This document shows positions 1-64,000 of a DNA stretch of 64,000 bases, piece after piece (positions within the stretch are counted from its first letter, which is position 1; the number at the start of each line of letters is the position of its first letter). Below the pieces are notes generated by a model. The model was not told where the DNA came from. It searched no databases and worked only from the letters and a program-made list of their open reading frames with translations. A program made the position numbers and the translations under genes. The DNA lies in assembly GCF_900176345.1 (NCBI RefSeq), contig NZ_FWXU01000010.1:1-64000 (forward strand). The letters run 5' to 3'. Source of the stretch: Rhizobium sp. RU36D (lineage in GTDB: Bacteria; Pseudomonadota; Alphaproteobacteria; Rhizobiales; Rhizobiaceae).

Positions 1-92
1 AACACCCCAAATGCCCGGCAAAACAACAGCCGGGCCACAGAACCGCCGTCTGCAAAAACCAAAATCCCAAAAACTCGGCTTTATGCAACGGT

Positions 93-290
93 CCCTCAAG
101 GGGGGAGATCGGAAGACCGATGCCGCTCGGCCCTCTTTAGCGGCGGCAGTCGTCAGCAGCACTCCTTCCATGATCCCGCTAAGTCCGTCCCGGGTCGTCA
201 TGTTATTTGCAGTACGTTTGCCACGAGTCGATCTCCCCCCTTGAGGGGGAGATGCCCGGCAGGGCGGAGGGGGGTAGCCGCGCACCACGC
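93..290. repeat. RIME-like rhizobial intergenic palindromic element
   Basis: A 19-bp perfect inverted repeat has arms at 93-111 and 229-247 (core CCCTCAAGGGGGGAGATC). The right arm continues into a GAGGGGGAGATGCCCGGCAG type stretch followed by a run of G. From memory this wording is very common between genes in Rhizobium and Sinorhizobium (RIME-type elements). The family name is recollection; the inverted repeat is read directly. The outer borders are approximate. Confidence 0.55.
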
Positions 291-324
291 GTCCTTCAAC
301 ACCACTAGACGTAACTTCCCGAGC

Positions 325-360
325 ACAAAAAACGGGCGCGCGGGTTTCCCCGCCGCCCGT
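325..360 (-). terminator. Rho-independent terminator of dsbA-like gene
   Basis: On the minus strand the sequence forms an ACGGGCG/CGCCCGT stem with an inner GCGGG/CCCGC stem, a GAAA loop and a one-base bulge, followed directly by six T. It lies 20 bp past the stop codon of the leftward gene at 380. Confidence 0.85.
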
Positions 361-379
361 CGCGATGCGGTCGGTCAGA

Positions 380-1057
380 TTAAAGCAGGCTGTCGATAAG
401 CGCCGACATGGTCTCAACCGACATGTCTCCAGAATAGCTCTTGCCGTTTATCAGGAAGGTCGGCGTCGACGCAACGCCAAAGTCCTTCGCTCCGCGATCC
501 CTAACGGCATTCACATCAGACGCAAGCTGGGCGTTCGTCAAGCAGGCTTCGAAGCTCTCCTGTGTAAAACCAGCGAGTTTCGACATCTGCAGCATGGCGC
601 CGCGCACGTCGCCATTGGTCGGGGCCGCCCAGGCGCGCTGCTGCTTCAGGAACATCGAGATGAAGGGGAAATACTGCTGCTCGGGTGCGCAACGGGCCAG
701 CATGAAGGCGGCGGTGGCGGCCGGGTCGAACGGGAATTCGCGAACGACGAAATAGACCTTGCCGGTGTCGATGTATTTTTCCTTGATCGGGCCGAGCGTC
801 GTTTCGTGGAAATGGGCGCAGTGTGGGCAGGTCATCGACATGTATTCGACGATCTTGACGGGCGCATTGGCGTCGCCCATGGCCATGTCCTTGAGCGTGC
901 CGGCTTTCAGAACCTCTTCCATGTCCACGTCGCGATCGGCCGTCGGCAGGTCGACAGCGAAGGCAAGCCCTGGGGAAGCGAAGGCGGCTGCGAGCACGCC
1001 GGCTGAAACGCCTTGAAGAAGCTGGCGTTTGGTGAGGTTCAATTCGAAAGTCGACAT
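380..1057 (-). CDS. DsbA-family thiol:disulfide oxidoreductase
   Basis: The product is about 225 aa, an exported thioredoxin-fold protein that probably oxidises or isomerises cysteines in envelope proteins. A KRQLLQ motif followed by a hydrophobic stretch near residues 11-35 resembles a Tat-type signal. The active-site motif CPHC follows the strand ending in VEYMSMT, and the cis-Pro region reads VASTPTFLINGK, typical of the DsbA/BdbD (thioredoxin_4) group. The start at 1057 keeps the signal peptide at the N terminus; a longer frame to 1120 adds unlikely residues. It is the last gene of a leftward set after dciA and has its own terminator at 325-360. Confidence 0.88.
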   Translation of the reverse strand: MSTFELNLTKRQLLQGVSAGVLAAAFASPGLAFAVDLPTADRDVDMEEVLKAGTLKDMAMGDANAPVKIVEYMSMTCPHCAHFHETTLGPIKEKYIDTGKVYFVVREFPFDPAATAAFMLARCAPEQQYFPFISMFLKQQRAWAAPTNGDVRGAMLQMSKLAGFTQESFEACLTNAQLASDVNAVRDRGAKDFGVASTPTFLINGKSYSGDMSVETMSALIDSLL

Positions 1058-1205
1058 CGATGTACCCTGACTAAGGATTGCTGTTGCAAGTCTCGTATAA
1101 CGCCAAAAGGCCCCAAACAAGGCATTGATAGCGCTGCGGCATCAAAGAAACGTGACAAGACGTGTAGTCCGATGTGAAGCCCGGCGCAACGCCGGCCGCC
1201 ACCGC

Positions 1206-1724
1206 TCAACGTCGCTTTTTCTCCGACATGACGGCCGTGCCGAGCCGCGAGATCGCAGCCCGCAGCCGGTCGCTTTCAATGCCTTCCAGCATGCCATCAA
1301 GCTTGGCTGCGGCAGCACCCATCAGTTTCGGCGGGGCGCGGCGGTGGGGCACGTGACGGGAGACGGGCTTTTGCACGATCTTGATCTGGCCGATGGCGTG
1401 ATAGCCGAAGAAGCCGTTGATGCGGGCGATCAGTTCCCCCTGGGCGTGGCTCAGGAACAGGGCGCGTGCACCTTCGCAGGCAATTGTCAGCACGCCGGGA
1501 CGGTAGCCACCGATATCGCCCGGATCACCCCGGCGCGGCCAGGCGATCTTTTCCGGCCGCGTGCAATCGGCAAAACGCTCGCCGGCAATCTCATCCCAGG
1601 ATCCCAGCAGCGCCGTGGTGATGCCGGCGCGACGGGCGAGCACAGGATCGATGATGCCGTTGGCCAGCTCGGCCAGCGGCGCCGCACCGCGACGACGATT
1701 GGGAGAGCCCTGCCCGGCAGCCAT
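1206..1724 (-). CDS. dciA: DciA-like DUF721 protein (replicative helicase loader family)
   Basis: The product is about 172 aa and matches the DUF721/DciA family, whose studied members help load DnaB helicase at the origin. The family core is visible in LLGSWDEIAGERFADCTRPE and a following VLTIACEGARALFLSHAQGE segment that ends in helix-rich sequence (LIARINGFFG). Its ATG overlaps the TGA of the upstream gene (TGATG at 1722-1726), which suggests translational coupling and fixes the start. The C-terminal third is basic and family-variable. The helicase-loading role is inferred from the family, not from this sequence. Confidence 0.8.
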   Translation of the reverse strand: MAAGQGSPNRRRGAAPLAELANGIIDPVLARRAGITTALLGSWDEIAGERFADCTRPEKIAWPRRGDPGDIGGYRPGVLTIACEGARALFLSHAQGELIARINGFFGYHAIGQIKIVQKPVSRHVPHRRAPPKLMGAAAAKLDGMLEGIESDRLRAAISRLGTAVMSEKKRR

Positions 1725-2938
1725 CAGCCCTGCCCCCGCCCTATGACAAGCGGATTGGCGGCTGAGACCGGAACCGAGACCGAGACGATGATGGCGATCC
1801 ACAGGAACACGCTGTCATAGATATCCTGCCAGAAGATCAGGTTGGTCATGCCGCCGATGGCATAGGTGCCGAACAGGACCAGGCCGACAAAAATCCGCTG
1901 CCGGTACCAATCGCCACGGGCAGCCCTGAGCGCCGTGACAAGCGGCGCGGCCAGCAAGGCGCAAAGCGTGAGGAAGCCGATGGCGCCGGTATCGACCAGG
2001 CTGGTCAGGAAGCCGTTGTGGAAATGCGTATAGGGAAAGCCCGCACTGGCAACAAGCGCGCGGCGGTTCTGCACGCCATGGCCGGCGATCGGATGTTCGG
2101 CAATCAGCGTGCCGGCATGGCGCCACAAGGCCTCGCGCGCATCGTAAGAACCCTTGTCGCTGTCATGTGCCTTGGAGGAGGTGAAATAGGCAAAGGCACT
2201 TTGCAGGCGTTCGTGGAACGGCACCGCCGACACCACCATGACCGCAAGGGCGAGCCCGATAGCCGCAAGGCCCCGCCCGGTGAGACAGCCACGCAAGACC
2301 CGGGGAAAGATGACCAGAAAGGCAACAAAGCCCGACAAAGCCACCGGCAGGAGGCCCTTGGACTGGGACAGCATGAGACAGGCGACACCGCCGACGAAGC
2401 CCGCCCAGCCCAGTGCCTTGCGCCACGGCTTTTCATGCAGCGTGTTTACCAGCGAAAGCAGGCCGAAGACGCAACAGATCAGCGCAAAGGGCAGCGGATT
2501 GCCGGCGCCGCCCTCCGCCCGGATGTTCAGGTAGAGCGCCTGCCACACGGCGACCGGCAGCACCAGAAGCGCGCAGAGCGCGGCTCCCAGGACGAGCATG
2601 TCTATCAGGCTTTCGCTTTCCGACATCCGCAGCCGCGGAATCATCAGCCATCCCGCCAGGAAGACGCCGATCGGCAACAGGTCCGGCGAGGTGAACGCCA
2701 GGGGGTCGCGCGCCAGCGAGAGCAGCGCGTTTGCGGCGAAATAAGCTGTCGCGGCACCCAGGAAGACCATGTCGCTGCGGGCAATGCGATAGGGAATGGT
2801 GCGAAACACCAGCCGGGCCAGGGCCCAGAGCGAAGAGGCCGCCAGCATGATCGTCACGATCGATCCGCCGATGCCCGCGAGCGCGCCGAGCAGAAAAACC
2901 GCATTACGGTTATTTTCCTGGATGCTCGGCAATTTCAT
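1724..2938 (-). CDS. O-antigen ligase/polymerase-like membrane protein
   Basis: The product is about 404 aa with roughly ten hydrophobic segments spread over its length and a large hydrophilic loop near residues 255-310. That loop contains YDAREALWRHAGTLI and later HFHNGFLTSLVDTGAIG, the pattern of the Wzy/WaaL O-antigen ligase domain (conserved H and G in HNGFL..L...G). It probably joins or polymerises surface polysaccharide in the inner membrane. The start at 2938 has a GAGAG sequence 7 bp upstream; a longer frame (3004 or 3082) would run into the divergent mutY promoter. It is coupled to dciA by TGATG, an odd partner for a surface-sugar gene. Confidence 0.75.
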   Translation of the reverse strand: MKLPSIQENNRNAVFLLGALAGIGGSIVTIMLAASSLWALARLVFRTIPYRIARSDMVFLGAATAYFAANALLSLARDPLAFTSPDLLPIGVFLAGWLMIPRLRMSESESLIDMLVLGAALCALLVLPVAVWQALYLNIRAEGGAGNPLPFALICCVFGLLSLVNTLHEKPWRKALGWAGFVGGVACLMLSQSKGLLPVALSGFVAFLVIFPRVLRGCLTGRGLAAIGLALAVMVVSAVPFHERLQSAFAYFTSSKAHDSDKGSYDAREALWRHAGTLIAEHPIAGHGVQNRRALVASAGFPYTHFHNGFLTSLVDTGAIGFLTLCALLAAPLVTALRAARGDWYRQRIFVGLVLFGTYAIGGMTNLIFWQDIYDSVFLWIAIIVSVSVPVSAANPLVIGRGQG

Positions 2939-3013
2939 GAACACACTCTCGCCAACCAATGCTTGCTGCTTTAGTAAACCTTCGACGCTATCGCTACTAA
3001 ACATGCCAAGGAT

Positions 3014-4108
3014 GTGCCAGATATTTCGAGCAATTCTAACAATGTTTCTTCGCAACTGATCGCCTGGTACGACCGCCACCATAGGGACCTACCCTGGCGT
3101 GTCTCCCCCAGCATGGCAAGAAACGGCATCACGCCTGATCCCTATCACGTCTGGCTGTCGGAAGTCATGCTGCAGCAGACCACCGTGCAGGCGGTCAAAA
3201 GCTATTTTCGCGCCTTTGTCGAGCGGTGGCCCGAGGTTGCCGATCTGGCCGCCGCCCCAACAGAGGATGTGATGGCCGCCTGGGCGGGGCTTGGCTATTA
3301 CGCCCGCGCACGCAACCTGAAGGCCTGTGCGGAGACAGTCGTGCGTGACCATGGCGGGATCTTTCCCGACACCGAGGAGGGTTTGCGGACCCTGCCGGGC
3401 GTTGGCGACTACACCTCCGCCGCCATCGCCGCCATTGCCTTCGACCGGCCGGCCGCCGTGATGGACGGCAATGTCGAGCGGGTCATATCAAGGCTTTACG
3501 CGATCGAAGCGCCGCTTCCCGGCTCCAAGCCGCTGATGCGTGAAAAGGTCAGGGACGTAACGCCGCAATCACGGCCCGGAGACTTTGCCCAGGCGATGAT
3601 GGATCTCGGCGCCACGATCTGCACGCCGAAGCGGCCCGCCTGCGCGCTCTGTCCGCTGAACAGCGGTTGCCTGGCGCTTGCCCATGACGATCCCGAGCGA
3701 TTTCCGGTCAAGGCGCCCAAGAAAGAGAAGCCGGTCAGGGTCGGCGCGGCCTTTGTTGCAGTGGATACCGAAGGCCGGCTGCTGCTGCGGCGGCGGGTCG
3801 AGAGCGGGCTGCTTGGCGGTATGACCGAGATACCGACGACAGGCTGGACGGCCCGGCTGGACGGCGAAACCGGTGTCAGCGCCGCCCCCTTCCCTGCCGA
3901 CTGGCAGCCCTGCGGGGTGATCACCCATGTCTTTACCCATTTCGAACTGCGTCTGACGATCTTTCGCGCGGGACCGCTGACCGCCCCCCCGCAAGATCAC
4001 GGTTTTTGGGTTCCGGTCATCGAACTTGATGGGCAGGCACTGCCGACTGTAATGAAAAAGGCAATTTCACAGGCTATTCCCACGGCGTTTTCAACCCGCA
4101 AAGGATAA
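3014..4108 (+). CDS. mutY: A/G-specific adenine DNA glycosylase
   Basis: MutY removes adenine mispaired with 8-oxoguanine in the base-excision GO system. In the 364-aa product the catalytic region reads SEVMLQQTTV (Glu near residue 51), the helix-hairpin-helix is LPGVGDYTSAAI, the catalytic Asp lies in VMDGNVERV, and the 4Fe-4S cysteines have C-x6-C-x2-C-x5-C spacing (CTPKRPACALCPLNSGC). The C-terminal third is the NUDIX-like domain that reads 8-oxoG. The frame begins at a GTG at 3014, divergent from the O-antigen-ligase-like gene. Length is normal for the family. The HAD gene follows after 3 bp. Confidence 0.95.
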   Translation: MPDISSNSNNVSSQLIAWYDRHHRDLPWRVSPSMARNGITPDPYHVWLSEVMLQQTTVQAVKSYFRAFVERWPEVADLAAAPTEDVMAAWAGLGYYARARNLKACAETVVRDHGGIFPDTEEGLRTLPGVGDYTSAAIAAIAFDRPAAVMDGNVERVISRLYAIEAPLPGSKPLMREKVRDVTPQSRPGDFAQAMMDLGATICTPKRPACALCPLNSGCLALAHDDPERFPVKAPKKEKPVRVGAAFVAVDTEGRLLLRRRVESGLLGGMTEIPTTGWTARLDGETGVSAAPFPADWQPCGVITHVFTHFELRLTIFRAGPLTAPPQDHGFWVPVIELDGQALPTVMKKAISQAIPTAFSTRKG

Positions 4109-4111
4109 TTC

Positions 4112-4726
4112 ATGTCCGCAGAGATCCGTCACATCGTCTTCGACATCGGCAAGGTTCTGATCCATTACGATCCGAACCTTCCCTTCAGCCGGCTGATCCC
4201 CGATGACGAGGAACGCGCCTGGTTTTTCCAGAATGTCTGCACCCATGACTGGAACCTGGAACAGGATCGCGGGCGGACCTGGCAGGAAGCCGAGGCGCTG
4301 TTGCTCGAGCAGTTTCCGGATCGCGAACTGCATATCCGCGCCTTCCGCAAGCACTGGGCCGAGATGGTGCCCTATGCCTATCAGGGCAGCGTCGACATCA
4401 TGACCGGGCTGATCGATGCCGGCCGCGACGTGACCATGCTCACCAACTTCGCGTCGGACACCTTCCGCGAGGCGCAGGTGATCTTTCCATTCCTCACCCT
4501 TCCGCGCGGCGTGACGGTCTCGGGCGATATCGGCCTGATCAAGCCTGACGTGAAGATCTACGAGACCCACGCGAAAAGCTTCGACCTCTCACCCGCCCAC
4601 ACCGTCTTCATCGACGACAGCTATCCGAATGTCGAAGGCGCCCGCGCCGCCGGCTGGCAGGCCGTGCATTTCACCAGCGCGGAGAAGCTCAAGGAGGATT
4701 TGCGGGGGTTGGGGGTCGCGGTGTGA
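4112..4726 (+). CDS. HAD-IA family hydrolase
   Basis: The product is 204 aa, a haloacid-dehalogenase-type phosphatase. Motif I reads VFDIGKVLIHYD, motif II is MLTNF, the motif III lysine is in LIKPDVKIYE, and motif IV is FIDDSYPNVEGARAAGW. The second Asp of the usual DxDGT is replaced by Gly (DIG), as in YihX-like sugar phosphatases and dehalogenase relatives, so the leaving-group chemistry is uncertain. It starts 3 bp after mutY and is probably co-transcribed. The substrate cannot be told from the sequence. Confidence 0.88.
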   Translation: MSAEIRHIVFDIGKVLIHYDPNLPFSRLIPDDEERAWFFQNVCTHDWNLEQDRGRTWQEAEALLLEQFPDRELHIRAFRKHWAEMVPYAYQGSVDIMTGLIDAGRDVTMLTNFASDTFREAQVIFPFLTLPRGVTVSGDIGLIKPDVKIYETHAKSFDLSPAHTVFIDDSYPNVEGARAAGWQAVHFTSAEKLKEDLRGLGVAV

Positions 4727-4727
4727 C

Positions 4728-4767
4728 CAATATGCTCTTGAAATCATATGTGCTCGATGGCATATTG
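4728..4767 (+). promoter_or_regulatory. Promoter and candidate operator of the HigBA-like pair
   Basis: A TTGAAA (4738-4743) and a CATATT (4761-4766) are separated by 17 bp, just ahead of the toxin ATG at 4772. The 8-bp inverted repeat CAATATGC/GCATATTG (4728-4735, 4760-4767) flanks both hexamers, with a CATATG palindrome between them at 4745-4750. This is the geometry expected for autoregulation by the XRE antitoxin. Inference from sequence only. Confidence 0.6.
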
Positions 4768-4771
4768 ACTC

Positions 4772-5131
4772 ATGAGCTGGACGGTCATCCTGCATGAGGC
4801 CTTCGACGCTGAGTTTGATGCCCTACCGGACACGGTCAGGGACGAAATCTTCGTAAGCCTGCCGCTTCTCAAGAGCTATGGCCCACAACTCGGGCGTCCA
4901 TGGGCTGACACGCTGAAGGGCTCCAGCTTTACGAACATGAAAGAACTGCGCGTTCGGGCCGACAACGGCGTTTGGCGCATCGCCTATGCTTTCGACCCGC
5001 AGAGACAAGCGGTGCTGCTGGTGGCGGCGGATAAATCCGGCGTCAACCAGCAACGTTTTTACAAACGCCTGATCGAAAAAGCCGATCAACGTTTCGCCGC
5101 CCATTTGAATTCCTTGAAGAGGCAAAGCTGA
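4772..5131 (+). CDS. RelE/HigB-type toxin (phage Gp49-like)
   Basis: The product is 119 aa and belongs to the Gp49/HigB-like branch of the RelE/ParE superfamily, probably a ribosome-dependent mRNA interferase. Diagnostic stretches are LPDTVRDEIF, LGRPWADTLKGSSFTNMKELR, the basic VWRIAYAFDP strand and AVLLVAADKSG, followed by a helical tail. The stop overlaps the start of the antitoxin gene (TGATG at 5129-5133). The toxin-first order matches HigBA systems. Confidence 0.85.
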   Translation: MSWTVILHEAFDAEFDALPDTVRDEIFVSLPLLKSYGPQLGRPWADTLKGSSFTNMKELRVRADNGVWRIAYAFDPQRQAVLLVAADKSGVNQQRFYKRLIEKADQRFAAHLNSLKRQS

Positions 5132-5466
5132 TGGCAAGAACACTGGACCAAGCGCTAGCCGCTCTACCGGAAGACAAGCGCCGAGAACTGGAAAAGCGGG
5201 GCCAAGAACGGTTGGACGAGTACAGGACCCTGCAGGAACTGCGCAAATCGCGCCAGTTGACGCAGGAGAACATCGCGCAACTGCTGGGGATCAACCAGGA
5301 AAACGTATCACGGCTTGAGCGGCGCAACGACCTGCTTCTGTCCACGCTGCGAGACTATATCGCCGCGATGGGCGGTGACCTTGAAATCGTTGCCCGGTTT
5401 CCCGACCAGCAACCCGTCAAGCTCACGTCGCTTCTTATCGAACCGACGGAGATCCAGGCCAAGTAA
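5131..5466 (+). CDS. HigA-like XRE-family antitoxin
   Basis: The product is 111 aa. A helical N-terminal part (residues 1-45) is followed by a Cro/C1-type helix-turn-helix, LTQENIAQLLGINQENVSRL, and a C-terminal strand region (MGGDLEIVARFPD). It should neutralise the overlapping upstream toxin and bind the operator at 4728-4767. The pair lies between the mutY-HAD unit and a convergent TPR/glycosyltransferase gene, with only 10 bp between the two stop codons. Confidence 0.87.
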   Translation: MARTLDQALAALPEDKRRELEKRGQERLDEYRTLQELRKSRQLTQENIAQLLGINQENVSRLERRNDLLLSTLRDYIAAMGGDLEIVARFPDQQPVKLTSLLIEPTEIQAK

Positions 5467-5476
5467 GGCCTGACAG

Positions 5477-7318
5477 TCACCCCACGATCGCGGTGAAATG
5501 GCCTTCGATCTGGCGCGTCAGCGCTGCCGTGTCGAAGAGCGGCGCGGTTTGGCGCGCATCGAGAAGTTGTTGGCGCAGGCGGGACTGGCGGGCCCCATCC
5601 TGCGCCAATTCGACCGCCAGGCGGACGAATCCTGTGATATCATTGGCGACCAATTCCGGCAGCCCGACGGCGCCGAGCAGGCTTTCGGAGACGCGGCCGG
5701 CGAAATTGGTGCCCTTTAGCGTCACCACCGGGACGGCAGCCCAGAGTGCATCCGAGGTGGTGGTGTGGCCGTTGCAGGGTGCGCTGTCGAGCGCGATATC
5801 GGCTTCGCAAAGCCGCCGCAAATGCTCGTCCATCGGCACCATGGGCGCGAAGACCAGGCGGGACGGCTCGACTTCAGCCTTTTCGGCCGCTTTGCGCAGA
5901 TTGTCCCGGGCGAGATCCGGCAGGGCCCCCAGCCACAGGACCGAGTTCGGCACCTGCCGCATGACGGCCATCCAAGCGGTGAAAATTTCGCTGCGGATCT
6001 TCGGCGCCTGGTGGAAGGCGCTGAAGACGACGGCATCTTGCGGCAGGCCAAGGGCGGCGCGGTTGCCCGTGGGCATGACCGGCTCACGCTTGTTGTCGTT
6101 GCACTGGTAGCTGGGCGAAAGGCGCAGCAGCTTTTCCTCGTAATGCGGTTCGCTGGAGGCTGGCGTGACAATGGCATCCGTCAGGGCATAGTCGATGCCG
6201 GCACCGGCGACCGAACCGGGAAAACCGAGATAGGTCACCTGCGCCACGGCGGGTCGGCGGGCAAAGATGCCGACGCGGCTCGATTGGGTATAGCCCTTGA
6301 GATCGACGAGGATATCGAGTTCCAGCGAGCGGATCAGCTCCGCCGCCTTGGTATCATCAAGGGCGAGAATATCGACGAAATGATCGACGCTTTCCATGAA
6401 GCGCTCACGCATCGGTCCTTCGCGGCGCGCTTCCGGCGTATGGCAGATGCCATAGATCTCGAAGAACTGGCGGTCATGGGCCTCCAGCACGCCGGCAAAC
6501 AGCGACATGGTGGCATGCTCGCAGAAATCGGCCGAGACATAGCCGACGCGGATGCGGCCGGGATTGGCGCGGCGCGTGGGACGATCCGGCGAGACCGCCG
6601 GCAGCATGGCGCCTGCTGTGCGTAGCGCGCAGAGCCGGTGATAGGCCTCGTCGCCGGTCCAGAACAGCGCGCGGAAGGCGTTTTCGCGGATGTCGAGCTC
6701 CTTGCTGTCAAGGGCATAGCCCTTTTCCAGCTCCGCCTGCAATTGCGGGGCGAGCGTCAGGTCGCAGAGATTGGAGGCGCACCAGAAAAGTTCGCTCAGC
6801 GCAAGCCGCTCGTCCGGCTGCTGCACATAGGCCTTCAACAGCGGTTCATAGGCAGCCTCAAAACGGCCGAGGCCCGATAGCACGATGCCCGCGTTCAGGA
6901 AATTGCCGAAGGTCGTGCCGATCTGCGCCAGTTGCTCCGCATAGGGCTCGGCATCCGTGTAATTGCCCGCCTCGCGGTAGAGGCTGCAGAGGGAATGGAT
7001 GACGTCGAGATTGTCGGGCATGTGCCGCTTCAGCATCAGCATGACCGAGAGCGCCGATTCACTGTCGCCGACGGAGAGGAAATGCTGGGCCGAGCGGAAG
7101 GCGACTTCGCGCTTCAGATTGGGCGTCAGGTCGATCGCACCGGCAAAATAGGTCGCCGCGGCCACGCGGTCGCCAAGCTGCTCGTGGATGGTGGCGGTGA
7201 GGATATAGGCATCGGCATTGGACTTGTTCTGCCGGATCACCTGTTCCAGCGTCTTCAGCGCTGCGGCAAGCTCACCGCGGTTGAACTCATCCATAGCGTG
7301 TTCGAGCGATGCCTGCAC
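5477..7318 (-). CDS. TPR protein with O-GlcNAc-transferase-like (GT41) domain
   Basis: The product is 613 aa. Residues 1-240 are TPR-like helical repeats (for example AEPYAEQLAQIGTTFGNFLN). From about residue 255 comes the two-lobed GT41/SPINDLY domain: IRVGYVSADFCEHATMSLFA, LVDLKGYTQSSR, VTYLGFPGS, and the nucleotide-sugar site CNGHTTTSDALWAAVPVVT with GRVSESLLGAVGLPELV. It probably transfers a sugar to protein Ser/Thr or to another soluble acceptor; bacterial members include flagellin and adhesin glycosylases. There is no signal peptide, so it should act in the cytoplasm. No flagellar or adhesin gene is nearby, so the acceptor is unknown. Confidence 0.85.
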   Translation of the reverse strand: MQASLEHAMDEFNRGELAAALKTLEQVIRQNKSNADAYILTATIHEQLGDRVAAATYFAGAIDLTPNLKREVAFRSAQHFLSVGDSESALSVMLMLKRHMPDNLDVIHSLCSLYREAGNYTDAEPYAEQLAQIGTTFGNFLNAGIVLSGLGRFEAAYEPLLKAYVQQPDERLALSELFWCASNLCDLTLAPQLQAELEKGYALDSKELDIRENAFRALFWTGDEAYHRLCALRTAGAMLPAVSPDRPTRRANPGRIRVGYVSADFCEHATMSLFAGVLEAHDRQFFEIYGICHTPEARREGPMRERFMESVDHFVDILALDDTKAAELIRSLELDILVDLKGYTQSSRVGIFARRPAVAQVTYLGFPGSVAGAGIDYALTDAIVTPASSEPHYEEKLLRLSPSYQCNDNKREPVMPTGNRAALGLPQDAVVFSAFHQAPKIRSEIFTAWMAVMRQVPNSVLWLGALPDLARDNLRKAAEKAEVEPSRLVFAPMVPMDEHLRRLCEADIALDSAPCNGHTTTSDALWAAVPVVTLKGTNFAGRVSESLLGAVGLPELVANDITGFVRLAVELAQDGARQSRLRQQLLDARQTAPLFDTAALTRQIEGHFTAIVG

Positions 7319-7444
7319 TGTCCACTACCCCTTTGATCGTGGGCAGAGACTTAAGGAGGGGGACTTGTCCGAAACTGGATGGGTCGCCTGTCGAGGCGGC
7401 ATGGCATCAGAAGATGCAAACCTGGAGCCAATCAAGGAGAGAAT

Positions 7445-7528
7445 AGGATGACGCCCGAAGCCTGGGGCTTCGGGCGCCTCCCTGCTCACAAAAAGGATGA
7501 CGCCCGAAGCCTGGGGCTTCGGGCGTCA
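7445..7528. terminator. Tandem duplicated hairpins, terminator-like
   Basis: A 32-bp direct repeat (7445-7476 and 7494-7525) contains in each copy a hairpin with 11-bp stem CGCCCGAAGCC and TGG loop. In the second copy the stem extends to 14 bp (7498-7511 with 7515-7528). Read on the minus strand, the second hairpin is followed by CATCC and five T, so it can end ccrM transcription and insulate the GT41-like gene. The duplication is exact over the hairpin. Confidence 0.7.
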
Positions 7529-7601
7529 GGCCCCCTTGACCGGGACTGAAGGTACTTGGACCGGTCAAGAGAATGCGGCTCTGGCAAAGCCGGGTGGATC
7601 G

Positions 7602-8735
<1,134 letters not shown>

Positions 8736-8779
8736 TTACTCACTTTACGCATACGCGGGACACAATCACTTGACGCTTA

Positions 8780-8800
8780 TGGTTACCGATCTTGGTTACC
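8780..8800 (-). promoter_or_regulatory. Direct repeat upstream of ccrM, possible regulator site
   Basis: TGGTTACC occurs at 8780-8787 and 8793-8800 (GGTAACCA on the coding strand), 13 bp apart and about 50-70 bp upstream of the ccrM start. The proximal copy reads GTAACCAT, one base off the TTAACCAT half-site used by CtrA. A GANTC site (GATTC, 8832-8836) lies further upstream. Regulation by CtrA or methylation is inferred and the match is weak. Confidence 0.35.
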
Positions 8801-8872
8801 AAAGACTGAATGGCCGAGGGAAAAATGCACTGATTCCAGAAGCCTCCGGAAAACTCGGCCGTGCATCATGGT

Positions 8873-9223
8873 TTACGCGCCAGCGCGAGCCGCGTCCCAG
8901 GCCTTCACCGTGGCCTTTTTCGCCTGGTTCCTCCAGGTGCGCTCGATCGTAGCCCTGACCCAGTCGATATCCACCCGGTCGGGGCGGGCCAGCACCATGG
9001 GATAAGGGCGATGGTGGCCCGTGGTGAAGAAGGTGTCCGGATCCATCTCGATCAGATGATCCCTCTCCTCGAAAGGCACCTTGAAGACGGGGCAGTCATG
9101 GGTGGGATTCCAGAAGATGATCGCCTTCTTGTTGACCTTGAAAGACGGCGCATCCCAAGATGTCGTTTCTTCCGTTTCGGGAAGGGCCAGAATGATCTGG
9201 CGAAGGGTCTCAAGCGTGATCAT
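8873..9223 (-). CDS. MmcQ/YjbR family protein
   Basis: The product is 116 aa with the MmcQ/YjbR fold pattern: an N-terminal helix (TLRQIILALPETEETTSWDA), PSFKVNKKAIIFWN, a central VFKVPFEERDHLIEMDP, and a terminal RATIERTWRNQAKK helix. Members have a CyaY-like fold and are sometimes annotated as DNA-binding, but the function is not established. The start at 9223 (ATGATCACG) gives the usual family length; a longer frame upstream has low-complexity sequence that overlaps the divergent carbonic anhydrase. Confidence 0.83.
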   Translation of the reverse strand: MITLETLRQIILALPETEETTSWDAPSFKVNKKAIIFWNPTHDCPVFKVPFEERDHLIEMDPDTFFTTGHHRPYPMVLARPDRVDIDWVRATIERTWRNQAKKATVKAWDAARAGA

Positions 9224-9374
9224 GCATCGTCTCCCGCAGACATTGTCGAACGGCTCAGATTGCAAGCAGCGCATTTGTTCTTCAATAACTAAATCATGCC
9301 AGACTGCCTCGCAAATAGGGCTGGCGATCTTGAAAACATGCGCTGGTCGACCAACACGGACCTGGAGGCACAGG

Positions 9375-10202
9375 ATGTGCGACGCATGTGACACTGTAAA
9401 ACTCGATCGCCGCGGCCTGATGAAACTGGCGGGCTTCGGCCTTGCCGCCACCGCGCTGGCCTCGTCGGCGCAGGCATCCGATCCCGCGCCGAAGAAGGCC
9501 GACGGGCACGGTGCCGATGCGCATGCAGCGGATGCCCATGCGGCAGAGGCTCCGGCGCCTAAGGCCAAGGCTGCCGCTCATGCGGAGGCCAGCTCGCCGA
9601 TGTCGCCGGACAAGGCGCTGGCCAAGCTGAAGGAAGGCAACAAGCGCTTTATCGCCGATGCCAATGCCTGCGCGGCCGACCTTGTTTCCCGGCGCGAGGA
9701 ACTGGCTGGCGGGCAGCATCCCTGGGCGATCGTGCTGACGTGTTCCGACAGCCGCGTGACCCCGGAACTGGTCTTCGGCGGCACCACGCTCGGCGAACTC
9801 TTCGTCATCCGCAATGCCGGCAACGTGCTGGATACGGGTGCGCTCGGCACGATCGAATACGGCGCCGAACACCTGCATGCACCGCTGATCGTGGTCATGG
9901 GCCACAAGAAATGCGGCGCCGTATCGGCTGCCTGCGACGTGGTGAAAGCCGGAACAAAGCTGCCAGGCTCCATCGGCAAGATGGTCGAGCCGATCCTGCC
10001 GGTGGCGCTCGCCACGCTCTACAAGTCAGAGGATTTTGTCGGCCAGACGATCCTCGAAAACGCCCGCTCGGGTGCCGCCCGCATCATGGAGGAAAGCCCG
10101 ATGGTGGCGCATCTCGTGCATGAGGGCAAGGTGAAGATCGTGCCGGCCGTCTACGACATCTCCACCGGAGAGGTGGAGTTCTACAAGCCGGTCATGAGTT
10201 GA
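9375..10202 (+). CDS. Tat-exported beta-carbonic anhydrase with His-rich linker
   Basis: The product is 275 aa and interconverts CO2 and bicarbonate. An N-terminal twin-arginine signal (DRRGLMKLAGFG, then an Ala-rich hydrophobic stretch) predicts periplasmic location. Residues about 44-75 form an Ala/His/Lys linker with a repeated DAHAADAHAAE. The catalytic domain has the zinc ligands and dyad of beta enzymes: CSDSRVTPE, then VMGHKKCGAV (His and Cys ligands). The start at 9375 has GGAGG 6-10 bp upstream. The 3' end overlaps the convergent DUF1284 gene by 22 bp. The two Cys before the signal (MCDACD) are unusual. Confidence 0.9.
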   Translation: MCDACDTVKLDRRGLMKLAGFGLAATALASSAQASDPAPKKADGHGADAHAADAHAAEAPAPKAKAAAHAEASSPMSPDKALAKLKEGNKRFIADANACAADLVSRREELAGGQHPWAIVLTCSDSRVTPELVFGGTTLGELFVIRNAGNVLDTGALGTIEYGAEHLHAPLIVVMGHKKCGAVSAACDVVKAGTKLPGSIGKMVEPILPVALATLYKSEDFVGQTILENARSGAARIMEESPMVAHLVHEGKVKIVPAVYDISTGEVEFYKPVMS

Positions 10203-10669
10203 GGGCTGCAGGCTGATCGTGCCTCCTCCCTGCCCGCGCCTTGCTCGGGCAGCACGATTCGCACATCGGGATAGCCCTGCGCGGCCACGCGGTCGCAGAG
10301 ATCAGTCCATTCGCAGCCGGCACAGGCCCGACGCAGCGTGCCGGCTGCGAATTTTTGCCTGAGGCGGGCCAGAAGCGGCGCGGTCGGCACCATCAGCGCG
10401 CCGGTTTCTAGCGAGACGGCAAATTCTTCCGCGATTGCCCGGCGCGCGGCCTCGTCCCGGGCGATGACGCTTTCTCCGCGACAATGGGCATGGGCATCGC
10501 CCAGCAACGGCGCGCAGACGTCGTCCGGCCCGGCCACCAACTCGATCTCCTCGCCCGCCGAAAGACGCGCTGATATCGCGTCGTAGTTTGCGACGAAAGC
10601 GGGCGAATAGCCCTTGCCGACATAGGTCAGCATGCAGAGCAGATGGTGGGCACGCAGCCGGACGGTCAT
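10181..10669 (-). CDS. DUF1284 cysteine-rich protein in the bioY operon
   Basis: The product is 162 aa and matches DUF1284, which begins VRLRAHHLLCMLTYVGKGYS. Cysteines occur as HHLLC, DVCAPLLGDAHAHC and a C-terminal C-x2-C-x6-C (CAGCEWTDLC), a pattern that could hold a metal or an Fe-S cluster; no function is established. It starts 20 bp after the bioY stop and is therefore probably co-transcribed with bioY under BioR-like control. The 3' end overlaps the carbonic anhydrase gene tail to tail. Confidence 0.8.
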   Translation of the reverse strand: MTVRLRAHHLLCMLTYVGKGYSPAFVANYDAISARLSAGEEIELVAGPDDVCAPLLGDAHAHCRGESVIARDEAARRAIAEEFAVSLETGALMVPTAPLLARLRQKFAAGTLRRACAGCEWTDLCDRVAAQGYPDVRIVLPEQGAGREEARSACSPQLMTGL

Positions 10670-10689
10670 GGGTTTACACGTCCGGCCAA

Positions 10690-11277
10690 TCAGCCGCGCG
10701 ACGGCCTGACGTGGCGGGCAACCGCCATCAGCAAGGCCGCAGCCAGCGCCGACTTCACGACAGCGCCCACGAGGAAGGGCACAACACCGAGCGCAAGGCC
10801 CTTTTCCACTCCGAGCAGCACGGCAAGCCACGCTCCGCCAATGGCAAGGCAAGTGAGGTTGGCGAGGAGATGTGAGGAAAAACTCAGCACGACGCGGTCG
10901 CCGGTCCAGCCACGCTGCGCCAGCAGACCCGCCATGGCGGCGATAATCGGGAAGGCTGCGAGATAGCCGGCCGTCGGCCCGACAAAGGGCGCAAGGCCGC
11001 CGTTGCCGCCGGCCAGCACCGGCAGGCCGAGCATCGCCTCGCCGAGCCAGGCCAGAACCGTCAGCGTGCCGAGCCGCCAGCCATAGAGCACCCCGATCAT
11101 CGTGATCGCCAACGTCTGCAGCGTGACCGGCACCGGCACCATGGGCACGCTGATCTGCGAGGCAAGCGCCAGCACGGCTGTCCCTACGACTAGAAGCACG
11201 GCCTGGGTGAGCAGCGGGCGACCTGAAATGCCCAGGGGATCAAAGCCGCTCTTGGCGGGTACGAGGATCGAGGTCAT
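10690..11277 (-). CDS. bioY: Biotin ECF transporter S component BioY
   Basis: BioY is the biotin-binding membrane subunit of the biotin uptake transporter. The 195-aa product has about six membrane helices and BioY signatures: SVPMVPVPVTLQTLAITMIG, GVLYGWRLGTLTVLAWLGEA and LPVLAGGNGGLAPFVGPTAG. The ATG at 11277 has GGAG 6 bp upstream; an ATG at 11289 lacks a Shine-Dalgarno sequence. Two BioR-type boxes lie 14-53 bp upstream, so repression when biotin is sufficient is likely. In the same window bioM and bioN lie about 51 kb away. Confidence 0.93.
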   Translation of the reverse strand: MTSILVPAKSGFDPLGISGRPLLTQAVLLVVGTAVLALASQISVPMVPVPVTLQTLAITMIGVLYGWRLGTLTVLAWLGEAMLGLPVLAGGNGGLAPFVGPTAGYLAAFPIIAAMAGLLAQRGWTGDRVVLSFSSHLLANLTCLAIGGAWLAVLLGVEKGLALGVVPFLVGAVVKSALAAALLMAVARHVRPSRG

Positions 11278-11290
11278 AGCAATCTCCATT

Positions 11291-11330
11291 TTATAGATAA
11301 TCTATTCGACACTGAGTCTTTTATCTATAA
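11291..11330 (-). promoter_or_regulatory. Two BioR operator boxes in front of bioY
   Basis: TTATAGATAA (11291-11300) and TTATCTATAA (11321-11330) are exact copies, in opposite orientation, of the alphaproteobacterial BioR box. Their centres are 30 bp apart, close to three helical turns, so dimers could bind the same face of the DNA. They bracket the likely promoter of bioY. Confidence 0.85.
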
Positions 11331-11456
11331 AATGAACGGATGCCAAGACGCTTTCGGGATATTGGCGCCGAGAGACGCCATCTCGCCGCCGCAACTTCCC
11401 CAGACTGCAGCTAATTTTGCATGCAAAGACGCCGTCGCGCTGCCGCCCGAGCGATT

Positions 11457-11466
11457 TTATCTATAA
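11457..11466. promoter_or_regulatory. Third BioR-type box between bioR and bioY
   Basis: An exact TTATCTATAA lies 70 bp beyond the stop codon of the GntR gene and 136 bp (about 13 helical turns) from the second box. On the + strand it overlaps a TATAAT (11462-11467). It may serve looping, or a promoter reading away from bioY. Confidence 0.7.
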
Positions 11467-11536
11467 TTTTCAAAGGGACGCTTTCCGAGCGCCATCGCGG
11501 AAATCGGATCACGCTGGCAGCGGCAAAGGCGAGCCG

Positions 11537-12211
11537 TCAGCCGACGATGGCAAAACCTTCGGTCTCCGAACGGCCCGGCAGCGGCAGCGGAGCGCGGCCG
11601 ATCCACTGGACGTGGCGTTCGAGAATGCGACAGGCTTCTTCGGTATCGCCGTCACGGAGCGCCTGCAGGATGGCGCGGTGGTCGTGGTCGGTGCGGGCTT
11701 CCCAGGTGGCGCGCCAGGCGACGAACAGGAAACGGGCGCTGACGGCATGGAGGTCGTCGATGACGGTGAGGAGCCGCGGCATGCCACAGGTGGAGACGAT
11801 CAGGCGGTGAAAGCGGCGATTGGCCTCCTCCCATGTCCGCACATCCCGGGCAGCGTCGGCATCACCAGCGGCCTTCTCGGCGGCGGCCAGCACCTCGGGC
11901 GTGAGACTGGGCGCCGCATGGCGCAGCGCCAGGACCTCCAGCGCGGCACGCATTTCCGCCACTTCGCGCACCTGCTTTAAGTCAAAACTCGCCACGCGCA
12001 CCCCGCGCCGGGGCAGGCTGACCACCAGCCCCTGCGCCTCCAGCCGGCGAAACGCCTCCCGCACAGGAACATGGCTTGCGCCGAATTCCTCGGCTAGATG
12101 ATCCTGGGCGAGACGCGCGCCGGGCACGAGTTCGCCATGGATGATGCGTTCGGCAAGGGCGCGGCTGATGCGGCCGGCTATGGTGTCGTCGTGATCCCTG
12201 GACATAGCCAT
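11537..12211 (-). CDS. bioR: GntR/FadR-family regulator, probable biotin repressor BioR
   Basis: The product is 224 aa. An N-terminal winged helix (HLAEEFGASHVPVREAFRRL, EAQGLVVSLPRRGVRVA) is followed by an all-helical FCD effector domain with the expected metal-site residues (EMRAALE, NRRFHRLI, DHRAI, HVQW). Three exact BioR boxes between this gene and bioY, and its position directly upstream of bioY, support the BioR assignment over other FadR-type regulators. No box is seen in front of its own start, so autoregulation is not evident. Start could also be 12205. Confidence 0.82.
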   Translation of the reverse strand: MAMSRDHDDTIAGRISRALAERIIHGELVPGARLAQDHLAEEFGASHVPVREAFRRLEAQGLVVSLPRRGVRVASFDLKQVREVAEMRAALEVLALRHAAPSLTPEVLAAAEKAAGDADAARDVRTWEEANRRFHRLIVSTCGMPRLLTVIDDLHAVSARFLFVAWRATWEARTDHDHRAILQALRDGDTEEACRILERHVQWIGRAPLPLPGRSETEGFAIVG

Positions 12212-12257
12212 GCATAGTCAGCAGGCGGGCGCTTGTCGAGATGAGGGTGGGCGGGCG

Positions 12258-12545
12258 TCAGTCCATCGCCTTGAGGATTGCGCGCCAATCCTGCCGGCCG
12301 CCCAAAACGCGCAGGATCGCGACCTCTCCATTCAGCTCGGTGTAGACGATCAGGTGGCTGCCATGAGGACTGATCCGCACCGGTGGAACGAACTCGAGGC
12401 GTTCGCGATACATCTTAGGGGACCGGGCAATCAGGTCAAACGCGTCGGCCAGTTCATCCAGATAGCGATCGGCCTGATCGACAGACCACCGTTGCGCACC
12501 GTAGCCCCATACCTCTTCGATGTCACCTACAGCGCCGTGCGCCAA
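12258..12545 (-). CDS. ParE-family toxin with replaced N terminus, probably inactive or altered
   Basis: From residue 5 onward the 95-aa frame is a clear ParE: GDIEEVWGYGAQRWSVDQAD, RYLDELADAFDLIA, then ISPHGSHLIVYTELNGEVAILRVLGGRQDW. The expected first strand (x-Y-x-L-S-x-x-A) is missing. The only in-frame start is a TTG at 12545 that lies inside a repeat element, and the first six codons (LAHGAV) come from that repeat. The antitoxin gene ends 122 bp upstream instead of overlapping. The reading frame is open but expression and toxicity are doubtful. Confidence 0.7.
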   Translation of the reverse strand: MAHGAVGDIEEVWGYGAQRWSVDQADRYLDELADAFDLIARSPKMYRERLEFVPPVRISPHGSHLIVYTELNGEVAILRVLGGRQDWRAILKAMD

Positions 12546-12636
12546 ATATGGCGCACAAAGGTTCGCTGTAGCGCTTTATATCTGCTGCATAATTTGCACC
12601 TTAAATCGATTCCGATTTAAGGTGCAAATTATCCAG
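12527..12636. repeat. Composite palindromic element inside the parDE locus
   Basis: The first part is CTACAGCG (12527-12534) paired with CGCTGTAG (12564-12571), nested with GTGCGCC/GGCGCAC (12537-12543, 12550-12556). The second part is an 18-bp perfect inverted repeat (12591-12608 with 12613-12630, loop ATTC), extending to 24 bp with one mismatch (12585-12636). From memory both motifs recur between genes in Rhizobiaceae. No transposase is present, so it resembles a small non-autonomous repeat. Confidence 0.7.
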
Positions 12637-12667
12637 TGGGGCTTCAGGAACGATGGTGTAGCGCCCT

Positions 12668-12913
12668 CTAGCGGGCGCCATCGTTATCGCGCATTCGCCG
12701 CTTAAAAGCTTCAGGGTCAAAGGGCTCGGGTTTGCCGCTCTCAATGCCTTTGGTTATGGCCGCCTGTAACTGGTCGAACGCCGCGACTCGTTCCTGATCC
12801 TTGCGGATCAGGTCTCGGATATAATCACTTGCAGTATCATAACCGCCGTTCTCAGCCTGGCGCTCGACCCAGGCCTTCATCGGATCCGAAAGAGATAGGT
12901 TCATGCTGGCCAT
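12668..12913 (-). CDS. ParD-like ribbon-helix-helix antitoxin
   Basis: The product is 81 aa. The N terminus (MNLSLSDPMKAWVERQ, then ASDYIRDLIRKDQE) is a ribbon-helix-helix DNA-binding dimer unit of the ParD family, and the acidic C-terminal tail should wrap the toxin. The start at 12913 has GGAGG 6 bp upstream. It precedes the ParE-like frame at 12258-12545 but is separated from it by the repeat element, whose edge forms a GCGCCC/GGGCGC hairpin around this stop codon. Confidence 0.8.
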   Translation of the reverse strand: MASMNLSLSDPMKAWVERQAENGGYDTASDYIRDLIRKDQERVAAFDQLQAAITKGIESGKPEPFDPEAFKRRMRDNDGAR

Positions 12914-12970
12914 GGTTCGCCTCCTGCGCTTCACAAAATGACGTGGACGCCCCGCTTTGTCAAAGCGCGC

Positions 12971-13315
12971 TCACCCATGCCGACCCCGGCTATCGCCGGG
13001 CGCCTCCTCCCGTTCGTGCATGCCGTAGTCGCGCAGGACATAGGCCACGCGCAGGCGGTAGTCGGCGAAGATACCGGAGCGGCCTGCCTGTTGAGCGGCG
13101 CGGTGGTGCTCAAGATTTCTCCACGCCTTGACCGCCTGTTCATCCCGCCAGAAGGACAGAGACAGGATCTTGCCGGGCAGGTTGAGGCTCTCGAACCGTT
13201 CAATGGAAATGAAGCCGTCGATGCGCTGGAGATGCGTTTTCAGGTACGCCGCAAGGTCAAGATAGGCATTTCTCTGCCCCAGAACGGGCGTGACCTCGAA
13301 GATGACGGCGATCAC
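12971..13315 (-). CDS. Antibiotic biosynthesis monooxygenase (ABM) domain protein
   Basis: The product is 114 aa with the dimeric ferredoxin-like ABM pattern: VIFEVTPVLGQRNAYLDLAA, then IDGFISIERFESLNLPGKIL, SLSFWRDEQAVKAWRNLEHH. Members include quinol and heme-type monooxygenases that need no cofactor, but the substrate here is unknown. It starts at a GTG that overlaps the stop of the NIPSNAP gene (GTGA at 13312-13315), so the two are translationally coupled. Confidence 0.82.
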   Translation of the reverse strand: MIAVIFEVTPVLGQRNAYLDLAAYLKTHLQRIDGFISIERFESLNLPGKILSLSFWRDEQAVKAWRNLEHHRAAQQAGRSGIFADYRLRVAYVLRDYGMHEREEAPGDSRGRHG

Positions 13316-13635
13316 GGCTTCACCTTGGGATCGTGGGAAACGCAGGTGAGGAACAGCCGATCTTCCTTCAGGATGAACCGTTCCCGGCGGGCGAAATCGT
13401 AATTGGCTTTGCCGGCGGGATCAGCGGCCAGGCGGGCGCGATAGGCCTCATAGGCGGCCAGGCTCTCGACATGATAGATGCCGTAGGCCGTCGTCGCCGA
13501 CCCTTCGTGCGGGGCGAAATAGCCAACGAGATCGGCGCCGCAGCGCGGGATCGCCTCACCCCAAGCGCGGGCATAGGTTGCGAATTGCTCCCGGGCGAAC
13601 GGGTCGATTTCGTAGCGGATGATGCAGGTGATCAT
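13312..13635 (-). CDS. NIPSNAP family protein
   Basis: The product is 107 aa. NIPSNAP features are ITCIIRYEIDPFAREQFATY at the N terminus, YFAPHEGSATTAYGIYHVES and AYEAYRARLAADP. The fold is a ferredoxin-like dimer related to ABM and Dabb proteins; the biochemical role is unknown. It is the first gene of a two-gene leftward unit with the ABM protein, divergent from an ArsR-type regulator that probably controls it. Confidence 0.85.
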   Translation of the reverse strand: MITCIIRYEIDPFAREQFATYARAWGEAIPRCGADLVGYFAPHEGSATTAYGIYHVESLAAYEAYRARLAADPAGKANYDFARRERFILKEDRLFLTCVSHDPKVKP

Positions 13636-13764
13636 GTCGGCCTCTCCTTGGCTTTGTGTGCCGCGGTGATGCCATGGACAGCGCAGACGATGCTTCGTCC
13701 GGGATCGAAGTGTTGGCGGGGGAATGGCGTTGTCCGCCCTGCCCGCTTCGCCTACAACAGACTC

Positions 13765-14448
13765 ATGGCAGAAGGACCCGACATAGCCCGGATTGCAGCG
13801 CTGATCGGCGACCCCGCCCGCGCCAACATGCTGCTCGCCCTGCTGGGCGGCAAGGCGCTGACCGCCACGGAACTGGCGGGCGCAGCAGGGGTGACGTTGC
13901 AGACCGCAAGCGCACATCTGGCCAAACTTGGCGACGGCGGGCTGCTTGCCCAGCGCAAACAGGGGCGCCATCGCTATTTCGCGCTGGCGGATGACACCGT
14001 CGGCGCGATGGTCGAGGGACTGATGGGGTTCGCCGCCAGTCGCGGCCATCTGCGCCATCGCACCGGCCCGCGAGAACCGGAACTGCGCAAGGCGCGCATC
14101 TGTTACGACCACCTGGCCGGTGACTACGGCGTGCGTATGCTGGACAGTCTCGTCGCACGCGGTGCCATCGAGGTTCATGACGAAGCCCTCGTCCTGACCG
14201 AGGCGGGTGCTGATGCGGTGATCGGATTTGGCATCGATCTGGCAAGCCTGAAATCCTCGCGCCGACCGCTCTGCCGCTCCTGCCTCGACTGGAGCGAGCG
14301 GCGATCGCACATGGCCGGCTCGCTCGGCAAGGCGTTGCTGTCGCTGTTCCTGGATGCGGGGCTTGCCCGACGCGAGGCCGGCAGCCGCGTTGTGCATTTC
14401 ACGCCGGAAGGCGAGCGCCGATTCGCGCTGATGTTTCCAAGTTCCTGA
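13765..14448 (+). CDS. ArsR-family winged-helix regulator
   Basis: The product is 227 aa. The N-terminal half is an ArsR-type winged helix (IAALIGDPARANMLLALL, ALTATELAGAAGVTLQTASA, HLAKLGDGGLLAQRKQGRHR). The C-terminal half is longer than classic ArsR repressors and holds RKARICYDHLAGDYGVRMLD, a CRSC pair and LFLDAGLARREAGSRVVHFT, a pattern common to regulators found beside NIPSNAP/ABM genes. It is divergent from those genes across a 129-bp interval. No obvious metal-site triad is seen, so the signal may not be a metal. Confidence 0.85.
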   Translation: MAEGPDIARIAALIGDPARANMLLALLGGKALTATELAGAAGVTLQTASAHLAKLGDGGLLAQRKQGRHRYFALADDTVGAMVEGLMGFAASRGHLRHRTGPREPELRKARICYDHLAGDYGVRMLDSLVARGAIEVHDEALVLTEAGADAVIGFGIDLASLKSSRRPLCRSCLDWSERRSHMAGSLGKALLSLFLDAGLARREAGSRVVHFTPEGERRFALMFPSS

Positions 14449-14482
14449 TACTTACGGATCGATCTTTCCCAAAGTGATCATT

Positions 14483-14526
14483 GCACCTTGAAAAGAAACC
14501 GTCCAGACGGTATCTTTTCAAGGTGC
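14483..14526 (+). promoter_or_regulatory. Promoter with TetR-type operator inside the spacer
   Basis: TTGAAA (14488-14493) and TATCTT (14511-14516) are exactly 17 bp apart. The spacer and edges hold ACCGTC-CA-GACGGT (14498-14511). This core sits inside a 44-bp near-perfect palindrome whose outer arms are GCACCTTGAAAAGA (14483-14496) and its complement (14513-14526). A repressor bound here would block RNA polymerase from the SMR and TetR genes downstream. Confidence 0.75.
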
Positions 14527-14548
14527 ATCAATTTGGAAAGCTTTTGTC

Positions 14549-14887
14549 ATGAGCGCCCTCGTCTATACCTCCCTCGCCGCCGCCATCGTTTTCGAGGTGA
14601 TCGGCACCACCTTCCTGCAGAAATCAGAGCAGTTCAGCCGGCTCGGCCCGACGGCGGCCATGGTGCTGTTTTACATCATGTCGTTCTATCTTCTGTCTCA
14701 CGCGCTCAAGGGCATGCCCCTCGGCATCGCCTATGCCATGTGGAGCGGTCTCGGCATCGTGCTGACAGCGAGCATCGGCTTCTTCGTCTTCAAGCAGTCT
14801 CTGGACTTCGCGGCGATGGCCGGCATCGGTCTGATCATAGCAGGCGTGCTGGTCATGAACCTGTTCTCCAACTCGGTATCGCACTGA
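14549..14887 (+). CDS. Small multidrug resistance (SMR) efflux protein
   Basis: The product is 112 aa with four transmembrane helices, a proton-coupled antiporter of the EmrE/QacE type for cationic compounds. The essential Glu is in IVFEVIGTTFLQKSE, the dimer-interface motif is GIAYAMWSGLGIVL, and helix 4 carries GIGLIIAGVLVMNL. It is followed by a TetR regulator after one base between stop and start, and preceded by an operator-bearing promoter at 14483-14526. The natural substrate is unknown. Confidence 0.92.
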   Translation: MSALVYTSLAAAIVFEVIGTTFLQKSEQFSRLGPTAAMVLFYIMSFYLLSHALKGMPLGIAYAMWSGLGIVLTASIGFFVFKQSLDFAAMAGIGLIIAGVLVMNLFSNSVSH

Positions 14888-14888
14888 C

Positions 14889-15455
14889 ATGGCGACGGCC
14901 CATCACCGCAAGAAGCAGCCAGAGCAGGTCCGCCGCGCGCTTCTGGATTGCGTGGCGAAGATCGCCGCCGAACAGGGCCCCGTCGCCGTGACAATCCAGG
15001 CGGTGGCCGAAGCGGCGGGCGTGACCAAGGGCGGATTGCTGCACCATTTCGCCAGCAAACAGGCGCTGATCGAGGCACTGTTTGCCGATTTGCTGGAGCG
15101 CCTGGATCGCGATATCGACCGGCATATGTCGGCCGACCCGGTTCCGGCGGGACGCTTCACCCGGGCATATGTGCGCGCCTGCTTTGCCGATCGCGCTGTC
15201 GGCGAGACCAGCCTGTGGGCGGCGGTATCGGTCACGCTCATTTCGGAGCCGGAGCTTCGCCGGATCTGGGGCACCTGGATCGATGGCCATCTCAAGCGCC
15301 ATCGGGAAACGGACGACACCCCGGCACTCGCCATCGTGCGGCTCGCGACCGACGGCGTGTGGCTGGACGACCTTTTGCGGCAAGATGCCAGGCCGGACCG
15401 CGACCTCGGCACGCTGGAGCCAGTACTGCTGGCGATGGCGTCTGCACCAGCATGA
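14889..15455 (+). CDS. TetR-family transcriptional regulator
   Basis: The product is 188 aa. The N-terminal helix-turn-helix reads TIQAVAEAAGVTKGGLLHHF followed by ASKQALIEALF, the standard TetR_N pattern. The C-terminal ligand domain resembles the TetR_C group found with SMR pumps (WAAVSVTLISEPELRRIWGT). It starts one base after the SMR stop, so the pump and its likely repressor form one autoregulated operon. Confidence 0.9.
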   Translation: MATAHHRKKQPEQVRRALLDCVAKIAAEQGPVAVTIQAVAEAAGVTKGGLLHHFASKQALIEALFADLLERLDRDIDRHMSADPVPAGRFTRAYVRACFADRAVGETSLWAAVSVTLISEPELRRIWGTWIDGHLKRHRETDDTPALAIVRLATDGVWLDDLLRQDARPDRDLGTLEPVLLAMASAPA

Positions 15456-15552
15456 GCGCTCTGCATGTCGGCCATGTGGGCTGCTGCATTGTCCTCACCG
15501 CCCCAATCGTGTAGTCACGGCGCCTTGCTTCATCTGATACGGACTTCCCCCC

Positions 15553-16242
15553 ATGAGCGGCTTCGACCTTATCCTCTTTGACTGCGACGGCGTGCTGGTC
15601 GATTCCGAGATCATCGCGGCGAAGGTGGAATCCAAGCTTTTGACCGAAGCAGGCTACCCGATTTCCGTCGAGGAAATGGGCGAGCGATTCGCGGGCATGA
15701 CCTGGAAGAACATCCTGCTGACGGTGGAAAAGGAAATCGACGTTCCGCTGTCTGCGAGCCTGCTGGACAAGTCCGAGGCGCTGCTTGACGCGCGGCTTGG
15801 GCGCGAGGTCAAGATCATCGACGGCGTGCGCTTTGCCCTGTCGCGGCTGCAAGGTCCGCGCTGCATCTGCTCCAATTCCAGCCTGGAGCGCCTTGATATC
15901 ATGCTCTCCAAGGTCGGCATCCGCGATGCCTTCGCGCCGCATATCTTCTCAGCGAAAACGCTGGGCGCCGACCGGGTCAAGCCGAAACCGGACATCTATC
16001 TGCATGGGGCCGCCCAGTTCAATGCCGACCCCAAGCGCTGCCTCGTGGTGGAAGACTCGGTTCATGGCGTGCATGCGGCACGGGCTGCGGGCATGCGGGT
16101 CATCGGCTTCACCGGTGCCTCGCATACCTATCCTTCCCATGCGGACCGGCTGAGCGATGCCGGCGCGGAAACCGTGATCGCGCGCATGAACGACCTGCCG
16201 GCGGTGGTTGCCGCCATGGCCGAGTGGAACGCGATTTTCTAA
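15553..16242 (+). CDS. HAD-IA phosphatase (phosphoglycolate/sugar phosphatase-like)
   Basis: The product is 229 aa with full HAD motifs: FDCDGVLVDSE (motif I with both Asp), CSNSS (motif II), KPKPDIYLHGA (motif III Lys) and VVEDSVHGVHAARAAGM (motif IV). The cap between residues 18 and 85 is helical as in subclass I enzymes such as beta-phosphoglucomutase and Gph. A small organophosphate substrate is likely but cannot be named. It faces the lipid kinase gene tail to tail with 9 bp between. Confidence 0.87.
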   Translation: MSGFDLILFDCDGVLVDSEIIAAKVESKLLTEAGYPISVEEMGERFAGMTWKNILLTVEKEIDVPLSASLLDKSEALLDARLGREVKIIDGVRFALSRLQGPRCICSNSSLERLDIMLSKVGIRDAFAPHIFSAKTLGADRVKPKPDIYLHGAAQFNADPKRCLVVEDSVHGVHAARAAGMRVIGFTGASHTYPSHADRLSDAGAETVIARMNDLPAVVAAMAEWNAIF

Positions 16243-16251
16243 AGAGCCCGC

Positions 16252-17166
16252 CTACATCCGCAGTTGCAGGGCCGCGGGACGGATGCTGGCGTTGAGGACA
16301 TGCTCGCCGATCTGCTCGCCATCGGCCTCGACCAGCGCCGGATTCGACCCGATCGACACGATCTCAATGTTGCGCCCCCGGTGGAAGCTGGCATTGGGGT
16401 CGGTGAGGTGGGCGGCGCTATAGAACTTCTGCATCAGCCGCACCAGCCCAAGGCGGCTGGTGAACCGCAGGATGCCGCAGTCCATGAGGCCATCGCGGAA
16501 TTCGGCCATGGGCATGACATGCATGCCCCCACCAAACCAGCCGCCATTGGCGCAGACGACGCAGACGACCGGTCCGCTGAAGACGTCTTTTCCATCCACC
16601 TTGACGCGCACCTGGGCCGGCTTGTAGCGGGCAATCTCGCGCAGGGAGTGGAACAGGAAATGCAGCGAACCGCCGGCGAAGCGCGACCAGCCGGGCTGAT
16701 TGGCAGCGCGCACGATGGTTCCCGAGACGCCGATGCTGGCGATGTTCACGAAGGCCCGCTCCGGCCTGGTTCCGTCGCCGCTCAAGAGGATGCCGGCGTC
16801 GACGGGCCGCGCGACGGCCTTGGCGATATGGGCCGCAAGACCTTCGGCATCCCGTGGCAGCGCAAAATTTCGCGAGAAATCTGAACCTGAACCAAGCGGC
16901 ACGAAGGACAATTCCGTCTGCGGTCGGCTCGACGATAAAATTCCGGCGGCCACTTCACTGATGGTGCCGTCGCCTCCGACGGCGATCACGAGATCGAAGG
17001 CGGCATCGGCCAGTTCTCGGCCAAGGCGTATGCCATCCCCACGCTTTTTTGTTTCATGCAGCTCAAGCGCAGGAAAAACCTGCCTCAAGGCCTTCAATGT
17101 CGCTCTCCAGCGTCGGCGGGCGGATAGGCCCCCCGCAACCGGATTGCGCACGACACCAGTTTTCAC
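16252..17166 (-). CDS. Diacylglycerol/sphingosine kinase-type lipid kinase
   Basis: The product is about 304 aa. The DAGK catalytic signature VVRNPVAGG near the N terminus and the ATP-site motif VIAVGGDGTISEVAAGI are present, followed by LSFVPLGSGSDFSRNFALPR. The C-terminal beta-sandwich domain has VVCVVCANGGWFGGGMHVMP. It resembles YegS/BmrU kinases, which phosphorylate membrane lipids at the cytoplasmic face. The GTG start at 17166 has GGGGG 6 bp upstream; an ATG at 17211 is possible. Confidence 0.85.
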   Translation of the reverse strand: MKTGVVRNPVAGGLSARRRWRATLKALRQVFPALELHETKKRGDGIRLGRELADAAFDLVIAVGGDGTISEVAAGILSSSRPQTELSFVPLGSGSDFSRNFALPRDAEGLAAHIAKAVARPVDAGILLSGDGTRPERAFVNIASIGVSGTIVRAANQPGWSRFAGGSLHFLFHSLREIARYKPAQVRVKVDGKDVFSGPVVCVVCANGGWFGGGMHVMPMAEFRDGLMDCGILRFTSRLGLVRLMQKFYSAAHLTDPNASFHRGRNIEIVSIGSNPALVEADGEQIGEHVLNASIRPAALQLRM

Positions 17167-17264
17167 GCCATGCCCCCACTTTGCACGCTTTTGCCAATGC
17201 GCTGCAGTCATCGGCGCGGCGTCCCAATCGACACCGCCCTGTCAACTTCATGGCTGGCTCTTGC

Positions 17265-17840
17265 CTACTTTTTCTTCTTCGGCGCGCTTTCGTCGAAGCC
17301 GACATAAACGCGGGCAAAGTTGGACAGGTTGCCGGGCACGACGATGTTGTCCTTGGTGAAGACGAATTGCGTCGGCTGTGCCGGGTCAGTGATCGCGACA
17401 TCCATCTTGGTCAATTCGGAATAGACCTGATTGTCGCCATCCATCACGGTCACGCGGATCGGCATGCTAATCGTGCCGGCCTTGCCCTGCGGCCCGGAGG
17501 CGACACGGCCCTGGGCCATGATGGTCATGCCCAGGTTGACGTCATTCTTGGTGCAGGCCCGCGTCGTATCGGCGATCGAGGCCTGGTAGACGACCTGTGC
17601 CGGATCGTCCTTGGCGCCCTTTGCATAGGTCCTGAAGTAGGAGGTGTTTTCACGCAGGCTGATCTGCGGGCAGTTTGCCTGCACCACGGCACCGACGGGG
17701 GCTACGGTCGACGCGGCAGGAGCGGCCACTGTCTGGGACTGCCCCAGCCCGAGGGCTGCACCGGGATTGCCCGCATTGCAGCCAGCGAGGAGTGCCAGGA
17801 GGGGAACAGCGACAAGACTACGCGACACATTCTCAAGCAC
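17265..17840 (-). CDS. Predicted lipoprotein of unknown function
   Basis: The product is about 191 aa. It begins with a lipoprotein signal ending in LLALLAGC, so the Cys near residue 22 should be lipidated. The rest has a Pro/Ala spacer, then CPQISLRENTSYFRTYAKGA, ACTKNDVNLGMTIMAQGRV and strand-rich sequence ending in a KKKK tail. No named family is recognised with certainty. Start is a GTG at 17840 or 17828; the latter gives the shorter MSRSLVAVPLL signal. The gene appears to be alone. Confidence 0.78.
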   Translation of the reverse strand: MLENVSRSLVAVPLLALLAGCNAGNPGAALGLGQSQTVAAPAASTVAPVGAVVQANCPQISLRENTSYFRTYAKGAKDDPAQVVYQASIADTTRACTKNDVNLGMTIMAQGRVASGPQGKAGTISMPIRVTVMDGDNQVYSELTKMDVAITDPAQPTQFVFTKDNIVVPGNLSNFARVYVGFDESAPKKKK

Positions 17841-18165
17841 GACTACACACCTTCCGCATTCCGTTCGACTGCCGCTAACGGCCATTGAAACTGAGGTCTT
17901 TTCATGACCCTTGTCGATGGTCTATATCAGCGGCTCACCGAAAAATCGATTGGGTAGCCGGCAATTTGCTTCAATTTTCATCTCCCTTCCGTCTCGCCGG
18001 CGAGATGGCCCGCAAAGACCTGACCCGAAGCCGCGCCGATGCAACTGATAGCGTGAAGCTCTGCGTCGGCAGGTCGACGCAAACGGACAGGCAGGACCGG
18101 GCGCGCCACTCTAGAATTCCGGCCGACCAGCCAAACCTGTTCCTCCGCCAGCAAGGATGACGAAG
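17841..18165. other. Intergenic region, no gene seen
   Basis: This 325-bp gap separates the leftward lipoprotein gene from the rightward thrC and should hold both promoters. It contains a short CTCGCCGGCGAG palindrome near 17994-18005. No leader peptide rich in threonine or isoleucine codons was seen, so thr attenuation is not supported. Confidence 0.5.
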
Positions 18166-19587
18166 ATGGACTATATTTCGACCCGCGGCGAAGCCCCCGT
18201 GCTCGGCTTCTGCGACGCTCTGCTGACGGGCCTCGCCCGCGACGGCGGCCTTTATCTGCCGAAGAAGTGGCCGCATATGAAGAAGAAGGAAATCCGTGCC
18301 CTGCGCGGCCAGTCCTACCAGGAGGTGGCCTTTGCCGTGCTGGCTCCTTTCGTCGACGGCGAGATCGAGGACGACGTCTTCCGCAAGATGATTGACGAAG
18401 CCTATGGCACCTTCCGCCATCCGGCCGTGGCGCCGCTGGTGCAAACAGGTGCCAATTCCTACGTGCTGGAACTCTTCCACGGCACGACGCTCGCCTTCAA
18501 GGACGTGGCCATGCAATTGCTGGCGCGGCTGATGGACCATGTGCTGCAGAGCCGCGGCGAGCGGGCGACGATCGTCGGCGCGACCTCGGGCGATACCGGG
18601 GGTGCCGCCATCGACGCCTTTGCCGGCCGCGCGGCGACCGACATCTTCATCCTGTTTCCGCATGGCAAGGTTTCTCCAGTCCAGCAGCGGCAGATGACGA
18701 CGTCAGGCGACAGCAATGTCCATGCGCTGGCGATCAACGGCAATTTCGACGATTGCCAGAACCTCGTGAAGGCGATGTTCAACGACACCGGCTTCCGCGA
18801 CCGGGTGCAATTGTCCGGGGTCAACTCGATCAACTGGGCCCGCATCATGGCGCAGGTGGTCTATTATTTCACCGCAGCGCTCTCGCTCGGCAGCCCGGAC
18901 CGCAAGGTCTCGTTCACGGTGCCGACAGGCAATTTCGGCGATATCTTCGCCGGCTATGTCGCCAAGCAGATGGGCCTGCCAATCGACAAGCTCGTGATCG
19001 CCACCAACGAGAATGACATCCTGGCGCGGACCCTGAAAACCGGCCGCTACGAGATGCGCGGCGTTCATGCCACCACCTCGCCCTCAATGGACATCCAGAT
19101 TTCCTCGAATTTCGAACGCCTGCTGTTCGAGGCCTATGATCGCGAGCCCTCGGCGATCCGCTCGGCCATGGCCGGCCTCAAGCAATCCGGCGCCTTCGAG
19201 ATCAAGGACCCGGCCCTGAAGGCGATCCGCAAGACGTTCAACGCCGGTCGCGCCAGCGAAAAGCAGGTGGCGCAGACCATCAAGCAGACGCTGAAGGAAA
19301 CCGGCTACCTGTTGGACCCCCATACCGCCGTTGGTGTTTTTGTTGCCAAGAAGCACGAAAAGGCCAATAGTCCGATGATTACGCTTGCCACGGCGCATCC
19401 GGCGAAGTTCCCGGCGGCCGTCAAGGCGGCCAGTGGTATTGACCCGGCGCTGCCTTCGTGGCTTGCTGATCTGATGGACAGGGAGGAGCGTTTCGAAATA
19501 CTGGATGCCGAGCTTAAAGCCGTCGAAACCTTTGTCGGCAATCATGCCCGCGCGACCCAGAAAGAGACGCAGAAAGACGGATCATGA
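18166..19587 (+). CDS. thrC: Threonine synthase
   Basis: ThrC converts O-phospho-L-homoserine to threonine with PLP. The 473-aa product starts MDYISTRGEAPVLGFCDALL, as in the long ThrC class of proteobacteria. The PLP lysine is in TTLAFKDVAMQLL, and the phosphate loop ATSGDTGGAAI and PTGNFGDIFAGY follow. An AAGGA 8 bp before the ATG at 18166 supports this start over an ATG at 18157. The stop overlaps the M16 peptidase start by ATGA. The matching homoserine kinase gene lies 11 kb downstream on the other strand. Confidence 0.96.
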   Translation: MDYISTRGEAPVLGFCDALLTGLARDGGLYLPKKWPHMKKKEIRALRGQSYQEVAFAVLAPFVDGEIEDDVFRKMIDEAYGTFRHPAVAPLVQTGANSYVLELFHGTTLAFKDVAMQLLARLMDHVLQSRGERATIVGATSGDTGGAAIDAFAGRAATDIFILFPHGKVSPVQQRQMTTSGDSNVHALAINGNFDDCQNLVKAMFNDTGFRDRVQLSGVNSINWARIMAQVVYYFTAALSLGSPDRKVSFTVPTGNFGDIFAGYVAKQMGLPIDKLVIATNENDILARTLKTGRYEMRGVHATTSPSMDIQISSNFERLLFEAYDREPSAIRSAMAGLKQSGAFEIKDPALKAIRKTFNAGRASEKQVAQTIKQTLKETGYLLDPHTAVGVFVAKKHEKANSPMITLATAHPAKFPAAVKAASGIDPALPSWLADLMDREERFEILDAELKAVETFVGNHARATQKETQKDGS

Positions 19588-20882
19588 ATGTTGAGTGCAC
19601 CCGGTTGCCATCCGGGCTTACGGTCGTAACCGAGACCATGCCGCATCTCGAGAGCGTGGCTCTCGGCACCTGGATCAAGTCGGGAGCGAGGAACGAGACC
19701 GAAACCGAACACGGGATCGCCCATCTTCTGGAACACATGGCGTTCAAGGGCACGCGCAAGCGAACCGCCCGGCAGATCGCCGAGGAGATCGAGAATGTCG
19801 GCGGCGAGTTGAACGCCGCCACCTCGACCGAGACGACATCCTATTATGCGCGTGTGCTGAAGGACCATGTGCCGCTGGCAGTGGACATCCTCGCGGATAT
19901 CCTGACGGAATCCGAGTTCGACGAGGAAGAGCTCTCCCGCGAGAAGCATGTCATCCTGCAGGAAATCGGCGCTGCCAACGACACGCCCGATGACGTGGTG
20001 TTCGATACGTTTTCGGAACTTGCCTACCAGAACCAGACGCTCGGACGGCCGATCCTCGGCACGCCGGATACGGTGAATTCCTTCAGCAGCGACGAGATCC
20101 GCGCCTATCTCTCGCGTAACTACACCGCCGACCGCATGTTCGTGGTCGCCGCCGGCGCTGTCGATCATGACAGCTTCGTGCGCCAGGTCGAGGAGCGTTT
20201 TTCCTCGATCGCCGCCAAGCCCGACGTGGCGCCCGTCATCGAGGCCGCCCGCTATACCGGCGGCGAGCGGCGCGAAAGCCGCGACCTGATGGATGCGCAG
20301 GTACTGCTAGGTTTCGAAGGTCGTGCCTATCACGTGCGCGACTTCTATTGTTCGCAGATCCTCGCCAATATCCTTGGCGGCGGCATGTCGTCGCGCCTGT
20401 TCCAAGAAGTGCGCGAGCATCGTGGCCTGTGCTACTCGGTCTATGCCTTCCACTGGGGCTTTTCCGACACCGGCATCTTCGGCATTCATGCGGCAACCGG
20501 CGGCGAAAACCTGCCGGAACTCGTGCCTGTCATTCTCGATGAACTGCGCAAGGTCGCCGATCATGTCGACCAGCAGGAAATCGAACGCTCACGGGCGCAG
20601 ATCCGAGCCCAGCTGCTGATGGGCCAGGAAAGCCCGGCCGCGCGTGCGGGCCAGATCGCACGGCAGATGATGCTCTATGGCCGGCCGATCCCGAATGACG
20701 AACTGATGGAGCGCCTGTCCGGCATCACCACGCAGCGGCTGACGGACCTTGCCGGCCGGCTGTTCTTTGACACCGCACCGACGCTTTCGGCCATCGGCCC
20801 GCTGGAACAGCTTGCTCCCATGGCGCAGATCACCGGCGCCTTGTCGTCCGGCCAGGCGAAGCCGCTCAAAGCGCTCGGTTGA
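19584..20882 (+). CDS. M16 family zinc peptidase (processing-peptidase-like)
   Basis: The product is 432 aa and resembles bacterial homologues of the mitochondrial processing peptidase beta subunit. The inverted zinc motif HxxEH is intact in HLLEHMAFKGTRKR, with a downstream Glu in the ELNAATSTETTSYYARVLKD region, and the second domain has GGGMSSRLFQEVREHRGLCY. It probably degrades or trims peptides in the cytoplasm; no signal peptide is seen. ATGA coupling to thrC is a conserved rhizobial arrangement as far as I recall. Confidence 0.92.
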   Translation: MNVECTRLPSGLTVVTETMPHLESVALGTWIKSGARNETETEHGIAHLLEHMAFKGTRKRTARQIAEEIENVGGELNAATSTETTSYYARVLKDHVPLAVDILADILTESEFDEEELSREKHVILQEIGAANDTPDDVVFDTFSELAYQNQTLGRPILGTPDTVNSFSSDEIRAYLSRNYTADRMFVVAAGAVDHDSFVRQVEERFSSIAAKPDVAPVIEAARYTGGERRESRDLMDAQVLLGFEGRAYHVRDFYCSQILANILGGGMSSRLFQEVREHRGLCYSVYAFHWGFSDTGIFGIHAATGGENLPELVPVILDELRKVADHVDQQEIERSRAQIRAQLLMGQESPAARAGQIARQMMLYGRPIPNDELMERLSGITTQRLTDLAGRLFFDTAPTLSAIGPLEQLAPMAQITGALSSGQAKPLKALG

Positions 20883-20954
20883 AACAGACGTGGCGGCGGC
20901 TTGGTCCATCCTCATGACTAGGGGTCGCCGCCCCATGTCCCCCGGGGGCATTTT

Positions 20955-21569
20955 ATGACCCGGTCCGTGTTCCGTTTCCTCACCCGCCAATCCGACAAGC
21001 CGGAGATCGAAAGCGGCGCACATCTGCTGCGGCTGGCGCGCTATTCCGACTTCGAGCAATGGCACAAGCTTCGCTATGAAAGCCGCAGCTTTCTGCAGCC
21101 CTGGGAGCCGACCTGGCGCGCGGACGAGCTGACGGAACGGGCGTTTCGCTCCAGGGTCATCCGGGCGGAACAGGAATATCATTCCGGCCTGTCGCTGCAG
21201 CTTCTCCTGTTTTCCCGGCCGGAAAAACTGCTGCTGGGTGGCATGACGATCGGCCTGATCCGGCGCGGTGCGGCGCAATGCTGCATGATCGGCTACTGGA
21301 TGGGCGAGCGGCATTCAGGCCAAGGCCATATGTTTGCCGCACTTCAGCTGGCAATACCCTATATCTTCGGGAAGCTGCAGTTGCACCGGATTGAGGCTGC
21401 CTGTATTCCAGACAACGACAGAAGTATCCGGCTGCTCGAAAAAGCTGGCTTTGAGCGGGAAGGTATCTTGCGGGAATATTTGAAAATCAACGGTCAGTGG
21501 CGCGACCATGTCATGTTTTCGCGGCTGGCCGACAACATGCCTGCTCCCAAGTTCACGGATTACCTATGA
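20955..21569 (+). CDS. GNAT N-acetyltransferase, RimJ-like
   Basis: The product is 204 aa, a GCN5-type acetyltransferase of the RimJ/RimL group that uses acetyl-CoA on protein N termini or small amines. Supporting segments are LRLARYSDFEQWHKLRYESR, the acetyl-CoA loop region IGYWMGERHSGQGHMFAALQ, and the RimJ signature HRIEAACIPDNDRSIRLLEK followed by AGFEREGILREYLKING. The stop overlaps the start of the GGDEF-EAL gene (ATGA at 21566-21569). Confidence 0.88.
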   Translation: MTRSVFRFLTRQSDKPEIESGAHLLRLARYSDFEQWHKLRYESRSFLQPWEPTWRADELTERAFRSRVIRAEQEYHSGLSLQLLLFSRPEKLLLGGMTIGLIRRGAAQCCMIGYWMGERHSGQGHMFAALQLAIPYIFGKLQLHRIEAACIPDNDRSIRLLEKAGFEREGILREYLKINGQWRDHVMFSRLADNMPAPKFTDYL

Positions 21570-24505
21570 CCGGGCCGCGCACAGAGCCATGGCTGACCCG
21601 GCTGACGCCGGCGGGACGATTCCGCGCGTTGCTGCTCTGCCTGTCGATGCTGGCGGCCTGGATGATGCTGCAGCCGATGGCAGTACTTGCCGCCGAACCG
21701 GTGAAGATCTCTCGCGAGGATACGGCCGTCGATCTTTCCAAGACGGTCGAGATCTACAGCAACCAGGGTGAGGCCTTCCAGGTCTCGACCGCAGCCGGCG
21801 CTGACGGCATTCGCCGACGCATCGAGGTTCGCTCCAGCGATGCGAAGCACCAGGGCGACTGGGCGGTTTTCTCACTCGCCAATGTCTCGGAAGAGCAGCT
21901 AGAGCGCGTGATCGTCGCCCCGCATTTCCGGCTTGCCAGCTCGCAACTGTTCTGGCCCGATCTCGGCTCGCAGCGCATCTATGCGATTACCCCGTCGGAA
22001 GGGTTTGCGCTGGATCGCCAGCCGAGCGAAGAGGCCGACGTGTTCCGCATCACGCTGAACCCGGGCGCCGTCGTCACCTTCGTCGCGGAACTGGCAACCC
22101 CGCATCTGCCACAGATCTATCTGTGGGAGCCGGATGCCTATAAGGACACGATCAACGCTTTCACGCTCTATCGCGGCATTGTGCTCGGCATTGCCGGTCT
22201 GCTTGCGGTGTTCTTGACGATCCTGTTCGTGGTCAAGGGCACCTCAATGCTGCCGGCGGCAGCGGCTCTGGCCTGGGCGGTTCTGGCCTATATCTGCGTG
22301 GATTTCGGCTTCATCGAAAAGCTGATCTCGATTGCCTCAAGTGATGAGCGCATATGGCGGGCGAGCGTGGAGGTGGCGCTGGCCTCCAGCCTTGTCATCT
22401 TCCTGTTCACCTATCTCAGCCTCAATCGTTGGCATGCGCATCTGGGCTATGCCACCTTCGCCTGGATCCTCGGCCTCGGCCTCTTGTTCGGCGTCGCGAT
22501 CTACGATCCATCGATCGCCTCGGGCATTGCGCGCCTGTCATTCGCGCTGACGGCGACCGTGGGCGTGATCCTGATCGTCTATCTCGGCATGCATCGCTAT
22601 GACCGGGCCATCCTGCTGGTGCCGACCTGGGCGCTGTTCATCGTCTGGCTGTTCGGCGGCTGGCTGACGATCACGGGCCGCCTCGACAACGACATCATCC
22701 AGCCGGCACTCGGTGGTGGCCTCGTGCTGATCGTGCTGCTGATCGGCTTCACCGTCATGCAGCACGCCTTTGCCGGCGGCGCCTATCAGCAGGGCCTGTT
22801 CTCCGACCTTGAACGCCAGTCGCTGGCGTTGACGGGATCGGGCGATACGGTGTGGGACTGGGACGTGGCGCGTGACCGCGTGGTGACCAGCCCCGACATT
22901 TCGGTGCGCCTCGGCCTTGCCGCCGGCACCCTGCACGGCCCGGCGCGCAACTGGCTGCCGCGCCTGCACCCCGATGACCGCGACCGTTTCCGCGCCACGC
23001 TCGACGTGCTGCTGGAGCATCGCAAAGGCCGGCTCAACCACGAATTCCGCATTCGTGCCGAAGACGGGCACTTCCACTGGCTGCATATCCGCGCCCGGCC
23101 GGTTCTCGGCTCCAATGGCGAGGTGATCCGCTGCGTCGGCACGATCTTCGACGTGACGGAGCAGAAGAACTCCATCGACCGGCTGCTGCAGGACGCGATG
23201 CATGACAACCTGACGGGCCTGCCCAACCGGGAAGTCTTTCTCGACCGCCTGCAATCCGTGCTGACGCTGGCGGCGGGCGGCGACAGCGTGCGGCCGACCG
23301 TGATGGCGATCGATATCGACCGCTACAAGCAGGTGAACGATTCGCTCGGCATTGCCGCCGGCGACAATATCCTGATCGCGCTGACCCGCCGCCTGCGGCG
23401 TCTGCTGAAGCCGCAGGATACGCTGGCGCGGCTATCGGGCGATCTGTTCGGCCTTATCCTCGTTTCAGAGCGGGATCCGGCCAAGGTGGCGGATTTTGCC
23501 GATGCGATCTCCAAAGCCATCATGGTGCCGATCAATTTCGCCAATCGCGAGATCATCCTGACAGCCTCGATCGGCCTCTCCACCTTTGTCGACCAGCAGG
23601 AAAGCGCGCCGAGCCTGCTGTCGGATGCCGAGCTTGCCATGTATCGCGCCAAGCGGGCGGGTGGGAACCGGGTGGAACCTTTCCGCCCGGCCTTCCGCAG
23701 CAACGGCACGGACCGGCTGCAGCTGGAAACCGATCTCCGCCGCGCGCTGGACCGCAAGGAACTCTCCATGGTCTACCAGCCGATCATGCGGCTGGCAGAT
23801 GGCAGCGTGGCGGGTTTCGAAGCCCTGATGCGCTGGGACCACCCCAAGCGCGGCAGCATTCCACCATCCGAATTCATCCCGATTGCGGAACTCTCCGACC
23901 TTATCGAGCCGCTCGGCATGTTCGCGCTGGAACGCGCCAGCACGGAACTGATGGACTGGGAGCGGCAGATCGTCGACCTGCCGATCTTCGTGTCGGTCAA
24001 CCTGTCGAGCTCGCAGCTTCTCAACAACGAGCTCTACAACGACATCAGGGCGCTGCTTGCCAAGACCCAATGCTCGCCGGCGCGCATCAAGCTGGAGCTC
24101 ACCGAATCCGTGGTGATGGAAAATCCGGAGCAGGCACGGCTAGTTCTCGCCAAGCTCAAGGAGACCGGCATCAGCCTGGCGCTGGATGATTTCGGCACCG
24201 GCTATTCCTCGCTCGCCTATCTCACCCGCTTCCCCTTCGATACGATCAAGCTCGACAAGGCGCTGGTCTGCGACCGCAGCGAAAAGCGCCCCATCCTGTT
24301 GCGCTCGATCATCACGATGGCCCGCGACCTTGACATGCAGGTGGTGGCAGAGGGTGTGGAGACCGAAGCGGACGCTGCCGAACTCGCCGAAATGGGCTGC
24401 CAGCTCGGCCAGAGCTACCTCTTCGGCGCCCCGATCGGCGCCGATTCGGTTCAGCGACTGCTGAAGGAGCGCTTCCCGCAGGTGAAAAAGGCCGTGGGGG
24501 CTTGA
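21566..24505 (+). CDS. 7TM-PAS-degenerate GGDEF-EAL cyclic-di-GMP phosphodiesterase
   Basis: The product is 979 aa. A signal peptide (residues 17-45) leads into a periplasmic 7TMR-DISM-type sensor (to about 190), seven membrane helices (190-400), a PAS domain (430-540), a GGDEF domain (560-710) and an EAL domain (725-970). The GGDEF signature reads RLSGDLFGL, so cyclase activity is unlikely. The EAL domain keeps EALMRWDHP, ELTESVV, LDDFGTGYSS, IKLDK and AEGVETEAD, so it should hydrolyse c-di-GMP, perhaps with GTP binding at the degenerate domain. The start is coupled to the GNAT gene. Confidence 0.93.
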   Translation: MTGPRTEPWLTRLTPAGRFRALLLCLSMLAAWMMLQPMAVLAAEPVKISREDTAVDLSKTVEIYSNQGEAFQVSTAAGADGIRRRIEVRSSDAKHQGDWAVFSLANVSEEQLERVIVAPHFRLASSQLFWPDLGSQRIYAITPSEGFALDRQPSEEADVFRITLNPGAVVTFVAELATPHLPQIYLWEPDAYKDTINAFTLYRGIVLGIAGLLAVFLTILFVVKGTSMLPAAAALAWAVLAYICVDFGFIEKLISIASSDERIWRASVEVALASSLVIFLFTYLSLNRWHAHLGYATFAWILGLGLLFGVAIYDPSIASGIARLSFALTATVGVILIVYLGMHRYDRAILLVPTWALFIVWLFGGWLTITGRLDNDIIQPALGGGLVLIVLLIGFTVMQHAFAGGAYQQGLFSDLERQSLALTGSGDTVWDWDVARDRVVTSPDISVRLGLAAGTLHGPARNWLPRLHPDDRDRFRATLDVLLEHRKGRLNHEFRIRAEDGHFHWLHIRARPVLGSNGEVIRCVGTIFDVTEQKNSIDRLLQDAMHDNLTGLPNREVFLDRLQSVLTLAAGGDSVRPTVMAIDIDRYKQVNDSLGIAAGDNILIALTRRLRRLLKPQDTLARLSGDLFGLILVSERDPAKVADFADAISKAIMVPINFANREIILTASIGLSTFVDQQESAPSLLSDAELAMYRAKRAGGNRVEPFRPAFRSNGTDRLQLETDLRRALDRKELSMVYQPIMRLADGSVAGFEALMRWDHPKRGSIPPSEFIPIAELSDLIEPLGMFALERASTELMDWERQIVDLPIFVSVNLSSSQLLNNELYNDIRALLAKTQCSPARIKLELTESVVMENPEQARLVLAKLKETGISLALDDFGTGYSSLAYLTRFPFDTIKLDKALVCDRSEKRPILLRSIITMARDLDMQVVAEGVETEADAAELAEMGCQLGQSYLFGAPIGADSVQRLLKERFPQVKKAVGA

Positions 24506-24539
24506 GTGGGTTGACGGCTTTGAATGCAACAGTGAACCG

Positions 24540-25193
24540 CTACTTTTGCCCATGCATGGGAACCTGACACCGGGCCTTCAGGCCAAGAGTCTTGTTTGCG
24601 ATAATCTGTGCGTCCCAATAGCTCATGCTGTGGGTTTCCGGTTCCCACAGCACGGGGTCCATACAGGTTGCGCGGGGATCAACCCCCAGGCATCCCTCTG
24701 CGTCATATCGTTTCAGCATCTCCGAACTCCACGTTTGTTCGAGAAACTGCTGCTTGAACTCTTGAGTCTCTAGTCTTTCCTTGGAACTCTGGATTTTGCG
24801 AACGTCCATGGCGAACGCAATGTCGGCGACAAACTGCTGCCAATGCTTCGTCGCAGGGTTACTCTCAATTTCGGACATATCGTTTGCTGTCACCTGAGGC
24901 CATGGTGGCCAAAGACCGAGAAAACCTATCGCCAAAAGCATGTTCTGCCCGGCAACGGGTGACCCTTCCTTCACGTGGGGCCAGATTGCTTCCCACGTTT
25001 CGTCACATTTCTTCGCTTGGAAAAGCGCAACTACCCTCGCCTGCTCAGCCTCGTCGTAGCGATCTGCGTGAACAGGTTCTGCTATAGCGTCGGACCGTAT
25101 CAGAAAAATGCATGCGGCCACGAGCGGCAGAATGCACCGACGAAGACGACCGGCAACCGAATTATTCCATCCATACTTACGCTGCAAAATCAT
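24540..25193 (-). CDS. Secreted four-cysteine protein, copy A (unrecognised family)
   Basis: The product is about 217 aa. A basic N terminus and hydrophobic segment (LRRCILPLVAACIFLIRSDA) predict export. The mature part starts YDEAEQARVVALFQAKKCDE and has four Cys placed as in copy B (AKKC, EGCLGVDPRATC, ARCQVPMHG), so two disulfides are possible. The helical CDETWEAIWPHVKEGSPVAG stretch resembles a Sel1/TPR unit. The start at 25193 has GAGG 5 bp upstream. It follows a remnant of yqgE and is a diverged paralogue of the gene at 25353-26039. Confidence 0.7.
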   Translation of the reverse strand: MILQRKYGWNNSVAGRLRRCILPLVAACIFLIRSDAIAEPVHADRYDEAEQARVVALFQAKKCDETWEAIWPHVKEGSPVAGQNMLLAIGFLGLWPPWPQVTANDMSEIESNPATKHWQQFVADIAFAMDVRKIQSSKERLETQEFKQQFLEQTWSSEMLKRYDAEGCLGVDPRATCMDPVLWEPETHSMSYWDAQIIANKTLGLKARCQVPMHGQK

Positions 25194-25218
25194 CTGCGCC
25201 TCAAGCTTTATGCGGGCT

Positions 25219-25347
25219 TCACGCGTGCCCGTCATCCATGGACAGCATGGCAGGGCTCACACCCATCAGCGCCAGCACGCGGGCTTGTTTGGCCTCAAGC
25301 GCGGCGCCAAAGATCAGGTCTTCGCTGGCCGCGCAGTCGGGCCAGCC
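25219..25347 (-). pseudogene. Duplicated 3' fragment of yqgE
   Basis: The 42 codons before the stop at 25219 translate as [13 protein letters not shown]..., ending [18 protein letters not shown], and match 33 of 42 residues of the C terminus of the intact YqgE encoded at 26050-26655. The frame and the stop codon are kept. The fragment begins right after the stop of secreted-protein copy B and ends 25 bp before the start of copy A, which places it as the junction of a tandem duplication with an 831-bp period. Confidence 0.85.
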
Positions 25348-25352
25348 ACCAA

Positions 25353-26039
25353 CTAACGGTCGGTTGCCCCTTCGCTTCCGCTGAGATCGTCATCATTCAT
25401 CTTGTCCCGATACGCATGCATCGGCTCTACGCATTTCGAAACGATCCCATTCTCCGCGTTTTTTGAAAGTTCCGCGTCCCAATCCCTAAGGCTGCGTATT
25501 TCAGGAAACCATTTGGCGGCGTCCCAACAGGAATCTGCCGCTTGAGGGCCAAAACAGCCTGCGGCTTCGTAGCGCCCAATGGCATCAGCACCCCAGCGCT
25601 CACGCAGGAAATCATGCCTCAACTGCCGAATGTCCTGAAAATACCGACTGATATTCCGGCCATCAATCGCAAATGCAACGTCGGTAAGGAAATACATCAA
25701 TTCCCTCGCTGCAGGATCATTTCGCCACTCATCGACGTCCTCGGTCTTGGGAAGGGCCATGGGCGGCGTCAAGTCGATATAGGGGAGCCCGGCAACGAGC
25801 TGCCCTCCGGCAATTGCCGAGCCATCAACCACATGCCCCCACAGGACTTTCCAGGCAGCCTCGCATTGTCCACTTGCAACGAGGGAAGACACCCGCTCCA
25901 TCTCTGCCTCATCGTAGCTGTCGCGTTTGGCTTCCTCTGCTGATGCAGCGCAAAACAAAACAATTACCAAGGTCGATGCGCAGACGGACGTAAGTATCGA
26001 ACGCTGTGTTCGGATCCATTCGCTTGTTCGCGCTTGCAT
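25353..26039 (-). CDS. Secreted four-cysteine protein, copy B (unrecognised family)
   Basis: The product is about 228 aa. A signal peptide (ILTSVCASTLVIVLFCAASA) is followed by YDEAEMERVSSLVASGQCEA. It shares with copy A the order C-x2-AW, a tryptophan-rich helix (AWKVLWGHVVDGSAIAGGQL), DVAFAIDGRNI, RYEAAGCFGPQAADSC and a terminal KCVEPMHAY. The last residues are acidic (NDDDLSGSEG). The start at 26039 has GAGG 8 bp upstream. It lies 10 bp after yqgE on the same strand and is probably co-transcribed. Function is unknown. Confidence 0.72.
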   Translation of the reverse strand: MQARTSEWIRTQRSILTSVCASTLVIVLFCAASAEEAKRDSYDEAEMERVSSLVASGQCEAAWKVLWGHVVDGSAIAGGQLVAGLPYIDLTPPMALPKTEDVDEWRNDPAARELMYFLTDVAFAIDGRNISRYFQDIRQLRHDFLRERWGADAIGRYEAAGCFGPQAADSCWDAAKWFPEIRSLRDWDAELSKNAENGIVSKCVEPMHAYRDKMNDDDLSGSEGATDR

Positions 26040-26049
26040 CCTTGCAGCC

Positions 26050-26655
26050 TCACGCGTGCCCGGCATCCATGGACAGCATGGCGGGGCTCACACCCATCAG
26101 CGCCAGCGCGCGGTCGTATTTAGCGTCGAGCGCGGTGTCGAAGATCAGGTCTTCGCTGGCGGCGCAGTTGAGCCAGCCATTGTTGGAGATTTCGTTTTCC
26201 AGCTGGCCCGGTCCCCAGCCGGCATAGCCCAGCAGCATGGTGGCGCGGCGGGGGCCGCGGCCGTCGGAGATGGCCCTGACGATATCGAGCGTGGCGGTGA
26301 GCGAGATGTCGTCGCTGACCGGGATCGAGGAGCCGCCGATATAGTCATCCGTATGCAGCACGAAACCGCGGCCGCTTTCCACCGGGCCGCCGGCCTGGAT
26401 CGGAAACTCACGGGTGTGCTTCGGCAGCATGATCACATCGTTCTTGTCGGCGAGTTCGAGATGCAGCAGCACCTCCGGGAAGGTCACGGATTGCGGCCGG
26501 TTGATGATGAAGCCCATGGCGCCGGCATCCGAATGGGCGCAGATATAGACAACGGAACGGGCGAAATTGCTATCGGCCATTCCGGGCATGGCAATGAGGA
26601 ACTGTCCATCCAGGAAGCCGCGTTCGCGTTCCTTCTTGAGCGTAGAAAAAGCCAT
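26050..26655 (-). CDS. YqgE/AlgH family protein
   Basis: The product is 201 aa and is a typical UPF0301/AlgH protein: [40 protein letters not shown], and the later [15 protein letters not shown] and [16 protein letters not shown]. Members are widespread but their biochemical role is not settled. The ATG at 26655 or the GTG at 26658 both follow a GAGG. Its 3' 129 bp are duplicated at 25219-25347. Confidence 0.92.
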
Positions 26656-26814
26656 CACGCTTCCACCTCATATGTGTCACCGCGTCCCTGCGGCTTTTCA
26701 GGTATTGTCCCCGTCAACGAATGTGGGGCATAGACTCATATCAATCAACTGAAAATGATGAGCAGGGCGAATCCGAGGCTGGTTCATCCACGAGCCATGA
26801 ATTATGGGAAGGGC

Positions 26815-27651
26815 ATGACACTGAAATTTCCGCTCTTCTTGCGTGCGCTGACGCCGATCATGCTGATCTTCTGCCTGTCGGCACCTGTTTGCTCGGCTGC
26901 AACTTCAGAATGGACCAGCAATGAGGGCGGTCGCATGCGACTGATTCTCGCTCCACCTGACGCCGAGGGCCGCCGCGCGGGTGCCCTCGAGATCGAGCCC
27001 CTGCCCGGCTGGATCACCTATTGGCGCGAGCCGGGTGACAGCGGAATTCCGCCGCAGCTGGCCGCCGATCCCGGCAGCCCCTACATGATCTCTGCGCTTG
27101 CCTATCCCGTGCCGCGGCGGATCGATGTCGGCGATGTTAGGGATATCGGCTATGATGGGCCGGTGACCTTCACCTTCACGCTGGAGGCGGCCGCTGACGC
27201 GGCAAATGTTCCTCTGAACGCCACCGCCTTCATCGGTATCTGTCGCAATATCTGCATTCCCTTCCAGGCGAGTTTTTCGCTGCCGCTGACTCCCGATGCG
27301 ACAAAGGATGCGGAGGCGCTTGCGGTGATCGCACGCGCTGCTGCGACCATGCCGCAAGCGCCCTCTGACGATTTCAAGGTCGCGTCCTTCGAGATGACCG
27401 CGGACCTCAAGCAATTAACGGTGAACCTGCAACTGCCAAAGACCGCGCGCGGCGAGCCGGAACTCTTCGTAACCGGCCCCAGCGGCTATGTCTTTACCCA
27501 TTTTGAAGGGCGCCGTGCGCCCGATGGCAACTATCGTGCCGTCTTTCCCATCGAGAAGCTGCCCCGGAATTATACCTTTTCTGGCCAGAGCTGGAGCGTG
27601 CTGGCGGTTTCCGGCACGCGGGCGATGGAAAGCCCGCTTGCCTTCGATTGA
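26815..27651 (+). CDS. Periplasmic DsbD-alpha/ScsB N-terminal-domain protein
   Basis: The product is about 278 aa with a signal peptide (LFLRALTPIMLIFCLSAPVC). The body matches the N-terminal domain of DsbD/ScsB-type reductases: EIEPLPGWITYWREPGDSGI, and the redox pair region AFIGICRNICIPFQASFSLP. The membrane and thioredoxin domains of DsbD are absent, so it must depend on a separate electron donor, or it accepts disulfides. It is divergent from yqgE and followed by a peroxiredoxin gene. Start could also be an ATG at 26797. Confidence 0.82.
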   Translation: MTLKFPLFLRALTPIMLIFCLSAPVCSAATSEWTSNEGGRMRLILAPPDAEGRRAGALEIEPLPGWITYWREPGDSGIPPQLAADPGSPYMISALAYPVPRRIDVGDVRDIGYDGPVTFTFTLEAAADAANVPLNATAFIGICRNICIPFQASFSLPLTPDATKDAEALAVIARAAATMPQAPSDDFKVASFEMTADLKQLTVNLQLPKTARGEPELFVTGPSGYVFTHFEGRRAPDGNYRAVFPIEKLPRNYTFSGQSWSVLAVSGTRAMESPLAFD

Positions 27652-27738
27652 CCGCCAACTATATTCCGCGCAGACGTTTTCCTGACCCAGACCGGCGGAC
27701 GCTGCCGCTGGCATTTCACAACCAAAGGAGAGACTGCG

Positions 27739-28224
27739 ATGACGATTGCCGTTGGCGAAAAGCTGCCTGCCGCGACCTTCAAGGAAAAGACCGCGGATGG
27801 CCCGGTCGAGATCTCGACGTCGGATCTTTTTGCCGGCAAGCGCGTGGTGCTGTTTGCGGTGCCCGGCGCATTCACGCCGACCTGCACGCTAAACCACCTG
27901 CCCGGCTACCTGGAAAATCGCGATGCGATCCTGGCCCGCGGCGTAGACGACATCGCCGTGATCTCCGTCAATGACTGGCATGTGATGGGCGCCTGGGCGC
28001 AGCATTCCGGCGGCATGGGCAAGATCCACTTCCTGGCCGACTGGGATGCGAGCTTCACCAAGGCGATCGGCCTCGATGCCGATCTCTCCGGCGGTGGCCT
28101 CGGCGTTCGCTCCAAGCGCTATTCCATGCTCGTCGATGACGGCGTGGTGAAGTCGATCAATGTCGAGGACAATCCGGGCCAGGCGACCGTCTCCAGCGCC
28201 GCCACGATGATCGAGCAGCTCTGA
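27739..28224 (+). CDS. Peroxiredoxin (Prx5/hybrid type, single cysteine)
   Basis: The product is 161 aa and reduces peroxides through the peroxidatic Cys in VPGAFTPTCTLNHLPGY, with the Thr four residues earlier. Further Prx5 features are VISVNDWHVMGAW, the DADLSGGGLGVRSKRYSMLV segment and NVEDNPGQATVSSA. It is the only Cys in the protein, so it is a 1-Cys enzyme that needs glutathione or another thiol for recycling. A strong GC-rich hairpin follows the stop codon. Confidence 0.92.
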   Translation: MTIAVGEKLPAATFKEKTADGPVEISTSDLFAGKRVVLFAVPGAFTPTCTLNHLPGYLENRDAILARGVDDIAVISVNDWHVMGAWAQHSGGMGKIHFLADWDASFTKAIGLDADLSGGGLGVRSKRYSMLVDDGVVKSINVEDNPGQATVSSAATMIEQL

Positions 28225-28236
28225 TAGCTGCATTTG

Positions 28237-28262
28237 GGCCGCGGCGGATCCCTGCCGCGGCC
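28237..28262. terminator. Bidirectional hairpin between convergent genes
   Basis: GGCCGCGGC (28237-28245) pairs perfectly with GCCGCGGCC (28254-28262) around an 8-nt loop. It sits between the peroxiredoxin stop and the convergent EamA stop at 28266. The T content after the stem is low (TTCC), so termination strength is uncertain. Confidence 0.6.
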
Positions 28263-28265
28263 TTC

Positions 28266-29102
28266 CTACCGGAAATAGCCCAGGCAAACGGCGCCCAGCG
28301 CCACGATGATGCAGGCCGCAAGGCGACGGGGCGTCAGCACCTCACCCAGGAAAAGCCACCCGATCAGCGCCGCGAAGACGACGCTTGTTTCGCGCAGTGC
28401 GGTCACGGGACCTGCCGGGCCGAGCGAAAAGGCGGTGACCACCAGCGCATAGGACACCAGCGCCACCAGGCCGCCAGCGAGCGCCTTCAGCGTATCGGGC
28501 GCACGGAAGTCCACACGCATGCCGCGGCGGGCGATGACGAAAGTCAGCGGCAGGAATGTGCCGAAGATGATGACCACCCAGGCGGCATAGGCGCCGGCAT
28601 GGCCGGCCTCGCGGACCCCGCGGGCATCGACCGTCGCGTAGCTTGCCACGATCATCCCGGTCAGCAGGGCATAGAGCAGCGAGGACAGCGGTGCGCGCCC
28701 ACGGCCGAGCGCCAGGCTCATGATGCCCATGGCCACGAGTGTCACGCCGACCACCTGCCATGTGGTGAGGCGGTCGCCTGCGACGAGGAAGCCGCCGACG
28801 GTCACCAGCATCGGCACGATGCCGCGGACAACGGGATAGACCTGGCCCAACTCGCCCTTGCGATAGGCGGCGACGAGAAAGACGCTGTAGGCGGTCTGAA
28901 GCGCCGCTGACAGGACGATGTAGAGCCAGGCGCCGGCCGCCGGCCAAGGATAGATCGCGGCGAAGGGGATGGCGACCAGCGTGCCGGAAAAGCTCATCAC
29001 CGTCACCGTCCAAAGACGATCACCGCCGCTGCGCAGGAAGGCATTCCAGGTGGCGTGGAGAATGGCCGCGGACAGCGCCAGGACGATGACGATGGAACTC
29101 AT
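28266..29102 (-). CDS. EamA/DMT-superfamily transporter
   Basis: The product is about 278 aa with ten predicted transmembrane helices in two EamA repeats. Signatures are AAILHATWNAFLRSGGDRLW at the N terminus and TALRETSVVFAALIGWLFLG in the second repeat, with AYRKGELGQVYPVVRGIVPM between helices. It is an inner-membrane exporter or importer of a small metabolite; the substrate is unknown. The start at 29102 (MSSIVIVLALS) places the first helix at the N terminus. The Dabb gene lies 66 bp upstream. Confidence 0.87.
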   Translation of the reverse strand: MSSIVIVLALSAAILHATWNAFLRSGGDRLWTVTVMSFSGTLVAIPFAAIYPWPAAGAWLYIVLSAALQTAYSVFLVAAYRKGELGQVYPVVRGIVPMLVTVGGFLVAGDRLTTWQVVGVTLVAMGIMSLALGRGRAPLSSLLYALLTGMIVASYATVDARGVREAGHAGAYAAWVVIIFGTFLPLTFVIARRGMRVDFRAPDTLKALAGGLVALVSYALVVTAFSLGPAGPVTALRETSVVFAALIGWLFLGEVLTPRRLAACIIVALGAVCLGYFR

Positions 29103-29168
29103 TTCGGTTGGACGATCCGTTCGCGGCAAGAAGAGTGGGGCCCGGCATGGCGCCAGGCCTTTGGCCAA

Positions 29169-29477
29169 TCAGTATTCCAGATCGAAGACCATGATGCCCG
29201 AGAGACCGCCATCGGTGGCCTTGACGATGCGTTCGCCAACGATCTTGTGTTCGGGATGGTTGAGGTAATAGTCGCGCACCACGCTGTCCTCGAAGGTCAC
29301 GATGAAACCATCGACGAAGCCGCTATCCAGCCCTTCCGGCGAGACATTGTGGCCGTATTTGACATCGACCATGCCCGGAATGAACTCCTTAAGGGCGGCG
29401 ATGCCTTCGTATAGCGCCTGTTTTTCAGCTTCCTGGATGGCCGCCTTGAAGCGCAGGAATACGCAATGCAGGATCAT
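29169..29477 (-). CDS. Dabb (stress-responsive A/B barrel) domain protein
   Basis: The product is 102 aa and matches the Dabb family: MILHCVFLRFKAAIQEAEKQ, then LKEFIPGMVDVKYGHNVSPE, DGFIVTFEDSVVRDYYLNHP and a terminal strand. These are dimeric alpha/beta barrels; most have no assigned reaction. The start at 29477 gives normal family length. It lies between rnhA and the EamA gene on the same strand with loose spacing, so co-transcription is possible but not shown. Confidence 0.85.
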   Translation of the reverse strand: MILHCVFLRFKAAIQEAEKQALYEGIAALKEFIPGMVDVKYGHNVSPEGLDSGFVDGFIVTFEDSVVRDYYLNHPEHKIVGERIVKATDGGLSGIMVFDLEY

Positions 29478-29619
29478 GCCGAGCCTCCCTCTCTGATTTT
29501 CTTGCCGAACAATAGGCGCTGAGCCCCGCTTGGCAAGCCGGCCGCGCGGCACGATGCGCCGCATTCCCGTCGGTGATGGCGCAAACAGATCGCTGGCCGC
29601 GAGTTCTCCACAGGAGAAA

Positions 29620-30087
29620 TCAGCCGCCCATCAGGGCGCGGTGGGCATTGCCCTTCTTGAACGGCTCCATGCCGCGGCGCGCCAGTTCGTCAGCCCGTTC
29701 GTTTTCCGGATGGCCGGCATGGCCCTTGACCCAGTGCCATTTGACCTTGTGGCGCTGGTTGGCGGCATCGAGCTGCTGCCACAGCTCGCCATTCTTCACC
29801 GGCTTCTTGTCCGCCGTCTTCCAGCCGTTCTTCTTCCAGCCAAAGATCCACTTGGAGATGCCATCCATGACATATTTGCTGTCGGTATGAAGATCGACCT
29901 CGCAGGGGCTCTTCAGCGCGCTGAGCGCCGATATCGCGGCCAGAAGCTCCATGCGGTTGTTGGTGGTTTCGGCCTCGCCGCCGAACAATTCCTTCTCGGT
30001 TTCGCCATAGCGCAGGATTGCGCCCCAGCCGCCCGGGCCGGGATTGCCCGAACAGGCACCGTCGGTGAAGATTTCGACATGCTTCAT
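29620..30087 (-). CDS. rnhA: Ribonuclease HI
   Basis: RNase HI cuts the RNA strand of RNA-DNA hybrids. All active-site residues are visible in the 155-aa product: Asp in [17 protein letters not shown], Glu in [13 protein letters not shown], Asp in [11 protein letters not shown] and the His/Asp pair in [18 protein letters not shown]. Length is normal. Its start overlaps the stop of thrB (ATGA at 30084-30087), so the two are translationally coupled. Confidence 0.97.
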
Positions 30088-31049
30088 GAGGTCAATCCGT
30101 ATTCCGCGCTGTTCTTCACCTGACGGTGGAAGCGCAGCTTCTTGAGATATTCCAGCGGGTCCTTCTTGACCACCAGGGCGCCGGCGGGCGTCGTCAGCCA
30201 GTCATAGAGACGCGTCAGGAAGAAGCGCAGCGCGGAGCCGCGCGACAGGATCGGCAGGGCTGCGATCTCCGCCGCGGAGAGCGGCCGCACGGACTGGTAG
30301 CCCTCGATCATCGCCATGCCCTTGGTGATGTTGTAGGCGCCGTCCTTCTCAAAGCACCAGGCATTGAGGCAGATCGACAGATCATAGACGAGGAAGTCAT
30401 TGCAGGCGAAATAGAAGTCGATCAGGCCGGAGAGTTCGTCACCGAGGAAGAAGACGTTATCGGGAAACAGATCGGCATGGATGACGCCGGCTGGCAGGTC
30501 GGTCGGCCAGGTCTTGGACAGAAATTCGAGTTCGCCGCGGATCTCCGCCTGCAGGCCCGGCTCCACCTCATCGGCCCGGGCCTCGGACTTGTCCCACAGC
30601 ACCTGCCAGCCCTGGAGCGATAGGGCATTGGGGCGCTTGATGTCGAAGCCCTCGCCAGCGATGTGCATCTTGGCCAGTGCCGCGCCGACCTCGCGGCAAT
30701 GACGCGCCTCCGGCTTCCTAAGCCACATACCTTCAAGAAACGTGATGAGCGCGGCGGGACGGCCGGACAGTTCTCCCAGCAGGGCACCGTCCTTGCGCGG
30801 CAGCGGCAGGGGGCAGGACAGGCCACGCTCGGAGAGGTGATGCATCAGGCCGAGAAAGAACGGAAGGTCGCCCGGATCGACGCGCTTCTCATAGAGCGTG
30901 AGAATCAACGGATGCGTCGATGTGTGCAGCAGGAAATTCGAATTTTCGACGCCCTCGGCAATGCCCTTGTAGGACAGGAGTTCACCCGCCTCATACTGGG
31001 CGAGAAAGGCCTTCAGGTCGATTTCGTTGATATCGGTATAGACTGCCAC
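30084..31049 (-). CDS. thrB: Homoserine kinase (ThrB, APH/choline-kinase fold)
   Basis: This 321-aa enzyme phosphorylates homoserine for threonine synthesis. It is the ChoK/APH-type ThrB of Alphaproteobacteria: [35 protein letters not shown] (nucleotide region), the Brenner-like motif [20 protein letters not shown] and [20 protein letters not shown]. Overlap with rnhA shows a two-gene operon. In relatives I recall ispH directly upstream; here a ParDE pair lies between. Confidence 0.95.
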
Positions 31050-31191
31050 TGCCGGTCCCGCATGCTGGTCAAGGGTTTCATCCTACCGCAACGCATACAG
31101 CGGGGGACGGCCAAGTGCCAGCCCCGCCGCGACATGGAAACAGGAAATGGGAGTGGTCGCCGGTGACAGGAGATTTGGTGCGCTTGTCTGC

Positions 31192-31210
31192 ATTACTATA
31201 TTCTAGTAAT
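31192..31210 (+). promoter_or_regulatory. Candidate operator of the second ParDE pair
   Basis: ATTACTA (31192-31198) and TAGTAAT (31204-31210) form a perfect 7-bp inverted repeat around TATTC, 30 bp upstream of the antitoxin ATG. ParD proteins bind such short palindromes for autorepression. A GGAGG at 31225-31229 is the ribosome-binding site. Confidence 0.5.
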
Positions 31211-31239
31211 CTGGCACGTGTCCTGGAGGATTATCGGAT

Positions 31240-31485
31240 ATGAGCAGCACCACCAGCATCAATCTCGGCGATCACTTCACTGCCTTTCTGTCCCGGCTGA
31301 CAGCCACTGGACGCTACGGCTCAACCAGCGAAGCTGTTCGGGCGGCGTTGCGATTGCTTGAGCAGGAAGAGGCGAAACATGAGGCCTTGCTGAACGCCCT
31401 GGATGAGGGGGAAGCCAGCGGTGAAAGCCATCGCTCTATGAAGGACATCCTGGCGGAGGCCAAAGCGCGGCACCATGGCCGGTAG
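31240..31485 (+). CDS. ParD-like antitoxin of type II TA system
   Basis: The product is 81 aa. The N terminus SSTTSINLGDHFTAFLSRLT and RYGSTSEAVRAALRLLEQEE form the ribbon-helix-helix DNA-binding unit of the CC2985/ParD group. The C-terminal SMKDILAEAKARH is the toxin-binding helix. The last 11 bp overlap the toxin gene. GGAGG lies 10 bp before the ATG. Confidence 0.9.
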   Translation: MSSTTSINLGDHFTAFLSRLTATGRYGSTSEAVRAALRLLEQEEAKHEALLNALDEGEASGESHRSMKDILAEAKARHHGR

Positions 31486-31780
31486 CTATGTCCTGTCGCG
31501 GCGCGCAGAGGAGGATATCGGCCAGTTGCTTGCCGCAAGCCTCGCGGGCTTCGGCGAAAGGCAAACGGATATCTATGCAGCGGGCATGGAACAGACATTT
31601 GATCTGCTGGCGTCCCATCCAGAGATTGGGTCAACCTTTGTCAATGAGCGCAGCGGGCGCGCCTATCGGCGTCATCGGTATGCAAGCCACATGATCTACT
31701 ATCGCATTCGGCAAGCCGATATCTTCATCGTCCGGCTTCTGCATGTCCGAATGCTTCCAGAAAGGTATCTGGAGCCATAG
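31475..31780 (+). CDS. ParE-like toxin
   Basis: The product is 101 aa with the ParE pattern: YVLSRRAEEDIGQLLAASLA, a helical YAAGMEQTFDLLASHPEIGS, then RSGRAYRRHRYASHMIYYRI and IFIVRLLHVRMLPERYL. ParE toxins usually inhibit gyrase, and others act differently. Unlike the pair at 12.3 kb the N-terminal strand is intact and the gene overlaps its antitoxin, so this pair looks functional. It ends 30 bp before the convergent ispH stop. Confidence 0.9.
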   Translation: MAGSYVLSRRAEEDIGQLLAASLAGFGERQTDIYAAGMEQTFDLLASHPEIGSTFVNERSGRAYRRHRYASHMIYYRIRQADIFIVRLLHVRMLPERYLEP

Positions 31781-31810
31781 ACTGACTTCAGCGTCAGAAA
31801 TTGCGACGCC

Positions 31811-32818
31811 TCACCCATTCACCCAGGCCATGTCCTGGCGGGTCAGTTCCACATCCCGCAATTCGCGGTTGACGAGGAAATGCTCGTTTTCTTCCGCCGT
31901 GATCGCCAGTTCCACCTTGGCGTCGAAGCGCTGGCGGAAGGCTTCGATGATCTCGTCGACGATGACCTCCGGCGCCGAAGCACCGGCGGATATGCCGAGC
32001 GTGCCAATGGTGCCAACGTCATCCCAGTCGATTTCGGAGGCACGCTGGACCAACATGGACTTCGTCGCCCCTGCCCTGAGCGCCACTTCGACGAGACGCT
32101 TGGAGTTAGATGAATTGGGGGCGCCGACGACAATGAACAGGTCGCAGCCGGGGGCTGCCTGCTTGACCGCTTCCTGGCGGTTTGTCGTGGCGTAGCAGAT
32201 GCTGTCGGCCGAAGGTGCCGTCAGGTTGGGAAAGCGCTCCTGCAGCCGCTTGATGACGCCGGCGGTATCATCCACCGACAGGGTCGTCTGGGTCACGTAG
32301 CCAAGATTATCGGGATCGGCGGGCTCGTAGCGATCGACATCCTCGACCGTTTCGATCAGCGAGACCGTGCCCTCCGGCAATTGCCCCATGGTGCCGACCA
32401 CTTCGGGATGGCCGGCATGGCCGATCAGGATGACGTGACGACCAAGCCGCTCGTGCCGCATCGCCTGCTTGTGAACCTTCGACACCAGCGGGCATGTGGC
32501 ATCGAGGTAGAAAAGATTGCGGGTCTGTGCATCCTGCGGCACGGATTTCGGCACGCCATGGGCGGAAAACACGACCGGCTGCTCGCGGTGCTCGGCCGGG
32601 ATTTCATCGAGCTCCTCAACGAAGACGGCGCCCTTGGCTTCCAGGCCTTCCACGACATAGCGGTTATGCACGATCTCGTGGCGGACATAGACGGGCGCGC
32701 CGTAGCGTTTCAGCGCCAGCACCACGATCTGTATCGCACGATCGACACCGGCGCAGAAACCGCGCGGGCCGCAAAGCCTGATCGTCAGGGGTGGTCGAGA
32801 AGCGATCGAAGATGTCAT
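31811..32818 (-). CDS. ispH: 4-hydroxy-3-methylbut-2-enyl diphosphate reductase
   Basis: IspH (LytB) is the last enzyme of the MEP isoprenoid pathway and makes IPP and DMAPP with a 4Fe-4S cluster. The 335-aa product has the three cluster cysteines in [24 protein letters not shown] and [10 protein letters not shown], the acid-base region [13 protein letters not shown], and [13 protein letters not shown] for diphosphate binding. The start at 32818 overlaps the DUF1304 stop (ATGA). It is downstream of the oxidase assembly genes on the same strand. Confidence 0.96.
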
Positions 32819-33183
32819 GAGCCAGCCAGGAATACCATTATCAGCGCGATCAGGGCCGGCAGCGCCTGGATGTAGATGATCTTCCGCGATGCCGTCATGC
32901 CTCCATATAGGCCGGCGACGAGGACACAGCCAAGAAAAAACAGCTTCAACTGAAATGCGAATTGATCGACGGGCTGAACCAGCGACCAGATGAGGCCCGC
33001 AGCCAGGAAGCCATTGTACAGGCCCTGATTGGCGGCCATCACCTTGGTGGCTTCCGCCTGGGCCGGCTTCATGCCGAACGCCTTCATGCCGCGCGGCTTG
33101 GTCCAGAGAAACATCTCCAGCACGAGAATATAGAGATGTTCGATCGCCACCAGGGCAACCAGGATATTCGCCAGCAAGGCCAT
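32815..33183 (-). CDS. DUF1304 membrane protein
   Basis: The product is 122 aa with four transmembrane helices and the DUF1304 pattern: [20 protein letters not shown], then a [20 protein letters not shown] loop, [17 protein letters not shown] and a C-terminal helix pair. The function is unknown. The loop between helices 1 and 2 is unusually conserved in the family. It is coupled to ispH by ATGA and lies 88 bp after surf1. Confidence 0.88.
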
Positions 33184-33271
33184 GCATTCCCCCCACAACT
33201 GGAATTTCTGTCGCTTCCTATCATGGGATCGGCAGCGGCGCACGCGGGTCCGCGGGGAAAAATGCGTGCAC

Positions 33272-34006
33272 TCAACCCTTTCGGCGGCGCAGGAAAACCG
33301 TGAGCGACACTGCGACCAGGGCGGCGGCAAGGCCGTACCAGGTCACGGCATATTCCAGGTGGCTGTTGGGCAGGTCGATCTGGGTGACGCCCCCCTCCGG
33401 AAGCCCGCCGGGCACCGGCGTCGCATCGGCATCGAGGAAGAAGGGCAGCACGCGATCGGCCGGCAGGCCAGCCGTCGCCACCATGGCGTCCAGGTCCTTC
33501 CAGTAGAAGATGTTCTTGCCCAGGTCATTGTCCGGGACGATGGAAGACGGCTTTTCCGAGAGCCGCACCCGCGCCAGGCCCGTGACCGTCACCTCGCCCG
33601 GCACCTGGCCCTGGCTGCGCGTCTCCGGCGCCTTGTTGTCATAGGGAACGAAGCCCCGGTTGACGAGCAGATAGCGGCCGTCGGACAGTTCCAGCGGCGT
33701 ATAGACGTAAAAGCCGGTGCGGCCGCGGAAGGTCGCGAAGAAGTGCCGTTCCTTGTCATGCATGTAGCGGCCGGAGGCGGACATCTTGCGGTAGTCGATG
33801 TCGCCGCCTGACGTGCCGATCGATTCGATCGATGTGACATCGGCCGGGGCGGCCGTGGTTCGCTCGGCGATATCGGCGATCAGGGCTTCCTTCCAATGCA
33901 GCCGCTGGACCTGCCAGGTACCGAGCGACAGAAGTACGCAAAGCGTCACCGCCAGCAAGAGCAGCGTGGCGACGACCTTGATCCGCCCGGCCTTCGCCTC
34001 AGCCAT
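33272..34006 (-). CDS. SURF1-family cytochrome c oxidase assembly protein
   Basis: The product is about 244 aa with the SURF1 layout: an N-terminal helix (VVATLLLLAVTLCVLLSLGT) followed at once by WQVQRLHWKEALI, a periplasmic domain with GFYVYTPLELSDGRYLLVNR GFVP, and a C-terminal helix (VTWYGLAAALVAVSLTVFL). SURF1 helps insert heme a into subunit I. The start at 34006 overlaps the DUF983 stop by 8 bp. It is near the oxidase structural genes but past the ctaE terminator. Confidence 0.9.
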   Translation of the reverse strand: MAEAKAGRIKVVATLLLLAVTLCVLLSLGTWQVQRLHWKEALIADIAERTTAAPADVTSIESIGTSGGDIDYRKMSASGRYMHDKERHFFATFRGRTGFYVYTPLELSDGRYLLVNRGFVPYDNKAPETRSQGQVPGEVTVTGLARVRLSEKPSSIVPDNDLGKNIFYWKDLDAMVATAGLPADRVLPFFLDADATPVPGGLPEGGVTQIDLPNSHLEYAVTWYGLAAALVAVSLTVFLRRRKG

Positions 34007-34400
34007 GGTCGATCGTACCCTGGCGCGCATTGTTGCGGAACTGCAGTGCGATCAGCGTCGCCTTGATGGTCCTGAGCAGCCAGATCGACAGCCCGATCGT
34101 CAGCGGCCCCCAAAGGAGAATATGCAGCCAGATCGGCGGATGCAGGTTGAACTCGGTCCACAGCGCCAGGCCGAGCATCACGCAATCGGCGATGAGGATG
34201 ACGAAAATCGCCGGGCCATCGCCGGAATCGGCGAAGCTGTAATCCAGCCCGCAATTGCTGCAGGCCGGCTTGAGCTTCACCACGCCGTCGAATAAGCGCC
34301 CCTGGCCGCAGCGCGGGCAGCAAGCGGACAGACCCGCCTTGAGCGGCTCGACGGGGGCAAACATGGCAGCATCGTCACCCAGGGTCTTGTCGTCGCTCAT
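33999..34400 (-). CDS. DUF983 zinc-ribbon membrane protein
   Basis: The product is 133 aa. A zinc-ribbon-like N terminus (CCPRCGQGRLF, then CSNCGLDYSF) precedes two transmembrane helices (IFVILIADCVMLGLALWTEF and ILLWGPLTIGLSIWLLRTIK). DUF983 genes are regular neighbours of ctaE and surf1 in Alphaproteobacteria, so a role in oxidase assembly or copper handling is inferred. Its start overlaps the L,D-transpeptidase stop and its stop overlaps surf1, which indicates one transcript. Confidence 0.88.
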   Translation of the reverse strand: MSDDKTLGDDAAMFAPVEPLKAGLSACCPRCGQGRLFDGVVKLKPACSNCGLDYSFADSGDGPAIFVILIADCVMLGLALWTEFNLHPPIWLHILLWGPLTIGLSIWLLRTIKATLIALQFRNNARQGTIDHG

Positions 34401-34918
34401 GGCCTGATCTCGATCGGCGTGCCCACAGGCACGGAATTCCATATGATATCCATGTCGGCATTGGTAACCGCGATGCAACCATCAGTCCAATCGAAAAGCT
34501 GCGTCAAATAGGCCAGCCAGCCGAGATAGTTTTTCTGCCCGTGGATCATGATCATGCCACCGGGGTCCTCCCCCGCCGCGGCCGCGCGCCAGACATCCTC
34601 GGCATTGGGATAGGATACGTGAAGCGCCAGGTGATTGGCGCTATCGGGATTGCGCCAGTCCAGCACATAGCGTCCTTCGGGGGTGCGCTCGTCGCCTTCG
34701 CGCTGCTTGTGACCCTCGGGCTGAGCGCCGAGTGCTATCGAAAAGCTGGCCAGTACGGTCTCGCCCTGCATCAGGTCGAGGCGGCGTTCGGACTTGTCGA
34801 CGATGACGTGGCTGGCAACCGACTGGTCGGCCATCGCCGGGCTCACCGCGCAGGCTGCAGCGGCGATGAATAGGGCGGGCGCAAGCAGAAGACGGAGGTT
34901 CGCGATCATGGCGACCAT
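34397..34918 (-). CDS. L,D-transpeptidase (YkuD domain)
   Basis: The product is about 173 aa with a signal peptide (LLLAPALFIAAAACAVSPAM) and a YkuD domain: VIVDKSERRLDLMQGETVLA, then the catalytic signature HGQKNYLGW with DWTDGCIAVTNADMD (His and Cys). It should form L,D cross-links in peptidoglycan or attach a protein to it in the periplasm. It is coupled to DUF983 by ATGA and starts just after a terminator behind ctaE, an unusual place for a cell-wall gene. Start may be 34909. Confidence 0.88.
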   Translation of the reverse strand: MVAMIANLRLLLAPALFIAAAACAVSPAMADQSVASHVIVDKSERRLDLMQGETVLASFSIALGAQPEGHKQREGDERTPEGRYVLDWRNPDSANHLALHVSYPNAEDVWRAAAAGEDPGGMIMIHGQKNYLGWLAYLTQLFDWTDGCIAVTNADMDIIWNSVPVGTPIEIRP

Positions 34919-34940
34919 GATGGGAGGGATAGCGGGCAAG

Positions 34941-34966
34941 AAAAAGGCGGCCGCAATGCGACCGCC
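34941..34966 (-). terminator. Rho-independent terminator behind ctaE
   Basis: On the minus strand GGCGGTCGC pairs with GCGGCCGCC (one G-T pair) around an ATT loop and is followed by five T (34941-34945). It lies 31 bp past the ctaE stop, so most oxidase transcripts should end here. Confidence 0.85.
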
Positions 34967-34996
34967 CTGATATCAGTGCGAAGATAATCGCTTCGC

Positions 34997-35887
34997 TCAG
35001 CCGTGCGCCAGCGGCGCGCCCCAGCCACCCCAGATGTAGATGGCGAAGAACAGGAACAGCCAGACCACGTCAACGAAGTGCCAGTACCAGGCCGCCGCTT
35101 CGAAGCCGAAGTGCTGCTTGGCCGTGAAGTGACCCTTCATGGCGCGCAGCAGGCAGACGATCAGGAAGATCGTACCAACCAGCACGTGGAAGCCGTGGAA
35201 GCCGGTCGACATGAAGAAGGTCGCACCGTAGATCGAGTTTTTGAAGTCGAACGGAGCGTGCAGATATTCGTAGTACTGAACGTAGGAGAACAGGACACCG
35301 AGCGCGACGGTCAGGGCCAGACCGTTCACCAGACCCTTGCGGTCATTGTGAAGCAGGGCATGGTGCGCCCAGGTCACACAGGTGCCCGACAGCAGCAGGA
35401 TGACGGTGTTGTAGAGCGGCAGGTGCCAGGGATCGAGAACCTCGATGCCCTTCGGCGGCCAGGTGCCACCGGTAAATTCGACGCGGCTCGCCTGGATCGC
35501 TTCATTGGCGAACAGGCTGGCATCGAAGAAGGCCCAGAACCAGGCGACGAAGAACATCACTTCCGAGGCGATGAACATGATCATGCCATAGCGCAGGTGC
35601 AGCGATACGACCCGCGTATGATGACCTTCATTGGCTTCCTTGATCGTATCGGCCCACCAGCCGACCATCGTATAAAGCACAAGGGCAAGACCGATATAGA
35701 ACATCCACGGAGTAGCGACATTGAACTCAATGCCAAACCCGCTGATCTTCATTTCTGCGCCATTCAGCCAGCGCATGTAGCACACGCCGCCGAAGGTCAG
35801 GATGAAGGCACCGATAGAGGCGATCAGCGGCCATGGGCTCGGATCTATGATGTGGTAGTCGTGATTTTTCTGATGCGCATCGGCCAT
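34997..35887 (-). CDS. ctaE: Cytochrome c oxidase subunit III
   Basis: The product is 296 aa with seven transmembrane helices, the aa3-type subunit III that stabilises the oxidase and its proton uptake. Characteristic segments are DYHIIDPSPWPLIASIGAFI, FVAWFWAFFDASLFANEAIQ, and the C-terminal HFGFEAAAWYWHFVDVVWLF. It follows ctaG and is the last gene before the terminator at 34941-34966. Confidence 0.96.
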   Translation of the reverse strand: MADAHQKNHDYHIIDPSPWPLIASIGAFILTFGGVCYMRWLNGAEMKISGFGIEFNVATPWMFYIGLALVLYTMVGWWADTIKEANEGHHTRVVSLHLRYGMIMFIASEVMFFVAWFWAFFDASLFANEAIQASRVEFTGGTWPPKGIEVLDPWHLPLYNTVILLLSGTCVTWAHHALLHNDRKGLVNGLALTVALGVLFSYVQYYEYLHAPFDFKNSIYGATFFMSTGFHGFHVLVGTIFLIVCLLRAMKGHFTAKQHFGFEAAAWYWHFVDVVWLFLFFAIYIWGGWGAPLAHG

Positions 35888-35941
35888 GTCAGCAATCCCC
35901 GAATTTCAAATTCTCTCCAGAACCGGCATAGCCGATTCGTC

Positions 35942-36550
35942 TCACATTTTCGTTTCCAAGGCCTCACCTTTCCGCGGCAGTTCAGCGACCGGCTTCGCTG
36001 CCTCATGCGGATAGAAGGTGTAGGACAGGGTAATCGTCTTGATGTTCTTCGTTTCGACCGCCTTGGTGATATCAGGATCGACAAAGAAGACCACGGGCAT
36101 GTCCAGCGTCTCGCCCGGCTTCAACTCCGTTTCGGTGAAGCAGAAGCACTGGATCTTGTTGAAATAGGCTGCGGCCTCCATCGGCGTCACGTTGAAGATC
36201 GCCTGGCCGGTGGACGGCGTCGACGACTTGTTGGTCGCCTGGTAGGAAATCTGCACCGTTTCGCCGATCTTCAACTCGACCGACTTCTGCACCGGCTTGA
36301 AATCCCAGCCGAGACCGCTCGAGACATTGGCGTCAAAGGTGACCTTCATCGTCTCGTCAAGGATGACGCTCGAGGCCTGTTCGACGCGCTGAGTCGTGCC
36401 GTTATAACCGGTAACCTGGCAAAACAGGCGATAGAGCGGAACAGCGGCGTAGCTCATGCCGACCATGCCCGCCACGAAGAACAGGCAGGCCACGCCGATG
36501 GCGCCGTTGCTGCGAGACTTGCGCTTGTCGTCGATCGCGTGTTCGCTCAT
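35942..36550 (-). CDS. ctaG: Cytochrome c oxidase assembly protein (Cox11/CtaG)
   Basis: The product is 202 aa, a single-pass inner-membrane protein ([20 protein letters not shown]) with a periplasmic copper-binding domain. The copper motif CFCF is in [17 protein letters not shown], with [17 protein letters not shown] upstream and the FYPHEA end typical of Cox11. It delivers copper to the CuB site of subunit I. It starts 13 bp after the small coxF-like gene. Confidence 0.95.
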
Positions 36551-36563
36551 CCGACTGCCTCCC

Positions 36564-36701
36564 TCAACCGCCCATTCCGCTGATCTTGACCAGCGTCACG
36601 ATATAGAAAATCACGCAGAGCACCCCCAGCACCACGCCCAGCGCAATATTGCGGCCACGGCGGGACTTTCTCTGCTGCTCGTTGAGCTTCACGGTTTCCA
36701 T
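36564..36701 (-). CDS. Small single-pass membrane protein of the cox operon (CoxF-like)
   Basis: This 45-codon gene starts [18 protein letters not shown] and has one helix ([20 protein letters not shown]) ending KISGMGG. Its ATG overlaps the TAA of ctaB (36699-36703), and it ends 13 bp before ctaG. Small proteins with this basic-plus-helix layout lie between ctaB and ctaG in many Alphaproteobacteria and are called CoxF or are left unannotated. The role in oxidase assembly is inferred from position. Confidence 0.8.
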
Positions 36702-37648
36702 TACAACAGACCTCCGACAAACGCGCCGATGAATCGGTCGGCCAGCAAAGCGGAAAAGATCGCAAACAGATAGACGATGGAATAGGCAAACATCTTCTTG
36801 GCTGCCACCATCTTCGTATCGCCGTCGGGCATGCGCCAGACGGCGATGGAACAGTAAATGAAGACAGCGCCGAGAGCAGCGGCGAACAGGCCATAGCCAA
36901 TGCCTGCCAGCCCGGTTGCAACCGGTGCCAACGTGGAGACCACCGTCAACACGGTATAGAGGAAGATCTGGCGCTTGGTGCTCGCCTCGCCGGCCACGTT
37001 GGGCAGCATGGGAACGCCGACAGAGCCATAATCGCGCATCTTGAACAGCGCCAGCGCCCAGAAATGGGCCGGCGTCCAGAAGAAGATGATCAGAAACAGG
37101 ATGGTGCTATCCAGCGATACGCCGCCGGTGACGCAAGCCCACCCAAGCATGGGCGGGAATGCGCCGGCAGCACCGCCGATGACGATGTTCTGCGGCGTCG
37201 AGCGCTTCAGCCACATCGAGTAGACGACGGCATAGAAGAAAATGGTGAAGGCCAGGAGACCGGCGGCGAACCAATTCACCACAAGGCCGAGGATCGAAAC
37301 CGAAAAGGCCGAGAGGATCAGGCCGAAGGCGAGCGCCTCGTTGGGCGCGATGCGGCCGGCCGGAATGGGGCGGCGCGCGGTGCGGGTCATCACCGCATCG
37401 ATATCGGCATCGTACCACATGTTAAGGGCACCCGAGGCGCCGGCTCCAACAGCGATGCAGAGAATGGCGATGGCGCCCAGCACGGGGTGGATGTGTCCGG
37501 GAGCGAGCACGAGACCGGCAAAGGCGGTGAAAACCACCAGCGACATGACGCGCGGCTTCAAGAGTTCGAAGAAATCGCGGGCTCCGGCTTCAGACAGGTG
37601 CAGATCTCCGCCCTGTTTCAACGCGCCGAATTCGTCGATGACTGTCAT
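36701..37648 (-). CDS. ctaB: Protoheme IX farnesyltransferase (heme O synthase)
   Basis: The 315-aa UbiA-type prenyltransferase converts heme B to heme O for the aa3 oxidase. It has about nine helices. The first Asp-rich motif is in [20 protein letters not shown] and the second loop reads [20 protein letters not shown]. It lies after ctaD with an 87-bp gap that contains a hairpin, and its stop overlaps the next small gene. Confidence 0.95.
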
Positions 37649-37681
37649 TTATTCCGTCCCGATCACGCTTTTCTGCGATCT

Positions 37682-37710
37682 GCGCCGCGCTGGCCTAACC
37701 ACCGCGGCGC
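37682..37710 (-). promoter_or_regulatory. Hairpin between ctaD and ctaB
   Basis: GCGCCGCG (37682-37689) is complementary to CGCGGCGC (37703-37710) with a 13-nt loop. No T-run follows on the minus strand, so it looks like a processing or stability hairpin, not a terminator. It could set the ctaD to ctaB expression ratio. Confidence 0.45.
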
Positions 37711-37735
37711 TGATCTTGTTTTCAAGGCGACGCGC

Positions 37736-40331
<2,596 letters not shown>

Positions 40332-40655
40332 AACGTATCTCCCTCGAGCGTTTGACCCACATCAAATCGAAACGCAAAAATCATGCTATTAGAGCCGTTC
40401 AAATCACAGTTTGACCGCAATCGCAATATCTTGCCGGAAAAGCCTCTGCGGCATTTTTGCGCAATATCAAGTCGCGTCGTTCTGACGCGGCGGAGGCGCA
40501 TAGCTCACTGTGGATAACCGGCGACTTCACGACATCGACCTTTCGAATCCACAGTCCCAATTATGCCTTGTTCGCCGGGAAAAGAAAGCTTGGGGCTTTT
40601 CAATTGCCGACCCGGCGACAAGAATGCGCCGATGATTCGTTTTCCCGAGGTGCCA
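40332..40655. other. Divergent promoter region between ctaC and ialB-like gene
   Basis: This 324-bp interval has no convincing gene. It holds the FNR/FixK-type box at 40352-40365 and an AT-rich stretch (40366-40445) that should contain the ctaC promoter; a CTATTA (TAATAG on the minus strand, 40386-40391) is a weak candidate -10. The GAGG 6 bp before 40656 is the ribosome-binding site of the rightward gene. Confidence 0.5.
40352..40365 (-). promoter_or_regulatory. FNR/FixK-like box in the ctaC leader
   Basis: TTGAC-CCAC-ATCAA matches the TTGAT-N4-ATCAA consensus in nine of ten defined bases. It ends 21 bp from the ctaC start codon, which is too close for an activator at -41 and would fit repression of the aerobic oxidase under low oxygen. 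The role is inferred. Confidence 0.5.
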
Positions 40656-41189
40656 ATGGGTTTCAACAGTTTCGCCCGCGTCGTCCTGGCCGCTGCGGCC
40701 ATTGCCGTCAGCGGCAGCCAGGTCAACGCCCAGACTCCGGGCGTGGAACTGCAGAAGGGCACCAACAGATCCGACTACGGCGCGTGGTCGATGATCTGCG
40801 AGACGCCGGCAGGCGCTGCGGCAGAGCAATGTGCGCTGACTCAGTTTGCCATTGCCGACGACCGGCCTGAGATGGGCATTGCCATCAGCGTGCTGAAGAC
40901 GGCCGACCGGCAGAAGCGCCTGATGCGCATTCTGGTGCCGCTCGGCGTATGGCTCTATGACGGCGTGGATCTTTATGTTGATGGCACCAGCATCGGCCGC
41001 ACCTATTTCACCCGCTGCTATGTCGAAGGCTGCAATGCCGACGTGGTGATTGAAGACGAGTTGCTGAAGATCCTGCGCGCCGGCAAGGATGCCGTGTTTG
41101 CCTTCAAGGAATCGCCCGACCAGGAAAACCGCATCGGCATTCCGATCGACCTGTCCGGCTTCGGGTCTGGTTACGACGCGCTGCCCTGA
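40656..41189 (+). CDS. Invasion-associated locus B (IalB) family protein
   Basis: The product is about 177 aa with a signal peptide (ARVVLAAAAIAVSGSQVNAQ) and the IalB domain: RSDYGAWSMICETP, EQCALTQFAIADDRPEMG, LVPLGVWLYDGVDLYVDG and FTRCYVEGCNADVVIEDELL. Four Cys suggest two disulfides in the periplasm. The Bartonella IalB protein is linked to erythrocyte invasion, but rhizobial members are common and have no proven role. The start at 40656 has GAGG 6 bp upstream. Confidence 0.87.
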   Translation: MGFNSFARVVLAAAAIAVSGSQVNAQTPGVELQKGTNRSDYGAWSMICETPAGAAAEQCALTQFAIADDRPEMGIAISVLKTADRQKRLMRILVPLGVWLYDGVDLYVDGTSIGRTYFTRCYVEGCNADVVIEDELLKILRAGKDAVFAFKESPDQENRIGIPIDLSGFGSGYDALP

Positions 41190-41290
41190 CCATAAGTCGA
41201 CCGAGGTTTCGGATCCGCCCTTTGCCTCAGCGGCCTTGCCGCCTGCCGCCCTGAAGACTACATGGGGTGCATGCGCCCAAGGAGACCGAC

Positions 41291-42706
41291 ATGTCATCAG
41301 ACCTTCTGAACCTTTTCGATTGCGACGAGGAAACGCTTCGTGCCCACGTGGCGCAGGCGCTTGATGGAGCCGATGACGGCGAGCTCTTCATCGAGCATGC
41401 CCAGGCGGAATCGCTGATGTTCGACAACGGCCGCCTGAAGGGTGGCAGTTTCAACACCGACCAGGGCTTTGGGCTTCGCGCCGTGGCCGGCGAAGCGGTT
41501 GGCTATGCCCATGCCGGCGACCTGTCGGTGGCGGCGCTGAAGCGTGCTGCAGATGCAGTCGGTGCTGTGACGCGGGGGCATTCCGGCTCCTATGCCGCGG
41601 CCCCGCAGGGCACCAACAAGAAGCTCTATGGCGACGGCAATCCGATCGGCAGCCCGAGCTTTGAGGAAAAGGTCAAGCTGCTCTCGGAAATCGACGCCTA
41701 TCTGCGCGACAAGGATCCGGCTGTGCGGCAAGTGACGGCCAGCATCGCCGCTAGCTGGCAGATGGTGGAAATCCTGCGGGCCGACGGCCACCGCGTGCGT
41801 GATATCAGGCCGATGACGCGGGTGAACATTTCCGTCGTCGCCGGCAAGGGCGACCGGCAGGAGTCCGGGTCCTTTGGCCAGGGCGGGCGCATCGCGTTTT
41901 CCGACTTCCTGACGAGCGATAGCTGGCAGCGCGGCGCGGACGAGGCGCTGCGCCAGGCGCGCGTCAATCTTGAGGCCATCGAGGCGCCGGCCGGAACGAT
42001 GGACATCGTGCTTGGCAATGGCTGGCCGGGCGTCATGCTGCACGAGGCCGTGGGCCACGGCCTTGAAGGCGATTTCAACCGCAAGAAGACCTCGGCCTTT
42101 GCCGGACTGATGGGCGAGATGGTCGCCGCACCCGGCGTGACCGTGGTCGATGACGGCACGATCGACAACCGCCGCGGCTCGATCACCATCGATGACGAAG
42201 GCACGCCATCGGCCTATAACGTGCTGATCGAGAACGGCCGGCTGGTGGGCTATATGCAGGATCGCCAGAACGCCCGTCTGATGGGCATGAAGGCCACCGG
42301 CAATGGCCGTCGCCAGGGCTATGCCTACAAGCCCATGCCGCGCATGACCAATACCTACATGCTCTCGGGCGACAAGACGCCGGAAGAGATCATCGCCTCG
42401 GTGAAGAACGGCATCTATGCTGTTGCCTTCGGCGGCGGCCAGGTCGACATCACCTCGGGCAAGTTCGTGTTCGGCTGCACCGAGGCCTATATGATCGAAA
42501 ACGGCAAGATCGGCGCACCGGTAAAGGGCGTCATGCTGATCGGCAACGGGCCGGACGCGATGAAGCGTGTCTCGATGATCGGCAACGACATGGCACTCGA
42601 CACCGGCATCGGCAATTGCGGCAAGGCCGGCCAATGGGTCCCGGTCGGCGTCGGCCAGCCGCATCTGCGGATGGACCAGATCACGGTCGGCGGGACAAAG
42701 GCGTAG
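41291..42706 (+). CDS. tldD: Metalloprotease TldD
   Basis: The 471-aa product is the TldD half of the TldD/TldE protease, which trims unfolded peptides and matures modified peptides in other bacteria. The zinc motif HEAVGHGLEGD is intact, with VVDDGTIDNRRGSITIDDEG before GTPSAYNVLIENGRLVGYMQ and FVFGCTEAYMIENGKIGAPV near the end. No tldE (pmbA) gene is in the window. The ATG at 41291 is preceded by AAGGAG. Confidence 0.95.
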   Translation: MSSDLLNLFDCDEETLRAHVAQALDGADDGELFIEHAQAESLMFDNGRLKGGSFNTDQGFGLRAVAGEAVGYAHAGDLSVAALKRAADAVGAVTRGHSGSYAAAPQGTNKKLYGDGNPIGSPSFEEKVKLLSEIDAYLRDKDPAVRQVTASIAASWQMVEILRADGHRVRDIRPMTRVNISVVAGKGDRQESGSFGQGGRIAFSDFLTSDSWQRGADEALRQARVNLEAIEAPAGTMDIVLGNGWPGVMLHEAVGHGLEGDFNRKKTSAFAGLMGEMVAAPGVTVVDDGTIDNRRGSITIDDEGTPSAYNVLIENGRLVGYMQDRQNARLMGMKATGNGRRQGYAYKPMPRMTNTYMLSGDKTPEEIIASVKNGIYAVAFGGGQVDITSGKFVFGCTEAYMIENGKIGAPVKGVMLIGNGPDAMKRVSMIGNDMALDTGIGNCGKAGQWVPVGVGQPHLRMDQITVGGTKA

Positions 42707-42795
42707 TGCCAGGGGGCTGTCGGCGGTCTCACGCCGTCATGTTTGACAACTGCGGCCCGGACTCTATGATCTGAGCTGAGCCGAGGGTTTTTCCG

Positions 42796-43047
42796 ATGAC
42801 GACCGAGCGACTGCATATCGATTTGGATAGCAGCCTTGCAGCCGATGTCCGACGGCGCGTGAGCCAAAACGCGCGCTATCGCGATACAAGCGACTACCTC
42901 GAAGATCTGATACGGCGTGACCTTCAAAACCGTGACGCTGACCTGCGCTGGCTTCAGGAGAAGCTGGAGCCCGGCATGAGGTCTGACGATTCCGCATTCG
43001 TCACCGTGACGGCGAAAGACGTCATCGAGCGCAACAAGCATCGCTGA
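42796..43047 (+). CDS. Orphan ParD-like antitoxin
   Basis: The product is 83 aa with a ribbon-helix-helix N terminus (ERLHIDLDSSLAADVRRRVS, then YRDTSDYLEDLIRRDLQNRD) and an acidic tail. No ParE frame follows: the next ATG at 43049 opens only 17 codons before a stop. It may be a solitary remnant of a TA pair, or a regulator acting on other loci. Confidence 0.75.
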   Translation: MTTERLHIDLDSSLAADVRRRVSQNARYRDTSDYLEDLIRRDLQNRDADLRWLQEKLEPGMRSDDSAFVTVTAKDVIERNKHR

Positions 43048-43091
43048 CATGGTCCGGTATGGACATGCCCGCTCGCCTGGCGGAAGAGCTT

Positions 43092-43427
43092 TCAAGACCT
43101 GACATTCTGGATGGATGAGACAGCGGTCTCGTCGATCTTGAACCGCCACTTGCGTTCAATCGCCGCATCAAGGTCTATGCCGTGATGGCGGGCGAAGAGC
43201 AGGATGTGACCGAGAAGGTCGGCTGTTTCATCGGCGAGGGATTGATGCAGATCTGCCGCTGACCGGCCTTTTAGCCTTGCGCGGCCGCTGACGCGATTGG
43301 CGGCCTGGGTCAGTTCGCCGGTTTCTTCCAGCAATTTTAGCAGAAACCAGTCGCTGTCGCGCGTCAGCCCATGGCTGTCGGCATAGGCGGCGGAGGCCGC
43401 TTCAAACTTCTCCATCAGATCGCGCAT
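43092..43427 (-). CDS. MazG-like nucleotide pyrophosphohydrolase
   Basis: The product is 111 aa. The all-alpha NTP-PPase metal motifs are LLEETGELTQAA (ExxE) and DETADLLGHILLFARHHG (ExxD), typical of the small single-domain MazG-like or PRA-PH-type enzymes that hydrolyse nucleoside triphosphates to monophosphates. The natural substrate is unknown; house-cleaning of abnormal nucleotides is plausible. It starts alone, divergent from nothing obvious. Confidence 0.82.
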   Translation of the reverse strand: MRDLMEKFEAASAAYADSHGLTRDSDWFLLKLLEETGELTQAANRVSGRARLKGRSAADLHQSLADETADLLGHILLFARHHGIDLDAAIERKWRFKIDETAVSSIQNVRS

Positions 43428-43491
43428 CGAAACGTTCTCCTAACGTTCCGATTTCTGTCCGAGTCGGCTCGATCTGTCGAGCGTTTTGACC

Positions 43492-44850
43492 TCAGCCCTC
43501 GCCCGGCATCAGCAGGCACTGGTAGGATTGCTGGGTGAGGCTGTCACAGGCCTTGCGCGCCTCCTGCTCACTGGCAAAACCAACGAAGCGGGCGCGATAG
43601 AGTGTCGAGCCGCCGCTCTTGACCGCCTGCGTGAACGGTCGGCTGCCGGCCAGCGCCCGGACCTTGGACTGGGCGGATTGCAGGATAGATTGCGCGGCCT
43701 TCTCGCTGGTTGCCGCAGCGATCTGGATCTGCCAGCCGCTTGAGATTGCAGCGGCCTGGGCGTTCAGCGTGTTTGGAGCGGGCGGAGCGACCTGTGCCTC
43801 GATTGCAGCCACGCCCTTGGAACGGGGATCGACATAGGCACTGCCGTAGCGGGTGGCGGGAACGGGTGCAACGCTGGCGACGCTGACGGGATCGGACTCG
43901 ACCTCGGCAACGGCCACCTCGACGCCCTCATCGGCGGCGCGCGGCGCGAAAGCGGGAACCGGGACCTCGGCTATCGCCGCACGGCGGGCGGCCGCAGGCG
44001 CAGGCGCCTCAATCTCTGCCGGTGCAGGCTTGGCGGCGGCGATCATCTGGTCGCCCCTGCCCGCCTTGCCGATGGCGCGATCAATCAGTGCCTGCATGGT
44101 GCGGTCACGGCTGGCGGCGGTGCGACCGCCGAGCACGACGCCGATCACGCGGCGATCACCCACGCGCACGGCGCTGACGAGGTTGAAGCCCGAAGCATTG
44201 GTGTAGCCGGTCTTGATGCCGTCCATGCCTTCATAGCGATACATCAGGTTGTTGTGGCCGCGGATGCGCTTGCCGTTGAAGACGAAGCTTTCGACGGAGA
44301 ACATCTTGTATTCCCGCGGGAAGTCGCGGATCAGCGCCACGCCGAGGGTCGCCATGTCGCGGGCCGTGGTGACCTGAGCGGAATTCGGCAAGCCAGAAGC
44401 GTTCTTGAAGACGGTGCGGTTCATGCCGAGCTGGCGGGCGCGCTTGGTCATGGCCACGGCAAAGGCGCTTTCGCTGCCAGCCAGTTTCTCGGCCATGGCG
44501 GCGGCGGCATCATTGGCAGACTTGACGATCATGCCATAGACGGCATCGCGGACGGTGATCGAGCCACCGGCTTTAACGCCCAGTTTTGTGGGCGGACGGC
44601 TGGAGGCATATTTCGAGAACGGTACCTTGGTGTCCCATGTGAGCTTGCCGCGCTTGATGGCCTCGAAGGTCATGTAGATCGTCATCATCTTCGTCAATGA
44701 CGCGGGATGATTAAGAACATCTGCGTTCTCAGACGCAAGCACACGGCCGGTGCGCGCGTCGAACACGAAGTTCGCACTGCCCGCCAAGGCTGCACCGGAA
44801 TAGCACACAATCGCTACGATGAACGAAATGGCGATCGCTATTATCTTCAT
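43492..44850 (-). CDS. D-alanyl-D-alanine carboxypeptidase with SPOR domain
   Basis: The product is about 452 aa. After a signal peptide comes a class A low-molecular-weight PBP (S11 family) with SLTK (SxxK), SAN (SxN) and KTG in GMDGIKTGYTNASGFNLVSA. A Pro/Ala-rich linker (residues 270-375) leads to a C-terminal SPOR domain (WQIQIAAATSEKAAQSILQS, then SGGSTLYRARFVGFASEQEA) that binds denuded septal glycan. It trims pentapeptide stems at the division site. The start at 44850 is preferred to 44871. Confidence 0.93.
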   Translation of the reverse strand: MKIIAIAISFIVAIVCYSGAALAGSANFVFDARTGRVLASENADVLNHPASLTKMMTIYMTFEAIKRGKLTWDTKVPFSKYASSRPPTKLGVKAGGSITVRDAVYGMIVKSANDAAAAMAEKLAGSESAFAVAMTKRARQLGMNRTVFKNASGLPNSAQVTTARDMATLGVALIRDFPREYKMFSVESFVFNGKRIRGHNNLMYRYEGMDGIKTGYTNASGFNLVSAVRVGDRRVIGVVLGGRTAASRDRTMQALIDRAIGKAGRGDQMIAAAKPAPAEIEAPAPAAARRAAIAEVPVPAFAPRAADEGVEVAVAEVESDPVSVASVAPVPATRYGSAYVDPRSKGVAAIEAQVAPPAPNTLNAQAAAISSGWQIQIAAATSEKAAQSILQSAQSKVRALAGSRPFTQAVKSGGSTLYRARFVGFASEQEARKACDSLTQQSYQCLLMPGEG

Positions 44851-45138
44851 TGTCCCTCCGAATGCCGCCAACGCCGAAGCACTCGCCTGTCCGCATTTGT
44901 CTCAAAATTGAAATATACGGCATTTCCCTTGCGTGAAGATTTAGACATCAATGCAGCAACACAAAAACTAAATTGGAACAGGGTTAACGCCCCCCCCAAT
45001 TTCAGGGTGAACGAATCGCAAAGACCGGTCAGCGTTTTCTACCGGGGCGCATTTTTCCGGATACAAGGGCTTTACCTCAAGGATGGTTGAGGTTGTAGCT
45101 TCCCGTGCTCATCCGTATGAGCAAGGAAAGAAAGCGAA

Positions 45139-46587
45139 ATGGACATCATGACACAGGCTGCAGATCACGGCGAAATCGCCCCGCCCGCAGAGGGCAAGGG
45201 CCAATGGGCGGATCTGCTGGCGCCGCGCTACGCCATGACGACATCGATGTTATGCTTGGGTGTGGCGCTCTATGCCTTCAACGGCTTTCTCGTCACGACA
45301 TCCTTGCCGACGGCAGTGGAGGAGTTTGGCGGGGCTGCGCTGATTTCCTGGGCGCTCACCCTGTACCTTGCCGCCTCAATCGTGGCCGGCGCCTCTGCCG
45401 CGCTGTTGAAGCAGGCGCTGGGCGGCAAGGCAACGCTGCTGCTCGCGGCCCTGCTGTTTCTGGCGGGCACGCTCATTGCCGGCCTTGCCGAGAATATGGC
45501 AACCGTGCTTTTGGGACGCATCCTCCAGGGGATTGGTGAGGGCATCGTGGCGGCGGTCTGCTACGCCCTCATCCCCGAAATGTATCCCGAGAAACTGATC
45601 GCCAAGGTGTTTGGCGCCGAAGCCGGTGTCTGGGCGGTGGCGGCATTCGGTGCGCCTGTCCTTGCGGGCTGGTTGACCGAGACCATTTCCTGGCGGGCCG
45701 CCTTTCTCATCAATGTGCCGATGATCCTGATCTTTCTCGCCCTGGCGCTTGTGATCGCGCCGCGGCGAGCAGGCGGGCCGCGGCCAGCCTTCCGGTTGCC
45801 TGGCCTCAGGCTCACGCTGTTGTCGCTCGGCCTGCTGGCGATTCTGTTTGCCGGTGTGTCGGGGCCGCTTTCCGCAGCGCTGCTCTCGGCCGTCGCCGCA
45901 GTGCTGCTCATTGCCACCATCCTGTTCGACAAGCGCGCCGAAGAAAGCATCATGCCGGCGGAGGCATTTTCGCTGCGCTCGCCGGTCGGGCTCGGCCTCT
46001 GGGTAGTGCTGATGATGCCGGTGGCACAGGCGACCAGTGGCGTCTACCTGGTTTATGGGCTGCAGCATGTCTGGTCGCTGTCGCCAACGGCAGCCGGCGC
46101 CCTTTACGCGCTGATGGCGATCAGTTGGAGCACGACCGCGATCCTGGTGGCCAATATCAAGCTGAAGCAGCATACGGACAGGCTGATCTGGCTTGGGCCG
46201 CTTTGCCAGATCTTCGGGCTTGGCCTGTTGTTTTCCGCCTTCGCCTCCGGTGAGCTTGCGCCCGTGTTTGCCGGTCAGCTGGTGATCGGCGCGGGGTTCG
46301 GCATGAGCTGGGCCTATCTCAGCAAGATGACGATGGAGGAGACGCCGCTTGCCGAACGCGACAAGACCTCCGCCCTCCTGCCGACGCTGCAATCAGCGGG
46401 CTTTGCCCTGGGCGGCGGCCTGGCAGGACTGGCCGCCAACAGTGCCGGGCTTGCCGGTGCGGATACGCCGGCCGCCATTCGGCATGCGCTGACGATCGTC
46501 TTCCTGATCGCCCTGCTTTGGTCTTTGCCGGCAGTGTTTGCCGCACGCCAGGCGCTGGCAAAGACAAAGCTGCGGGCAAACGAATAA
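45139..46587 (+). CDS. MFS transporter (DHA2-like)
   Basis: The product is 482 aa with about fourteen transmembrane helices and an N-terminal cytoplasmic tail. Helix 1-2 region reads VALYAFNGFLVTTSLPTAVE and motif C-like sequence GRILQGIGEGIVAAVCYALI follows, then FGAEAGVWAVAAFGAPVLAG and WRAAFLINVPMILIFLALAL, the typical pattern of drug-type 14-TM antiporters. The substrate is unknown. Start may be the ATG at 45148. A 288-bp AT-richer gap without a gene separates it from the carboxypeptidase. Confidence 0.88.
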   Translation: MDIMTQAADHGEIAPPAEGKGQWADLLAPRYAMTTSMLCLGVALYAFNGFLVTTSLPTAVEEFGGAALISWALTLYLAASIVAGASAALLKQALGGKATLLLAALLFLAGTLIAGLAENMATVLLGRILQGIGEGIVAAVCYALIPEMYPEKLIAKVFGAEAGVWAVAAFGAPVLAGWLTETISWRAAFLINVPMILIFLALALVIAPRRAGGPRPAFRLPGLRLTLLSLGLLAILFAGVSGPLSAALLSAVAAVLLIATILFDKRAEESIMPAEAFSLRSPVGLGLWVVLMMPVAQATSGVYLVYGLQHVWSLSPTAAGALYALMAISWSTTAILVANIKLKQHTDRLIWLGPLCQIFGLGLLFSAFASGELAPVFAGQLVIGAGFGMSWAYLSKMTMEETPLAERDKTSALLPTLQSAGFALGGGLAGLAANSAGLAGADTPAAIRHALTIVFLIALLWSLPAVFAARQALAKTKLRANE

Positions 46588-46667
46588 GCGGGCACAGCGC
46601 TTCCGCCCGGGCACCGGCTTTGATAGAGCGGTCTTCTTAGCGATCCGAAAGGCGGCGGACTTCAGGC

Positions 46668-47459
46668 ATGGCATCAGGCGGATACGATTTCTCCGAGGTA
46701 TCGGCCCTGATTGCTGGTCACAGCGTCTCGGAGATGGTCTTCATCGTGCTGGCTGCTCTGACAGCCGGTCTGGCGCGGGGATTTTCCGGCTTTGGCGGCG
46801 CGCTGATCTTCATGCCGCTGGCCAGTGCGATCATCGAACCAAAGCTTGCCGCCGCCGTGCTGTTCCTGATCGATGCCTTTCTCTCGCTACCGATGATCCC
46901 CGGCTCCTACCGGCAGGCCGACCGGCGCGAAGTGGCTGTCATGGTGGCCGGCGCGGCCTTTGGCGTTCCGGTCGGTACGGCTATCCTCTCCTATGCAGAG
47001 CCCCTGACCGTGCGCTGGGCGATCACCGGCTTGGTGACCGTGCTGTTGGCGCTGCTCATGTCAGGCTGGCGATACCGCGGCCAGCCGACGCGCCCTCTGA
47101 CGGTCGGCACGGGCTTCATTTCAGGCGTGTTCGGCGGCGCGGCGCAGGTGGGCGGGCCGCCAGTGGTGGCCTATTGGCTGGGTGGACCAAAAACGGCCCT
47201 GCTGGTGCGCGCCAATATCGTGTTCTACTTCGCGCTCAGCACTGCCTTGACGGGTGTCAATTACGGGCTGGCCGGGCTGTTCACCTGGTCTGCGGCGGCC
47301 GTAGCCCTGCTGGCAGGCCCAACCTTTGCGCTTGGCCTGTTCGTCGGCTCGCGGCTGTTCGGGCGCGTGGACGAGGCAGCGTTTCGCCGCATCTGCTTCC
47401 TGCTGATCGCGGCGGCTGCCATTATCGGCATGCCCGTTTTGGATGGGGTCTTGCGTTAG
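46668..47459 (+). CDS. TauE/SafE family permease
   Basis: The product is 263 aa with about eight helices. TauE/SafE signatures are LTAGLARGFSGFGGALIFMP in the first half and GFISGVFGGAAQVGGPPVVA in the second, each an internal repeat. Members export sulfite or organosulfur anions or import them; the direction here is unknown. It stands 80 bp after the MFS gene on the same strand. Confidence 0.88.
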   Translation: MASGGYDFSEVSALIAGHSVSEMVFIVLAALTAGLARGFSGFGGALIFMPLASAIIEPKLAAAVLFLIDAFLSLPMIPGSYRQADRREVAVMVAGAAFGVPVGTAILSYAEPLTVRWAITGLVTVLLALLMSGWRYRGQPTRPLTVGTGFISGVFGGAAQVGGPPVVAYWLGGPKTALLVRANIVFYFALSTALTGVNYGLAGLFTWSAAAVALLAGPTFALGLFVGSRLFGRVDEAAFRRICFLLIAAAAIIGMPVLDGVLR

Positions 47460-47570
47460 CTTCGAACGCCAGCGAGTGTTTAGGAAGGATTAACGCCTTG
47501 AACGATAGTTTTCCGCAGGCGTCCACCTGCGGTGGCCGGCCTCAACCCTGAAGCGCACCAGCGGAGGCCG

Positions 47571-48614
47571 ATGGACGTGCTCAAGCAACTGGTCAAGAGA
47601 GCGGCGATAACAGGTGGGCTGGAACTGTCCGTCCTGCTCTCCCGTGCCGGTCTCATGGGCGAGGCCCGCGGCCTGGGCGCCATCTTCACGCTGCATCACG
47701 TGCGGCAGCACAAGCCGCGACACATCGAGCCCAACCGCCATCTGGAGATCACGCCCGAGTTCCTCGAAGCGGCCATCGTCAGGCTGAAGCAGGACGGCTA
47801 TCGATTCGTGGCGCTGCAAGACGTCCCGAGGCTCCTGTCGGAAGGCCATCGCAGCGGGCCATTTGCGGCCTTCACGCTGGATGACGGCTATCGCGACAAC
47901 CGGGACTTTGCGCTGCCGGTGTTCGAGCGGCACGCGGTGCCCTTCACCATCTTCGTCTGCAAGGGATTTTCCGAGCGACGCCATAGCCTTTGGTGGGAGA
48001 CCGCCGATGCGCTTGCCAATGGCGAGCAGCCCCTTGAAATCGAACTGGCTGGCGTCAGGCGCCGCCTTGCCGTCGGCACCGACCGGGAGCGGCTGGCGCT
48101 GTTCGACGCAGCCTGCGACCTGGTCTGCTGCGGCGATGAAACCGACGCGATCCGGCGCCTCGATGACGCGGCGTTGCGTGCCGGCTTCGATCCTCGCTCG
48201 ATTCCGGAAGCCGAGGTGATGTCTGCCGATGAACTGCGGGCGTTGAGCGCGCATCCTCTCGTTTCCCTCGGCGCCCACACCATCAGCCATCGTGCGCTTG
48301 CACGCCTCGATGCCGGCGTGCTGGCGGAGGAAATTTCCCAATCGGTCGACTACGTCGAGGCCATCACCGGCAAGCGGCCCAACAGTTTTGCCTATCCCTA
48401 TGGCGACTGCCGCAGTGTCTCCAGGGATACCGTGGCTGCCGTGGCGCGCGCCGGCCTTCCCGTGGCCGTCACCACCCGACCCGGCACCCTCAGCATGAAA
48501 CACGCCGGCCAGCTTTTGGAGCTGCCGCGCATCTCGCTCAATGGCTTCTACCAGAAGGCGCGCTATGTTTCCGCCCTGGCGTCAGGCATCCCGTTCCGGC
48601 TGAAGCGGGGCTGA
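47571..48614 (+). CDS. Polysaccharide deacetylase (NodB homology domain)
   Basis: The product is about 347 aa. The catalytic Asp pair is in AFTLDDGYRDNRDFALPVFE and the metal His pair in LGAHTISHRALARLDAGVLA; KRPNSFAYPYGDCRSVS and VAVTTRPGTLSMKHAG follow, which is the C-terminal part of the NodB-type barrel. No signal peptide is obvious, so cytoplasmic-side or lipid-linked substrates are possible. The ATG at 47571 with GGAGG is preferred over an upstream GTG at 47532. Confidence 0.87.
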   Translation: MDVLKQLVKRAAITGGLELSVLLSRAGLMGEARGLGAIFTLHHVRQHKPRHIEPNRHLEITPEFLEAAIVRLKQDGYRFVALQDVPRLLSEGHRSGPFAAFTLDDGYRDNRDFALPVFERHAVPFTIFVCKGFSERRHSLWWETADALANGEQPLEIELAGVRRRLAVGTDRERLALFDAACDLVCCGDETDAIRRLDDAALRAGFDPRSIPEAEVMSADELRALSAHPLVSLGAHTISHRALARLDAGVLAEEISQSVDYVEAITGKRPNSFAYPYGDCRSVSRDTVAAVARAGLPVAVTTRPGTLSMKHAGQLLELPRISLNGFYQKARYVSALASGIPFRLKRG

Positions 48615-48645
48615 CACCGCCCCGCCCTACCCCACGTCTGGCATG

Positions 48646-49266
48646 TCAGGGATACATGCGCACCTTGCTCCACGGGCCATCGGCCGTTTCCCGCCGAAAC
48701 TCCATGCGGTCATGCAGGCGGAATTTTCTGTCGTGCCAGAACTCGATGGAGGTCGGCATGATGCGGAAGCCCGACCAATGGGGCGGCCGGGGGATCTCGC
48801 CGATGGCATAACGGGCGGTGTATTCGGCCACGGCCTTTTCCAGGGCAAAGCGCCCCTCTAGTGGGCGCGACTGCTGCGAGGCCCATGCGCCGATTCGGCT
48901 GCCGCGCGCGCGGGTGGCATAATAGGCGTCCGCTTCGGCATCGGAGACCACCTCGACTGCGCCCCTGAGCCGCACCTGGCGGCGCAGCGATTTCCAGTGA
49001 AAGCACATGGCTGCCTTCTTCTGGCCAAGGATTTCCTGTCCCTTCTGGCTTTCGAAGTTGGTGTAGAAGGTGAAACCGCGCTGATCGTAGTCCTTGAGCA
49101 ACACCATGCGGACATTGGGTAGCCCATCGGCATCGACAGTCGCCAGCGCTACGGCATTGGGGTCATTGATCTCGGATGCTTCAGCGTCCTTGAGCCATTG
49201 GGCAAATAATGCGAATGGTTCATTCTCTTCGGTAAAGTCACCGCTTGTTAACCCCGATTCTGACAT
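48646..49266 (-). CDS. pdxH: Pyridoxamine 5'-phosphate oxidase
   Basis: The 206-aa FMN enzyme oxidises PNP or PMP to PLP. Family segments are [80 protein letters not shown] and the C-terminal [11 protein letters not shown]. It is divergent from a lipoprotein gene with 66 bp between their starts. Confidence 0.95.
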
Positions 49267-49332
49267 ATTGCTTCAATTGCTCCTAATACACATGATCGAC
49301 GCCCAGACTCCATCAGCTGGACAGGACCTTAG

Positions 49333-49788
49333 GTGAAACACATAGCAAAGACCGCCTGCTGCAAAAAGGCTTCGTTACGACCCCTGCGCCTGAGTGTCGC
49401 GCCTGTCGTAGCCGCCATGCTGCTGTCGGGCTGCATGGGCAGTTCCTACGATCTGATGGAAAGCGCCAAGGTGGACCGTACCATTTCCACCAGCACGATC
49501 GCGCGCGGCAAGCCTGTGGATGCCCGTTCCGATGAAGCCACGGTGCAGAATGCCGTGACCTCAGCCGATCTCGCCAAGCTCGGCCAGGCTCCCTTGCCCT
49601 GGGCCAATGCCACGACCGGCAGCGCAGGTGTCGTCACCGCCATTCGCGAAGACAAGTCCGATGGCCTGACCTGCCGCCAGTTCGACACGACAAGGCATTC
49701 CTACGAGGGAATAGCGTATTTCAGCGGCAAGACTTGCATTCTGTCAAATGGCAGCTGGCAGCTGCTGGGCTTCGACAAGAAGGGCTGA
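49333..49788 (+). CDS. RT0821/Lpp0805-like lipoprotein
   Basis: The product is 151 aa starting at a GTG. A lipoprotein signal (SVAPVVAAMLLSGC) places the lipidated Cys near residue 34. The mature part has NAVTSADLAKLGQAPLPWAN, TGSAGVVTAIREDKSDGLTC and FDTTRHSYEGIAYFSGKTCI, resembling the RT0821/Lpp0805 surface-protein group. Function is unknown. It is upstream of the DnaJ-like gene but separated by 202 bp. Confidence 0.78.
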   Translation: MKHIAKTACCKKASLRPLRLSVAPVVAAMLLSGCMGSSYDLMESAKVDRTISTSTIARGKPVDARSDEATVQNAVTSADLAKLGQAPLPWANATTGSAGVVTAIREDKSDGLTCRQFDTTRHSYEGIAYFSGKTCILSNGSWQLLGFDKKG

Positions 49789-49990
49789 GACGCCGGGATT
49801 CGCTCGCATTCGAGCGATTGCGTCAAGACAATCCACAGACACGTAACCTCTGGTTAGCAAGTTTCCTGCATTCTCTTGCGATAACGCATGTTTCCCGGTG
49901 TCCCGATGGAACCTCCGGAAGCATGGAATGTTGTTTGTGGCGCATGCCGGCGCTCCGGGTGCGCGGATCGATGTTAACCGGTGGTTTCAG

Positions 49991-51169
49991 ATGCGTGACC
50001 CCTATTCAGTTCTCGGCGTGAAGCGCGACGCAGGCGCCGATGAGATCAAGGCGGCGTGGCGGAGTGCGGCAAAAGCCTCCCATCCAGACCAGAATCGGGA
50101 CGACCCCGATGCGACCAAACGATTTGCTGAGTTGAGCCGCGCCTTCGACGTGTTGAAGGATCCGGCCAAGCGGAGCCGCTACGACATGCAACGGGAAAAG
50201 GCCGACGCCCGCAAGCGGGAGCAGACCATCCAACAGCAGCGCGAGGCAGCGCGCGAAGCCGCCGAACGGGCCAAGGCTGCGAAGGCAAATGCCGAGCGCG
50301 TGATGGCCGACCTTGCCAAGGCGGAAGCCGAAAAGGCCAAGGCCGACAAAGCCGCCGCTGCAGCTGCGGCTGCCAAATCTCCTGAGGCGGATAAGGCAAA
50401 AGCGGCCGAAAAGCCGGCCGACAAGTCAACCGCCGCCAAGCCTGCGGGCAATGGCCCGAGCCCGGAAGACGTCGTGAGCCGGATTTTTGGCGACACACCC
50501 GAGGCCAATGCCGCCGCGCAGACGCTTCGCCGTGAAAGCGAAGCCCAGAATGTCGAGAGCGACGAGACACTGGTTCCGGAAAAGCCGGCCTCCCTGCTTG
50601 ATCCGATCGAACTGATCAGCGCGCTGTTGCGCCGTATCCGCGGCAAGCAGCCGACCACGGAAAAGGCTCCGGACCTGTTTGTCGATGCCAGCGTGACGAT
50701 CGAGGACCTGCTGAAGGGCGCATGGGTGACGGTGACGCTGCCGGAAGGGCGCAGTGTCCGATTCGTCCTGGAGCCGGGTGTCAGCGAAGGCCACCTCGTT
50801 CGGTTGAAGAACCAGGGTTTGAAGATCCCCGGCATGTTGCGCGGCGACGTGGCGGTGACGGTCAAGGTGGCCAAAGACCCGAGTTTCAGCGTCGACGGCT
50901 TCGATATCCACACGATATTGCCCATCACGCTGGAGCATGCAGTGCTCGGCACCACCACCAATGTCAACACGCCGGAAGGCGAAACCGAGATCGTCGTTCC
51001 CGCCTGGTCCGGCTCCGACCAATCGATCCGGCTGGCGCAGCGCGGGCTCAGGGACGGGTCGGGCACGCGGGGCGATCTGGTGGTCGAATTGCGCGTGCTT
51101 TTGTGGGAAAAGCCCGACGACAAGGTGACAGACCTGATGCGCGTGATGCGCGAGGGGCTGTATCTCTAG
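49991..51169 (+). CDS. DnaJ-domain chaperone without zinc finger (CbpA-like)
   Basis: The product is 392 aa. Residues 1-65 form a J domain with the HPD motif (AAKASHPDQNRDDPDATKRF). Residues 70-190 are Ala/Lys/Glu-rich and probably helical, with a KADKAAAAAAAAKSPEADKA stretch. The C-terminal half is the DnaJ peptide-binding domain (VDASVTIEDLLKGAWVTVTL, ILPITLEHAVLGTTTNVNTP, RLAQRGLRDGSGTRGDLVVE). No CxxCxGxG zinc repeats are present. It should stimulate DnaK. The start at 49991 begins directly with MRDPYSVLG. Confidence 0.92.
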   Translation: MRDPYSVLGVKRDAGADEIKAAWRSAAKASHPDQNRDDPDATKRFAELSRAFDVLKDPAKRSRYDMQREKADARKREQTIQQQREAAREAAERAKAAKANAERVMADLAKAEAEKAKADKAAAAAAAAKSPEADKAKAAEKPADKSTAAKPAGNGPSPEDVVSRIFGDTPEANAAAQTLRRESEAQNVESDETLVPEKPASLLDPIELISALLRRIRGKQPTTEKAPDLFVDASVTIEDLLKGAWVTVTLPEGRSVRFVLEPGVSEGHLVRLKNQGLKIPGMLRGDVAVTVKVAKDPSFSVDGFDIHTILPITLEHAVLGTTTNVNTPEGETEIVVPAWSGSDQSIRLAQRGLRDGSGTRGDLVVELRVLLWEKPDDKVTDLMRVMREGLYL

Positions 51170-51386
51170 AGGTTCGGCTGATGGCGATGGCCGGGCGTTC
51201 GTCCGGCCTTGCCGTTACCGCGACAGTCATCTTGGCCAAGCCGGCGCCAGGCTCGTGACCCGCCCTTGGCCATAATGGCACACACCCTTTATTACGCTGC
51301 CTAACAGTTGATGATCTCCCCCAAGCTTGAACGCCGGTTCGCGCTATGCCATAGGCTGACCCGAACGAAGTCTTAGGGAGCAGAGT

Positions 51387-52205
51387 ATGGCTCAGAGTTC
51401 TGGCCTCATGGCAGGCAAGCGCGGCGTCATCATGGGCGTGGCCAATAACAGGTCCATCGCATGGGGCATTGCCAAGGCCTGTCGCGATGCGGGCGCGGAA
51501 GTTGCGCTGACCTGGCAGGGCGATGCCTTGAAAAAGCGCGTCGAACCGCTGGCGCACGAGCTCGACGCCTTCATGGCCGGCGATTGCGACGTGACCAATC
51601 TCGAGAGCATTGATGCCGTGTTCAAGAATCTCGAGGAGAAGTGGGGCAAGATCGACTTCGTCGTGCACGCCATCGCTTTCTCCGACAAGGACGAGCTGAC
51701 CGGCCGCTATATCGAGACGACCCGCAGCAACTTCCAGCGGACGATGGACATCTCCGTCTATTCGTTCACCGCGGTTGCCGCACGGGCCGAGGCCATCATG
51801 AACGACGGTGGTTCGATCCTGACGCTGACCTATTACGGCGCGGAAAAGGTCATGCCGCACTACAACGTCATGGGTGTCGCCAAGGCCGCGCTGGAAGCCA
51901 GCGTGCGCTATCTCGCCGTTGACATGGGCGGGCGCGGCATTCGCGTCAACGCCATTTCGGCAGGCCCGATCAAGACGCTCGCCGCATCCGGCATCGGCGA
52001 CTTCCGCTATATCCTGAAGTGGAACGAGTATAACTCGCCCCTCAAGCGCAATGTCTCGACGGATGAAGTCGGCAAGTCCGGCATGTATCTGCTGTCGGAC
52101 CTCTCCACCGGCGTCACCGGCGAAGTCCACCACGTGGATTCGGGTTATCACGTCGTCGGCATGAAGGCCGTGGACGCGCCCGACATCACCGTCTCCAAGG
52201 ACTGA
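51387..52205 (+). CDS. fabI: Enoyl-[acyl-carrier-protein] reductase (NADH)
   Basis: FabI reduces enoyl-ACP in fatty-acid elongation. In the 272-aa product the nucleotide motif is GVANNRSIAWGIAKACRDAG, the active-site Tyr and Lys lie in YNVMGVAKAALEASVRYLAV, and GPIKTLAASGIGDFRYILKW forms the substrate loop. Length and sequence match rhizobial FabI. AGGGAG precedes the ATG. A phosphoglycerate-mutase-family gene follows after 26 bp. Confidence 0.96.
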   Translation: MAQSSGLMAGKRGVIMGVANNRSIAWGIAKACRDAGAEVALTWQGDALKKRVEPLAHELDAFMAGDCDVTNLESIDAVFKNLEEKWGKIDFVVHAIAFSDKDELTGRYIETTRSNFQRTMDISVYSFTAVAARAEAIMNDGGSILTLTYYGAEKVMPHYNVMGVAKAALEASVRYLAVDMGGRGIRVNAISAGPIKTLAASGIGDFRYILKWNEYNSPLKRNVSTDEVGKSGMYLLSDLSTGVTGEVHHVDSGYHVVGMKAVDAPDITVSKD

Positions 52206-52231
52206 CTGTCTTAGGGAGGCGGTGGAGCGGA

Positions 52232-52831
52232 GTGGATGCCTTGATCGTCTACGTCGTGCGCCATGGCCAGACCGACTGGAATGCGGAGTCGCGTTTCCAA
52301 GGGCAGAAGGACATTCCTCTCAATGATCTCGGTCGCGCCCAGGCGACCGGCAATGGTGTCGCGCTCAGCCGCATCATCGCGCAAAAGGCGGCGGATTTCG
52401 ACTTCGTCGCCTCCCCTCTTGGGCGCACGCGCCACACCATGGAACTGTTGCGGGCGGCGATGGGACTGGAGCCCATGGGTTACCGCACGGACAATCGGCT
52501 GAAAGAAGTCAGCTTCGGCGACTGGGAAGGCCTGACGATCCCGGAACTTGTGTCCCATTATCCAGAACGGGTGGCCGCACGCGCCGGCGCCAAATGGGAT
52601 TTCATTCCGCCCGGCGATCATGCGGAAAGCTACGAAATCCTGTCCTGGCGCGTCGGCGCGTGGCTGAACTCGATCGACCGGCCCACCATCTGCGTGAGCC
52701 ATGGCGGCGTGATCCGAAGCATTTTCAGGCTGGTGGCCGGCACGGACAAGGACGAGGCATGCCAGATGCATGTGCCGCAGGACCGGATTCTCAAGGTTGA
52801 CCCGCGATTGGGCCGTGTCGACTGGATCTGA
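52232..52831 (+). CDS. Histidine phosphatase (phosphoglycerate mutase family)
   Basis: The product is 199 aa with a GTG start preceded by GGAG. The phosphohistidine motif RHGQTDWNAESRFQGQKDIP is near residue 9, and DFVASPLGRTRHTMELLRAA, EVSFGDWEGLTIPEL and CVSHGGVIRSIFRLVAGTDK complete the catalytic pocket. It is a cofactor-independent-of-metal dPGM-like phosphatase; true mutase activity is uncertain. It is 26 bp after fabI and probably co-transcribed. Confidence 0.9.
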   Translation: MDALIVYVVRHGQTDWNAESRFQGQKDIPLNDLGRAQATGNGVALSRIIAQKAADFDFVASPLGRTRHTMELLRAAMGLEPMGYRTDNRLKEVSFGDWEGLTIPELVSHYPERVAARAGAKWDFIPPGDHAESYEILSWRVGAWLNSIDRPTICVSHGGVIRSIFRLVAGTDKDEACQMHVPQDRILKVDPRLGRVDWI

Positions 52832-52847
52832 CGAGAATGCGGAAAGC

Positions 52848-52865
52848 GGGCCGCGCCTGCGGCCC
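52848..52865. terminator. Hairpin between convergent genes
   Basis: GGGCCGC (52848-52854) pairs with GCGGCCC (52859-52865) around a GCCT loop, between the histidine phosphatase stop and the DUF1344 stop at 52874. Both sides lack long T-runs, so termination is probable but not certain. Confidence 0.5.
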
Positions 52866-52873
52866 TTCAAGCG

Positions 52874-53134
52874 TTATTGAACGACTTCGAGATCATCCAC
52901 CACGCGGCGGCCATCGACTTCCGTGTAGAACACGATGACCTTCACGCCCGCTTCCAGGCCCTCGAAATTGAACTCTGCCGGCACGGAGTAGGTCTTGCCG
53001 TCATCAAGCACGAGGCTCATCTTCTCCGTGCTGACGGACTTGATGGTGGCTTCCACGTCTGCGCTATCTGCAAACGCTGAAATCGGCGAGAAGAAGCCCG
53101 CAGTGGCCAGCAGCGTAGCAATCATGAACCGCAT
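52874..53134 (-). CDS. DUF1344 small periplasmic protein
   Basis: The product is 86 aa with a signal peptide (MIATLLATAGFFSPISAFAD). The mature 60 residues form a compact strand-rich domain: ADVEATIKSVSTEKMSLVLD, DGKTYSVPAEFNFEGLEAGV, KVIVFYTEVDGRRVVDDLEV. The DUF1344 family is common in Rhizobiales and has no assigned role. The start at 53134 gives a normal signal peptide. Confidence 0.82.
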   Translation of the reverse strand: MRFMIATLLATAGFFSPISAFADSADVEATIKSVSTEKMSLVLDDGKTYSVPAEFNFEGLEAGVKVIVFYTEVDGRRVVDDLEVVQ

Positions 53135-53528
53135 GTTTCGAACCCTTGCCGAATGAGATGTAAATTTTACCCGAAACAAGGATAGCCTCCCGATTGTGGC
53201 GGAAATTTCTCTGAACCGTGACTTTTTCGTAGAGATACATGACCGGAAATTGACGCTCGATCAAGCCCGGCACGAAGGCGCCCAGGGACCATCCCCGCAT
53301 TACCGAAAATGCGGTTTGCGTGGCACGGCGGATTAACGCCATCGCAACCCTTCGAATTGCGTGCCCCTGCCTCAGCCTCTTGTTTTCATGCAGGTCTTCG
53401 TCCGCCGAGGGATGAGCGATATCCACAGACATGCATTAGCAATTACTGGCTTAGCGTCGACCAACTCAATTTTAAATTAACTCCCGGACGGTAAGACTTG
53501 AGGCAGAACTAGCGGGGACTGCGGGGTC
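53135..53528. other. Intergenic region, no gene seen
   Basis: The 394-bp interval separates the leftward DUF1344 gene and the rightward GGDEF-EAL gene. It holds a CGCATT-ACCGAA-AATGCG hairpin near 53298-53315 and an AT-rich tract (AATTTTAAATTAA) at about 53468-53481. Frames in it overlap poorly with any family. Nothing more can be supported. Confidence 0.45.
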
Positions 53529-56500
53529 TTGAGTATTAAGTCGATTATCAGTCGCCACCTGATCGGGCGGTCGCCGCGCGCCAGCGTTTCGATCCTCACG
53601 GCACTGGCCGTTGCCATAACCATCGGGCTTCTGGGTTTTTACCTGGATCGAGAGAACCAGCAGGCGACGAAAACGACCATACAGGAGCAGACGGAGCGGG
53701 ATGCCCGCCTGATCCAGAATGCCCTGTCGCGGCAGATCCATGCGGACATGGCGGCGGCCGACTATCTGACCGACATGATCGCGGCCAATCCCAATCTCAA
53801 TATCGGTGTCTTGGAGCGGAGCGCCGACAGCCTGCTGAAGCGCAACCGGCATTTTGCCAGCATCGGGTTTGCGCCGGACTTCACGCTCGTCTCCACCCGA
53901 TATGCCATATCGACGCCCGAGCCCGCGGCGGGAAGCCTTGCACCTTCGGGGCAGAAGATAACGCCCCTTCTGCAGACCAGGCTGCATCGTGACGGACTCG
54001 GAAAACTGCACCTGACCGTGCCGGTGCACGTCTCCGCCGACAACGCGGCAAAGTCGTGGGGCGCGGTGATCTTCACCATCGACGAGGAAAAATTCTTCCA
54101 GAAATGCGGGCTGATGCCCCGTTTCGATGGCGTCCCGAGTGCCGCACCGCTCGGCCTCGACTATCTGAACATCGCCATCCGCGAGCTGAATGCCGATCGC
54201 GCCAACCTGCCCTTCTTCGGATCGGGCGATTTTGGCAGCCGCCAGCCGGTATCCAAGATGCTGGCCTATCCCGGCGGCGCATGGGAAATCCTTGTCGCGC
54301 CGAAGGAGGACTGGCAGCCGCCGGCCGAAAGCCAGTTCCCGTTCCGGCTGGTCGCCGTCATCGCCGCCATCTCGATGATCATTCCGATCTTCATCGCCAG
54401 CATCCTGATCACAGAGCGTAATCGCAACATCAGCGAATTGAAGCAGCGCGAGGAAAAGCTGATCGAACTGTCGAAACGCTTCAACCTGGCCATGGAAACG
54501 TCCAATATCGGCATCTGGGAAATGCGCGAGAGCGACCAGAAATTGATATGGGACAGCCGCGCGGCGGCCCTGCACGGGATCGAGGACGAATGCGAGGAAG
54601 GCCTGGATCGTCTTGCGCAATGGACGACGTCCGTCCATCCGCTCGATCGAGACATGGCCGAGGCCCATTTCTTCCAATGCGCATGCCATGATGCCTCAGG
54701 CACCTGCGAGATGGTCTACCGCGTGCTGGGCAAGAATGGCGAGGCACGATACCTGCGCTCGGTCGGCTCCTATTCCGGCTCGGCCGGTCAGGGCCGCATC
54801 ATCGGCATCGTCTGGGACATCACCGCCGACCGCATGGTCACCCAGACGCTGCGCGAAGCCAAGGAAACCAGCGACATCAAGAATGCCGAACTGGAACTGG
54901 CGCTCGACGAATTGTCCAGCCGCGAACACGAGCTGGAGGAGCTCTCCAGCCGCTTCGATCTGGCATTGGCCTCCTACAATTGCGGCACCTGGGAAGGTGA
55001 CCCGGTCAGCGGCGGCGCGGTGTGGGACGAGCGCATGCACCAACTCTACGGCCTGCCCTATACCACCGGGCATGTCAGCGAAGAGATATGGCTGAGCTGC
55101 CTGCATCCCGACAGCCGCAAGAGCGTGCTGGCCGATACCCGCAGGGCGATTGCCCGCTCAACAACGCTGCAGAGTGTCCAGCATGTGGTTATGCCCGACG
55201 GCAGTTTCCGCTTCGTGCGTTCGGTCGGCCAGATGCACACCACCCGCGACGGCCAGCGCAAGGTCATCGGCATCGGCTTCGACGTCACCGCCGACATGCT
55301 GCTGACCGAGGAATTGAAGGTCGCCAAGGAAGAGGCCGATGCCCGCAACCACGAGCTTGAGCTTGCCAAGAACCGCATCGAATACAATGCGCTGCATGAT
55401 CCGCTGACGGGCCTTGCGAACCGCCGCAAGTTCGACCTTGAGCTTGACGAGATGACCCGTGCAGCTCAGCGGGGACGGGTCAAGTTCTCGATCCTGCATC
55501 TCGATCTCGACCGCTTCAAGGAAATCAACGATACGCTGGGCCACGCGGCCGGCGATGCGATGCTGGTGAACGCCTCGAAGATACTGGCGCGCAACGTGCC
55601 GGAGGGCGACCTGGTTGCCCGTATCGGCGGCGACGAATTCGTCATCCTGGCCAAGAGCACCACGGACCAGGTGCATTTGGCGGAACTTTGCGAGAAGATC
55701 ATCCACGAGATGGGTCAGCCCATCGATTTCGAAGGCTTCTCCTGCCGTTGCGGCGTCTCGATCGGCATCGCCCATGGACAGGGCCAGGGGACGGATGCGC
55801 GCAAGGTGCTGATCAATGCCGACCTCGCGCTCTACGAGGCCAAGGACCACGGCCGCAATTGCTACGAATTCTTCTCGGAGAACCTGCAGGCCAATATCAT
55901 CAGCTCGAAGCGAATGGCCGACGAGATCCTGTCCGGTCTCGACAATGACGAGTTCACCGCCTGGTACCAGCCGCAATTCTGCGCCAACACCATGGAACTG
56001 ACCGGCGTGGAAGCCCTGGTGCGCTGGGATCACCCCACCCGCGGCATCCTTGCCTCCGGCACCTTCCTCAAGATCGCCGAAGACCTGAACGTCATGGCGC
56101 GCATCGACCAGTTGGTCCTGGAGCGGACCCTGCGCGACCGGATGCTGTGGATGGCTCGCGGGATTAAGGTTCCGCGCGTTTCGGTCAACGTGTCCTCGCG
56201 CCGGCTGCACGACAAGAGCCTGATCGACAGCCTGGAAACGCTGACGATCGACCCCGGCAGCCTGACCTTCGAACTGGTGGAATCGATCTTCCTCGACGAG
56301 AGCGAAGACATCGCCACCGAGAATATCGATCGCATCAAGGCCATGGGCATCGATATCGAGATCGATGACTTCGGAACGGGCCATACCTCGATCGTCAGCC
56401 TGCTGAAGCTCAAGCCCAAGCGCCTGAAGATCGACCGGCAACTGGTGATGCCCATCGTCAATTCGCCGCAGGAACGGACGCTGGTGCGGTCGATCATCGA

Positions 56501-56678
56501 CATTGCCCGCTCGCTCGGCGTCGAGACGGTGGCGGAGGGCGTGGAAACGCGCGAGCACGCCATGCTACTGCGTGATCTCGGCTGCGATTTCCTTCAGGGC
56601 TATGCCTTCGCCAAGCCACTGTCGTCGGAGAATTTCCATCGCTTCGTTGCCGGCGAGGAGTGGCGCAAGGCCTCCTGA
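53529..56678 (+). CDS. Membrane PAS-PAS-GGDEF-EAL cyclic-di-GMP protein
   Basis: The product is 1049 aa. Helix 1 (residues 20-37) and helix 2 (about 276-295) enclose a CHASE-like periplasmic sensor. Two PAS domains (310-430 and 455-590) precede GGDEF (610-775) and EAL (785-1040). RIGGDEFVIL is intact, but the inhibitory-site position reads PEGD instead of RxxD, so product inhibition may be lost. The EAL domain keeps GVEALVRWDHP, ELVESIF, IDDFGTGHTS, LKIDRQL and AEGVETREH. It may be bifunctional. Start is a TTG behind GCGGGG; no ATG gives the same N terminus. Confidence 0.92.
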   Translation: MSIKSIISRHLIGRSPRASVSILTALAVAITIGLLGFYLDRENQQATKTTIQEQTERDARLIQNALSRQIHADMAAADYLTDMIAANPNLNIGVLERSADSLLKRNRHFASIGFAPDFTLVSTRYAISTPEPAAGSLAPSGQKITPLLQTRLHRDGLGKLHLTVPVHVSADNAAKSWGAVIFTIDEEKFFQKCGLMPRFDGVPSAAPLGLDYLNIAIRELNADRANLPFFGSGDFGSRQPVSKMLAYPGGAWEILVAPKEDWQPPAESQFPFRLVAVIAAISMIIPIFIASILITERNRNISELKQREEKLIELSKRFNLAMETSNIGIWEMRESDQKLIWDSRAAALHGIEDECEEGLDRLAQWTTSVHPLDRDMAEAHFFQCACHDASGTCEMVYRVLGKNGEARYLRSVGSYSGSAGQGRIIGIVWDITADRMVTQTLREAKETSDIKNAELELALDELSSREHELEELSSRFDLALASYNCGTWEGDPVSGGAVWDERMHQLYGLPYTTGHVSEEIWLSCLHPDSRKSVLADTRRAIARSTTLQSVQHVVMPDGSFRFVRSVGQMHTTRDGQRKVIGIGFDVTADMLLTEELKVAKEEADARNHELELAKNRIEYNALHDPLTGLANRRKFDLELDEMTRAAQRGRVKFSILHLDLDRFKEINDTLGHAAGDAMLVNASKILARNVPEGDLVARIGGDEFVILAKSTTDQVHLAELCEKIIHEMGQPIDFEGFSCRCGVSIGIAHGQGQGTDARKVLINADLALYEAKDHGRNCYEFFSENLQANIISSKRMADEILSGLDNDEFTAWYQPQFCANTMELTGVEALVRWDHPTRGILASGTFLKIAEDLNVMARIDQLVLERTLRDRMLWMARGIKVPRVSVNVSSRRLHDKSLIDSLETLTIDPGSLTFELVESIFLDESEDIATENIDRIKAMGIDIEIDDFGTGHTSIVSLLKLKPKRLKIDRQLVMPIVNSPQERTLVRSIIDIARSLGVETVAEGVETREHAMLLRDLGCDFLQGYAFAKPLSSENFHRFVAGEEWRKAS

Positions 56679-56793
56679 GCCGCGCCAAACGCCGCGCGAA
56701 AAGGCTTTTGCCTTTACCGGATTTACACTAATAGTGTGCCGCGCCCTGCGGCCCCTGCCCCAGGCAAACCTTATGATGCCCGGTTAAGAAAAC

Positions 56794-57888
56794 ATGTCCC
56801 ATAACACCTTCGGCCACCTCTTCCGCGTTACCACTTGGGGCGAAAGCCATGGTCCGGCACTGGGCTGCGTCATCGACGGCTGCCCTCCCGGTATTAAGCT
56901 GACCCTGGAGGATATCCAGGGCTTCCTGGACAAGCGCAAGCCGGGACAATCCCGCTTCGTGACGCAGCGGCGCGAGGATGACCTGGTGAAGGTGCTCTCC
57001 GGCGTGATGCCGGGGGATGAGGGTGTGATGATCACGACCGGCACCCCGATCTCGCTGATGATCGAGAATACCGACCAGCGCTCCAAGGACTACGGCGAAA
57101 TCGCCAAGCGCTACCGCCCCGGCCATGCGGACTTCACCTACGACGTCAAATACGGCATCCGCGACTATCGCGGCGGCGGACGCTCATCGGCGCGCGAGAC
57201 CGCGGCGCGCGTGGCGGCCGGCGCCGTTGCGCGGCTCGTCGTGCCCGGCGTGACCATTCGTGGCGCGCTGGTGCAGATCGGCAAGCACAAGATCAACCGC
57301 GCCAACTGGGACTGGGCGCAGGTGGACCAGAACCCGTTCTTCGCCCCGGACCCCGAGATCGTTCCGGTCTGGGAAGACTATCTCGACGGCATCCGCAAGG
57401 CCGGCTCCTCTGTCGGCGCCGTGGTCGAAGTGGTGGCCGAGGGCGTGCCGGCGGGGCTCGGCGCCCCGATCTACGGCAAGCTCGACCAGGATATCGCGAG
57501 CCTGCTGATGTCGATCAATGCCGTGAAGGGTGTCGAGATCGGTAACGGCTTCGGGGCGGCCGAAATCACGGGCGAAGAGAATGCCGATGAAATGCGCATG
57601 GGCAATGACGGCAAGCCGCTGTTTCTGTCCAACCATGCCGGCGGCATCCTGGGCGGCATCTCCACGGGGGAGCCCATCATCGCCCGCTTCGCCATCAAGC
57701 CCACATCCTCGATCCTGACCGAGCGACAGTCGATCGATTCGGATGGAAACAATGTCGATGTCCGCACCAAGGGTCGCCATGACCCTTGCGTCGGGATACG
57801 CGCCGTACCGGTGGGCGAGGCCATGCTTGCATGCGCCATTGCCGATCACTATCTGCGGGATCGTGGCCAGACCGGCCGACTGAAGTGA
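56794..57888 (+). CDS. aroC: Chorismate synthase
   Basis: AroC makes chorismate from EPSP with reduced FMN. The 364-aa product has all family signatures: [77 protein letters not shown] and [21 protein letters not shown] hairpin of AAAGGC/GCCTTT (56700-56715) ends the preceding gene. ribB follows after 9 bp. Confidence 0.97.
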
Positions 57889-57897
57889 GGGTCCAGA

Positions 57898-58998
57898 ATG
57901 GCGTATGACCAGAAGCGTGTCGTCGAGGCGATCAGGGCCTTCGAAGCCGGCGAAATCGTCGTCGTGATGGACGATGACGGGCGCGAGAACGAAGGCGACC
58001 TGATTGTCGCGGCCGTGCATTGCACCCCGGAAAAGATGGCCTTCATCGTCCGCCACACCTCGGGCATCGTCTGCGCGCCGATGCCGAAGGAAGAGGCCAA
58101 GCGTCTCAACCTCTCCGCCATGGTGGCGGAAAACGACAGCGCCCACACCACGGCCTTCACCGTGAGCGTGGATTTCAAGCACGGAACGTCCACCGGAATT
58201 TCCGCCGACGACCGCACGCTGACAGTGCGCAACCTGGCCAATCCGAATGTCGGCGCCAGCGATTTCGTGCGTCCAGGCCATATCTTTCCGCTGGTGTCGC
58301 GCGAGGGCGGCGTGCTGATGCGCTCCGGACATACCGAAGCGGCCGTGGATCTCTGCCGGCTTGCGAGCCTGCCGCCGATCGGGGTGATCAGCGAACTGGT
58401 CAACGATGACGGCACCGTCATGCGCGGTCCGGAAGTCTCCGCCTTTGCGGAAAAACATGGGCTGAAGCAGGTCTCGGTGGCCGACCTGATCGCCTACCGG
58501 CAGCGCAAGGAAACGCTGATCCAGCTACATTCGACCTTTGACATCAACACCGTCCATGGGCGGGCAAAGGGTCACAGCTACTCGCTGCCCTGGGACCCGA
58601 TGCAGCACCTGGCGGTCGTCTTCGGCGATATCCGGGACGGCGTCGATATTCCGGTCCGGCTGCACCTTGAAAACGTGGCGGCCGATGTCTTCGGCGACAG
58701 CAGCCAGCTCGACGCCATCATGAAGCGGATTGCCGAACAGGGCCGCGGCGTGATCGTCTATCTGCGCGAGGGTTCGGTCGGCGTCGGTGTTTCCACCACA
58801 GCGCGGGCGGGCAAGCATGATCGCGAGGCCCATAGCGAGGCACAGCAGCGCGAAAGCGAATGGCTTGAAATCGGCCTGGGTGCGCAGATCCTGAAGGATC
58901 TCGGCGTGACCTCGATCCGCCTGTTTGCCTCCCGCGAGCGGCATTATGTCGGCCTGGAAGGGTTCGGCATCAAGATCACCGGCACCGAACTCTGCTGA
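57898..58998 (+). CDS. ribB: 3,4-dihydroxy-2-butanone 4-phosphate synthase with decayed GTP cyclohydrolase II domain
   Basis: The product is 366 aa. Residues 1-205 are RibB: VVVMDDDGRENEGDLIVAAV, FIVRHTSGIVCAPM, and RSGHTEAAVDLCRLASLPP for making the four-carbon riboflavin precursor. The C-terminal 160 residues align with GTP cyclohydrolase II (VVFGDIRDGVDIPVRLHLEN, RGVIVYLREGSVGVGVS, EIGLGAQILKDLGVTSIRLF), but the zinc motif C-x10-C-x-C is replaced by HLENVAADVFGDSS, so that activity should be lost. A separate ribA would be needed. DUF1993 follows after 29 bp. Confidence 0.9.
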   Translation: MAYDQKRVVEAIRAFEAGEIVVVMDDDGRENEGDLIVAAVHCTPEKMAFIVRHTSGIVCAPMPKEEAKRLNLSAMVAENDSAHTTAFTVSVDFKHGTSTGISADDRTLTVRNLANPNVGASDFVRPGHIFPLVSREGGVLMRSGHTEAAVDLCRLASLPPIGVISELVNDDGTVMRGPEVSAFAEKHGLKQVSVADLIAYRQRKETLIQLHSTFDINTVHGRAKGHSYSLPWDPMQHLAVVFGDIRDGVDIPVRLHLENVAADVFGDSSQLDAIMKRIAEQGRGVIVYLREGSVGVGVSTTARAGKHDREAHSEAQQRESEWLEIGLGAQILKDLGVTSIRLFASRERHYVGLEGFGIKITGTELC

Positions 58999-59027
58999 CA
59001 TCCTCCATCTCACAGGAAAATCGATCC

Positions 59028-59534
59028 ATGGCCTTGTCTCTCTACGATGTCAGCGTGCCCGTCTTTATCAGGGGTTTCGACAATCTCGCGGCCATCCTGA
59101 ACAAGGGTCGCGCCCATGCGGCCTCGACGGGCATGAGCGAGAGCGACCTGCTGGAAGCCCGGCTGTTTCCCGATATGGGCAATCTGATCACCCAGATCCA
59201 GCGCGCCAGCGATACGGCAAAGTTTGCCGCCGTCCGGGTCGGCCAGGTGGAAGGACCCGCCATGGCCGACGAAGAAACGACCTTCGACGACCTGCAGGCA
59301 CGCATCGCAAAGACCGTGGACTTCCTGAAATCCGTGCCGTCAAGCGCCTTCGATGGCCGCGAGGGTGCCCAAGTAGAGCTGAAGAACCGCGGCGGCTCGC
59401 GCATGTTCACGGCGGAAGATTATCTTCTGACTTTTGCCCTGCCGAATTTCTTCTTCCATGTCACGACGGCCTATGCCCTGCTGCGCCACAAGGGCGTGCC
59501 GGTCGGCAAGGCGGATTATCTCTGGGGCGGGTGA
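59028..59534 (+). CDS. DUF1993 family protein
   Basis: The product is 168 aa and matches DUF1993: SLYDVSVPVFIRGFDNLAAI, the RLFPDMGNLITQIQRASDTA helix, and FALPNFFFHVTTAYALLRHK. The fold is a four-helix DinB/YfiT-like bundle and the function is unknown. A missing metal-His set cannot be judged from sequence alone. It is at the 3' end of the aroC-ribB unit. Confidence 0.87.
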   Translation: MALSLYDVSVPVFIRGFDNLAAILNKGRAHAASTGMSESDLLEARLFPDMGNLITQIQRASDTAKFAAVRVGQVEGPAMADEETTFDDLQARIAKTVDFLKSVPSSAFDGREGAQVELKNRGGSRMFTAEDYLLTFALPNFFFHVTTAYALLRHKGVPVGKADYLWGG

Positions 59535-59550
59535 AGAGGCCGCGCCCATC

Positions 59551-59572
59551 TGCCGGCCGCGTCAGGCCGGCA
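59551..59572. terminator. Hairpin between convergent genes
   Basis: TGCCGGCC (59551-59558) pairs with GGCCGGCA (59565-59572) across a 6-nt loop that holds the stop codon of the leftward epimerase gene. It is placed to end both transcripts, but T-runs are absent. Confidence 0.45.
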
Positions 59573-60431
59573 ATTCCACGGTGAAGGCGAAACGCGCGGT
59601 GACGCCGGGGGTCAGCATGACGCCATAGGGCCGGTCGGCGATCTCATGGGTGCCACCCAGTTCCGCCGCCATGCCATGCCATGGCTCGACGCAGAGGAAG
59701 GGCGCACCCGGCTTGGTCCAGAGCGCCAGGTTCGGCAGGTTCTCGAAGCGGAACTTTAGCGCCGGACCGCCATCCACGCCGTAGCACAGGCCATCCCCCG
59801 CACTATCAGGGAATATCATCGCGTCGGCCTCGAACAGCTTGTGGTCAAGCACGATCTCGCCCGCTGCAAACGGCGATGGCAGGCGCCCTGTCAGCAGCAG
59901 GCCAGACTGCAGACGCGCCAAGCTGGGTTCTGCACCATTGTCGAGCCTGATCGTGTGGGGTTTTCCCTCCGCACCCGGCAGCGGCCAGACGAAGGCGGGG
60001 TGGAAGCCAAGGCCGAAGGGCATGGGCCTGCTATCCCGATTGGTCACCTCGGCCGCCACGGTCAGCGCCCGTCCGTCGATGGAATGTTCCAGCGCCAGCA
60101 GGAAATCGAAGGGGTAGACGGCGCGGGTGGCATCGGAGGCCTGGAGTTCATGGCGGCACAGGGTCGCCGTCGATGCGGCAAGCGCAAATTCGCTGCGGCG
60201 GGCAAAGCCGTGCTGCGCCATGGGATAATCGACGCCATCGACCGCAACCTTGTCGTCCGGCGCCTTGCCGACGATGGGAAACAGCACGGGCGAGCGTCCG
60301 CCCCAGAAGGCGGCATCGCCATGCCACAGCCAGGAACGACCATCGGACGAGGTCAGCGACTGCATTTCCGCGCCAAGCGAGGAGACCTCGACGGACACGT
60401 GCTGGTTTCCGATTCCGACGGTGCTTGGCAT
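59562..60431 (-). CDS. Aldose 1-epimerase family protein
   Basis: The product is 289 aa, a mutarotase-like beta-sandwich enzyme. Matches are VEVSSLGAEMQSLTSSDGRS, GRSPVLFPIVGKAPDDKV, PMAQHGFARRSEF, GLGFHPAFVWPLPGAEGKPH and CVEPWHGMAAE, with the catalytic His and Glu in these segments. It resembles the LacX/YeaD-like group; the sugar is unknown. The start at 60431 (MPSTVGIGN) is chosen to give a compact N terminus. Confidence 0.88.
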   Translation of the reverse strand: MPSTVGIGNQHVSVEVSSLGAEMQSLTSSDGRSWLWHGDAAFWGGRSPVLFPIVGKAPDDKVAVDGVDYPMAQHGFARRSEFALAASTATLCRHELQASDATRAVYPFDFLLALEHSIDGRALTVAAEVTNRDSRPMPFGLGFHPAFVWPLPGAEGKPHTIRLDNGAEPSLARLQSGLLLTGRLPSPFAAGEIVLDHKLFEADAMIFPDSAGDGLCYGVDGGPALKFRFENLPNLALWTKPGAPFLCVEPWHGMAAELGGTHEIADRPYGVMLTPGVTARFAFTVELPA

Positions 60432-60499
60432 CCATAATCCTCTGCGAGTCGCTTCTGCAGACGACCATAGACGTGGAAAAAGCCCGTGACCAGCGAAGG

Positions 60500-60820
60500 T
60501 CAGACCCGCGACGGCAGGAGAATGATCGCCGCGCCGATGAGGCATACGGCGGCGCCGGCAAGATCGAACCGGTCCGGCCGCTGGCCCTCCGCGAGCCATG
60601 CCCAGATGAGCGACATGGCAATGTAAATTCCGCCATAGGCCGCATAGGCCCGACCCGCGACCGTCGTCGGCACCAGGGTCAGGAGATAGGCAAACAGCAT
60701 CAGCGAGAGGATGCCGGGCGCCAGCCAGACACCCGATTTCCCCAGGCGCAACCAGGCCCAGAAGGCAAAACAGCCGGCAATTTCGGCGAGCGCAGCGGCG
60801 ATATAGATTCCGTAGACCAT
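60500..60820 (-). CDS. YnfA family (UPF0060) membrane protein
   Basis: The product is 106 aa with four helices and the YnfA pattern: [40 protein letters not shown] and [17 protein letters not shown]. It is related in fold to SMR transporters, and an efflux role has been proposed for some members. It stands alone between the epimerase and BrnTA genes. Confidence 0.9.
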
Positions 60821-60882
60821 CGGCAGGTTATGGCATAGCCGGGGTCAGCCTTCAAACCAGCGCCAAAGCCATGTCGGTTTGC

Positions 60883-61137
60883 TCAGAGTCCGGCGATCTT
60901 TCGCAACTCGCTATCGATACGCGACTGCCAACCTGGTCCAGTGGCCTTGAAATACTCGACTACTTCGGGGCTGAGACGCAAGGATACCGGAATTTTCGTG
61001 GGCGCCTTCTGCGGACCCCGTGTTTTCGGAAAGAAAGCAAGCAAATCCGCGGGCAGTTCAGTGCCCGGCTTCGACAAGGCAAAATCTGCGTCGGACCACT
61101 CCGGATTTTCCTGATCAATCCCTGTCTTCGGCGACAT
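60883..61137 (-). CDS. BrnA-like antitoxin
   Basis: The product is about 84 aa. The C-terminal half has the BrnA signature VSLRLSPEVVEYFKATGPGW QSRIDSELRK, a ribbon-helix-helix DNA-binding part; the N-terminal half is acidic and proline-rich and should clamp the toxin. The start at 61137 overlaps the 3' end of brnT by 23 bp. An ATG is not further upstream except at 61164. Confidence 0.88.
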   Translation of the reverse strand: MSPKTGIDQENPEWSDADFALSKPGTELPADLLAFFPKTRGPQKAPTKIPVSLRLSPEVVEYFKATGPGWQSRIDSELRKIAGL

Positions 61138-61384
61138 AACGGTCAAGCTCCTTCTTGTGAGCACGCCTGAGGCTGATAACTCTCACTCTTGAATCGCGGC
61201 AGGTAAAGACGAGGCAGTAGGCTTCGTTATCGACAAGACCCCATGCTCTGCACCGCGCTTCACCATAGGCTTTACGCTCATCTTCAAGAAAGCGCAGAAT
61301 GTTCATGTCACGAGCGCGGGCGAGCGAAATCCCGTGTTTATTAACATTTGCCTCGTTCTTCGCTTCGTCAAACTCGATATCCAT
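61115..61384 (-). CDS. BrnT-like ribonuclease toxin
   Basis: The product is 89 aa with the BrnT pattern: MDIEFDEAKNEANVNKHGIS, LEDERKAYGEARCRAWGLVD, NEAYCLVFTCRDSRVRVISL and RRAHKKELDRY. BrnT is a RelE-like RNase induced by stress in Brucella. The toxin-first order with the antitoxin overlapping it is typical. The gene is leftward, upstream AT-rich DNA (61385-61440) should hold the promoter. Confidence 0.92.
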   Translation of the reverse strand: MDIEFDEAKNEANVNKHGISLARARDMNILRFLEDERKAYGEARCRAWGLVDNEAYCLVFTCRDSRVRVISLRRAHKKELDRYVAEDRD

Positions 61385-61444
61385 TTATGTAAGCCATATC
61401 CGAGCTGACTTCAATCTAATCGTACATACAATAAACCCAGGCAA

Positions 61445-62638
61445 TCACGCGCGCCAGCCAGGCAGGTAGGTGACACGCTCGACGCCGGCGAAGCGGGCGA
61501 CGCGGTTGAGTTCGGCATCGAGTTTTTCCAGCCGGCCGGCGGAGGGGCGGACGCCTTTTTCCAGCCAGAGGCGCTTGACGTCGAGGCTGCCGGTTTTGCG
61601 TTCGGCCTTCATGTCGATGCGGCCGATCATCCGGTCGCCTTCCAGCAGCGGGAAGACGTAGTAGCCGTATTCGCGCTTGGGCTCCGGCACGAAGATTTCG
61701 ATGCGGTAGAAGAAGCCGAACAGGCGTTCCGCCCGGTTGCGGTCGCGCAGCAAGGGATCGAAGGGTGAGAGCACCCGGACCCGCGCCGGTGGCTCTGGAA
61801 TATAGCCGAGATGATCAGGAAAACCTGACAACGCAAAGGAAGCGCGGTTCTTTTCGCCATCAATCGATGTGACCTGGATTTCCTCCAGTTCATCCCGGTG
61901 AATCTCCACCCAGGTTTTCGCTTCCGTCGGCGTGACAAGATGCCAGAAGGCGGCGATCTCGCCGGAGGTGGCAAAGCCCAGCCGCTTCAGCGCTTCCCGG
62001 CAGGCCCAGTCGACGAAGACCTCATGCGCAACTTCGGCCTGGTGATGCTCTGAAGGAATGACCCGTTCGGAGAGATCATAGACCTTCTGGAAATTCTCGC
62101 GCGCGGCGATCGATACCCGCCCGGTGCGCCAGAGGAATTCCAGCGCCGTCTTGCTGGGATGCCAGTTCCACCAGCCGCCCGACTTATGGTCTTCCGTCTT
62201 CATGTCCCGCGACATGACCGCACCGCCCTCGGCGATGCGCGCATAGGTCTCCTCGAAGCTTTGCGGGTTAAACCCCTCCCCCTGCCACTTGCTCCAGGCC
62301 TGCCGGATGCGGGCCTCCTCCCGGATAAATCGATGCTTCCAATAGGGAAAGAAGGCAGAGGGCAGTATCGACGCGTCATGGGTCCAATGCTCGAACAGGG
62401 CGCGGTCCTGCTCGATGAGGGCCTGAAGGTCCTCGCGCCGGTAGGTCTGGTTGCGCGAGAACAGGATCTGGTGATGCGCCCGCTCGACCCACTGGATGCT
62501 GTCGACCTGGACGAAACCGAGATCATGGATCAGCTGCAGCAGCCCTGCCTTGGACAGGGCGAGATGCGGCGGCCGGGAAAGCCCCTGCCGCTCCATGAAA
62601 ATGCGCCGCGCCTCGGCATTGGAAAGTAGAATCGCCAT
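61445..62638 (-). CDS. YcaQ-like winged-helix DNA glycosylase family protein
   Basis: The product is 397 aa and matches the HTH_42/YcaQ (AlkX) family, whose studied members unhook interstrand crosslinks and remove alkylated bases. Segments are LLQLIHDLGFVQVDSIQWVE RAHHQIL, RALFEHWTHDASILPSAFFP, then PFDPLLRDRNRAERLFGFFY RIE and REYGYYVFPLLEGDRMIGRI. Catalytic residues cannot be assigned with certainty. It stands opposite bioM, 150 bp upstream of its start. Confidence 0.85.
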   Translation of the reverse strand: MAILLSNAEARRIFMERQGLSRPPHLALSKAGLLQLIHDLGFVQVDSIQWVERAHHQILFSRNQTYRREDLQALIEQDRALFEHWTHDASILPSAFFPYWKHRFIREEARIRQAWSKWQGEGFNPQSFEETYARIAEGGAVMSRDMKTEDHKSGGWWNWHPSKTALEFLWRTGRVSIAARENFQKVYDLSERVIPSEHHQAEVAHEVFVDWACREALKRLGFATSGEIAAFWHLVTPTEAKTWVEIHRDELEEIQVTSIDGEKNRASFALSGFPDHLGYIPEPPARVRVLSPFDPLLRDRNRAERLFGFFYRIEIFVPEPKREYGYYVFPLLEGDRMIGRIDMKAERKTGSLDVKRLWLEKGVRPSAGRLEKLDAELNRVARFAGVERVTYLPGWRA

Positions 62639-62788
62639 GGAACGAGGCTAGGGCATGTTCGCGGTTTGTTCAATGGACTCCTGGACTGCCAGCGGGGCAA
62701 TCGATGTGGTTGAAGCCGACGGGTGGCCATTCCCCTGCCCTGCCCCGCGGTTTATAGAAGCCGAGTGACGATACTCGAGGGGCACCGC

Positions 62789-63469
62789 TTGCAGATTGAC
62801 TTCCATCAGGCCGAATTGCGCTTTGGCGACCGGTTGGCGCTTCGGCCGCTGACGTTATCGCTCCGTGAGCGGCGCATTGGCGTGATCGGTCTCAATGGCT
62901 CGGGCAAGACCTCGTTTGCGCGGCTGATCAACGGGTTGGCCAAGCCGAGCAGCGGGCACGTGACGGTGGATGGGCTCGATACAGTCAAAGACTGGAAGGC
63001 CGTGCTGGGGCGGGTTGGCTACATCTTCCAGAATCCGGCCAACCAGATCATCCTGCCGATCATCCGCGACGACATTGCCATGGGGCCGAAGGCGCGGGGG
63101 CTGAAAGGTGCAGAACTCAACGCCGCGGTGGATGGAGCGCTTACCCGCTTAGGCATCGCCCACCTGGCAGACCGGCGGCCGCACGAGCTTTCCGGGGGTG
63201 AGTTGCAGCTTGCGGCTTTGGCGGCCGTCACGGCAACGCGGCCCGATCTCGTCATCTTCGACGAGCCGACGAACCAACTGGACCTGAAGAACCGAGCCCT
63301 GGTGGAAGCGGCAATCCGTGACATGCCGGAACAGGCCGTCATCATCAGCCACGATCTCGACCTGGTTTCGGGTCTCGACCGGGTGCTGGTCTTTCACGAG
63401 GGAGGCATGGCCTTCGACGGCGCTGCCGCCGCGGCCATCGCCCGATATCGGGAGATTGCACGCACGTGA
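62789..63469 (+). CDS. bioM: Biotin ECF transporter ATPase BioM
   Basis: The product is about 226 aa, an ABC ATPase of the energy-coupling-factor type. Walker A is GLNGSGKTSFARLINGLAKP, the Q-loop is YIFQNPANQIILP, the signature is LSGGELQLAALAAVTATRP, and Walker B is LVIFDEPTNQLDL with the H-loop ISHDLDLVSGLD. GAGGGG lies 6 bp before the TTG at 62789; an upstream GTG at 62765 is the alternative. Its stop overlaps the start of bioN (GTGA). The BioMN assignment rests on this pair and on bioY in the window. Confidence 0.85.
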   Translation: MQIDFHQAELRFGDRLALRPLTLSLRERRIGVIGLNGSGKTSFARLINGLAKPSSGHVTVDGLDTVKDWKAVLGRVGYIFQNPANQIILPIIRDDIAMGPKARGLKGAELNAAVDGALTRLGIAHLADRRPHELSGGELQLAALAAVTATRPDLVIFDEPTNQLDLKNRALVEAAIRDMPEQAVIISHDLDLVSGLDRVLVFHEGGMAFDGAAAAAIARYREIART

Positions 63470-64000
63470 GGAGCCTCTACCACCAGGGCGACAGCCTGCT
63501 GCACCGCCTCCCGGCTCCGGTGAAGATCGCGGGGCTGGCTGCGGCCGCAACGGCGTTGTTTTTCACCCGCGATCCCGCGTGGCTGGTGGCAGCACTGCTA
63601 GCGGGCATCGCGCTCTATGCCAGCCTGGGACAGAGGATTGCGGCCGCATTTGCACGCTTGCGCCCCATCCTGCTGACGATCCTGTTGCTTGGGGTGTTTC
63701 TGCTGATCTTCTCATCCGCCGAAGAGGCTTTGGTCACGGTCCTGCGCCTGTCCACCCTGATGCTGCTCGGCGCGGCCGTGACGGCCTCGACCTCGATCCA
63801 GGCCTTCATGGAGACGATCACTCGCGCGGCAGCACCGCTCGAAAGGCTGGGATTGTTGAAGGCGGCCGATATCGGTCTTGCCGTCGGGCTCGTGCTGCGC
63901 TTCGTGCCGGAAGTCCTGGCCCGTTACGAAGATATCCGCGACGCCCATGTGGCGCGTGGCCTCAAACCCCGGGCTTCCACGCTGATCGGACCGCTGATCA
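63466..64000 (+). CDS. bioN: Biotin ECF transporter transmembrane subunit BioN (partial)
   Basis: The gene is cut by the window edge. The visible 178 residues are a CbiQ/EcfT-type membrane protein: SLYHQGDSLLHRLPAPVKIA, several helices, then LKAADIGLAVGLVLRFVPEV and the first coupling region RYEDIRDAHVARGLKPR (A-R-G motif). It joins BioM to BioY in the transport complex. A bioY copy may follow beyond 64000, which cannot be seen. Confidence 0.85.
   Translation, partial: MRSLYHQGDSLLHRLPAPVKIAGLAAAATALFFTRDPAWLVAALLAGIALYASLGQRIAAAFARLRPILLTILLLGVFLLIFSSAEEALVTVLRLSTLMLLGAAVTASTSIQAFMETITRAAAPLERLGLLKAADIGLAVGLVLRFVPEVLARYEDIRDAHVARGLKPRASTLIGPLI

Follow-up and report, generated by a model that had tools for sequence, protein, structure and literature searches.

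Predicted orphan immunity genes and a duplicated yqgE tail suggest gene displacement at a housekeeping gene in Rhizobium sp. RU36D

The gap downstream of the housekeeping gene yqgE in Rhizobium sp. RU36D holds two divergent genes for predicted secreted proteins, copies A and B, separated by a second copy of the yqgE 3' end. We propose that this locus is most likely a two-gene orphan immunity stack that arose by displacement behind yqgE, with the function of the two genes predicted from the linkage of their relatives to toxin genes. The locus sits on a 182,706-base contig (NZ_FWXU01000010.1), the first 64,000 nucleotides of which are the stretch analyzed here, referred to as the window.

Read along the minus strand, yqgE is followed by copy B, the yqgE 3' fragment and copy A, and then by a convergent GGDEF-EAL gene on the plus strand. 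The anchor gene, yqgE/algH (DUF179; 26050..26658, minus strand), is intact, encodes 202 aa and matches both Pfam PF02622 (6.5e-49) and NCBIfam NF001268 (5.8e-92). Its own 3' end, the functional copy of the repeated sequence, spans 26047..26179 on the same strand (direct repeat D1). Copy B (25353..26039, minus strand) and copy A (24540..25193, minus strand) are open frames, homologous to each other, that are predicted to encode secreted, orphan immunity-like proteins. The likely start of copy B is the ATG at 26039, in an open frame that runs from 26066, and that of copy A is the ATG at 25193, in an open frame that runs from 25235; judged by eye, both have a signal-peptide-like N-terminal stretch. 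Between them lies the putatively displaced yqgE 3' fragment (25219..25350, minus strand), found by repeat search, blastn and tail alignment, which covers codons 160-202 and the stop. The far border is formed by the GGDEF-EAL gene (21497..24505, plus strand; Pfam EAL and GGDEF), whose coordinates are those of a mechanical open frame with a true start possibly further in. The original prediction had given this gene order with a spacing of 831, and both are confirmed by the direct repeat and the open frames.

The repeat search placed 25216-25348 and 26047-26179 in one long direct repeat family of 133 nt with 88% identity and a start-to-start spacing of 831, and a blastn comparison of yqgE with its own downstream DNA returned 88.5% identity over 130 nt (E 9.7e-45), far above chance. 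Over the last 42 codons and the stop, 15 of 129 nt differ between the fragment and the working tail; the fragment remains in frame, retains its stop codon and matches 33 of the 42 C-terminal residues, as had been predicted. Its homology begins at 25350, directly past the copy B stop codon at 25353-25355 (minus strand), in line with the earlier placement of its start. The nucleotide-level comparison that the original prediction proposed recovered the 133-nt tail repeat; the repeat stops a few bases beyond the yqgE stop, and homology outside the tail is weak. Of all tails compared, that of the window yqgE is the nearest to the fragment (114 of 129 nt), and the best of 62 tails from relatives reaches only 79.8%. 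Taken together, these comparisons support the identification of the fragment as a duplicated yqgE tail, and its 15 differences would speak against an assembly artefact as the source of the repeat.

Divergence between the two tails is low, with a dN of 0.11, a dS of 0.19 and identity at 15 of 19 four-fold sites that encode the same residue. Comparison of the window tail with the same stretch in relatives gave dS values of at least 0.30, with a median of 0.89 (60 of 62 relatives computable). In raw differences to the window tail, the tail of one relative, G039, is nearly as close as the fragment (16 and 15, respectively), because most of the changes that separate the two window tails fall on the fragment branch. 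Three-point branch lengths against the 62 relatives assigned a mean of 11.8 changes to the fragment against 3.2 to the working tail, making the fragment branch about four times as long, and at the 43 tail sites that are invariant in all 62 relatives the fragment carries five changes and the working tail none. The fragment branch is the longer one against each of the 62 relatives, which indicates that the fragment split off late and has been decaying since. By codon position its differences number 3, 5 and 7, a distribution that does not differ significantly from that of the relatives' tails (p 0.28). Thirteen of the 15 differences are found within the first 71 nt of the fragment (p 0.011), and within 25219-25347 the half adjoining copy A is almost unchanged. 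Local gene conversion, or a leader function for copy A, may perhaps account for this uneven distribution. When the yqgE tail was tested for mosaic structure, three comparisons gave p 0.04-0.15, at most a suggestive result.

The two secreted-protein genes are far more divergent. In the protein alignment, 76 of 233 aligned positions are identical (33%), and the nucleotide identity is 0.498 (49.8%). No dS could be computed, as synonymous sites are saturated, and only 5 of the 32 four-fold sites encoding the same residue are identical. The original prediction held that the secreted proteins had diverged far more than the tail, and the saturation of A and B against a tail dS of 0.19 bears this out. 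On the same evidence the copying of the tail looks recent and the separation of A from B ancient, a consequence that the original prediction did not draw. A single tandem duplication of the tail and its neighboring gene fails to explain this difference, since the fragment should then match the synonymous divergence of A and B. The composition of the two genes also appears foreign relative to the flanking genes, with a GC3 of 0.59 in A and 0.57 in B against 0.81 in yqgE and 0.82 in the GGDEF-EAL gene. Two maximum-likelihood trees did not recover A and B as sisters and placed an Agrobacterium plasmid gene among the slot genes, a placement that carries a long-branch warning. Forcing A and B into one clade was not rejected (p-AU 0.204), and by identity the two copies are mutually nearest at 33%, other members reaching 27% or less to B. 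No donor genome was found.

Across the genus, what lies between yqgE and the GGDEF-EAL gene differs from genome to genome, so that this gap is a variable slot. Each of the 63 genus genomes searched contains yqgE, and the fetched stretch reached the GGDEF-EAL border in 59 of them, falling short in four. The gap measures 140 bp or less in 22 of the 63 genomes, holds a LysE gene without a secreted-protein gene of the A/B family (family X) or MazEF in 18 (some with extra genes), and holds a DMT transporter with an HTH gene in 12. MazEF with LysE was found in two genomes, and MazEF alone, an antitoxin-like gene with LysE, and the two X genes of the window were each found in one. A single X gene is present, with LysE, in two of the 62 other genus genomes (G044 and G038), such that the yqgE-secreted gene order expected by the original prediction does occur in relatives. 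Pfam confirmed PemK/MazF, MazE and LysE in one representative apiece. In G062 (locus L051), a MazE/AbrB antitoxin-like match without a MazF match lies between yqgE and LysE and is perhaps a decayed module. In another genus, yqgE is split over two overlapping frames (L108 and L113; G119:C1:1826176-1826777), likely by a frameshift or sequencing error. Our literature search found no report of yqgE as an insertion hotspot, and one on Hint domains, type I secretion and immunity turned up a single review, on Neisseria.

Among the 63 genomes, a second yqgE tail piece was found only in the window genome and in G040, by blastn inside the fetched stretches behind yqgE, some of which are short. The order in G040 is yqgE, a MazEF-like pair, a 204-nt copy of the yqgE tail (95.6% identity) and LysE, with the tail copy located 781-984 nt past the yqgE stop (L073, G040:C134). 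This genome is 86% complete and the tail copy lies on a contig of 5,998 bp, C134. Eight of the nine differences between the G040 tails fall at third codon positions (p 0.001), as would be expected if both had evolved in functional yqgE and two working alleles had later come together. The MazEF-like pair is unrelated to A and B and occurs once in the slot, and a tail copy behind a single-copy pair is not expected from a duplication of the tail with its neighbor. The displaced tail of G040 represents an event independent of the one in the window. The original prediction of one old unequal duplication of the tail and the adjoining gene is thus retained in part: the fragment is a copied yqgE tail, but a single duplication event agrees neither with the saturation of A and B against the low tail dS nor with G040.

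Family X was traced further to predict a function for A and B. With copy B as the query, family members turned up in 3 of 63 genus genomes, among them that of the window, and the four genus copies are mutually 26-36% identical, each lying behind a yqgE stop, which for copy A is that of the fragment. Outside the genus there were six credible homologues: one on an Agrobacterium plasmid (the sole match among 72,556 records), four in a sample of 394 family genomes (G210, G248, G391 and G443) and one among 385 class genomes (G777). Four Cys residues are invariant across eight aligned members. In four of these six, the next gene downstream of X, in the same orientation, encodes an HExxH metallopeptidase domain of the VgrG2b type; the four are the plasmid, G210, where the domain stands alone, G443, where it lies early in a very long open frame, and G777. 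With PDB 6h56, the effector domain of VgrG2b, the G210 domain gives a match at E 3.8e-21. On the plasmid (L116 3038-11320) the domain forms the start of a Hint-domain protein of 2,760 aa, whose gene adjoins type I secretion genes. The open frame that carries the domain in G443 is 3,968 aa long. G248 and G391, which belong to one genus and have X proteins 78% identical, showed no metallopeptidase in the flanks examined. A metallopeptidase profile matched 7 of the 394 family genomes, and X lies beside the metallopeptidase in only two of these seven, G210 and G443, both of which were already in the query.

From this linkage, family X is probably an immunity family, and A and B would probably neutralize a cell-killing enzyme of a rival. 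The window genome yielded no VgrG2b-type metallopeptidase (best E 0.28 in one search, no match in the other) and no TssB/VipA in a search whose control matched one of 14 genomes, that of E. coli; A and B therefore look like orphan immunity genes. A genus-wide metallopeptidase search with a single distant query was empty, a result that says nothing alone. The X gene is absent from a Sphingomonas locus annotated 'vgr related protein'. Comparison of X with five neighbor genes of plasmid-borne metallopeptidases, two of them annotated as immunity lipoproteins, gave noise-level scores, and the metallopeptidase neighbor genes of G307 and G223 showed no resemblance to it. No relatives of A were found in phages, nor of the four-member profile in viral contigs. 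Pfam returned no family above cut-off; its one sub-threshold match, DUF6074 (E 0.16), was to A, and B had none. NCBIfam had no match for either, and a PDB search with the four-member profile returned only noise (best E 1.8). Structure prediction for B, with only A and B as input, gave a poor model (mean pLDDT 45.8). PADLOC matches to copy A alone, JetA3 (E 0.0036) and PDC-S02 (E 0.035), are weak and were judged to be chance. Profile matches in G080, G295, G781, G643 and G604 were dropped as Sel1-like or spurious on reading the open frames, and a planctomycete locus (L036), which matched only over query residues 109-172 and showed no metallopeptidase, was not used.

As a whole, these observations are best explained by the addition of copy B and a tail by displacement at a yqgE anchor, with A and B as immunity genes without their toxins, a reading we favor with moderate confidence. 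In this model, the gap downstream of yqgE would act as an insertion slot. Incoming DNA bearing a yqgE 3' end and an accessory gene would recombine into the resident yqgE by homology, while its other end would be joined to the resident sequence within the yqgE tail or shortly past it. This would keep yqgE whole, place the new gene next to it, and push the old tail and the old neighbor downstream; B would be the more recent arrival, and A with the tail fragment the displaced older resident. The two proteins would act in the periplasm as immunity proteins from a single, rapidly evolving family. Each would match a different zinc metallopeptidase toxin of the VgrG2b type made by other bacteria, and both would have been retained without the toxins as protection. 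Observed here are the anatomy, the mismatch in divergence, the variability of the slot, the second case in G040 and the linkage of X to metallopeptidase genes elsewhere; from these we infer in what order and by which kind of recombination the locus arose, and that its proteins confer immunity.

A close rival to displacement is a tandem duplication of the tail with one gene, followed by replacement of one gene copy with a divergent allele. This would produce the same final anatomy and the same mismatch in divergence, and the two tails would supply the flanking homology for the swap; it nevertheless takes two events where one suffices, and G040 presents the one-event form, so we consider it unlikely. 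It also seems improbable that A and B are ordinary Sel1-like secreted proteins of no assigned role, with an incidental linkage to metallopeptidases. The weak profile matches outside the family do include a Sel1-like protein, as judged by eye, and neither copy reaches a Pfam or NCBIfam cut-off, but at four loci the X gene immediately precedes the metallopeptidase in the same orientation, even though the metallopeptidase profile matches so few family genomes. We give little credence to an old unequal tandem duplication after which A and B diverged very fast and gene conversion from yqgE kept the tail alike. The mutual proximity of A and B by identity, the A+B clade that was not rejected, and the crowding of tail differences into the first half of the fragment are consistent with it. 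Against it are the saturated synonymous sites of A and B beside the tail dS of 0.19, as well as the G040 tail, displaced without a duplicated neighbor in the slot; moreover, frequent conversion would erase both the fragment's fourfold longer branch and the five changes at invariant sites, all of which belong to the fragment. Integration of a small mobile element at a specific site in the 3' end of yqgE, for which the duplicated tail would have served as the attachment site, would fit the layout of a gene with its 3' end, cargo and a duplicated 3' end but is highly improbable, as no integrase-like gene was seen by eye among the slot open frames, the repeats are unequal in length (about 130 and 204 nt) and the cargoes of the window and G040 are unrelated.

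If displacement at yqgE did build this locus, immunity arrays formed in this way would not be limited to toxin clusters, a conserved housekeeping gene could be a homology anchor, and the duplicated tail would be a readable and datable scar of the event. As a candidate immunity family, X would cover VgrG2b-type metallopeptidases of alphaproteobacteria, among them the one in the very large Hint-domain protein whose gene neighbors those for type I secretion, and such protection would be open to a bacterium without a T6SS. More tentatively, and with some doubt on our part, the yqgE 3' end may be an integrase-free acquisition site, anchored on a housekeeping gene, through which the genus gathers stand-alone defence cargo, both orphan genes of a new metallopeptidase-immunity family and MazEF-like modules, and leaves displaced tails as scars.

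The acquired interbacterial defence (AID) clusters of Bacteroidales are linked to a recombinase. In contrast, no recombinase was seen by eye among the open frames of the yqgE slot. The likeness to AID clusters lies in orphan immunity genes that are kept without toxins, which in our case is a prediction. Orphan immunity genes and immunity clusters are reported at the vgrG loci of agrobacteria (PMC8546570), whereas the A/B array sits behind yqgE.

A second comparison is with the VgrG2bC-ter-PA0261 (Tpe-Tpi) pairs. VgrG2b is described as a periplasmic antibacterial toxin, and its immunity protein as requiring a signal peptide and being helped by disulfide formation (PMC6899460). Similarly, X has an export signal, judged by eye, and four cysteines conserved in the eight aligned members, and its members elsewhere adjoin the same metallopeptidase domain (6h56), as seen at four of six family loci outside the genus and not at A and B themselves. 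The X gene differs from these pairs in lying upstream of the toxin gene, and X showed no sequence similarity to the metallopeptidase neighbors compared, two of which are annotated as immunity lipoproteins.

The closest parallel is with the T6SS orphan immunity arrays of Vibrio cholerae. In the model proposed by Kirchberger et al., a conserved sequence serves as the anchor for one end of the arriving DNA, the other end is attached through illegitimate recombination, and the old 3' end and immunity gene are pushed downstream (PMC5361080). The anchor described there lies in a T6SS effector cluster (PMC5361080), whereas here it would be yqgE, with no effector in the slot and no TssB/VipA found in the genome. 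Three hallmarks of displacement arrays can be compared. For a non-local origin, the saturated divergence and foreign-looking composition of A and B point to one, yet an A+B clade is not rejected and no donor genome was found. Divergent genes without a cognate effector are represented by two divergent genes in a genome where no metallopeptidase was found, their immunity role being predicted. A displaced 3' remnant left by the gene that precedes the insertion point is found here as the yqgE tail fragment, yqgE itself not being an effector gene. In its stacked predicted immunity genes, the displaced 3' end of an upstream gene and the proposed homology-anchored illegitimate recombination, the yqgE locus resembles the Vibrio arrays (PMC5361080).
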